From positions 1 to 33,785 of the forward strand of contig JAAYRX010000030.1 in NCBI GenBank assembly GCA_012518535.1: a DNA stretch of 33,785 nt, given 5' to 3'. Both the position numbers and the translations under genes were made by a program. Source of the stretch: Clostridiales bacterium. Its GTDB lineage: Bacteria > Bacillota > Clostridia > Caldicoprobacterales > UBA3941. The notes under the pieces were generated by a model. It ran no database searches and was not told the DNA's origin. It was given only the letters and a program-made list of their open reading frames with translations. Of the stretch, positions 1 through 33,785 are shown piece by piece; position 1 is the first letter of the stretch; the number at the start of each line of letters is the position of its first letter.

Positions 1-108
1 AGTGGCGACGTGGTTCTTACCACGGGATGCGGCAACGTTTACCTGGCGGCCGAGATGCTGATTCAAAGGATGGAAGAGATGCTGGTAGCTGCCACACTTG
101 AAAGATAA
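1..108 (+). CDS. C-terminal fragment, possibly a Mur ligase (MurC-like)
   Basis: The frame is open from base 1 to a TAA at 106-108 and encodes 35 residues, so only the end of the protein is in the window. The fragment begins SGDVVLTTGCGNVYLAAEML, which resembles the last beta-strand and helix of Mur ligase C-terminal domains (the GDLVLTxGAG type seen in MurC). The assignment rests on that short resemblance only, and another Mur-ligase-fold enzyme is equally possible. A clear intrinsic terminator follows ten bases after the stop, so this gene ends its transcription unit and is not co-transcribed with the aldolase downstream. Confidence 0.4.
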   Translation, partial: SGDVVLTTGCGNVYLAAEMLIQRMEEMLVAATLER

Positions 109-117
109 AACCAACCG

Positions 118-153
118 ATCCCGCGGGACTGATACAAAGTCTGCGGGATTTTT
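118..153 (+). terminator. Intrinsic terminator after the upstream fragment
   Basis: ATCCCGC (118-124) pairs with GCGGGAT (143-149), and an inner GACT/AGTC pairing extends the stem past a small bulge. A run of T follows (149-153). It lies 10 bases after the stop of the upstream gene. Confidence 0.8.
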
Positions 154-173
154 CATAATTTTGAGACTAATTC

Positions 174-201
174 TTGATTTTTCTACTGGATTTGATAGAA
201 T
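174..201 (+). promoter_or_regulatory. Candidate sigma-A promoter of fba
   Basis: TTGATT (174-179) and TAGAAT (196-201) are separated by 16 bp. They lie between the upstream terminator and the aldolase gene. The Shine-Dalgarno AAGGAGTG is at 237-244, seven bases before the ATG. No operator is obvious. Confidence 0.6.
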
Positions 202-251
202 GGCTTTAGTAGCTGAGTCTATACATATTAATTTTTAAGGAGTGAATATAT

Positions 252-1181
252 ATGCCATTAGTTACAACTACAGAAATGTTTAAAAAAGCTTATGAGGGCG
301 GATACGCCATCGGAGCCTTCAATGTCAATAACATGGAGATTATTCAGGGCATCACAGAAGCTGCCAAAGCGGAAAATGCACCTCTAATCCTTCAGGTTTC
401 CGCCGGTGCGAGAAAATATGCCAACCATACCTATCTGGTCAAGTTGGTTGAAGCAGCCCTTGAAGAAACAGATCTGCCCATTGCCCTGCATTTGGATCAT
501 GGTGATACCTTTGAACTGTGTAAATCCTGTATAGACGGTGGATTCACATCAGTTATGATTGATGGTTCCCACCTCCCCTTTGAAGAGAATATCAAGCTCA
601 CCAAGCAGGTAGTGGATTATGCTCATGATCACGGTGTAGTGGTAGAGGGCGAGCTGGGCAGGCTTGCCGGTATCGAGGATGCTGTAAACGTATCTGAAGA
701 GGATGCAAGCTTTACAAATCCGGATGAGGTAGAGGAATTTGTTGAAAGGACAGGGGTGGACTCCCTGGCAATTGCCATAGGAACCAGCCATGGTGCCTTT
801 AAATTCAAAGGTGAAGCAAAGCTTCGCTTCGATATCCTTGAAGAGATCGGCAAGAGGCTTCCCGGATTCCCTATAGTTTTACACGGTGCCTCTTCAGTCC
901 CCCAGGAGTATGTAGAGATTGTCAACAAGTACGGCGGTAATATGCCCGGTGCCAAGGGTGTTCCTGAAGATATGCTCCGACAGGCAGCTTCCATGGCAGT
1001 ATGTAAGATTAATATAGATTCCGACCTGAGACTGGCCATGACCGGCACTATCAGACAGTTCATGGCCGAAAATCCTGGGGCCTTTGACCCAAGACAGTAT
1101 TTAGGTCCAGCCAGGGATGCCATTAGAACTATCGTACGCCACAAGATTGTAAATGTACTGGGATGTAACAATAAGGCCTAA
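252..1181 (+). CDS. fba: Class II fructose-1,6-bisphosphate aldolase
   Basis: Zn-dependent class II aldolase of 309 aa, a usual length for the family. It would cleave fructose-1,6-bisphosphate to dihydroxyacetone phosphate and glyceraldehyde-3-phosphate in the cytoplasm (glycolysis and gluconeogenesis). Visible signatures are HLDHG at residues 80-84 (catalytic Asp82, Zn ligand His83), VEGELG near 131-136, GTSHGAFK (Zn ligand His180), VLHGAS (Zn ligand His211) and KINIDSDLR, which contacts the substrate phosphate. The gene stands alone between two terminators with its own promoter and a strong Shine-Dalgarno site. A tagatose-bisphosphate aldolase cannot be excluded by sequence alone, but the monocistronic setting and overall match favour Fba. 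The product shares the intermediate dihydroxyacetone phosphate with the rhamnose genes next door. Confidence 0.93.
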   Translation: MPLVTTTEMFKKAYEGGYAIGAFNVNNMEIIQGITEAAKAENAPLILQVSAGARKYANHTYLVKLVEAALEETDLPIALHLDHGDTFELCKSCIDGGFTSVMIDGSHLPFEENIKLTKQVVDYAHDHGVVVEGELGRLAGIEDAVNVSEEDASFTNPDEVEEFVERTGVDSLAIAIGTSHGAFKFKGEAKLRFDILEEIGKRLPGFPIVLHGASSVPQEYVEIVNKYGGNMPGAKGVPEDMLRQAASMAVCKINIDSDLRLAMTGTIRQFMAENPGAFDPRQYLGPARDAIRTIVRHKIVNVLGCNNKA

Positions 1182-1243
1182 GTATTTCAGAATGTATCAA
1201 GGTACAACCTTGAAAAATATGATTAATAACAAGGCAACAAAAA

Positions 1244-1272
1244 GGAGCGGTTACCTACCGCTCCCTTTTTTT
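1244..1272 (+). terminator. Bidirectional intrinsic terminator between fba and the rhamnose aldolase
   Basis: GGAGCGGT (1244-1251) and ACCGCTCC (1257-1264) form a perfect 8-bp stem with a 5-base loop. Seven T residues follow on the plus strand. The A run just upstream gives a T run on the minus strand, so the same hairpin can end the converging minus-strand rhamnose transcript. Confidence 0.88.
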
Positions 1273-1370
1273 ACCCATCATCCTATTGAACCGATATATT
1301 ATCCATACCTGGCATTGATTCTCAATTGCTGCATAGAGGATGGGTTTATCCATCCATTCCCTTAACAGAG

Positions 1371-2420
1371 CTAAGAATCTTTCTTTAGCAGGCTCTTGCG
1401 GTATTTTTCCCCCTCCATATTCCGTATAAAGGCAATCCCCTCTTCAGTCATGGTCTGAAGGGTAAGCCCCAATTCCCTAACCTTATCCACTACATATATA
1501 TAGGCGGTAAAAGTCTCGTCTATGGTGATAGCCTCTGCCTCATTTGTCACGTAAACTACCTCACCTGTATCCGAATCAACATTCACCTTCCCCATGCCTT
1601 CAAAGGAAACGTTCTCCCCGAGATAGACCAGTTGATCAGGATAGAGGATGACCTCTCTAAACAATTCAGGTCCTACATCCATCTTTATGATAGTATCTCG
1701 CAGATATACCGTTTTACTCCTATACTTTTTCTCGCCTATACCCTCTATTCTGATCTCCGGGTAGGTATTCCCCAGATTAAAATGATCCACGATGGCTCCA
1801 TTAACCCTTTCGTGCAGCTCCAGGCATCCTTGGGCATCCTCTCCGGATACGATAAGTCCATGGTTTTCCATAAAGACTATGTTTGGTGCATAGCCCTTCT
1901 CTACCTTATACTGATGGATTGCATTGTTGAGTTCAATGGTCAGATCAAAGCCCGGATTTGTATAGGGAACCCATAGCACCCTAAAATTATCGCCAAATAT
2001 TCTTTTCGCTATATTTTCCCCTTCTTTGGAACAGCACAATATATTAGCGTACACCGAGTGGCTGTGGATAACATATTTATCCATAAAGGAATGAAATCCT
2101 GTTTCTATAGATGGTCGCAAGTTTTTGGGGTTGTGCTCCTCTAAAACGCACTCCTTCATAAAACCGGCGCTTTCCCTTTCAAAATCCACATCTCTATTCC
2201 GATCCACACTGTTATAGTAGTTCCGTACCCTCTGATAATCCACAATAACGTAACCGTCCTGCTCTGTTACCTGATCCAGCCGATAGCCGGAAGCCTTCAC
2301 AGCCATATATCTGTCATCCAACTTGGCGGATGTGTTCCCACCTCCACCTTGCACGAAATCGGGATGCTTTCCTACTTCTTGTGAAATCCTCGCCAGTTCC
2401 TTTAATCCCTGCAGATCCAT
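1371..2420 (-). CDS. Class II aldolase/adducin-fold aldolase, probably rhamnulose-1-phosphate aldolase
   Basis: A 349-aa protein of the class II aldolase/adducin fold. It has the N-terminal GGGGNTSAK phosphate-binding loop (residues 25-33), VKASG (41-45), an HSH zinc pair at His119 and His121, and a third likely zinc ligand His187 in MENHGL. Directly downstream of rhamnose isomerase (14-bp gap), its likely job is cleaving L-rhamnulose-1-phosphate to dihydroxyacetone phosphate and L-lactaldehyde. It is longer than E. coli-type RhaD (about 274 aa). The GGGNTSAK style resembles the aldolase half of the two-domain RhaEW/YuxG enzymes of Bacillus, but no dehydrogenase half follows. The start is supported by the Shine-Dalgarno GGAAGGGAG just upstream. 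Another sugar-phosphate substrate is possible. Confidence 0.75.
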   Translation of the reverse strand: MDLQGLKELARISQEVGKHPDFVQGGGGNTSAKLDDRYMAVKASGYRLDQVTEQDGYVIVDYQRVRNYYNSVDRNRDVDFERESAGFMKECVLEEHNPKNLRPSIETGFHSFMDKYVIHSHSVYANILCCSKEGENIAKRIFGDNFRVLWVPYTNPGFDLTIELNNAIHQYKVEKGYAPNIVFMENHGLIVSGEDAQGCLELHERVNGAIVDHFNLGNTYPEIRIEGIGEKKYRSKTVYLRDTIIKMDVGPELFREVILYPDQLVYLGENVSFEGMGKVNVDSDTGEVVYVTNEAEAITIDETFTAYIYVVDKVRELGLTLQTMTEEGIAFIRNMEGEKYRKSLLKKDS

Positions 2421-2434
2421 ATATTTCTCCCTTC

Positions 2435-3715
2435 CTATCCTCTTTGGGACAATACCTGTTTCTCGTACTCATCAACCCGGTTTAGCCATTCTGCCCCTAC
2501 CGCTACACCTTGGTCCAGGCAGTACTTATCCCATATAGCACTATAGGGCAGGCTCTTAAACTCCTCCATCAGGGCCAGGCGTCTTCCCAGATCACCATTG
2601 TCCTCGGCTTCCCTCAATAGGTGTGTGGGTTCCAGTAATGCCATCATAATAGCTTTTAAAGATGCCCTGGTTCCTATTACCCAGGCCGAAATCCTGTTTA
2701 TGCTGGCATCAAAAAAGTCAAGGCCAAAATGAACCCTATTAAAGGCGTTGCATCTCTTTAATTCCTGGGCAATTGCAAACACTTCATCGTTGAGTATAAC
2801 TACATGGTCGCTATCCCACCTAACTCCGCGACTTACGTGTAAGAGTAGCTCATCAATATAGGTCAATAGGGATGATATCTTATCCGAGACCGTCTCTGTT
2901 GGGTGGAAATGGCCTGCGTCCAGGCACAACAAGGTACCCCGGGTTAGAGCATAGCCCATATAGAATTCGTGGGAACCCACTACATAGGCCTCTGACCCTA
3001 TTCCAAAGAGTTTGCACTCTACAGCATCCAGTAGATATCTTCTATCGTATTTTTCTTCCAGGATTTCATCCAAAGAATCCTTGAGAATTTCCCGGTATCC
3101 CATCCTATCGGCGGGTAAATCCTTGGAGCCATCGGGAATCCATATATTGTTAACACAGGGTGTACCCAGAGCCTTTCCCATATAAGCCCCGATCTCCCTG
3201 CAACGTTTAGCGTGGCGAATCCAAAAATCCCTAACCTCTTTATCCTTGCTTGACAAGGTGTAACCTGAGTCCGCCATCCTATGGGAGAAGAAGGTAGGGT
3301 TAAAGTCAAGCCCTATTCCTTTTTCCTTGGCCCAAGCTATCCATTTTTCAAAGTGTCGGGGTTCGAGCTCATCCCTCTCTACAAATTTGCCCTCCGTCTC
3401 TGCGTAGCTGGCATGGAGGTTCACTCGATGCTTACCCGGTATAAGGCTCATTGCCTTATCCAAATCCTGGCGAAGTTCCTCGGCATTTCGAGCTTTTCCC
3501 GGGTAATTACCCGTTGCCAAGATTCCCCCACCCAAAACACCGTCAGCATCTACTTCAAACCCGCCTACGTCATCGCCTTGCCAGCAATGGATAGAGATTG
3601 GAATCTTTTTTATATCCTCCATGACCCTATCCGTATCAACCCCAAAGGAACCATATAGTTCCTTTGCCCGCTCATAGCTATCATTTATGTCTCTTTCCTT
3701 GTAGATGTTAAGCAT
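2435..3715 (-). CDS. rhaA: L-rhamnose isomerase
   Basis: A 426-aa protein of typical family length that would convert L-rhamnose to L-rhamnulose, the first step of rhamnose breakdown in the cytoplasm. Family motifs are present in order: [14 protein letters not shown] (residues 41-54), [63 protein letters not shown] and RWDSDHVV. These contain the acidic and histidine metal ligands. An AAGGGGTG Shine-Dalgarno precedes the ATG. A candidate promoter with an overlapping inverted repeat lies just upstream. The aldolase follows 14 bp downstream, so the two are almost certainly co-transcribed. Confidence 0.95.
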
Positions 3716-3744
3716 TCTTTACACCCCTTTTATTTGAAATACGG

Positions 3745-3779
3745 AATGGTATTTTAGAACCATTACCAATATATGACCA
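3745..3779 (-). promoter_or_regulatory. Candidate rhaA promoter with inverted-repeat operator
   Basis: On the minus strand a -35-like TGGTCA (3774-3779) and -10-like TAAAAT (3751-3756) are 17 bp apart. An inverted repeat with perfect 6-bp arms, AATGGT (3745-3750) and ACCATT (3759-3764), is centred on the -10. This placement suits a repressor. A perfect palindrome CTGGTACCAG (3781-3790) lies just upstream. No regulator for it is identified in the window. Confidence 0.4.
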
Positions 3780-3798
3780 GCTGGTACCAGGCACTGCT

Positions 3799-4362
3799 TT
3801 AGTAGTTTGGACAGGCCTGTGTGGTGTCTCTATATCCTCTGTATTCTCCCTTTGTCAATGAATAACACATGCTGTCGTGAATACTGCCATCATATAATTC
3901 GTTGGCCCTCCTAAGGGTACCCTCATAGTGAAAACCACATTTTTCTATCACTCTTTTTGAACGATTATTAGATGGATAATGATACACCGAAACCAGGTTT
4001 AGATCTAAATTCTCAAAAGCATATTTAAGCACCCTTTTCGCAGCTTCCGTCATTATACCCTGTCCCCAATAGGCTTCATCCAAAACATATCCCAGCATTT
4101 TAACCCTGCTATTATTACGCCTTGCATCATTATGTAGTCCAATTGAACCTATAAGCTTATCAGTATCCTTGTGAATAATAGCCCATGATTCCTCCTCTGC
4201 TATAAACCTTTCAAGTATCTCACGTGATTCTTCCTTGCTTTCATGGGGCTTCCAACCCGCATTTGGGCCCACATTTGGATTCCTGGCATATTCATAGAAA
4301 TCTTCCAGATCCTCGTTCCTAAAAGGCCTTAATACAAGCCGTTCTGTAATCAGGGTTTCCAT
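3799..4362 (-). CDS. GNAT-family N-acetyltransferase (RimJ/RimL-like)
   Basis: A 187-aa GNAT acetyltransferase. The N-terminus METLITERLVLRPFRNEDL is the usual first strand of the RimJ/RimL-type subfamily, and LGYVLDEAYWGQGIMTEA contains the acetyl-CoA-binding Q-x-x-G-x-G/A type loop. The C-terminal part carries the common YHYPSNNRSKRVIEKCGF segment of motif B. It would transfer an acetyl group from acetyl-CoA to an amine, either a protein N-terminus or a small molecule. The substrate cannot be read from sequence. It lies 83 bp upstream of rhaA on the same strand but need not belong to the pathway. GGGAG seven bases before the ATG supports the start. Confidence 0.85.
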   Translation of the reverse strand: METLITERLVLRPFRNEDLEDFYEYARNPNVGPNAGWKPHESKEESREILERFIAEEESWAIIHKDTDKLIGSIGLHNDARRNNSRVKMLGYVLDEAYWGQGIMTEAAKRVLKYAFENLDLNLVSVYHYPSNNRSKRVIEKCGFHYEGTLRRANELYDGSIHDSMCYSLTKGEYRGYRDTTQACPNY

Positions 4363-4570
4363 ATCAATACTCCCTTCCCAGCTACTATACTAAACCCTAA
4401 TCCTCCCTGATCTATCCCAACCACTTCCGGATCTTTGGAAAGATAGTCATTTTGTCAGTATTCTCCCATTCTATTCCTCTATTCTACACTGTGGGAAAAT
4501 ATCCTCTTTATGGGCTAAATTTATTACAAAATATCCATAACCCGACAGATCGGACCATTTAAAATTACTC

Positions 4571-4609
4571 TTGACAAACCACTAGCGACTGTATATATTG
4601 TATATGTAC
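4571..4609 (+). promoter_or_regulatory. Promoter and candidate autoregulatory operator of the GntR-ABC cassette
   Basis: TTGACA (4571-4576) and TATATT (4594-4599) are separated by 17 bp, a near-consensus promoter. An imperfect palindrome GTATATATTGTATATGTAC (4591-4609) covers the -10 and likely start site, as expected for autorepression by the YtrA-type GntR protein encoded immediately downstream. An ATG at 4598 lies inside the -10, so it cannot be the translation start. Confidence 0.65.
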
Positions 4610-4633
4610 GGTATTGACACTGTGGAGGCACTA

Positions 4634-5008
4634 ATGAAAATATTGATATTAAACTCATCAAACGAACCTATTTACCAGCAGATAGTCCACCAATTGAAGG
4701 AAGGGATCCTGAAGGGGCGCCTGGCAGCAGGTAGTGCCCTACCCTCTATACGGGGCCTTGCCAGAGAACTTCATATAAGCGTCATTACAACTAAAAGGGC
4801 CTATGAAGAGTTGGAAAAAGAGGGGTTCATTGAAACGGTGCCCGGTAAGGGCTCCTTTGTTGCTGTTCAAAATAGGGAATTATTGAGAAAAAAAGGCTTG
4901 GCCATCGTAGAAGAAAAACTTGCGGAAGCAGTTTCGGCGGGCAAGTCCTTGGATATTTCCTGTGAAGAACTAAGTAAGATGCTGCATCAATTGTACAAGG
5001 AGGTTTAA
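4634..5008 (+). CDS. GntR-family transcriptional regulator, YtrA subfamily
   Basis: A 124-aa regulator with an N-terminal winged helix (YQQIVHQLKEGI, then ALPSIRGLARELHISVITTKRAYEELEKEGFI, then the wing VPGKGSFV). Its short C-terminal tail of about 45 residues is typical of the YtrA subfamily, which lacks a large ligand-binding domain. The start at 4634 is chosen because GGAGG is at 4624-4628 and an upstream in-frame ATG at 4598 falls inside the promoter -10. It is translated just ahead of an ABC ATPase with 2 bp between stop and next start. YtrA-type regulators usually repress their own ABC operon and are often released by cell-envelope-active compounds. The inducer here is unknown. Confidence 0.9.
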   Translation: MKILILNSSNEPIYQQIVHQLKEGILKGRLAAGSALPSIRGLARELHISVITTKRAYEELEKEGFIETVPGKGSFVAVQNRELLRKKGLAIVEEKLAEAVSAGKSLDISCEELSKMLHQLYKEV

Positions 5009-5010
5009 GT

Positions 5011-5889
5011 ATGGAAAACATTTTGGAAGTGAAAAAACTGCGAAAGAGCTTTAAGAACTTTGCCCTGGACGATATAAGCTTCACACTTCCTAAGGGCTAT
5101 ATCATGGGCTTTATTGGACCCAATGGAGCTGGAAAGAGCACCACCATAAAGCTTATCATGAATTTACTAAAAAAAGAGAGTGGACATATTAATATCTTTG
5201 GTATGGACCATATCAGGCATGAAAGGGAAATTAAGAATCGTATTGGCTTTGTCTATGATGAAAACCATTTCTACGAAGAATTAACCCTCCGTGAAATGAA
5301 GTGCATTATAGCTCCTTTCTACAAATCGTGGTGCGATAAACTATTTGATAAATACATGAAGATCTTTAAACTTCCTGCAAATAAAAAGATAAAAGAACTG
5401 TCAAAAGGAATGAAAATGAAATATTCCCTTGCCGTAGCCCTATCCCATGATCCGGAACTCCTTATTATGGATGAGCCGACTTCCGGCCTGGATCCCATCG
5501 TACGAAGCGAACTATTGGACATATTGAGTGATTTGATACAGGACGAAAATAAAAGCGTGTTCTTTTCCACCCATATAACTTCTGATTTGGATAAGGTAGC
5601 AGACTATGTAACCTTTATCCACGATGGGTCAATAATTCTGTCTGCCACTAAGGATGACATCCTGGATAATTATGGCATTGTAAAAGGGGGCACGGATTTA
5701 TTGAATGACCATACCCAAAAAGCCTTTATAGGCATCCGCAAAAACATTTTCGGGTTTGAAGGCCTGGTTGACGACAGGGTAAAAGCCCGCAACCTGTTCA
5801 AGGATAATATAATCATAGATAAACCCAATCTTGAAGATATCATGCTATATACAGTTAGGGGGAATCAATATGCTCAATCTAATCATTAA
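5011..5889 (+). CDS. ABC transporter ATP-binding protein (YtrB/BcrA type)
   Basis: A 292-aa ATPase subunit, with Walker A GPNGAGKS at residues 36-43, signature LSKGMKMK in place of LSGGQ, Walker B LLIMDEPTSGLD and a switch histidine in FFSTHI. The LSKGM variant is normal in drug- and peptide-exporting ABC-2 systems. It would dimerise and power the membrane protein encoded next, whose start overlaps this gene by 20 nt, indicating translational coupling. The last 70 or so residues form a subfamily-specific tail after the nucleotide-binding domain. Its place after a YtrA-type regulator suggests a role in export or envelope stress rather than sugar uptake. Confidence 0.92.
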   Translation: MENILEVKKLRKSFKNFALDDISFTLPKGYIMGFIGPNGAGKSTTIKLIMNLLKKESGHINIFGMDHIRHEREIKNRIGFVYDENHFYEELTLREMKCIIAPFYKSWCDKLFDKYMKIFKLPANKKIKELSKGMKMKYSLAVALSHDPELLIMDEPTSGLDPIVRSELLDILSDLIQDENKSVFFSTHITSDLDKVADYVTFIHDGSIILSATKDDILDNYGIVKGGTDLLNDHTQKAFIGIRKNIFGFEGLVDDRVKARNLFKDNIIIDKPNLEDIMLYTVRGNQYAQSNH

Positions 5890-6529
5890 GGACATATTAG
5901 TCCAGAAAAAATCCCTGCTCTTTGCCCTGGGCTACTGTTTTTTCTTAGTTTTTGTCTTTCAAAGCCTGGAGGGAGTAACTCCTGTTGCCGCTACTACTGC
6001 TATGGTCTACCTCTTGATCCAATACTCCTTCGCGTATGAGGATAAGAATAAATCCGATATCATGCTCAACAGCCTTCCTATTTCAAGAAAGGAAATAGTC
6101 CTGGCCAAATACTTATCCATATTTGTGTACATAGGTCTCGCTGTACTGGCCTATATGGTTGCCACCCTCCTGGTATCAGCCATAAAGATTCCTATAAGGG
6201 TGGAATTTCTTAGCCTACAAGGTATAACCATAAGCCTTGTTCTGGTATCCCTCATGAGTTCCATCTATCTTCCAATAATCTTCAGGATTGGATATCTTAG
6301 GGCAAAGATGTTCAACATGATCCTATTTTTGTTGTTCTTTTGTATACCCATGGGGTTGGCAAGCTTATATAAGAATCCCAAGTACAGCACAGCCATCGAT
6401 GACATCATAAGAGAATTATCGTCATGGTCCGATTGGCAGATTGCTTCAATGCTGGCTGTCATAGCCTTGCTGATCCTATCCTTTTCATATTCTATCTCCT
6501 TAAATATATACAGGAATCGGGAGTTCTGA
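5870..6529 (+). CDS. ABC-2 type membrane permease
   Basis: A 219-aa hydrophobic protein with about six predicted membrane segments, starting LLFALGYCFFLVFVF and ending MLAVIALLILSFSYSISLNIY. It resembles the small ABC-2 membrane subunits found with YtrA-type regulators, including the conserved NSLPISRKEIVLAKYL segment after the second helix. The start at 5870 is chosen because GGGGG lies at 5858-5862. An in-frame ATG 39 bases upstream has no such site. It overlaps the ATPase gene and ends the three-gene cassette. A long hairpin follows directly. The substrate is unknown. Confidence 0.88.
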   Translation: MLNLIIKDILVQKKSLLFALGYCFFLVFVFQSLEGVTPVAATTAMVYLLIQYSFAYEDKNKSDIMLNSLPISRKEIVLAKYLSIFVYIGLAVLAYMVATLLVSAIKIPIRVEFLSLQGITISLVLVSLMSSIYLPIIFRIGYLRAKMFNMILFLLFFCIPMGLASLYKNPKYSTAIDDIIRELSSWSDWQIASMLAVIALLILSFSYSISLNIYRNREF

Positions 6530-6533
6530 CTTA

Positions 6534-6574
6534 ATAAGGGCCAGTATCATTACACCTTCGATACTCGCCCTTAT
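6534..6574 (+). terminator. Hairpin, likely terminator of the GntR-ABC cassette
   Basis: ATAAGGGC (6534-6541) pairs with GCCCTTAT (6567-6574), and AGTATC (6543-6548) with GATACT (6560-6565), separated by one C/C mismatch. The trailing T tract is weak, so termination may be partial. The hairpin starts five bases after the permease stop. Confidence 0.65.
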
Positions 6575-6676
6575 GTATTTCTTTATATTATGGTATTTTA
6601 TCTCCTTCTGGAATATACGAAAACCGTGTTCTCCCCGATTTATGCTGGCGAAAAATGTATGTTAAGTCAACCTTCC

Positions 6677-7060
6677 CTATCTAAGAGGATAGGCTATAGT
6701 CGTCATTAATCCCAGTTCAGCCTGGGTGGTATCCAGGCGGCTGTATTGCACTATTACGGGCACATTGCTCTTAACCATAACTGAATATGCCACCCCTTTG
6801 GGGATCCCGTTACCTTTTTCATCCCTTATTTCATCCAGGCGGATATGGTTAGTACGCTCTGCCCTGCATTCTGCCTTAAAGTCCTTCATTGGCTCCCTGT
6901 CTTCAAAGTATAGGATTATATCCAGCTTGGCGTCTTCTTTGCCGGTGTTCAAAACACATATGGCCTCATGACTTACATAGTGTCCCTGGGTAGTCTTTTC
7001 CGGATAGTAGCAATCCGGTATGTACCAGATTCGCTCTCCGCCTGGCTGTATATTTTCCAT
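6677..7060 (-). CDS. Sensory rhodopsin transducer (ASRT) family protein
   Basis: A 127-aa protein that matches the whole small beta-rich ASRT family (the Anabaena sensory rhodopsin transducer fold). Characteristic stretches are RIWYIPDCYYP (10-20), VSHEAICVLNTG (29-40), IILYFEDREP (48-57), AERTNHIRLDEI (68-78), GVAYSVMVKSNVPVIVQYSRLDTTQ (about 89-113) and the end LMTTIAYPLR. No rhodopsin gene is visible here. Comparative work on the family has proposed that the fold binds small molecules, likely sugars. Its position directly downstream of rhamnulokinase on the same strand (164 bp) fits a sugar-linked role, which is inference. Shine-Dalgarno AAGGGTGG precedes the ATG. An inverted repeat TGGGTT/AACCCA lies at 7091-7112 upstream. 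Confidence 0.85.
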   Translation of the reverse strand: MENIQPGGERIWYIPDCYYPEKTTQGHYVSHEAICVLNTGKEDAKLDIILYFEDREPMKDFKAECRAERTNHIRLDEIRDEKGNGIPKGVAYSVMVKSNVPVIVQYSRLDTTQAELGLMTTIAYPLR

Positions 7061-7090
7061 TTTACCACCCTTTCTTATTGCTTCAATTAA

Positions 7091-7112
7091 TGGGTTTCAC
7101 TGTATGAACCCA
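7091..7112. repeat. Short inverted repeat upstream of the ASRT-like gene
   Basis: TGGGTT (7091-7096) and AACCCA (7107-7112) form perfect 6-bp arms around a 10-base spacer, 31 bp upstream of the ASRT-like start codon. It may be an operator or a small RNA hairpin. There is no T tract, so it is not a terminator. Confidence 0.35.
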
Positions 7113-7224
7113 AATTGCATAAAGACTGTGGAGTTATGGTGACAAACCCCTGTGATCTCAATGTACAAATCGTTTCCCTTATATAAAAATGAAATATGAG
7201 TCTTATAGTAGCATCAAAATAAGG

Positions 7225-8703
7225 TTATCCCTGATTGTACTTAAGGAATTCCTCATAGGCACTGTCCCATATTTGAGTGTCCCGAGGCATATAATCTTCC
7301 GTGGGAAAGGATCCCTTAACCACTTCACGTATTTCCCCCAGGTTGGCTACCTCGCCCAAGGCCATGGCTTGAACCATGAGATTACCAATAGCGGTTGCCT
7401 CAACAGGACCGCATATGACCGGCCTGGAAATAGCGTTGGCAGTTAACTGATTTAGGAGTTTGTTCTGGGCGCCTCCTCCCACGATATGGAGAACATCCAG
7501 CCTCTTACCTATGATCTCCTCCAGCTTTTCCAAGGACCAACGGTATTTCATAGCCAGGCTTTCAAATACGCACCTTATTATCCGTTCTTTGCTTTCGGGA
7601 ACCTGCTGTCCTGTACCCCTGCAGAACTCTTGAATCTTTTTGGGCATATCCCCCGGGCTGTAGAAACTGTCATGATCCGGATCGATAAAGGCTCTAAAGG
7701 GTGCAGCCGTTGATGCCATTTCCGCCATCTGATCATAGCTGTATACTTCGCCTCTACGATCCCACTCTCTTTTACATTCCTGAATGATCCAGAGTCCCAT
7801 GATGTTTTTGAGGAGCCTGTAGGTACCGTCTACGCCCCCTTCATTGGTATAGTTCCATTCCAGAGTCTTCTTGTTTATAACGGGCTTGTCAACCTCCACC
7901 CCCATAAGGGACCAGGTACCACTGCTTAAGTAGGCATAGCTCCCTTCCGTATTGGGAATGGCTGCTACAGCAGAACCGGTATCATGGGTTGCAACTGCAA
8001 CGATAGGTATACTGTCAATCCCGAGGTTTCGTGCCAAATCTGGCCTTATCATGCCCCTTAAGCTGCCAGGTTGCTGGATATGTGTAAAAATTTCCCCAGG
8101 TATTGACATGACCTTTAACAGTTCCTCACACCAACCACCGGTCCTTGCATCCAACAGCTGTCCCGTACTGGCTTCGGTGAACTCGGTAGCCTTCTCACCG
8201 GATAAAAAATAAGCCAAAAGATCAGGCATAAAGAGCAGTGTCTCTGCCCTATCCAACATATCCGGTTTTTGGCTTACCATGGACAACAATTGATAAAGGG
8301 TATTAAACTTTTGAAAGGCGATACCTGTTTTTTGGAAAATCTCCTCCCTTGGCATTCTGCCAAAGGCTTCCTCCATCATCCCCTCGGTACGGTTATCCCT
8401 ATAGTGATATGGGTTGCCCAGCAGATCTCCGTCCTTATCCAATAACCCATAATCCACGCCCCAGGTATCGATACCCAGAGATGAAAGCTTGCCCTTCTCC
8501 TGGACACTATACTTTAGAAGGGTGTTTTGCATATTCCAAAAAAGTCTTAATACATCCCAATAGAGATGTCCCCCTGCCTCAACAGGATCGTTGGAAAACC
8601 TATGGAGTTCCTCCATAATAAGCTTCTTACCGTCAAACCTTCCCAAAATACCTCTTCCGCTGCTGGCACCAAGATCAAAGGCCAGTAAGTCCAATGTACT
8701 CAT
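7225..8703 (-). CDS. rhaB: Rhamnulokinase
   Basis: A 492-aa FGGY-family kinase that would phosphorylate L-rhamnulose with ATP to L-rhamnulose-1-phosphate. Motifs seen are LAFDLGASSGRG (N-terminal phosphate loop), GIDTWGVDYGLLD, PYHYRDNRTEGMM, ATHDTGSAV with the likely catalytic Asp, YLSSGTWSLMG and VGGGAQNKLLNQLTANA (ATP site), all typical of RhaB. I place the start at 8703 because GGGAGGGGG lies five bases upstream. An in-frame longer start at 8760 overlaps the preceding gene and lacks a good site. It is the last gene of the galU-phosphoglucomutase-HAD operon (49 bp after the HAD gene) and lies about 3.5 kb from rhaA. Confidence 0.94.
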   Translation of the reverse strand: MSTLDLLAFDLGASSGRGILGRFDGKKLIMEELHRFSNDPVEAGGHLYWDVLRLFWNMQNTLLKYSVQEKGKLSSLGIDTWGVDYGLLDKDGDLLGNPYHYRDNRTEGMMEEAFGRMPREEIFQKTGIAFQKFNTLYQLLSMVSQKPDMLDRAETLLFMPDLLAYFLSGEKATEFTEASTGQLLDARTGGWCEELLKVMSIPGEIFTHIQQPGSLRGMIRPDLARNLGIDSIPIVAVATHDTGSAVAAIPNTEGSYAYLSSGTWSLMGVEVDKPVINKKTLEWNYTNEGGVDGTYRLLKNIMGLWIIQECKREWDRRGEVYSYDQMAEMASTAAPFRAFIDPDHDSFYSPGDMPKKIQEFCRGTGQQVPESKERIIRCVFESLAMKYRWSLEKLEEIIGKRLDVLHIVGGGAQNKLLNQLTANAISRPVICGPVEATAIGNLMVQAMALGEVANLGEIREVVKGSFPTEDYMPRDTQIWDSAYEEFLKYNQG

Positions 8704-8752
8704 CCGTTCCCCCTCCCTTTTTCCGGTCTCTACAGACCTGATTTGCTGTGAG

Positions 8753-9469
8753 TCAGGCAATTGCCTCTAAACCTTTAACGAATTCATAAAAATCCTGGTA
8801 GTTACCCTTATAGGTACTTTCAGTATCACCATTCTTCCTATCTATTAAATAGTCTGTTATCAAATAGGTTTCCATGCCCAGCTCGCCGGCTATGAGGTCC
8901 TCCTGTACATCATTGCCTACCATATAGCAATTCTCCGGTCCCTTTCCGATAGCATCCAGTACTTCCTGATAGAATTGTATATTGGGCTTGCAAAAGGAAT
9001 TTTTTTCATAACAGGAGATGTAGGAAAAGTCATCGATGTCAAGACCAGCCCATTCTATTCGCTTATGTACGGCCTTAATAGGGAATATGGGGTTGGTAGC
9101 GACTACCAATTCATATCCCTTATCCTTTAATAGCTCTATACTTTCCACAATTTCCGGAACATGGAGAACACATTCTCTGACCAGGTCAAATCTTTCATCG
9201 TAGAACTGATCAAATCTGGACTTATATACCGCCAGAGCATCATCTCCAACTAATTTTGAAAAGTGCAACATAAATTTTTCCTCATTGGGCAATGGCTCAA
9301 GGTTTTTTATCATAGCCTCTGTAGATGCCATTATATATTCCGCCAGCTTTTTTCCGTCTATCATATCATGAAAGTGCCTGCCCATCTCCCTAAAATAGAT
9401 GTGGATAAACTCATCTATATCAAAGGGCAGCAGTGTTCCGTCCAGGTCGAACAAAAAAGTGTCACGCAT
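8753..9469 (-). CDS. HAD-family hydrolase (phosphatase-like)
   Basis: A 238-aa haloacid-dehalogenase-type hydrolase. Motif I is FLFDLDGTL (nucleophile Asp8 and acid/base Asp10). Motif II is the Thr in VVATNP, motif III the Lys in KPNIQFY, and motif IV is MVGNDVQED. The long cap between motifs I and II suggests a small-molecule phosphatase of the phosphoglycolate-phosphatase-like type. The substrate is not readable. It sits between phosphoglucomutase (35 bp) and rhamnulokinase (49 bp), so a role in clearing or trimming sugar phosphates is plausible but unproven. GGAGG eight bases before the ATG supports the start. Confidence 0.88.
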   Translation of the reverse strand: MRDTFLFDLDGTLLPFDIDEFIHIYFREMGRHFHDMIDGKKLAEYIMASTEAMIKNLEPLPNEEKFMLHFSKLVGDDALAVYKSRFDQFYDERFDLVRECVLHVPEIVESIELLKDKGYELVVATNPIFPIKAVHKRIEWAGLDIDDFSYISCYEKNSFCKPNIQFYQEVLDAIGKGPENCYMVGNDVQEDLIAGELGMETYLITDYLIDRKNGDTESTYKGNYQDFYEFVKGLEAIA

Positions 9470-9504
9470 AGCTGTCGCCTCCGCTCCAATTCTAATTATT
9501 CGGT

Positions 9505-11235
9505 TTATATTCTGGCATGAACGGCATCCACCAGCCCCCTCATCTTGTCCCTGGCCTCTTCCATATCGCTACCGATAGTAGAGAAATATAGCTTTACCTT
9601 TGGTTCGGTTCCGGAAGGACGAATAGCAAACCAGGACCCATCCTCCAGGGTATATCTCAAGACATCGGAAACAGGTAACTCTATAGTAGATGTAGTTTCC
9701 GTCTTCAGATTTTGGCTTTTGCTGTCCATATAGTCATCAATTACAGATACCCTGACCCCAGCCAGCTCCTTGGGTGGATGGTTTCTAAAATCACCCATCA
9801 ATTCCTGAATCCGTTCCATCCCCTCTTTACCTTCCATCTCAATGGATCTAAGTTCCTCATAGAAATAACCATATTTATTCCATAGGTCAATTAAGGCATC
9901 ATGCAGGGTCATGCCCCTGGACTTGTAATAGGCTGCCATCTCACATATGAGCATGGAAGAAGAAACTCCATCCTTGTCCCTGACAAAATCACCCGCCAGG
10001 TACCCATAACTTTCTTCGTACCCAAACAGATATGTATGGCTGCCAGTCTCTTCAAATTCTTTGATCTTTTCACCTATGAATTTAAAACCCGTAAGGGTAT
10101 CAATAACCCCTACACCGTATGACTGGGCTATTTTCTCACCCATCTTACTGGTTACTATGGTCTTTATAATGGTACCGTTCTGCGGTAGCCTGCCTGTCCG
10201 TTTCCTGGCTCCCAATATGTAATCCGTCAACAGAGCACCAATCTGGTTACCTGTCAACATCTCATATTCCCCTGATGCATTCTTGGCTACCACGCCTACC
10301 CTGTCACAATCCGGATCGGTACCAATGATAATATCGGTCTCATTGTTCCGTGCCTTGGCCATCCCTATGGCTAACTCGAAGACCCGCTCTTCCTCAGGGT
10401 TTGGATAACCTACTGTAGAGAACTCGGGATCCGGTAATTCTTGTTCAGGTACAACGGTGACATTTTTAAAGCCTGCCATCTTCAATGCCCTACGAACAGG
10501 TTTATTTCCGGTCCCATGAAGGGGTGTATATATGATTCCGAGGTTATGGCTCATCGTCTCTATCAGAGAGGGGCTGTGGATCAGGCTCTTTACCTTATCA
10601 AAAAATTTTTCCAGGACTTCCTCCCCTATTATATTAAGGAGGCCTTCCTTTAATGCCACTTCCCTGGGGATATCACTTATCTCATCAAAATCCTGTATCT
10701 TGTCGATCTCCTGAATTATATCGTTGGCTCGCCCAAGGGTTATCTGGGCTCCATCTTCCCAATAGACCTTGTAGCCGTTATACTCCGGTGGGTTGTGGCT
10801 GGCGGTTATAACCACCCCGGCAATTGCACCCAGCTCCCTTACTGAAAAGGATAATATGGGGGTAGGCTGAAGTTCACTGTACAGGAAGGTCCTGATCCCA
10901 TTGCCGTTTAGTACCAAGGCTACCCTTTCTGCAAATTCCCGTGACATCCTTCTGGAATCATAGGCGATTACTACGCCCCTGTTCATAGCATCCTTGCCTT
11001 GTTCCTTGATATAGTTGGCAAAGCCTTGGGTCGCCATTCCCACGGTATATAAGTTCATCCGGTTGGTTCCTGCACCTATCACACCCCGCAATCCACCGGT
11101 TCCGAACTCCAGATTTTTATAAAAACGCTCCTCGATCTCCTTCTCGTTTCCGGAAATAGATCTTAATTCCTCTTTTGTTACTTCATCAATTATGGGGCTA
11201 TCAAGCCACCGTTGATATCTTAACTTAAATTCCAT
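9505..11235 (-). CDS. pgcA: Alpha-phosphoglucomutase (phosphohexomutase superfamily)
   Basis: A 576-aa phosphohexomutase of the long type similar to Bacillus PgcA. It would interconvert glucose-1-phosphate and glucose-6-phosphate. Visible are FGTGGLRG near residues 44-51, the phosphoserine loop TASHNPPEYNGYK with the likely catalytic Ser146, the metal loop GTDPDCDRVG, the sugar-binding GYEESYGY and the C-terminal phosphate-binding RPSGTEPKVKLY. With GalU, 22 bp upstream, it provides the two steps from glucose-6-phosphate to UDP-glucose. AGGTGGAG upstream of the ATG is the ribosome binding site. Phosphomannomutase activity is an alternative or additional function. Confidence 0.92.
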   Translation of the reverse strand: MEFKLRYQRWLDSPIIDEVTKEELRSISGNEKEIEERFYKNLEFGTGGLRGVIGAGTNRMNLYTVGMATQGFANYIKEQGKDAMNRGVVIAYDSRRMSREFAERVALVLNGNGIRTFLYSELQPTPILSFSVRELGAIAGVVITASHNPPEYNGYKVYWEDGAQITLGRANDIIQEIDKIQDFDEISDIPREVALKEGLLNIIGEEVLEKFFDKVKSLIHSPSLIETMSHNLGIIYTPLHGTGNKPVRRALKMAGFKNVTVVPEQELPDPEFSTVGYPNPEEERVFELAIGMAKARNNETDIIIGTDPDCDRVGVVAKNASGEYEMLTGNQIGALLTDYILGARKRTGRLPQNGTIIKTIVTSKMGEKIAQSYGVGVIDTLTGFKFIGEKIKEFEETGSHTYLFGYEESYGYLAGDFVRDKDGVSSSMLICEMAAYYKSRGMTLHDALIDLWNKYGYFYEELRSIEMEGKEGMERIQELMGDFRNHPPKELAGVRVSVIDDYMDSKSQNLKTETTSTIELPVSDVLRYTLEDGSWFAIRPSGTEPKVKLYFSTIGSDMEEARDKMRGLVDAVHARI

Positions 11236-11257
11236 AGCTCCACCTCGCTAAATTAGA

Positions 11258-12151
11258 TTATTTGCTATTCTCCTCTGTAAACAGATCGGTATCTATCAGA
11301 TCTTGAATATAAGCCTTAAAATCATCCCTCAACTCCGGATTACGCAGAGCGAATTCCATAGTAGCCTGCAAGTATCCCAGCTTATTACCCACATCATAGC
11401 GTTTGCCCTGGAAATTAAAGGCGTACATATCCTCCTCCATGGCTAAAGTTCTCAATGCATCGGTGAGTTGGATCTCCCCTCCGGCACCAGGTTGGGTCTC
11501 CTCCAGGTGTTTAAAAATGTTGGGGCTAATTATGTACCTGCCCAGGATGGCAAGGTTTGAGGGCGCCTCTTCTATCCTTGGCTTCTCCACCAAATGCTTC
11601 ACCTTATACAGATCTTTCTCTACGGATATTCCGTCTACTATGCCATATTTGTCCACTTGATTATGATCTACGAATTGACAGCCTATTATGGTAGCCTTAT
11701 GTTTCTCATAGACCTCTATCAATTGTTTTAAACATGGGACATTGGAGTGCACTATATCATCCCCTAGCAACACGGCGAAAGGCTCATTTCCAATAAAGGC
11801 GCTGGCACAATTTATGGCATGTCCCAGACCCTTAGGCTCTTTTTGCCTGATATAATGGATATCCACCATATTGGAAATGTCGTCAACCAGCTTTAGCATA
11901 TCTTCGTTTTTACTTTTTTTCAGGGCCAGCTCCAATTCGAGGGACCTATCGAAATGGTCCTCGATGGATCTTTTATTTCGCCCCGTAACTATTATTATGC
12001 TCTCAATTCCAGAATCAATCGCTTCTTCAATTATGTATTGGATAGTTGGCTTGTCCACTATCGGCAACATCTCCTTGGGTTGTGCCTTGGTTGCCGGCAG
12101 AAACCGGGTTCCCAAGCCAGCTGCCGGAATTATAGCCTTTCGTATCCTCAA
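11258..12151 (-). CDS. galU: UTP-glucose-1-phosphate uridylyltransferase
   Basis: A 297-aa nucleotidyltransferase making UDP-glucose from UTP and glucose-1-phosphate. The N-terminus carries KAIIPAAGLGTRFLPATKAQ (nucleotide loop), followed by PKEMLPIVDKPTIQYIIEEA, then FAVLLGDDIV (metal Asp), HLVEKP and PGAGGEIQLTDAL, all canonical for GalU. I choose a TTG start at 12151 because GGAG ends eight bases upstream. A GTG three codons earlier (12160) overlaps that site. A very good promoter lies 47 bp upstream. The gene opens the operon galU-pgcA-HAD-rhaB. Confidence 0.93.
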   Translation of the reverse strand: MRIRKAIIPAAGLGTRFLPATKAQPKEMLPIVDKPTIQYIIEEAIDSGIESIIIVTGRNKRSIEDHFDRSLELELALKKSKNEDMLKLVDDISNMVDIHYIRQKEPKGLGHAINCASAFIGNEPFAVLLGDDIVHSNVPCLKQLIEVYEKHKATIIGCQFVDHNQVDKYGIVDGISVEKDLYKVKHLVEKPRIEEAPSNLAILGRYIISPNIFKHLEETQPGAGGEIQLTDALRTLAMEEDMYAFNFQGKRYDVGNKLGYLQATMEFALRNPELRDDFKAYIQDLIDTDLFTEENSK

Positions 12152-12197
12152 CTTAAACACTCCAATCTAATAATTTGCATTCTTCCATATATTATCG

Positions 12198-12226
12198 ATT
12201 ATAGCATATCAGGGACTCTGCCTCAA
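12198..12226 (-). promoter_or_regulatory. Sigma-A promoter of the galU operon
   Basis: On the minus strand TTGAGG (12221-12226) and TATAAT (12198-12203) are 17 bp apart, with a TG one base upstream of the -10 (extended -10). It points toward galU and is probably the main start for galU, the phosphoglucomutase, the HAD gene and rhaB. Confidence 0.82.
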
Positions 12227-12299
12227 TTAAATCAAAAAATCCACTGGTGAAATTTGTATAAAACTATGATAAAATTATTAATGTTAAGGGAGTGATGAC

Positions 12300-13022
12300 A
12301 TGATAGAGATTAAGAACCTTTCCAAGAGCTACAACAAGGGTGCAGTTAGGGCAGTAGAAGATCTGAACCTCCATGTTAAGCCCGGGGAGATATTTGGTTT
12401 TTTGGGCCCCAACGGGGCTGGCAAGACAACGACCATCAAAATGATGGTGGGGCTCTTGATACCTGACAAAGGAACTATAAGTATCGCAGGATATGATAAC
12501 TCCAAAAACCCATTGGAGGCCAAACAGAACATTGGATATGTACCGGATAACCCTGATGTATATGATAGATTAACCGGTATGGAGTATCTGAATTTAATGG
12601 CTGACGTATACAAGGTATCTGTAGAAGAAAGACAGGAACGCATTAATTATTTTCTGGATATGTTCAATCTGACCGATGCAGTAGGGGATCTTATTAAGAG
12701 CTATTCCCATGGTATGAAGCATAAGATGGTCTTGACGGGAGCATTGCTTCATAATCCCGCCGTATGGATATTGGATGAACCCATGGTGGGGCTGGATCCA
12801 AAATCATCCCATCTTCTAAAGGAGTATATGCGGGAACACTGTGAGCGGGGTAATACGGTCTTCTTTTCTACTCATATATTAGAAGTAGCCGAAAGGCTAT
12901 GCGATCGGATCGCTATCATTAATAAGGGAAGGCTGATAGCCATAGGGAGTATGGATGAACTCAGACATGGCGACCAGGCCGGCTCCCTAGAAAATATCTT
13001 CCTGGAGTTGACAGAGCAATGA
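12300..13022 (+). CDS. ABC transporter ATP-binding protein
   Basis: A 240-aa ABC ATPase with Walker A GPNGAGKT (residues 36-43), a Q-loop region around QNIGYVPDNPDVYDRLTG, signature YSHGMKHKM, Walker B VWILDEPMVGLD and the switch histidine in FFSTHILE. The MVGLD variant in place of TSGLD is common in exporters of unknown substrate in Bacillota. It begins an operon divergent from galU, with GGGAG seven bases before the ATG. Its stop overlaps the permease start by ATGA, indicating coupled translation. It would energise the 558-aa membrane protein. The substrate is unknown. Confidence 0.92.
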   Translation: MIEIKNLSKSYNKGAVRAVEDLNLHVKPGEIFGFLGPNGAGKTTTIKMMVGLLIPDKGTISIAGYDNSKNPLEAKQNIGYVPDNPDVYDRLTGMEYLNLMADVYKVSVEERQERINYFLDMFNLTDAVGDLIKSYSHGMKHKMVLTGALLHNPAVWILDEPMVGLDPKSSHLLKEYMREHCERGNTVFFSTHILEVAERLCDRIAIINKGRLIAIGSMDELRHGDQAGSLENIFLELTEQ

Positions 13023-14695
13023 AAACCTTTGTTTCCCTTTTAAAAGCAAGTCTCAACGTCCATTTTGGTATCTCTTCCTTAAAATATCGCTTTACAAAAG
13101 AAAAAAAGCGTCTGTGGGAGCCTATTGTCGTACTTCTTGCCATAGTAGTAGGAGGCGGTAGCATCCTGGCCATGTATAGCTTCTTGCTATTGGCTGTCTT
13201 TATGGCAGGACAGTCACTGGGTCATCCTGAGATAGTCATCACCCTGGCCTTTGTGGCGTCACAGCTGATAATACTGATCTTTGGTATATTCTATATTATA
13301 TCGGCCTTCTATTTTTCCAACGATATGAGCATCCTTATCCCCCTGCCCATAAAGCCGGGAGAAGTCTTAGGGGTGAAATTTATCACCATTTTGCTGAGCG
13401 AGTATCTGGTAGCCCTCCCAATGCTCCTACCCGCATTTATCATATATGGTGCAGGCTCCTGGCAGGGTATACTATACTGGCTGAAGGGAGCTTTTCTGAT
13501 ACTTCTGGCTCCTATACTACCCTTGGTTATCGCAGCCCTGATTGTTGTTCTGCTGATGCGCTTCATAAATATTCGAAAAGGCAAGGATGTCATGGTGATA
13601 ATCGGGAGCCTTTTGGCGTTAATGGTGGGTCTTGGGATAAACTTCTTTTCCCTGAACCTTCCACAGGGCACCGAAGAAGAGTTCATAATGCAAATGATAG
13701 AGAGCAATACCGGACTTATCGAAGCTATAGGCAACAAATTTCCGCCCAGCATATGGGCTACCCTGGCCTTAACCTACCGGGGATGGCAGGGGTGGGCCTA
13801 CTTCCTGCTCTTTGTTGGTCTCTCATTCTTGTTGCTATTTTTACTCTATTGGATAGGCAACCGCTTCTTCTATAAGGGTTACCTGACAGGCCAGGAGATC
13901 AGACGTAAGGACACAGCCATCTCAACGAGGGAGATGCAAAGGCATATAACCAGAACCTCCTCACCCATCCTCGCCCTTCTGCAAAGGGAGTGGAAACTAT
14001 TCATGCGTACCCCCATCTATGTGATGAACGGCCTGGCGGGTATGATTATGGTTCCGATCTTCATGTTTATGCCCTTGGTAACCAATTCCGAGGAATTGAC
14101 GGAGGTCCTTGAATATGCAAGAAATCCTGAATATTCCCTAATAGTCATATTGATCTCCCTTGGCATAATGCTGTTTACATCCGGTATAAACGTGGTTTCC
14201 TGCACATCTATTTCAAGGGAAGGGGCTACTTTTTGGATTTCTAAGGTTATACCCACACCCCCAAAGGATCAGGTTCTGGCGAAACTCATACATAGCAGTA
14301 TCTTATCCTTATTGGGATTAATTATAGTAGCTATACCCCTTTATATAGTTGTAGCTATCCCATTACTGCATTTGACGATCCTTATCATATTGGGGTTCCT
14401 CGCCACCGGGCTTATTAACGTACTGGGTCTTATGGTTGATCTCCTACGGCCAAAGCTATCATGGAATGATCCCCAGGAGGCCATAAAGCAAAACCTCAAT
14501 GCGTTTTTCAGCCTATTGATAGTTCTTCTCGTTATAGCTATTATGGCTGTTTTATCTATAATTCTTATAGCTGCCAAGGTCGGGGAGTTTTGGATTTACG
14601 GGATCCTGGCCCTGATCATTATAGTATTGTTGGTGCCTTCTATGTACGGATTGTTTGCCCTGGCCAACCTGCGCTACAGGAGTATTGAGATCTGA
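13019..14695 (+). CDS. Large ABC exporter membrane protein
   Basis: A 558-aa integral membrane protein with roughly a dozen hydrophobic segments in two halves. They are separated by a basic, polar stretch near the middle (GQEIRRKDTAISTREMQRHITR). It resembles the large putative ABC exporter permeases paired with a single ATPase in Bacillota. The conserved-looking NDMSILIPLPIKPGEVLGVKF loop follows the early helices, and FWISKVIPTPPKDQVLAKL plays the same part in the second half, suggesting internal duplication of an ABC-2-like unit. It is coupled to the ATPase by a 4-base overlap and followed by a hairpin with a T tract. The transported compound is not deducible. Confidence 0.85.
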   Translation: MKTFVSLLKASLNVHFGISSLKYRFTKEKKRLWEPIVVLLAIVVGGGSILAMYSFLLLAVFMAGQSLGHPEIVITLAFVASQLIILIFGIFYIISAFYFSNDMSILIPLPIKPGEVLGVKFITILLSEYLVALPMLLPAFIIYGAGSWQGILYWLKGAFLILLAPILPLVIAALIVVLLMRFINIRKGKDVMVIIGSLLALMVGLGINFFSLNLPQGTEEEFIMQMIESNTGLIEAIGNKFPPSIWATLALTYRGWQGWAYFLLFVGLSFLLLFLLYWIGNRFFYKGYLTGQEIRRKDTAISTREMQRHITRTSSPILALLQREWKLFMRTPIYVMNGLAGMIMVPIFMFMPLVTNSEELTEVLEYARNPEYSLIVILISLGIMLFTSGINVVSCTSISREGATFWISKVIPTPPKDQVLAKLIHSSILSLLGLIIVAIPLYIVVAIPLLHLTILIILGFLATGLINVLGLMVDLLRPKLSWNDPQEAIKQNLNAFFSLLIVLLVIAIMAVLSIILIAAKVGEFWIYGILALIIIVLLVPSMYGLFALANLRYRSIEI

Positions 14696-14719
14696 ACAGG
14701 ACTGCACACCCTGATATTT

Positions 14720-14757
14720 AGCTGCTACGCTCCCAACATTTGTGTGTAGCAGCTTTT
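14720..14757 (+). terminator. Terminator of the ABC operon, inside a larger inverted repeat
   Basis: AGCTGCTAC (14720-14728) pairs perfectly with GTAGCAGCT (14746-14754) and is followed by TTT. An outer repeat CCCTGATA (14709-14716) and TATCAGGG (14772-14779) encloses it. RecQ converges from the right and ends at 14807. Confidence 0.7.
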
Positions 14758-14806
14758 CACTCTTATTATGGTATCAGGGCCTGTTTCTGGTTCCAGTCAA
14801 TACATC

Positions 14807-16285
14807 TTAGCTAAATATATCCCTAATAAGTTTGTCCAAATCCCATTGGCTTGTCTTGGATATCCTTTCCTTATTGCATACGCTGCAGTTGCCACAATTA
14901 TTGAATTCAACCTGCTCATCGAAGTAGTCCAAAATAAATTGTCTGAGACACTTCTCCCCTTTGCAGTATTCCTCCATCTTCTCCAATCTTCTTATCTCTA
15001 CTTCTTTATGCCAATCGATTTCCTCCTGGGTTAAGTCGAATTCCCTGCTATACATTGGATACACAAGGCCATCCTTTAACCTGATATAGTTGTATTCTAA
15101 AAGCTTCTTAAAGGCGCTTTGGAGAGCATGCCTATCTACTGATCTGCTTCTTAACAGGAGCTCCTGGGGAATGCCCTCATGCTTTCCGGCCTTTATCCGC
15201 TTGTATAAGCCCTCCACCAGTATAATGGGAGGATAATTTCCTTCTATCATGAAGCGATTAAGCCTGTAATCGTCTTCGGAGTGTAGGAGTATACAGCTTG
15301 ATTCCAAACCATCACGGCCGGCACGTCCCGCCTCCTGGTAGTAGTTTTCAAGACTTTTTGGCATATTCCAGTGTATAATGTACCTTACATTACTCTTGTC
15401 TATGCCCATGCCAAAGGCATTGGTAGCTACCATAATCTTTATCTCATCCTTTAGAAAAGCTTCCTGGGTATTATTCCTGGTCATCCTATTCAAGCCTGCA
15501 TGATACATCCCACTGGATACACCCCTATCCTTCAGAATAAGATGAATCTCCTCTACCTTTGCCCGGGTAGCTGCATAAATAATTCCGGACTTGTGCCTGT
15601 TTTTCTGTATGTACCTTAGGATATAGGTCCTTTTATCTTCACATCTTTCCACCCTGAACTCCAGATTTGGTCTGTCAAAGCTCTCAACAAAGACGTTGCA
15701 ATTCCCCTTCATACCAAGTAGATTTGCAATATCGTTTTGTACCTTTTTGGTTGCCGTAGCGGTAAAGGCTGCCAGAATGGGATTACCCATGTGCTCTATT
15801 AGATTCCTTATCTTAAGATATGCGGGGCGGAAATTATGCCCCCATTGGGATATACAATGGGCTTCGTCTACAGCCACAAAGGGAACTTGGATATCCTGCA
15901 AGGCTGTCAGAAAATCATCCGAATAGAATCTTTCAGGGGCAATGTAGACTATTTTGTACTTACCCAGCTTCATATCCCTTATGGTCCTTGTCACCTGCTT
16001 GTCCGGTAAGATGCTGCTGATATATGCGGCATTTATACTTAACTTTGTTAACTCGTCCACCTGGTCCTTCATAAGGGATATAAGGGGTGAAATAACTATA
16101 GTGGTGCCGGGGAAAATAAGGGCAGGCAGTTGATAGCATAGGGATTTTCCTCCACCGGTAGGAAATATCGCTATTGTATCCCTACCTTCCAAAATGCTTT
16201 GAATGACGCCTTCCTGGCCCACAAGAAAGCTATTATATTCAAAATATTCCTTTAAGGTCTTCTTCACCTTTCCGGTATAGCCCAT
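14807..16285 (-). CDS. Short RecQ-family ATP-dependent DNA helicase (RecS-like)
   Basis: A 492-aa superfamily 2 helicase. Motif I FPTGGGKSLCYQLP is near residues 41-54, followed by DEAHCISQWGHNFRPAY (motif II and the RecQ aromatic loop), AFTATAT (III), ATNAFGMGIDKSNVRYIIHWNMP (V) and YYQEAGRAGRDG (VI). After the helicase core comes a helical, winged-helix-like stretch. The four-cysteine zinc element follows at the very end (CKGEKC and CGNCSVC). There is no HRDC domain. This order and length resemble Bacillus RecS (YpbC) more than the roughly 600-aa RecQ. A likely role is repair of stalled or broken replication forks. The ATG at 16285 has GGGAGGG six bases upstream. A longer TTG-initiated frame lacks a good site. 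Confidence 0.88.
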   Translation of the reverse strand: MGYTGKVKKTLKEYFEYNSFLVGQEGVIQSILEGRDTIAIFPTGGGKSLCYQLPALIFPGTTIVISPLISLMKDQVDELTKLSINAAYISSILPDKQVTRTIRDMKLGKYKIVYIAPERFYSDDFLTALQDIQVPFVAVDEAHCISQWGHNFRPAYLKIRNLIEHMGNPILAAFTATATKKVQNDIANLLGMKGNCNVFVESFDRPNLEFRVERCEDKRTYILRYIQKNRHKSGIIYAATRAKVEEIHLILKDRGVSSGMYHAGLNRMTRNNTQEAFLKDEIKIMVATNAFGMGIDKSNVRYIIHWNMPKSLENYYQEAGRAGRDGLESSCILLHSEDDYRLNRFMIEGNYPPIILVEGLYKRIKAGKHEGIPQELLLRSRSVDRHALQSAFKKLLEYNYIRLKDGLVYPMYSREFDLTQEEIDWHKEVEIRRLEKMEEYCKGEKCLRQFILDYFDEQVEFNNCGNCSVCNKERISKTSQWDLDKLIRDIFS

Positions 16286-16353
16286 GGTATACCCTCCCCT
16301 CTTCCTATTTTTCAAGTGTAAACATATATCCGCATAAAATCAAGAGAAATAGC

Positions 16354-16383
16354 ATCAATCGACAAGAACAATTCTATCAATCG
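16354..16383. repeat. Direct repeat between recS-like gene and rubrerythrin
   Basis: ATCAATCG occurs at 16354-16361 and again at 16376-16383, a 22-bp period close to two turns of the helix. The following bases (ACAAG, GCCAAG) are also similar. The repeats lie in the divergent promoter region. No matching regulator is identified. Confidence 0.35.
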
Positions 16384-16418
16384 GCCAAGCTGCCTGTTTC
16401 ATTTTATCCAAATTGGGT

Positions 16419-16439
16419 ATTATCTATATTAGGAATAAT
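16419..16439. promoter_or_regulatory. A/T-rich imperfect palindrome upstream of rubrerythrin
   Basis: ATTAT (16419-16423) and ATAAT (16435-16439) flank a partly symmetric centre, 21 bases before the rubrerythrin ATG. Its size and A/T content recall PerR boxes, which often control rubrerythrin genes, but the match is weak. Confidence 0.25.
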
Positions 16440-16459
16440 TTTAATGGAGGAATATAGGT

Positions 16460-17053
16460 ATGAAAAGCTTAAAAGGTACAAGAACTGCAGAAAACTTAAT
16501 GAAGGCCTTTGCCGGAGAATCCCAGGCCCGCAATCGGTATTTTATGTATGCCAGCGTTGCAGGTAAAGAGGGATACAAGCAAATTGAAGAAATCTTCTTA
16601 GAAACAGCTGATAACGAAAGAATCCATGCCAACAGATTCTTCAGGTTCCTGGTAGAAGGTTTCGGTGACGAGCTACCCACCAGCGTAGAAATTAACGCAG
16701 ATTATCCCGTTGCCCTGGGTAACACCTTTGAGAATCTAAAAGCAGCCGCAGCTGGCGAGCATGAGGAATGGTCAGATCTCTACCCGGCATTTGCTCAGGT
16801 GGCCAAGGAAGAGGGTTTCCCTGAAGTAGCAACTGCCTTTACCATGATCGCAAAAGCCGAAGTAAACCATGAAACCAGATTTAACAAACTTGCCGACAAT
16901 GTAAAGGATGGGAAGGTCTTTAAGAAAGATGAGCCAACGGAATGGATATGCAGAAAATGCGGATACATACACAAAGGGGAAAAAGCCCCGGAGATCTGCC
17001 CCACATGTCTCCATAAGCAACCCCATTTCCAATTGTTTAAAGAAGCATATTAA
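16460..17053 (+). CDS. rbr: Rubrerythrin
   Basis: A 197-aa classical rubrerythrin, a cytoplasmic peroxide-reducing protein of anaerobes. The four-helix ferritin-like domain supplies the diiron ligands: Glu20 in GESQARN, Glu53 and His56 in DNERIHA, Glu100 and Glu103 in GEHEEW, and Glu134 with His137 in AEVNHETRF. A C-terminal rubredoxin domain has CRKC (Cys164, Cys167) and CPTC (Cys180, Cys183) for one iron. It is monocistronic, with GGAGG upstream and a strong terminator downstream. Electrons would come from a reduced rubredoxin or an NADH-dependent reductase encoded elsewhere. Confidence 0.96.
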   Translation: MKSLKGTRTAENLMKAFAGESQARNRYFMYASVAGKEGYKQIEEIFLETADNERIHANRFFRFLVEGFGDELPTSVEINADYPVALGNTFENLKAAAAGEHEEWSDLYPAFAQVAKEEGFPEVATAFTMIAKAEVNHETRFNKLADNVKDGKVFKKDEPTEWICRKCGYIHKGEKAPEICPTCLHKQPHFQLFKEAY

Positions 17054-17115
17054 TGATTTGTATCGAGTTTGCCCGTTTGAAGAGCTGTGCTATTCAGACA
17101 TGTAAATAGATGATA

Positions 17116-17149
17116 GCTATTGAACGCTACACATCCGTTAGTCAATAGC
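17116..17149 (+). repeat. Hairpin in the rubrerythrin 3' region
   Basis: GCTATTGA (17116-17123) and TCAATAGC (17142-17149) form a perfect 8-bp stem with an 18-base loop. No T tract follows, so it is more likely a 3'-UTR structure than a terminator. The real terminator is about 100 bp further on. Confidence 0.4.
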
Positions 17150-17244
17150 GCATTACTTAAGACAAAAGATAAGTATATGAAGCTGATTCATTTATAGACA
17201 ATGGGCAAGGTAAGCGAATCTTAATACCTAAGTGTAAACTTCCA

Positions 17245-17288
17245 GGAAAAAATAAGAAGTCCTCTTCAATAGGACTTCTTATTTTTTT
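17245..17288. terminator. Bidirectional terminator between rubrerythrin and the small membrane gene
   Basis: AATAAGAAGTCCT (17251-17263) and AGGACTTCTTATT (17271-17283) form a perfect 13-bp stem with a 7-base loop. T runs exist on both strands (17282-17288 on plus, and the A run 17247-17252 read on minus). The minus-strand gene's TAA stop (17279-17281) is inside the stem. Confidence 0.93.
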
Positions 17289-17548
17289 CCAGCAACTCTC
17301 ATCTCTTTAACGCCCTGAACAGTGTTCTTTGTTCCCGAATACAAACCTGATGCTGCCAATCCGTAGGATAACCCCACCAAAATACCCCTTGGTACATCCC
17401 TGGGATATACATAGAATAACCCTATTAGTATACCCAGAAGGGCTGCTGTAAGGGCACTAAACTTCTTAGGCAGGCCCAGGCTTTTAAACAGCTCCACCAC
17501 CCCTACAATAAGGGGAATAATTGCAACTTGATATACTTCCACACTCAT
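17279..17548 (-). CDS. Small membrane protein, holin-like
   Basis: An 89-aa protein with two or three hydrophobic segments: VAIIPLIVGVVELF, ALTAALLGILIGLFYVY and GILVGLSYGLAASGLYSG. The pattern (short amphipathic N-terminus, PLIVGVVELFKSLGLPKKF, then glycine-rich helices and a basic tail) resembles small phage-type holins or holin-like proteins in Clostridia. No endolysin or other phage gene is nearby. It could be a domesticated holin or a small membrane protein of another role. GGGGTGA sits only one base before the ATG at 17548, so a GTG two codons later (17542) may be the true start. The gene ends inside the bidirectional terminator. Confidence 0.7.
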   Translation of the reverse strand: MSVEVYQVAIIPLIVGVVELFKSLGLPKKFSALTAALLGILIGLFYVYPRDVPRGILVGLSYGLAASGLYSGTKNTVQGVKEMRVAGKK

Positions 17549-17655
17549 TCACCCCATGTAATTTAGAATCTTCGATGCAACAACTGCGCTATCTAATATA
17601 TATGATGCTCTTTCACTTCGTAACACCGAAATATTTAATACAAAATGGGGTGAAT
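17547..17655. repeat. 11-bp inverted repeat flanking the region upstream of the holin-like gene
   Basis: ATTCACCCCAT (17547-17557) and its exact reverse complement ATGGGGTGAAT (17645-17655) are 87 bp apart. The left copy contains the ribosome binding site of the holin-like gene, so the match may partly reflect shared Shine-Dalgarno sequence. Confidence 0.35.
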
Positions 17656-17685
17656 CGGATATGTTTTCAAAATGCAACATTTGCC

Positions 17686-17716
17686 TGACTGAACATTAAT
17701 ACTACAGATTCAGTCA
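17686..17716. repeat. Hairpin downstream of the Gfo/Idh gene
   Basis: TGACTGAA (17686-17693) and TTCAGTCA (17709-17716) form a perfect 8-bp inverted repeat with a 15-base loop, 25 bp after the minus-strand oxidoreductase stop. There is no clear T run on the minus strand. It may be an end-protecting hairpin or a weak terminator. Confidence 0.45.
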
Positions 17717-17741
17717 ACCTATGGGAGCCTTGCTTTATACC

Positions 17742-18872
17742 TCAATCGAGGCTAACCCATTGCTTGGTGCGATGGGATTTTTGAGCCATTTCTATGACAT
17801 ACTGGATATAAGCCCCGTCCTCAATGGAGGGAACAGAAGGCCTATGGTTATATATATTGTCCAGGAAATTATACAGAGAATGAACATGTGAGCGTATCCA
17901 GCCAATAGGTGCCTTAGGTGCAACAAACTTTCCCCCCGGGCTTTTATAACGCTGGATGCATTCTATCTTTTTAAATCCCCTATCGCCACCTAAATCCGCT
18001 TCAGGTAAAGTATTGTCATAAACTTCAAGCCAATTCGGATCCATCATGTTAAACCTCATGGCCCCCTTAGTGCCATGGATTTCAAAAACCAGCTCATCAT
18101 TAGTCCCGGTGGCTATCTTAGAAGATTCTATGGTCCCGACACTACCATTCTCCATCTTTACTATAAGCAAAGACAAATCCTCGGCCTCTACCTCCACCAT
18201 CTTACCCGATGGATGGGGGCGTTGGGGGTACAATATCCTATTGTAGGCAAATACTTCTTCATATCTGCCAAGAAGATGATAGATGAGGTCTAAAACATGG
18301 GAGCCTAAATCTGCCAGAACCCCTCCGCCTGCAGATTTCTCCAGTTTCCAACCCATGGGCCTTTCGGGATCCACGGATCCCGAATGTAGATAGGATGCCC
18401 TGAAGGAAAGAACTTCCCCTAGAAAGCCGGCCTCTATTAGCTCCTTTGCCCGCATGGTAGCAGGAAAGAATCTGTTCTGAAATGCCATCTGGGTAATGGT
18501 CTTAGTGGAATCCAGCACCTTTAGGATCTCTTCCGATTCCTTGTAGGTAGCGGTTAAGGGCTTGTCACAATATACATGTTTACCTGCCTTCAGCGCACCG
18601 ATAACATGATCCTTGTGCAGATTGTTAGGCGTACAAATATTGATAATATCTATATTGTCTGCTGCAAACAATTCATTCGGATCATCTGTGGCAAATTCAA
18701 AACCCAGATCCTCCTTTGCTCTTTGGGCTTTCTCCAAAGTTCGATTACATATCCCTACCAATCGAATACGAAAGGGTAAATTCTCATAATATAGGGGCAT
18801 GGTCCTGTAGGCATAGGTATGGGCTTTGCCCATGAAACCGTATCCGATAATACCTATCCCAAATTCCTTCAA
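17742..18872 (-). CDS. Gfo/Idh/MocA-family oxidoreductase
   Basis: A 376-aa NAD(P)-dependent sugar or polyol dehydrogenase-like protein. The N-terminal Rossmann domain starts IGIIGYGFMGKAHTYAY (GxGxxG loop), then NICTPNNLHKDHVIGALKAGKHVYCDKPL, where CDKPL corresponds to the family EKP motif with the catalytic Lys. The C-terminal domain includes GGGVLADLGSHVLDLIYHLLG, with the likely catalytic Asp and His. The substrate cannot be told from sequence. It starts with TTG, supported by GGAGG upstream, and begins 18 bp after glucose-6-phosphate isomerase, so the two are probably co-transcribed. Confidence 0.9.
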   Translation of the reverse strand: MKEFGIGIIGYGFMGKAHTYAYRTMPLYYENLPFRIRLVGICNRTLEKAQRAKEDLGFEFATDDPNELFAADNIDIINICTPNNLHKDHVIGALKAGKHVYCDKPLTATYKESEEILKVLDSTKTITQMAFQNRFFPATMRAKELIEAGFLGEVLSFRASYLHSGSVDPERPMGWKLEKSAGGGVLADLGSHVLDLIYHLLGRYEEVFAYNRILYPQRPHPSGKMVEVEAEDLSLLIVKMENGSVGTIESSKIATGTNDELVFEIHGTKGAMRFNMMDPNWLEVYDNTLPEADLGGDRGFKKIECIQRYKSPGGKFVAPKAPIGWIRSHVHSLYNFLDNIYNHRPSVPSIEDGAYIQYVIEMAQKSHRTKQWVSLD

Positions 18873-18890
18873 TTCCTATCTCCTCCTGTA

Positions 18891-20288
18891 CTATAATATA
18901 TATTTGCTATTCTTCTTCGGCCTCGAATCCAGTTCCTCCTTCTTTTCTTCGTATCCGGGCCTGCCCAAGAGCGCATAGGTAGCATTCTTACCTTCTTCCA
19001 CCCCAGGTTGATCGAAGGCATCAATACCCATTAGTTCTCCGGCAAAAGCCGTCTCCACCTCTAAAAAGTATAGGAGCTGGCCTATGGTAAAGGGATTAAC
19101 CTCCGGCAGGGTAATGGTCCTATTCAGTCGCTTTGCTTTCAGCAGAGCATATTCAGTGGCCATCTGTTCAGCATGAATCAGCTCATTCAGGGTATGGCCA
19201 GCCAGGAAAGATACAGCAGGATGATTCTCGAATCCCTTAGGTATTTCCACTTTGCACTTGTATTCCTTAACTCCCAGGAAGGTGATAACCTTATCAAAGG
19301 GTCCCTCGGTATAAAGCTGTACCTGGGAATGCTGATCTGTAACACCCAGGGCCTTAACTGGTGTTTGTCCTACAAAAACCTCGTTACCCTCCAAATCATA
19401 TCTCTTCCCCAAACTCTCTGCCCATAGCTGCGCATACCAGTCAGCCATATACTTAAGGGAATCTACATAAGGCATCATAACCGAGATATTCTTGCCTGCC
19501 TTCATAGCCAAATACTGCAGAGTCGCTGCCATATAAGCAGGATTCTTATAGGGATCGGGTTGGCTGGCGATCTCGTCCATATAGGCAGCTCCGGCCAGCA
19601 TCTCCTCTATATCGATTCCACAGACTGCCGCTGCCAACAGTCCTACGGGGGACAGCTCTGAAAACCTTCCGCCCACTCCTTCCGGAATGTAATAGGTCTT
19701 GAATCCTTCATCCCGGGCAATCTGTATCAGGCTGCCCTTCTCCTGATCAGTTGTAGCTATAATGTGATCCCTATAGCTGTCTCCCATCTTTTCCTTCAAC
19801 AATCTCGTCACTATGAGGAATTGGGCCATGGTCTCCGAGGTGCTACCGGATTTTGTAATGACATTAAACATGGTTTTTTCTACATCAATTATATCAAACA
19901 GCTCTTTCATACGCTGAGGGTCGACGTTGTCGATAACATATAATCTGGGACATCCCCCTCTTTGTTCCTTTGGCAGTTCATTATAGAACATATGGTTTAA
20001 GGCTTGCTGTACTGCAATAGGTCCCAGTGCAGAACCTCCGATACCAAGAACTACGAAATTGTCAAATCTGTCCTTAATGCCAGAGGCGGTATCCAAAATA
20101 TCACGTACAATTTCTTCTTGATTATAGGGCAGTTCCCTCCACCTCATCTGTCCTGCTTTCCTTTTTTCAATCATGGCCAAAGATGCCTTTTTAAGAGTAG
20201 GTTCCAAAGCCTCAAGCTGACTCCACTCTATTCCCTCATCGCCTACGAATTCAGACATCATATGATTATAATCAAAGGTTATTTTCAT
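18891..20288 (-). CDS. pgi: Glucose-6-phosphate isomerase
   Basis: A 465-aa phosphoglucose isomerase interconverting glucose-6-phosphate and fructose-6-phosphate in the cytoplasm. Signatures are VVLGIGGSALGPIAVQQAL, TKSGSTSETMAQF (phosphate-binding loop), GVGGRFSELSPVGLL (with the PGI signature Arg and catalytic Glu region) and DQHSQVQLYTEGP (active-site His). The ATG at 20288 matches the usual family start (MKITFDYN). A GTG at 20324 with AAGGGG upstream would add 12 residues and is a real alternative. The Gfo/Idh gene follows 18 bp later. Confidence 0.94.
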   Translation of the reverse strand: MKITFDYNHMMSEFVGDEGIEWSQLEALEPTLKKASLAMIEKRKAGQMRWRELPYNQEEIVRDILDTASGIKDRFDNFVVLGIGGSALGPIAVQQALNHMFYNELPKEQRGGCPRLYVIDNVDPQRMKELFDIIDVEKTMFNVITKSGSTSETMAQFLIVTRLLKEKMGDSYRDHIIATTDQEKGSLIQIARDEGFKTYYIPEGVGGRFSELSPVGLLAAAVCGIDIEEMLAGAAYMDEIASQPDPYKNPAYMAATLQYLAMKAGKNISVMMPYVDSLKYMADWYAQLWAESLGKRYDLEGNEVFVGQTPVKALGVTDQHSQVQLYTEGPFDKVITFLGVKEYKCKVEIPKGFENHPAVSFLAGHTLNELIHAEQMATEYALLKAKRLNRTITLPEVNPFTIGQLLYFLEVETAFAGELMGIDAFDQPGVEEGKNATYALLGRPGYEEKKEELDSRPKKNSKYIL

Positions 20289-20380
20289 TTCTTCTTTCCA
20301 CTTTTTATCCTGAAACCTTTTCACTACTATATACCCCTTTCCAAAACTATATAATGCGTTGCCTAAATAACCAATCAACC

Positions 20381-20459
20381 GGAGTTTCAGAGTTTAAGTC
20401 AACTCGTATGCCAGACAAATCAATATCAATACCTATTGAAAATGCGTTTTTGAAACTCC
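20381..20459. repeat. Inverted repeat in the pgi upstream region
   Basis: GGAGTTTCA (20381-20389) and TGAAACTCC (20451-20459) are exact reverse complements 61 bp apart in the 231-bp comEC-pgi gap. A minus-strand promoter-like pair, TTGATT and TTATAT 18 bp apart, lies between the repeat and pgi. Function unknown. Confidence 0.35.
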
Positions 20460-20519
20460 AAATGTACAAAAACCATTCTATCATAACAATATAATATATG
20501 CCACGACATTTTTCGATTT

Positions 20520-22892
20520 TCAATCATTTACTATGGTAGATATATACCATTTCCCTTCATTATACCTAAGGGTAACTGCACCATCTTTATCATTTCTAAA
20601 GACTTGGACTCCACGTTCTTCAAACCTTTGTACCACAGTAGGATCCGGATGCCCAAAATTGTTTTTTCCGCATTGGATTACCGCAATATCAGGTCCCAAT
20701 ACATCAATCCACTCTTCTGTAGATGAAGTCCTGCTTCCGTGATGAGCTACCTTAAGCAGCGAAACATTTTGCTTCCAAACATCCGTCAGGTAGGATTCCA
20801 CATCTCCCTCTATATCCCCGGTGAGAAGGATGCTGGTGTCCTGACACCTTACCCTGATTACCAATGATAAATTGTTTTCATTCTGTTTATATAGTCTATT
20901 TAATATTTCTGTATCCGTGACAGGATATAATATATCCAGAAACATATCCTTGCCTATTTTATAGGTTTGTCCATTCTCTGCTACTAATCTCTCAATACCC
21001 TTATTGTCCACCAGATTCCTTAAGTCCTGATATTGTATCGATTGTTCCCTTGGAGGATATTCCATAAAGGTACCCACCTCAAGATCCTCAATAACCGATA
21101 GCAGTCCTCCCATATGATCATCATGAGCATGGGACATAACCACCGCATCAAGTTTCTTAACCCCATTCTTCAGCAAAAATGGAACAACTACCTGGGCGCC
21201 AATATCATAATCGGTCATCTCTGTCGGCATCCCGCCGCCGTCCACCAGGATATGCTTTCCATCGGGCGACCTTATATATATACAATCCCCCTGACCCACA
21301 TCCACAAAGACAATCTTCAGGTCATTGTCGAAAATCGGCCTCATAATTATAAGTATAAATACTACCAGGGCTAATGTCCCAGACAGGACTACAGGCTTCT
21401 TGATCCACCTGGGACGTTCCTCGGACAATATGAAAAATATTGCGTAATAACCGAGGAGGAATAAGAGCCCAGGGGATGCCACTTTAAGAACAGACCATGA
21501 AAAACTTGATAGCCAGGAGTTGGCATCAATAAGGACATGACAGATTATCCACAGCCACCAGCCTAAAAATCTCGTTAAGATAGGTAAAATGGCAGCGACA
21601 ACCAGCAGTATTGATCCCAAGGTAACGATTGTGCCGGCTATGGGCACCAGGATGAGGTTGGCTACAATTCCTATGGGCGAAAAAACATTAAAATGATATG
21701 CCAATAGGGGCCATGTGCCTATCTGGGCTGAGAGCATGACGGCCAGGGAATCGGCAATCACTCTGGGCACCAATTGCAGCTTAACGCTTATTGGTTTTGC
21801 ATAAAGTATGATGCCTGCCGTTGCGCAGAAGGAAAGCTGAAACCCTATCTCGTATAAATCCAGGGGATTAATGAGGAGGACAATAAAAGCAGCCAAAAAC
21901 AAGCTGTTTATCGGTTCAGGTTTTCTTCCCACTACTCTTCCACCCAGGATTATTATGCCCATGATGGAAGCCCTGATTACCGATGGACTACCTCCCACCA
22001 ATAAACAATAAAACCCAAGGACCGTCCCCTGAACCAGGAAGGCAGTCTTGGGTGATAATTTTAGGCTATTGGTTAGCCAGGTCAATAACAAGATAATAAA
22101 GCCTATATGCAATCCGGATATAGCCAGGATATGAGCAATTCCAGTATCTCTAAATTCCTCTGTGATTTGAGACGGCAATGCCCATTTTTCGCCTATTAGC
22201 ATGGCCTTTACAAGCCCGGATTCCCTACCCCCAACGTATCTGTCAAATACCCCTGCCATGTAACTGGCCGCAGTTTTTAGCCAGGATTTTGGCCAGGGAA
22301 ACCTTCCAACCTTTACAGACAGAATACTCCGGTTGGGGACCCCAATCGTATAATAAATCCCTCTGCGGCCAAGATAATCTCTATAATCAAACCCTTTTGG
22401 GTTTCTACGTCCCTGCGGTCTGTCTATCTTACCCTTTACCTCCAGCCAATCTCCGATATCTATTATGGGTAAATCTCCTTCATCCGGATCAGCATAAACC
22501 GTCATCCTAACCTTGGATTTGACATTATATTGGGTATTATGGTGGTCTATCCTGTGTACTTCCATAATAAAAGACGATTTGGAGTCGCTTTCCTTTATCT
22601 TTTCCAGAACCTGTCCATAGGTTAGGGGAACTTGTCCGACAAACTCGTCCAAATCAGTGTTCGGAATACTATGGATATATGCGTTGAGTACACCTGCCAA
22701 GGAGAATATGATCAAGACCAGAGGTAGAAACAATTCTCTCCTTCTAAATATCAAAAGTCCAGCAAATATAATCAAAACCGCAAGGGCTATGTATGGATAG
22801 ATAAATTTCCATTTTATATAACCTTCAATTAGTACCCCAACTATATAGGATGTCGTTATCCATATAATAGGACGCTTTATATACGGTCCCAT
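20520..22892 (-). CDS. comEC: ComEC/Rec2-family DNA uptake protein
   Basis: A 790-aa membrane protein with the full ComEC layout. An N-terminal pair of helices and an OB-like soluble region come first (about residues 1-210). The competence membrane domain includes GIAHILAISGLHIGFIILLL. A C-terminal metallo-beta-lactamase-like domain starts at VDVGQGDCIYIRSPDGKHILVDGGG and includes SHAHDDHMGGL, LLTGDIEGDVE and VAHHGSRTSS. ComEC forms the channel that brings single-stranded DNA into the cell, and the C-terminal domain probably degrades one strand. No comEA is next to it. The ATG at 22892 has GGGGGT five bases upstream, which is better than the longer TTG-initiated frame. capA lies 85 bp upstream. 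Confidence 0.93.
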   Translation of the reverse strand: MGPYIKRPIIWITTSYIVGVLIEGYIKWKFIYPYIALAVLIIFAGLLIFRRRELFLPLVLIIFSLAGVLNAYIHSIPNTDLDEFVGQVPLTYGQVLEKIKESDSKSSFIMEVHRIDHHNTQYNVKSKVRMTVYADPDEGDLPIIDIGDWLEVKGKIDRPQGRRNPKGFDYRDYLGRRGIYYTIGVPNRSILSVKVGRFPWPKSWLKTAASYMAGVFDRYVGGRESGLVKAMLIGEKWALPSQITEEFRDTGIAHILAISGLHIGFIILLLTWLTNSLKLSPKTAFLVQGTVLGFYCLLVGGSPSVIRASIMGIIILGGRVVGRKPEPINSLFLAAFIVLLINPLDLYEIGFQLSFCATAGIILYAKPISVKLQLVPRVIADSLAVMLSAQIGTWPLLAYHFNVFSPIGIVANLILVPIAGTIVTLGSILLVVAAILPILTRFLGWWLWIICHVLIDANSWLSSFSWSVLKVASPGLLFLLGYYAIFFILSEERPRWIKKPVVLSGTLALVVFILIIMRPIFDNDLKIVFVDVGQGDCIYIRSPDGKHILVDGGGMPTEMTDYDIGAQVVVPFLLKNGVKKLDAVVMSHAHDDHMGGLLSVIEDLEVGTFMEYPPREQSIQYQDLRNLVDNKGIERLVAENGQTYKIGKDMFLDILYPVTDTEILNRLYKQNENNLSLVIRVRCQDTSILLTGDIEGDVESYLTDVWKQNVSLLKVAHHGSRTSSTEEWIDVLGPDIAVIQCGKNNFGHPDPTVVQRFEERGVQVFRNDKDGAVTLRYNEGKWYISTIVND

Positions 22893-22977
22893 ATTTACCC
22901 CCAAATCATATTTCCAAGTTGAATTGAGCCGTTACGGTGAGCTTAATCAGTGCCTTGTGCCAGTTAGCCATCCAATA

Positions 22978-24150
22978 TCACGTATCATTCCCAATCCCAT
23001 ATTTCAGGCTACTACTGTATTTTAGTATGCGATTCATTACCCTTTCAGCTTCCTCACCTTCCAGTACGGTTGGTTGATAATCATTTACATCCTTTCTGGA
23101 GGAGACGCTGCAGGGAATGATAATGCCCTGACTATCTATTAGCTCTCCATCGTTAAATGTAAATTGATTTTGGAATATAAAGGTATCCTTGTCTTTGGGA
23201 TTTCTATGCCCCCCGAAGCAAAAATTCCCCAGGCTGTAGACTATATATTTGCCCTTATACTTATCAATGCCCTGAATTACATGGGGGTGATGACCGGCTA
23301 CAACATCGGCACCCGCATCAATGGCAAATCTACCTAGTTCTAACTGTACGTCATTGGGATAATTTTTTGTTTCTATTCCCCAATGGAAGGAGACAATAAC
23401 TATATCGGCTTGGCCTCTGACCTCTTCTATATCACTTTTTACCTGATCTTTAATATCGGTATTCCAACCCAGGTAGCCCAAACTTACCATGGTGATGCCC
23501 TGTGATTCATAAAAGGCCTTATAGCCCTCGCCGGAATAGAGTATCCCCGCATCGTCCAGGGTTTCCAATGTATCGTCAAAACCCTTTTGCAGGTAGTCAT
23601 AGATGTGGTTGTTTGAGATGTTTACCATCTCTATGCTACCCTCTTTTAAGATGTTCACATACGATGGGTCTCCCTTGAATCTAAACCTCTTGTCTGCCTT
23701 TTTGGTGGCCTTTGTAAAAGTAGTTTCAAGATTTACCAAGGTTAGATCATCTTCTTCAAAAATATCCTTAACCCCATCAAAAAAATATCCCCAATCGCCG
23801 TCAACCTTGTTTAGGCGATCCGGAAAGGAGTTGGTATATGTAAAGGTTTCATCCGTACCTATTGTACAGTCACCCGCCAGGGAAATAGTGATTACTATAT
23901 CCTCCGGGGGCGTTTCCTCCTCTATAGGTTCTTCATCTATGGGCTCCATATCACCCTGTTTATCATTGCTGTCTTCGGGTTCTTCCCCCTCAATCGGACC
24001 GTCAATGGTGTCTTCCTGTATGGGTGCCGGATCCTCCGGCTTGGATTCATCCATATTATCCCCCATAAAATATGAACAGGATGTAAAAAATGCTAAACAC
24101 AAGCAAATTGCTATGGCCATACTTACTGTATATCGGCTCATTAACTTCAC
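22978..24150 (-). CDS. CapA-family (PGA_cap) lipoprotein
   Basis: A 390-aa secreted lipoprotein. A hydrophobic signal (MAIAICLCLAFFTSC) ends at a lipobox-like FTSC with Cys25. Next is a linker of about 60 residues very rich in Glu, Asp and Pro. The CapA/PGA_cap metallophosphoesterase-like domain follows, with ISLAGDCTIG, VNLETTFT, MVNISNNHIYDYLQKGFDDTLETL, IVSFHWGIE and AGADVVAGHHPHVIQGI plus YSLGNFCFGG. CapA-type proteins are named for poly-gamma-glutamate capsule synthesis, but many stand-alone copies have unknown function, and no other pgs/cap gene is present. The GTG start at 24150 has GGAGG six bases upstream. An ATG three codons in is also possible. Confidence 0.88.
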   Translation of the reverse strand: MKLMSRYTVSMAIAICLCLAFFTSCSYFMGDNMDESKPEDPAPIQEDTIDGPIEGEEPEDSNDKQGDMEPIDEEPIEEETPPEDIVITISLAGDCTIGTDETFTYTNSFPDRLNKVDGDWGYFFDGVKDIFEEDDLTLVNLETTFTKATKKADKRFRFKGDPSYVNILKEGSIEMVNISNNHIYDYLQKGFDDTLETLDDAGILYSGEGYKAFYESQGITMVSLGYLGWNTDIKDQVKSDIEEVRGQADIVIVSFHWGIETKNYPNDVQLELGRFAIDAGADVVAGHHPHVIQGIDKYKGKYIVYSLGNFCFGGHRNPKDKDTFIFQNQFTFNDGELIDSQGIIIPCSVSSRKDVNDYQPTVLEGEEAERVMNRILKYSSSLKYGIGNDT

Positions 24151-24511
24151 GTCCTTCCTCCTATGCTGTACACCTCATCCTACCTAAAACCTTCCAGGGG
24201 TATCACCGGAAAATCTTTTATCTTCCGCCCCAGGACTAGTAATTACAGGCATAATATCTTCATATTCTACATCTTTGGTGAATATCCTCTTTATAGGGCC
24301 GGATTAATAAATCTATTTTAACTCATTTGAATTTGCTGGAAACATAACCGGTCTTCCAAACCATCGTTTATAAAACCACAAGGTATCCTGCCATAACTTT
24401 ATCAAACACCGTAGGGATACATAATATATATTGACTTCCATTATAACGATATTCTATGTAAAATTGCGAATTATCAGCAGATAATATATAATAGGTGCAG
24501 GAAAGCCAAAT
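24151..24511. other. 361-bp intergenic region between divergent capA and ykuK-like genes
   Basis: This is the longest gap without a gene. It is A/T-rich and holds the capA ribosome binding site (near 24157-24162) and a candidate promoter toward the YkuK-like gene at 24431-24460. I saw no convincing small ORF, strong hairpin, riboswitch core or tRNA-like structure. No good promoter for capA was visible. Confidence 0.6.
24431..24460 (+). promoter_or_regulatory. Candidate promoter of the YkuK-like gene
   Basis: TTGACT (24431-24436) and TATGTA (24455-24460) are separated by 18 bp, about 50 bp before the start codon. The -35 is good, the -10 moderate. Confidence 0.5.
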
Positions 24512-25066
24512 ATGATCTCAAAGCTCAGGGAAGTGGTTATCATAAATAATTCTTTGTTCAGAAATTCAAGATATAAGGATTTGACCCTGAACCAGGTATA
24601 CGAAATGCTTGTTAATTTTTTGAAGCAAGCACCTCATAATGAATATCGCCTGTCCATCGGAACTGATTCCCAGGTCGGGACCAATGTAACTGTGTTTGTA
24701 ACAGCCATCCACCTCCACAAGATAGGAAAAGGCGCAACCGGTTTTTTTACAACACAGATTTTCCCCAGACCTTTATTAAGCCTGAGAGAAAAGATCTATT
24801 ATGAAACCAGTAAAACCCTGGAACTAGCCTCCTGGTTTACTGATGAAAAAATGGACAGATTGGTGAACTGTATCCTGACTACCATGGGGCGCCCTGGTGA
24901 CATACACTTTGAATTCCATATCGATGTTGGCACAATAGGCCCAACCCGTGAGTTAATCAATGAGATGGTAGCTATGGCCAACAGCACCGGCTTTGAACCA
25001 AAAATAAAGCCCGAGAGCTACGCCGCCAGCTGCTATGCCAATAGATATACCAAAATAACCAGTTAA
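24512..25066 (+). CDS. YkuK/DUF458 family protein, RNase H-like fold
   Basis: A 184-aa protein matching the DUF458 (Bacillus YkuK) family along its length. Typical stretches are SIGTDSQVGTNVTVFVTAIHLH (an RNase H-like first strand with a candidate metal Asp), FEFHIDVGTIGPTRELINEMVAMA (second acidic strand) and the C-terminal KPESYAASCYANRYTK. The family is usually described as RNase H-like but has no established substrate. It is monocistronic, with AGGAAAG upstream of the ATG. The next gene converges from the right and no strong terminator is seen in the 100-bp gap. Confidence 0.85.
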   Translation: MISKLREVVIINNSLFRNSRYKDLTLNQVYEMLVNFLKQAPHNEYRLSIGTDSQVGTNVTVFVTAIHLHKIGKGATGFFTTQIFPRPLLSLREKIYYETSKTLELASWFTDEKMDRLVNCILTTMGRPGDIHFEFHIDVGTIGPTRELINEMVAMANSTGFEPKIKPESYAASCYANRYTKITS

Positions 25067-25167
25067 TCTTAAATACCTATTCTTATTGGCATCATCATTT
25101 CCTCTTAGTGGCAGTAACTAACCCGGGATTTGAAAATGGTCTGCATACTGTGCTGGCAGCATCCAGA

Positions 25168-25812
25168 CTAATCCAATATCAGATCCCCAAAGTACTCCGG
25201 CCTGTGAAAATCTGGCTCTGGGGTCTCTATCCTGTTCCAACTTCCATAGTGAGGGAATTTGGTCATATCCCCGCATTTTTGGAAATTGCCTTTCATCACC
25301 TTCCCCGATGAAAAATCCTGCTTGCCGTAATACTTCTCAATAAAGGAGTAGGGTATAGAGAATTCCAGGGTCCAAGCGTCATCCCTATATTCAACTGCAC
25401 TGTCCGGGCTAATGGAAGACTTTATGTTAAAGATAGCTTGCGAAACATCCTGAATCATTAGCCTGTTATTCCTACCGCTACCAAGTTCCAGTAATAATGT
25501 TCCAATGGCGTTAATTTCGAAATTGAAGTACCTGTCATCCTTGTCAGGATCCGGATTAAAGAAGAATTCCACACAGCTGTCCGTATATACCGGCTCATTC
25601 ATATTCCTATATACTGCTCTGATTTCACTCTCATAGGATGTAAAATGAAGATAAAGCCGGGATTCGGTATAGCAAAATCTTGCTTCGACCTTTGGTTTGT
25701 ATCCGTTTTCATCCCATGGATAATTGTCGATTAGAACAGGGTCTATTCCTTCCCAAATAGCTGGACTAATCTCGCTGTCCTTATAGTGCTTCCACCTACA
25801 AACCTTGACCAT
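25168..25812 (-). CDS. CBM9-like carbohydrate-binding family protein
   Basis: A 214-aa beta-sandwich protein resembling the stand-alone family 9-like carbohydrate-binding proteins. Visible are VEARFCYTESRLYLHFTSYES (central strand pair), VYTDSCVEFFFNPDPDKDDRYFNFEINAIGTLLL and the family's typical C-terminus SWNRIETPEPDFHRPEYFGDLIL. There is no signal peptide, so it would be cytoplasmic. It is probably a binding protein or a lone module of unknown task. I take ATG 25812 as start. A GTG at 25821 is possible but is only three bases from AGGAGG. It lies about 60 bp downstream of the CHR pair on the same strand and may be read with them. Confidence 0.8.
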   Translation of the reverse strand: MVKVCRWKHYKDSEISPAIWEGIDPVLIDNYPWDENGYKPKVEARFCYTESRLYLHFTSYESEIRAVYRNMNEPVYTDSCVEFFFNPDPDKDDRYFNFEINAIGTLLLELGSGRNNRLMIQDVSQAIFNIKSSISPDSAVEYRDDAWTLEFSIPYSFIEKYYGKQDFSSGKVMKGNFQKCGDMTKFPHYGSWNRIETPEPDFHRPEYFGDLILD

Positions 25813-25872
25813 GAATTTCACCTTCCTCCTATAAAATATTGGTTCCAGCCATTGCGTTAAACGCTGTAGACA

Positions 25873-26439
25873 TCAACCAAACTTAAATATTACCCCTACA
25901 ACACCCGCGGCAATGAGATATATTATTGGATGTTTCTTATACTTATTGGTAACAAACATCAGTATACCAAAAAGCACTATGGCCTTTAAGTCGAATATGT
26001 CCAGAATCTTCCTTGTATCCAAGTACTCTTGCAGATTGAACAACGAGACCCTGGCTACTTCAAAACCCGCAGCAGCGATTAGGCCGGTAACCGCAGGCCT
26101 TAACCCGTAAAACCCTGCCTTTACCAGGGGTTCCTCGGCAAACCGCATAAAATAATGGGCTATTATTACAATTACTATAACCGATGGAGTAACCAGGCCA
26201 AGAGTGGCTATTACCGCTCCGCCTATACCGGCGGTTTGAAAACCCACATAGGTGGCCATATTGACTCCGATGGGACCGGGGGTTGATTCGGATATAGCAA
26301 TCATATCCACCAGTTCCTGGGATGTTACCCAGCCGTATTTTTGTATCAGTTCCTGGAGAAAGGGTATGGTTGCGAGCCCTCCACCTATGGCAAAAAGCCC
26401 TATCTTGAAGTATTCAAAGTAAAGATATAGATAGATCAT
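25873..26439 (-). CDS. CHR-family (chromate transporter-like) half protein, second gene
   Basis: A 188-aa membrane protein forming one six-helix-like CHR unit. FKIGLFAIGGGLATIPFLQ near the N-terminus and ISESTPGPIGVNMATYVGF are the family's two conserved motifs. Short CHR proteins are typically encoded as adjacent pairs that together equal one full-length ChrA. The start overlaps the stop of the upstream partner by ATGA, indicating coupled translation. Family members are annotated as chromate/sulfate transporters, but paired short forms in anaerobes may transport another anion. No chromate reductase or chrB regulator is nearby. Confidence 0.9.
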   Translation of the reverse strand: MIYLYLYFEYFKIGLFAIGGGLATIPFLQELIQKYGWVTSQELVDMIAISESTPGPIGVNMATYVGFQTAGIGGAVIATLGLVTPSVIVIVIIAHYFMRFAEEPLVKAGFYGLRPAVTGLIAAAGFEVARVSLFNLQEYLDTRKILDIFDLKAIVLFGILMFVTNKYKKHPIIYLIAAGVVGVIFKFG

Positions 26440-26978
26440 TCCTTGACCGCCCCCCTATAGCTCAATAAAATTCCCGTAGCAGCCGACACAAATATTATGA
26501 TGATTGGGGAGATCCGGGTAAAGGCTATGACCAAAAAAGCCAGAATGAATAATATTATCCCAACAAGGTCCTTGACCGATTTCTTCCACATTCTTACCAC
26601 GGCATTCACTACCAGAGCAACTACGGCGACCCTTATACCCGCAAAGGCATGCTGAACTGTCTGATTGTCCTTAAAGTGCATAAAAGAGCTGGCTATTATG
26701 GTAATGATCACCAGAGAAGGTGAAATCATCCCCAAGGTTGCAAAAATGGCCCCTATAAGCCCCTTTTTCTTATATCCAATAAAGGTTGCTGTATTTACAG
26801 CGATAATGCCGGGAGTAGACTGGCCGATGGCATAGTAATCTATTACTTCCTCATCCGAGGCCCATCCTCTTTTCTCTACCACCTCTCTCTGGATAATTGG
26901 AAGCATGGCATACCCGCCTCCAAAGGTAAATGCGCCTATCCGAAAAAAAACGCTGAATAATTCCCAAAGTTCTTTCAC
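26436..26978 (-). CDS. CHR-family (chromate transporter-like) half protein, first gene
   Basis: A 180-aa partner of the downstream CHR protein. It carries FFRIGAFTFGGGYAMLPIIQREVV and the loop IGQSTPGIIAVNTATFIGY, the same two CHR motifs in slightly different form, as expected for an antiparallel two-gene pair. A GTG start at 26978 with AGGAGG about ten bases upstream is used. A promoter with a perfect palindrome across its -10 lies 60 bp upstream, so the pair is probably repressible. The transported anion is not known from sequence. Confidence 0.9.
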   Translation of the reverse strand: MKELWELFSVFFRIGAFTFGGGYAMLPIIQREVVEKRGWASDEEVIDYYAIGQSTPGIIAVNTATFIGYKKKGLIGAIFATLGMISPSLVIITIIASSFMHFKDNQTVQHAFAGIRVAVVALVVNAVVRMWKKSVKDLVGIILFILAFLVIAFTRISPIIIIFVSAATGILLSYRGAVKE

Positions 26979-27034
26979 TTAATTTCATCCTCCTGCAAAA
27001 TTGCGTTGTGCATACTTTTCTTCCTTGGCAACAA

Positions 27035-27067
27035 TTACATTCTAATGTAAGGACACTTAAAAAGCAA
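27035..27067 (-). promoter_or_regulatory. Promoter and palindromic operator of the CHR operon
   Basis: On the minus strand TTGCTT (27062-27067) and TAGAAT (27039-27044) are 17 bp apart. A perfect palindrome TTACATTCTAATGTAA (27035-27050) covers the -10, a repressor-like arrangement. The outer TTACAT/ATGTAA halves are fully symmetric. The cognate regulator is not in the window as far as I can tell. Confidence 0.65.
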
Positions 27068-27070
27068 TAT

Positions 27071-27102
27071 AAGAAAAACCCGGGAAAACGATCCCCGGGT
27101 TT
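27071..27102 (-). terminator. Terminator of the heterodimeric ABC exporter operon
   Basis: On the minus strand AAACCCGGG (27094-27102) and CCCGGGTTT (27076-27084) form a perfect 9-bp stem followed by a T run. It starts nine bases after the stop of the second exporter gene and insulates the CHR promoter. Confidence 0.9.
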
Positions 27103-27110
27103 ATATACCT

Positions 27111-28937
27111 CTATACTTTTAGAATGCTTAATTCCTGTTCCTCCCTAAACTGATTGGTATAGAGCCTGTAATAGTATCCGCCCTGCTTCATCAATTCCCT
27201 GTGATTGCCCTCCTCAATCATTTGGCCATCCTTAATTACCAGTATCCTATCTGCAGATCGTATGGTGGAAAGTCGGTGGGCAATAATAAAGCTGGTTCTG
27301 CCTTCCAATAGCTTGTTGATGGCGTATTGTATCATCTGCTCGGTTTCGGTATCAATAGAGGATGTAGCCTCATCCAGGACCAGAATTCTAGGATCTGCTA
27401 AAATAGCTCTGGCAAAGGAGATAAGCTGTTTTTCACCGGTGGAAAGCATACTGCCTCCCTCGCCCACCTCTGAATCATAACCATCTTCCATCTTCATTAT
27501 AAAATCATGGGCGTTTACTAATTTGGCTGCCTCTATTACCTCTTCATCAGTGGCATCCAGCCTTCCATAGCGAATATTATCTCTTATGGTTCCACTGAAA
27601 AGATGTGGAGACTGGAGCACATAGCCGATGTTGGATTGGAGCCATAGCTGGGACCTCTCCCGATAATCCACGCCATCTATCAGTATCAGGCCCTCTACCG
27701 GTTCATAAAAACGGCAGAGAAGGTTCACTATGGTACTCTTCCCGGAGCCGGTCTCCCCCACCAAGGCAATTGACTCGCCCCTTTTTACGTCCAAACTAAA
27801 GTTTTCCAGGACCTCTTCCCCTTCCTTATAGGAAAAAGATACATCCTTAAAGGTAATATCCCCTTTAATCTCCTCCCAGTTGTCATGCCTGGGTTCAAAC
27901 TCTGTGCCATACTTCTCTATTACCTCAGGTCTATCCACAATATCAGGCTCGGTATTTATCATGGCCATTACCCTTTCGGCAGAGGCCTGTGCATTCTGGA
28001 ATTCGGCAATGATCCTGGCCAACTCATTGATTGGGCCAAAGAACTGAGTTACATAGGAAATAAAGGCAGACAAGGTACCGAATCCTATTGTCTGTAGCAG
28101 AACCCCCCTGCCACCAAACCACAGGGCAAGGGCAGTCCCTATGCTTCCCATGGCAATAACTATGGGAAAGTAGATGGACGAGAAGACTGCCGCTCTTACC
28201 GATGAAGTATGCATTTCACCAGTAAGGGCTTTGAATTCTTTCAGGTTTTCTTCTTCCCGTACCAGCGTCTTGGTGGTCTTTGCTCCCATTATTCCCTCAT
28301 TAAAGGCACCGGTTATCCTGGAATTGGTTCTCCTTACAATGCGGTAGGAACCGAGAATTCTCTTCTGGAAGTAGATACTTATCACACCCAGAAAGGGTAC
28401 CACTGCAAGGGAGATTAATGCCAATTTCCAATTCATATAGAGCATGGCTATCAATCCGCCCACCATGGCAGTACCACCCCAGGTCAGGTCCACCAAACTC
28501 CAGGCTATGGTTGCCCCCAAACGCTCCACATCGGAAGTCATACGAGCCATCAGCCAGCCTACCGATGTTTTATCATAGTATGAAAAGGACAACTCCTGCA
28601 GTCTTTTAAATCCGGCCTTCCTGATATCGTAACTTAGGCTCATTTCTATGCGTCCTGCAAAATAGATAAAGAAGTAAACGTTAATGGCCTGGAGGGCTAC
28701 CAATCCCGCATAAATTCCGGCAAATACCCATAGCTTATCAAGTCTTCCCGTGACAATGAAGTTATCTATAGCGTATCTGTTCATCAGGGGAAATATGACA
28801 TCGATACCTCCGGATCCCATCATTACTACTATAAGAGCTATAATTCTATTTCTATAAGGCTTTATATACTTAAACAAATCCTTCCACAATCCAAAATCAA
28901 TGGATTTGCTGTATTCCTGCTCCTTCAATGCGCTCAA
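27111..28937 (-). CDS. Heterodimeric ABC exporter subunit with canonical ATP site (BmrD/YheH-like)
   Basis: A 608-aa half transporter with a six-helix type IV exporter membrane domain (about residues 25-330) then an ATPase domain. Walker A is GETGSGKST, the signature is LSTGEKQ instead of LSGGQ, Walker B is RILVLDEATSSID with catalytic Glu, and the H-loop is IAHRLSTI. The altered signature here, with the Asp-type Walker B in the partner gene, is the pattern of asymmetric heterodimeric multidrug exporters (BmrCD, LmrCD, TM287/288). It begins with TTG, supported by GGGAGGG seven bases upstream, and follows its partner by 75 bp. Likely substrates are drugs or amphipathic compounds, by family only. 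Confidence 0.92.
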   Translation of the reverse strand: MSALKEQEYSKSIDFGLWKDLFKYIKPYRNRIIALIVVMMGSGGIDVIFPLMNRYAIDNFIVTGRLDKLWVFAGIYAGLVALQAINVYFFIYFAGRIEMSLSYDIRKAGFKRLQELSFSYYDKTSVGWLMARMTSDVERLGATIAWSLVDLTWGGTAMVGGLIAMLYMNWKLALISLAVVPFLGVISIYFQKRILGSYRIVRRTNSRITGAFNEGIMGAKTTKTLVREEENLKEFKALTGEMHTSSVRAAVFSSIYFPIVIAMGSIGTALALWFGGRGVLLQTIGFGTLSAFISYVTQFFGPINELARIIAEFQNAQASAERVMAMINTEPDIVDRPEVIEKYGTEFEPRHDNWEEIKGDITFKDVSFSYKEGEEVLENFSLDVKRGESIALVGETGSGKSTIVNLLCRFYEPVEGLILIDGVDYRERSQLWLQSNIGYVLQSPHLFSGTIRDNIRYGRLDATDEEVIEAAKLVNAHDFIMKMEDGYDSEVGEGGSMLSTGEKQLISFARAILADPRILVLDEATSSIDTETEQMIQYAINKLLEGRTSFIIAHRLSTIRSADRILVIKDGQMIEEGNHRELMKQGGYYYRLYTNQFREEQELSILKV

Positions 28938-29012
28938 TTTAGTTCCCTCCCTTTAGCTAATACCGCCGAGGTATCTTTAGTTCTGCTTATGTTAACCTTC
29001 TGTGTAAATTCA

Positions 29013-30827
29013 TTAGCTTAATGCCAGGTTCTTTTCCAATTCTTCCTCCAGGGCATTTTGTATGGACCAAATGCGACGGTACATCCCCTCCTGGGATAAT
29101 AGTTCTTCATGAGTTCCCGATTGTACTATTCGTCCGTCCTCCATAACCAGTATGATATCTGCTTGGGAGATAGTTGTGATCCTGTGGGAGATAATAAATG
29201 TTGTCACACCCTTGCTGTGTTCACTGAGGGCCTGTCTTATAGCATTATCGGTTTCGGTGTCCACAGCGCTTAACGAATCATCGAAGATCAGGATAGAACT
29301 ATCCAAAATCAAGGTTCTGGCCATGGCCACCCTCTGCTTTTGACCGCCGGATAGGGTTACTCCCCTTTCACCTACCGTAGTATCGTAGCCTCGCTCAAAC
29401 TCCTTTATTACGTCATGGACAGCCGCTATGCTTGCAGCTTTGTATATCTCCTTATCTGATGCATCCAGCTTGGCCAAAGCAATGTTCTCCTTTATGGTCT
29501 TGGAGAAGAGGAAGGGTTCCTGGAGGACGATTCCCACCTGTCTTCTTAAATATCGCTTATCTATATCCCTTAACTCTACCCCACCAATGGTCACAGAGCC
29601 TTTATTGTAGTCATATAGCCCCTGAAGCAGGTGGACCAGAGAAGATTTACCGGAACCGGTGGAACCAAGTATAGCTACGGTCTGGCCACCCTTTACCTTA
29701 AATGAAACATCCTTCAGAACAGGCTTGCCCTGCTCGTATTCGAAGTATACATTCCTGAATTCTATATCCCCGTCCATAGGAGGGGTTAATCCATCCTCAT
29801 TCATATCCTCAAGGGGTTTTTCCAAGATTTCCTTGATCCTACCCAGTGACACCTGAGTCCTACCCATATCCGAAAGGATCCTGCCCAGTTGACGTACCGG
29901 CCAAAGTAGCATCCACTCATAACTCATAAAGGCCATAAGGGTACCCAGGGTAATTTCGCCCAGTGCAGCCCAGTATACTCCCAACACCAATACCGCCCCT
30001 ATCTGTCCCATGGCCAGCAAATCGGAGGAGGACCAATACAAGGCCATTATCGTGTTTAACCGGTACCAAAGATTTGTATACTCGGTGTTCTTTTCATCAA
30101 ACTTCCTGGCTTCATAGGCTTGCCTTCCGAAGGCTCTAACCACCCTTATACCGGTCAGATTTTCCTGCAGAACGGTTGATAACCTGCCCTCCGCCTCATC
30201 GGCCTCCTTAAAGGCCTTCTTTATTTTACTGAAGAAAATAAAGGAGAAAAGGAATATAATAGGTATCACAGCTATAGATACAAAGGTCATCTTCACACTT
30301 AGGGAGAGCATAAAGTACAAAGAAGCTGCCAAGAGCACTATAGCCCTTCCCATCTCTACCAACTGCATAGCCAGGAATCTACGTGTCGTTTCTACGTCTG
30401 AAGTACAACGCTGAATCAGATCTCCCGTTTCAGCCTTTACATGTTCGTCATAGGGAAGACGCTGAAGATGATCATATAGGTTATTCCTGATATTCCTCGC
30501 GATACCTTCTGCCGCTTGGGCTGACCATTTTCCCCTGGTGAAATTGAAAAGTCCGATAAAGATATTCAATATAACCAGAGCCAGCCCACAGATCCACAGG
30601 TTCTGTGCCAGAACACTTTTTCCCCCTAATCTATGTATCATTGACACAACTATCGGCGAAGCTGTAAACGGCTCATCGCCTATTATCGAGTCAACCGTGA
30701 TGCTTATTACTAAGGGGGGCAACAGGGACAATACCGCCGTCAGGGCCATGCTGATGATTGCCCCTACATAGAGCATACGGTTACCCTTCGAAACTTTCCA
30801 TAGATAACCCCAATTCTTATCCTCCAT
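29013..30827 (-). CDS. Heterodimeric ABC exporter subunit with degenerate ATP site (BmrC/YheI-like)
   Basis: A 604-aa half transporter with an N-terminal six-helix membrane domain and a C-terminal ATPase domain. Walker A is GSTGSGKSS, the signature is the canonical VTLSGGQKQR, and the H-loop is ISHRITTI. Walker B reads ILIFDDSLSAVD: the catalytic Glu is replaced by Asp, which marks the degenerate site of a heterodimer. Its partner follows on the same strand. AAGGAGTG precedes the ATG. The region upstream holds a 39-codon ORF and a terminator with a competing antiterminator, so expression is probably controlled by transcription attenuation. Confidence 0.93.
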   Translation of the reverse strand: MEDKNWGYLWKVSKGNRMLYVGAIISMALTAVLSLLPPLVISITVDSIIGDEPFTASPIVVSMIHRLGGKSVLAQNLWICGLALVILNIFIGLFNFTRGKWSAQAAEGIARNIRNNLYDHLQRLPYDEHVKAETGDLIQRCTSDVETTRRFLAMQLVEMGRAIVLLAASLYFMLSLSVKMTFVSIAVIPIIFLFSFIFFSKIKKAFKEADEAEGRLSTVLQENLTGIRVVRAFGRQAYEARKFDEKNTEYTNLWYRLNTIMALYWSSSDLLAMGQIGAVLVLGVYWAALGEITLGTLMAFMSYEWMLLWPVRQLGRILSDMGRTQVSLGRIKEILEKPLEDMNEDGLTPPMDGDIEFRNVYFEYEQGKPVLKDVSFKVKGGQTVAILGSTGSGKSSLVHLLQGLYDYNKGSVTIGGVELRDIDKRYLRRQVGIVLQEPFLFSKTIKENIALAKLDASDKEIYKAASIAAVHDVIKEFERGYDTTVGERGVTLSGGQKQRVAMARTLILDSSILIFDDSLSAVDTETDNAIRQALSEHSKGVTTFIISHRITTISQADIILVMEDGRIVQSGTHEELLSQEGMYRRIWSIQNALEEELEKNLALS

Positions 30828-30862
30828 GGTTTCACTCCTTTTTCACCCAAGAATCCAACCAT

Positions 30863-30891
30863 AAAAAACCGCAGACCTGAAGCCCGCGGTT
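30863..30891 (-). terminator. Terminator in the leader of the ABC exporter (attenuator 3:4 hairpin)
   Basis: On the minus strand AACCGCGGGC (30882-30891) pairs with GTCTGCGGTT (30867-30876), ten base pairs including two G-U, around the loop TTCAG. A run of six T follows. It ends about 25 nt before the exporter's ribosome binding site. It is preceded by the leader ORF, so it sits between promoter and structural genes. Confidence 0.85.
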
Positions 30892-31011
30892 ACCTATAAA
30901 TCTATGCAAATAAAAACCACAGGCATATTATATTACCCATGGCCCATCTATTAAACAAAACTATCAAAAGGACAGTTTTTCCCCAATTTCGAGAGGTACA
31001 GGCAGGCCATG
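30867..31011 (-). promoter_or_regulatory. Candidate translation-dependent transcription attenuator
   Basis: Five RNA segments (minus strand) can pair in mutually exclusive ways. Segment 0 CATGGCC (31005-31011) lies inside the leader ORF at codons 25-27. Segment 1 GGCCATGGG is at 30936-30944, segment 2 GCCTGTGGTT at 30915-30924, segment 3 AACCGCGGGC at 30882-30891, and segment 4 GTCTGCGGTT at 30867-30876. Pairing 0:1 is seven Watson-Crick pairs, 1:2 is about eight with three G-U, 2:3 is ten with two G-U (antiterminator) and 3:4 is ten (terminator). If a ribosome covers segment 0, 1:2 and then 3:4 form and transcription stops. If ribosomes stall earlier, 0:1 and 2:3 form and the exporter is transcribed. 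The logic is inferred from pairing alone. Confidence 0.65.
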
Positions 31012-31083
31012 ATCATCCAATACTATACTGTTGATAAAAAATCCGTAGACATTGTTCACGCTCTTACTTTTCTTTACAGTCAT
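30964..31083 (-). CDS. 39-aa leader peptide or small protein upstream of the ABC exporter
   Basis: A 39-codon ORF starting MTVKKSKSVNNVYGFFINSI and ending LPVPLEIGEKLSF, with a TGA immediately followed by TAG. GGAAGGGGGGG lies eight bases before the ATG at 31083, an excellent ribosome binding site, and a near-consensus promoter is about 50 bp upstream. A longer in-frame reading to 31164 would run through the promoter and is not used. I do not recognise the sequence. The N-terminus is basic and there is no membrane segment. Its place before a terminator and a heterodimeric exporter parallels BmrB, the leader peptide ahead of bmrCD in Bacillus subtilis, which controls that exporter by ribosome-mediated attenuation. 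A free-standing small protein is also possible. Confidence 0.75.
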   Translation of the reverse strand: MTVKKSKSVNNVYGFFINSIVLDDHGLPVPLEIGEKLSF

Positions 31084-31135
31084 GTTCTGCCCCCCCTTCC
31101 TTGGTAGAAATCGTATGGTTTTAAGCACAATAACA

Positions 31136-31164
31136 ATTATATACATTATAATAAAAAAATGCAA
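31136..31164 (-). promoter_or_regulatory. Sigma-A promoter of the leader ORF and exporter
   Basis: On the minus strand TTGCAT (31159-31164) and TATAAT (31136-31141) are exactly 17 bp apart. Transcription would start near 31129, leaving a leader of about 45 nt before the small ORF and about 300 nt before the exporter gene. Confidence 0.8.
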
Positions 31165-31175
31165 TACATTTTTTC

Positions 31176-31192
31176 CGAGTATATTATATTCG
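31176..31192. promoter_or_regulatory. Near-perfect palindrome upstream of the exporter promoter
   Basis: CGAGTATATTATATTCG (31176-31192) has 8-base arms with one mismatch around a central T. It begins 11 bp upstream of the -35, so it could be an activator or repressor site. No partner regulator is identified. The adjacent LacI gene is one candidate. Confidence 0.4.
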
Positions 31193-31214
31193 ATTTTTAG
31201 TGAATAAGGTATAT

Positions 31215-32261
31215 CTATCCTGCCATGGAACAGGAATCCCGCAATACCAGTTGAGTTTTTATCATGATCTCCTTCTTATCCGTCATGTTTCCTTCGAGGT
31301 GTTTAATCATTGTCTCTATAGCGGTATTTGCAAGTTTTTTCGGCTGGAGGTCTACGGTAGTTATCTCCGGAACTACACACTCCGTCAAGTAAGTATTATC
31401 GAAGCCAGCAATTGACATCTCTTCAGGAACTTTAACCCCCATTTTCGTCGCAGTATGAAGGGCCCCAACTGCTACCATATCATTAACGCATATAACTGCG
31501 GTAGGCCTATCACTCATCCTTAAAAGTTTTTCCATGCTGTCCTTACCAGCCTGTACGCTGAAATCGTCTTCAATAAACCATTTATCGTTAAATCCTATTC
31601 CATGTCTACCAAGGGATTCTTGGATTATTTGAAGTCTTCTCATGGTAGGTTGTATATCCATATAGCCGCCAATAAAAGCTATCTTCTCATGATTTAAGGA
31701 TACTAAGTAATCCACCAGCTGGTTTATCCCAGCCTGGCTGTCGCTTGTTATGTTGTAGCAGTCCAATCCCCTGATTTCACCGTTGATCATAACCAGAGGG
31801 ATCTGGTTGGTCAATGTATTTATCCTTTCCAGGTATTCAGGAGCCGTGCGTAGGTTATCGATATGGCCACCCATGATAATCAATCCATCAACCTGCTTTT
31901 CCAGAATAAAATCTATGTAATTCATCTCCACGTTCGTGTTGGTAAGAACGTTGTCATTCATGGTATTGCATAGCAATATACTATAGCCCATCTCCAGGGC
32001 CACTCTTTCTGCCTCCAGGAAGACGGTGCCATAAAAGGGTGCAGTGACATCCGGCATAATAAAGCCCAAGGTCTTGGTTACTTGATTAGAGAGGTTGCGT
32101 GCAACAGCATTTGGTCTATAGTTGTATTTTTTTATGATCTCATCTATCTTCCTTCGTTTACTCTCATTTACTTTGGCTTTACCGGTAAGGAACCTTGATA
32201 CAGTTGCTGCAGATACTCCAGCCTCTTCTGCTATAGTATATATGGTTATGTTTTTTTTCAT
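31215..32261 (-). CDS. LacI-family transcriptional regulator
   Basis: A 348-aa LacI/GalR regulator. The N-terminal helix-turn-helix and hinge are clear: ITIYTIAEEAGVSAATVSRFLTGKAKVNESKRRKIDEIIKKYNYRPNAVARNL contains the recognition helix SAATVSRF and hinge helix. The rest is a periplasmic-binding-like sugar-sensing domain, with TLGFIMPDVTAPFYG, VDGLIIMGG, PLVMINGE, AFIGGYMD, TAVICVNDMVAVGAL and SIAGFDNTYLTECVVPEITTV. It follows the GH2 gene by about 50 bp on the same strand, so it probably controls that glycosidase or its operon in response to a sugar. AGGTGG before the ATG supports the start. Confidence 0.94.
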   Translation of the reverse strand: MKKNITIYTIAEEAGVSAATVSRFLTGKAKVNESKRRKIDEIIKKYNYRPNAVARNLSNQVTKTLGFIMPDVTAPFYGTVFLEAERVALEMGYSILLCNTMNDNVLTNTNVEMNYIDFILEKQVDGLIIMGGHIDNLRTAPEYLERINTLTNQIPLVMINGEIRGLDCYNITSDSQAGINQLVDYLVSLNHEKIAFIGGYMDIQPTMRRLQIIQESLGRHGIGFNDKWFIEDDFSVQAGKDSMEKLLRMSDRPTAVICVNDMVAVGALHTATKMGVKVPEEMSIAGFDNTYLTECVVPEITTVDLQPKKLANTAIETMIKHLEGNMTDKKEIMIKTQLVLRDSCSMAG

Positions 32262-32309
32262 GGGTGACCACCTAATATGTTTTTTTATAGATTGATTTTT
32301 TTATATTGA

Positions 32310-33785
32310 TCATTCGCTTATGATACTAATTTCATAAGGCTTTAGTCCCTCTGCCTCAGCCCTGACCTTAATCAGTCCCTTCTCAGGTGATGATCCTATA
32401 TAGATTAACAGTTTTCCCCTATAGGCCCTCCTATATGGTAGCTCATAAGGTGTTGTGTCCTCCAGGTTGCCGTTTTCGAGGCCTAAAATCCTACCAGGCC
32501 CTTCAAGGGAGACCCTTATTAAATCATGGGCATTATCAATAGGATTTCCATCGGTATCGATAATCTCCAATATCACATGGGTCATATCCAAACCGTTGGC
32601 GGCTATACTCTTGTCCGTGCTGCTTAGTTTTATACCGGCTGCTCCTTTGGTGGTTTTCAGTATATCTTCATATATCCTACCCTCATTATCAATAGAAAGT
32701 ACTTTTAGTTCCCCCTTTTCAAAGGGTATCTTCCAGGTTAAGTAAGCCTCTGTATGATCGGCCACTTTTTTTACTCCCAGGGATTTTCCATTTAAGAAGA
32801 GTTCAGTTGTGGTGCAATTGGTCAGGCAGATTACCTCAACCTCACTACCATCCACAAAGTTCCATGAGGATTTCAAGTTTTTATTATACAGGATATATTT
32901 TCTCCCATCAAGCAACTGATTGGCATAACCGGCAAAGAGTTTTACCATAGGCCTATCCGACCATAAACTCTTTCTGAAATAAAAGCTGGGCTTCCTAAAG
33001 CCGGCAACATCCAAAAGTCCTGCTTCCGAGCCATGAGAGGGCCATCCCCTCGTTTCCCCAAGAAAATCAATACCAGTCCATAGGAACTGTCCTGATATAA
33101 AATCATTATTTTTAACAGCAAGCCATTGGTTAAGTTCTTTACCATTCTCGCTTCCAAGAAGCACCCTGTTGGGCCATCTCTTATGATCCTCCTCGTAGAG
33201 ATGCTCCTTATAATTGTATCCAACAACATCCAGGCAATCAGCCAGACCCGTGATATTTGAAAGCTCGGGCAAGGCCAAGGCCGCGGTGACAGGCCTGGTT
33301 ATATCATATCTTTTGACAATGGATACCAATCTTTTCGCTATAGGAACCAGTCTCTCGGCATTAGGCTTATTTGCATCGTAGATGCGCTCTGTGGCAGGTT
33401 TGTTGGCATCGTTATTACCGGTGACGTTTTGGAAAAGCGGATGCCCATAAGGGTCGTTGGGATAATCTATCTCGTTGCCAATGCTCCAGAGGATGATGGA
33501 GGGATGATTCCTACCCCTCAGCACCATATTTGTCAAGTCCCTCTCGTGCCATTCCGGGAAATCTTCATAATATCCGTAATGAGCCGGTGGATACACATTA
33601 TGACCATATGCCCACTTGTTTTTTACCCCCTCCCATTCGTCGAAGGCCTCATCCATAGCTAAAAATCCCATGGAATCACATAGGTCATATAATTCAGGCA
33701 TATGTGGATTATGGCTCATTCGTATTGCGTTGCAGCCCATCTCCTTCAAGATCATAAGCCGTCTTTCCCAAACCTTTTTTCTAAC
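32310..33785 (-). CDS. GH2 family glycoside hydrolase (beta-galactosidase type), 5' end outside the window
   Basis: The frame runs off the right edge, so this is the C-terminal 491 residues. The visible catalytic barrel begins MILKEMGCNAIRMSHNPHMPELYDLCD. It includes the acid/base Glu in ILWSIGNEIDYP and the likely nucleophile Glu in LLGSENGKELNQW. It is followed by DUF4982- and Ig-like C-terminal domains (the former around PMVKLFAGYANQLLDGRKYI, the latter around KLSSTDKSIAANGLDMTHVILEI). These are typical of Bacillota GH2 enzymes that act on plant or host glycans, probably as beta-galactosidase or a related exo-enzyme. Without the N-terminus I cannot say whether it is secreted. LacI follows on the same strand. 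Confidence 0.9.
   Translation of the reverse strand, partial: VRKKVWERRLMILKEMGCNAIRMSHNPHMPELYDLCDSMGFLAMDEAFDEWEGVKNKWAYGHNVYPPAHYGYYEDFPEWHERDLTNMVLRGRNHPSIILWSIGNEIDYPNDPYGHPLFQNVTGNNDANKPATERIYDANKPNAERLVPIAKRLVSIVKRYDITRPVTAALALPELSNITGLADCLDVVGYNYKEHLYEEDHKRWPNRVLLGSENGKELNQWLAVKNNDFISGQFLWTGIDFLGETRGWPSHGSEAGLLDVAGFRKPSFYFRKSLWSDRPMVKLFAGYANQLLDGRKYILYNKNLKSSWNFVDGSEVEVICLTNCTTTELFLNGKSLGVKKVADHTEAYLTWKIPFEKGELKVLSIDNEGRIYEDILKTTKGAAGIKLSSTDKSIAANGLDMTHVILEIIDTDGNPIDNAHDLIRVSLEGPGRILGLENGNLEDTTPYELPYRRAYRGKLLIYIGSSPEKGLIKVRAEAEGLKPYEISIISE

Follow-up and report, generated by a model that had tools for sequence, protein, structure and literature searches.

A predicted ribosome-mediated attenuator with two terminators in the leader of a heterodimeric ABC exporter

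The exporter locus and its leader

The window, i.e., the whole stretch of 33,785 nucleotides analyzed here, comes from a 2.1-Mb draft genome in 246 contigs. Two genes on its minus strand encode half-size ABC exporters: subunit 1 (29013-30827, 604 aa) has a degenerate catalytic site (Walker B FDDSLSAVD), and subunit 2 (27111-28937, 608 aa, TTG start as listed) has a canonical Walker B (LDEATSSID) and a degenerate signature (LSTGEKQ). Two half-transporters with one degenerate site, as in BmrCD, TmrAB and TM287/288, support the original prediction, which had named a heterodimeric ABC exporter as the regulated target. The closest solved bacterial heterodimers are BmrCD, TM287/288 and TmrAB; a TmrAB chain is the best match of subunit 2 (bit scores: 6raf_A 395, TM_0288 384, YheH 331), and subunit 1 scores 318 against TM_0288 and 308 against YheI. 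Judged from these scores, the exporter is no nearer to BmrCD than to TmrAB or TM287/288 and does not look like a BmrCD orthologue. The 5' neighbours of the locus are genes for a LacI-family regulator and a glycoside hydrolase, and 3' of the exporter (25873-26978) lie two adjoining single-domain chromate-transporter genes.

The leader of the exporter, likewise on the minus strand, was read directly from a promoter at 31136-31164 (TTGCAT 31164-31159, a 17-nt spacer, and TATAAT 31141-31136). Its -35 agrees with the consensus at three of six positions and it is absent from the list of a consensus scan, yet an equivalent promoter stands at the same place in relatives (22 of 25 related leaders at >=9/12, i.e., at least nine of twelve, seven of them being a perfect TTGACA-17-TATAAT). 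The leader ORF (30964-31083, MTVKKSKSVNNVYGFFINSIVLDDHGLPVPLEIGEKLSF) has 39 codons plus TGA and a strong Shine-Dalgarno (SD) sequence (GGAAGGGGGG), which together with the start codon region forms segment -1 (31081-31105), a partner of segment 0 as identified by duplex energy. Segment 0, delimited by duplex tests, lies within the ORF (30982-31023): its core CATGGCC (31011-31005) pairs with GGCCATG (30944-30938) in helix 0:1, for which the extended site is 31023-31005, and the part that pairs with segment -1 covers 31012-30982.

Segment 1 (30944-30934) can also pair with segment 2 (30925-30915), and because a T tract follows this helix 1:2, it constitutes a second intrinsic terminator, T1 (30914-30945; -12.2 kcal/mol). 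Segment 3 (30882-30891, AACCGCGGGC) is the partner either of segment 2 (GCCTGTGGTT) in the antiterminator 2:3, a hairpin of -16.9 kcal/mol, or of segment 4 (GTCTGCGGTT) in helix 3:4, which engages the identical ten bases and, with a T tract to 30863, forms terminator T2 (30863-30891; -15.4 kcal/mol). An independent scan of the region found two terminators where 0.4 were expected, and these were 3:4 (30891-30867) and 1:2 (30945-30914). About 23 nt separate T2 from the exporter ribosome binding site AAGGAG (30835-30840), which precedes the exporter ATG at 30827. The leader sequence folds better than its dinucleotide shuffles (z -2.64; 1 of 200 equally good). The full chain comprises six segments and the helices -1:0, 0:1, 1:2 (T1), 2:3 and 3:4 (T2), of which neighbours are mutually exclusive. 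The promoter, the 39-codon leader with its SD, the helices and the last terminator were thus all where the original prediction had placed them, as were the ten bases shared by 2:3 and 3:4 (30891-30882); helix 1:2, which it had regarded as a competitor, does compete but is itself a terminator.

Recurrence and pairing in related loci

We located subunit 1 orthologues in 30 genomes of the order, which also contains Caldicoprobacter, and in 391 genomes of the class, and examined the DNA upstream of them. In the window's family and in a second family of the order, T1, often accompanied by T2, comes after a short ORF that has a strong SD; the same arrangement of leader ORF, T1 and in part T2 occurs in several other Clostridia families and in Tissierella simiarum, and some families possess T1 alone, without T2. 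The related upstream ORFs (uORFs) have 21-43 codons, and their peptides are divergent between families apart from a short motif with Pro close to the C terminus (R-P, P-P-V, L-P-M-P). A peptide search across the order gave a single clear match, a leader peptide 72% identical in one genome of the same genus; the remaining matches were weak, although L044, among these, is the leader of an exporter in the same family, at the same place as L060. Searches of Pfam, NCBIfam and Rfam returned no credible match for the leader. In each of two genomes, the match to subunit 1 contains one stop codon (TAA in G025:C6:2027-3838, TAG in G023:C98:11127-12932), possibly just the gene's own stop within the aligned stretch.

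The original prediction had drawn attention to relatives that keep the exporter and lose the pairing. In four Caldicoprobacter-type loci (L063-L066) the exporter is kept, directly behind another gene, and the leader and terminators are absent, so that the whole element was lost and not merely its pairing broken; in two distant loci (L103, L106) a leader and a terminator are present and 0:1 is no better than in shuffled sequences. Among other distant loci, L076 fits in both pairings (0:1 and -1:0), but its hairpin is without a clear T tract, the fit of L088 and L104 is weak, and L093 is without -1:0. The gene that precedes the exporter in L063-L066 encodes a product with ferredoxin-like Cys motifs. 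Family f3 of the order (L067-L070 and L074) has tandem terminators of the GCCATGGG/GCCATAGG kind, with no clear leader ORF ending just 5' of the first of them.

For the pairing tests, 26 loci in which the SD was strong and the leader-T1 pair clear were hand-picked, and each test used 16-21 representatives of this set or of the loci with T1 and T2. In the 0:1 test, in which the ORF was paired with the 5' arm and loop of T1, the mean duplex energy (a measure that leaves aside loop costs and tertiary effects) was -15.7 kcal/mol for own partners vs. -12.2 kcal/mol for partners swapped between loci (sd 0.59; 0 of 20000 permutations) and -10.3 kcal/mol for codon-shuffled ORFs (0 of 1000 as good). 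Because loci within one family are not independent, the safest figures are those from one locus per family: with eight families and all 40320 permutations, the own value of 0:1 was matched or exceeded in five. The mean of 2:3 was -14.7 kcal/mol with own and -12.5 kcal/mol with swapped partners (0 of 20000). Within the window's family, 0:1 also shows a compensatory double change (TTACCCATG/CATGGGTAA in L057, TTACCTATG/CATAGGTAA in L060), relative to which the window's CATGGCC/GGCCATG is in a shifted register. The comparison with relatives that the original prediction had proposed thus points to complementarity specific to each locus, with a compensatory change in 0:1.

A further pairing, which the original prediction had missed, joins segment 0 to the SD region of the leader itself (31105-31081). 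In the window, -1:0 (ACCAAGGAAGGGGGGGCAGAACATG with TCATGGCCTGCCTGTACCTCTCGAAATTGGG) reaches -24.4 kcal/mol, compared to -16.9 +/- 3.2 kcal/mol for codon-shuffled ORFs, 1.7% of which are as good. Over 21 loci the mean was -19.2 kcal/mol vs. -11.7 kcal/mol for codon-shuffled ORFs (0 of 500) and -14.5 kcal/mol for swapped loci (0 of 20000), and in the test restricted to one locus for each family an equal or better value came up in 4 of 40320 permutations. In all 21 loci the -1:0 site overlaps the 0:1 site. Taken together, the swap tests indicate that the complementarity of -1:0, 0:1 and 2:3 is specific to each locus.

Ribosome position and the proposed switch

Transcripts were folded with a 32-nt ribosome footprint placed at successive codons. 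For the window transcript ending after T1, 0:1 formed with a probability of about 0.63 when codon 1 was in the P site, 0.61 for codon 3 and 0.44 for codon 5; the value was 0.00 for the later codons sampled and in the absence of a ribosome, and T1 changed in the opposite direction. When transcripts ended before segment 2, a ribosome at codons 1-3 allowed 0:1 in nearly all loci, and in most loci the helix disappeared without a ribosome or once the ribosome was off the SD. With the ribosome at codon 2, the mean gain in 0:1 pairs was 8.15, vs. 0.75 +/- 0.67 (maximum 1.82) in codon-shuffled leaders; the gain was partial in some loci and absent in two (L078, L096). At the first codons the window result was stable to the size of the footprint, and it required a 5' UTR no shorter than about 45 nt, which agrees with the position of the leader promoter; with 30 nt instead of 45-60 nt, the state without a ribosome was no longer clearly OFF. 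In the pre-T1 model of the window, 0:1 was likewise permitted with the P site near codons 14-16 or 33. In most loci, then, a ribosome held at the start of the uORF is predicted to give the ON state.

From these folds and the pairing tests, we consider it probable that the window leader is a ribosome-mediated transcription attenuator that reads arrest at initiation or in early elongation and opens first T1 and then T2. It has a promoter, a leader ORF with an SD, two intrinsic terminators between leader and gene, and mutually exclusive helices among which the choice depends, in the computation, on where the ribosome stands. By default, with no ribosome or with a ribosome that has moved on, the leader SD region would capture segment 0, or the ribosome would cover it; segment 1 would stay free, T1 would fold and RNA polymerase would stop, with T2 as a back-up. 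In the induced state, a ribosome on about the first five codons, held there, e.g., by a drug that inhibits initiation or formation of the first peptide bonds, would hide the SD and leave segment 0 exposed; 0:1 would form, T1 would be prevented and segment 2 would be freed to pair with the emerging segment 3 before segment 4 is made, so that T2 would be delayed or prevented and the exporter transcribed.

Attenuation through a translated leader with 0:1 and 2:3 as the ON state, the core of the original prediction, is supported by this computational evidence. Its proposal that a ribosome stalled early in the leader frees segment 0 holds insofar as the early codons matter, but early stalling is insufficient: because the leader SD otherwise captures segment 0, the switch calls for a ribosome positioned within about codons 1-6, where it covers the SD, and in the model a leader without a ribosome is predicted to be OFF. 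Equilibrium folding was considered as support for 2:3 and rejected, T2 being favored (in the window, with 0:1 formed, T2 has a probability of 0.95 and 2:3 of 0.00). Because T2 still wins at equilibrium, its read-through must be kinetic, and it is from the model that we infer this read-through, termination and induction in vivo, and antibiotics as the signal.

Two other readings were rejected. A ribosome at the stop codon that masks segment 0 fits many families, in which 2-17 nt separate the end of segment 0 from the stop; it does not fit the window's own family, in which this distance is 32-38 nt. A specific stall codon at the leader start does not agree with the variability of the second and third codons.

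A plain attenuator of the bmrB/ermK type, in which a drug stall anywhere early in the leader would free segment 0 and the complementarity to the SD would have no role of its own, would be backed by the swap tests of 0:1 and 2:3, and the few loci that form 0:1 even without a ribosome (L078 and L096) are in line with it. We nevertheless consider it unlikely, because -1:0 exceeds both its codon-shuffled and its swapped controls and its site falls on segment 0 in every one of the 21 loci, and because most loci lose 0:1 after the ribosome departs from the SD.

Less probable still is an arrest peptide, in which the conserved residues near the end (R-P, P-P, L-P-M-P) would, jointly with a drug or metabolite, stall the ribosome, making the nascent chain the sensor. 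It is true that Pro is nearly always present and that Arg-Pro is common although the Arg codon may be CGA, CGG, AGA or AGG. However, the remainder of the peptide is unrelated between families, and a ribosome parked at the motif would hide segment 0 and so favor T1. Moreover, the codons of the motif are partners of the SD (across loci, e.g., AGGTCGTG with CACGACCT, the former comprising the codons of the common Arg-Pro) as well as of T1, and this pairing can explain the conservation of these residues. The leader of L078 (MINLGKFLHNITQLHSKYTCTACALKN) has the conserved nucleotides CACGGCCTGTG in a different frame, so that they encode Thr-Ala-Cys-Ala in place of Arg-Pro; this may be a frameshift of the assembly, or else it suggests that the peptide is unimportant.

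Least probable of all, T1 and T2 might be ordinary terminators around a non-functional small ORF, with the exporter transcribed from another promoter such as the promoter-like TTAATA-16-TATAAT inside T1 (30954-30927), but this sequence is within chance expectation and has its -10 in the variable T1 loop, whereas the leader promoter recurs in relatives and the complementarity of the segments is locus-specific.

Known attenuators and wider occurrence

The original prediction had likened the leader to that of Bacillus subtilis bmrCD, and as an analogue bmrB stands: both systems have a leader ORF, an intrinsic terminator, competing helices and a heterodimeric ABC exporter as the target. It is not a demonstrated homologue: the leader matched no Pfam, NCBIfam or Rfam family, and the exporter is not especially close to BmrCD. 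In bmrB, the terminator, antiterminator and anti-antiterminator all lie within nt 60-162 of the 53-codon ORF (Reilman 2014, PMC4191407), whereas both terminators of the window are 3' of the leader stop codon (30966-30964); one terminator is reported for bmrB-bmrCD, with a promoter repressed by AbrB and no SD segment described (PMC4191407), whereas the SD of the window is a segment of the switch. Without translation of bmrB, bmrCD is no longer induced (PMC4191407), and the predicted OFF state of the window leader when it is untranslated agrees with this; dependence on leader translation is a property of bmrB-bmrCD and a prediction for the window leader.

In its predicted signal, a ribosome arrested at uORF initiation, the window leader resembles B. 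subtilis vmlR, which lincomycin and retapamulin induce via initiation arrest on a three-codon uORF, several sequence variants of which are functional, with antitermination following the arrest (PMC9226507). The vmlR uORF is inside the anti-antiterminator hairpin, there is one terminator, an extra hairpin hides the vmlR SD, and the target is an ABCF protein (PMC9226507); uORFs of the window type differ in their 21-43 codons and in a 3' end complementary to their own SD. Bacillus ermK, as cited from Kwak 1991 in PMC4335068 and PMC5418344, has two adjacent Rho-independent terminators and transcription attenuation, with macrolide-type drugs as inducers and a 23S rRNA methylase as the target; according to these accounts, the window leader is like it in the tandem terminators and unlike it in the target. 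The efflux operon mef(E)/mel also needs a leader peptide for antitermination, but it has one terminator, compared to two in the window leader, and its ribosome stalls within the leader under macrolides; the element in question is on mobile DNA (PMC4335068). By analogy, then, the window leader would resemble bmrB-bmrCD in target, vmlR in predicted sensing and ermK in its pair of terminators. The general kind of switch is known, and the wiring, with two terminators and the leader's own SD as a switch part, appears to be undescribed: targeted searches of the open-access literature (most subscription papers being outside their scope) found no description of it.

If the proposed attenuator is real, it would be a drug-pump switch that senses arrest at initiation or in early elongation without a drug-specific arrest peptide. 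It would also bear on two open points of bmrB, namely why leader translation is needed and what the job of the anti-antiterminator might be (PMC4191407). The complementarity of leader SD, leader 3' part and terminator arm might serve as a rule for finding antibiotic-responsive leaders with unrelated peptides, and it carries the warning that conserved residues of a leader peptide can stem from RNA pairing.

The chances seem to us evenly balanced that the leader represents a widespread attenuator class of Clostridia, a general detector of ribosomes arrested at the start codon, in which the leader SD would stand at the head of a domino of five helices by which two terminators are opened successively, and the conserved C-terminal leader residues would be a by-product of RNA pairing and not an arrest motif, and which would stand mainly before the exporter but also before other genes. 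We searched the 391 class genomes for the pattern GGAGGTCGTG-N40-70-CACGRCCT, with the reversed pattern as a control, and found it in nine genomes (the control in two); a pattern that also included T1 gave two matches and was too strict. Six of the nine matches were known exporter loci, L119 was a further exporter locus with T1, and L125 was chance-like. The last, L122 (region of G232:C5:153781-153923), has the SD/segment 0 pair and T1- and T2-like hairpins before two small proteins (MSVISFAINISS... and MSAINFSLKFSS...), and since these are not exporter genes, the attenuator would be mainly, not solely, an exporter leader; the leader peptide of L122 ends in ISARPMTKNI.
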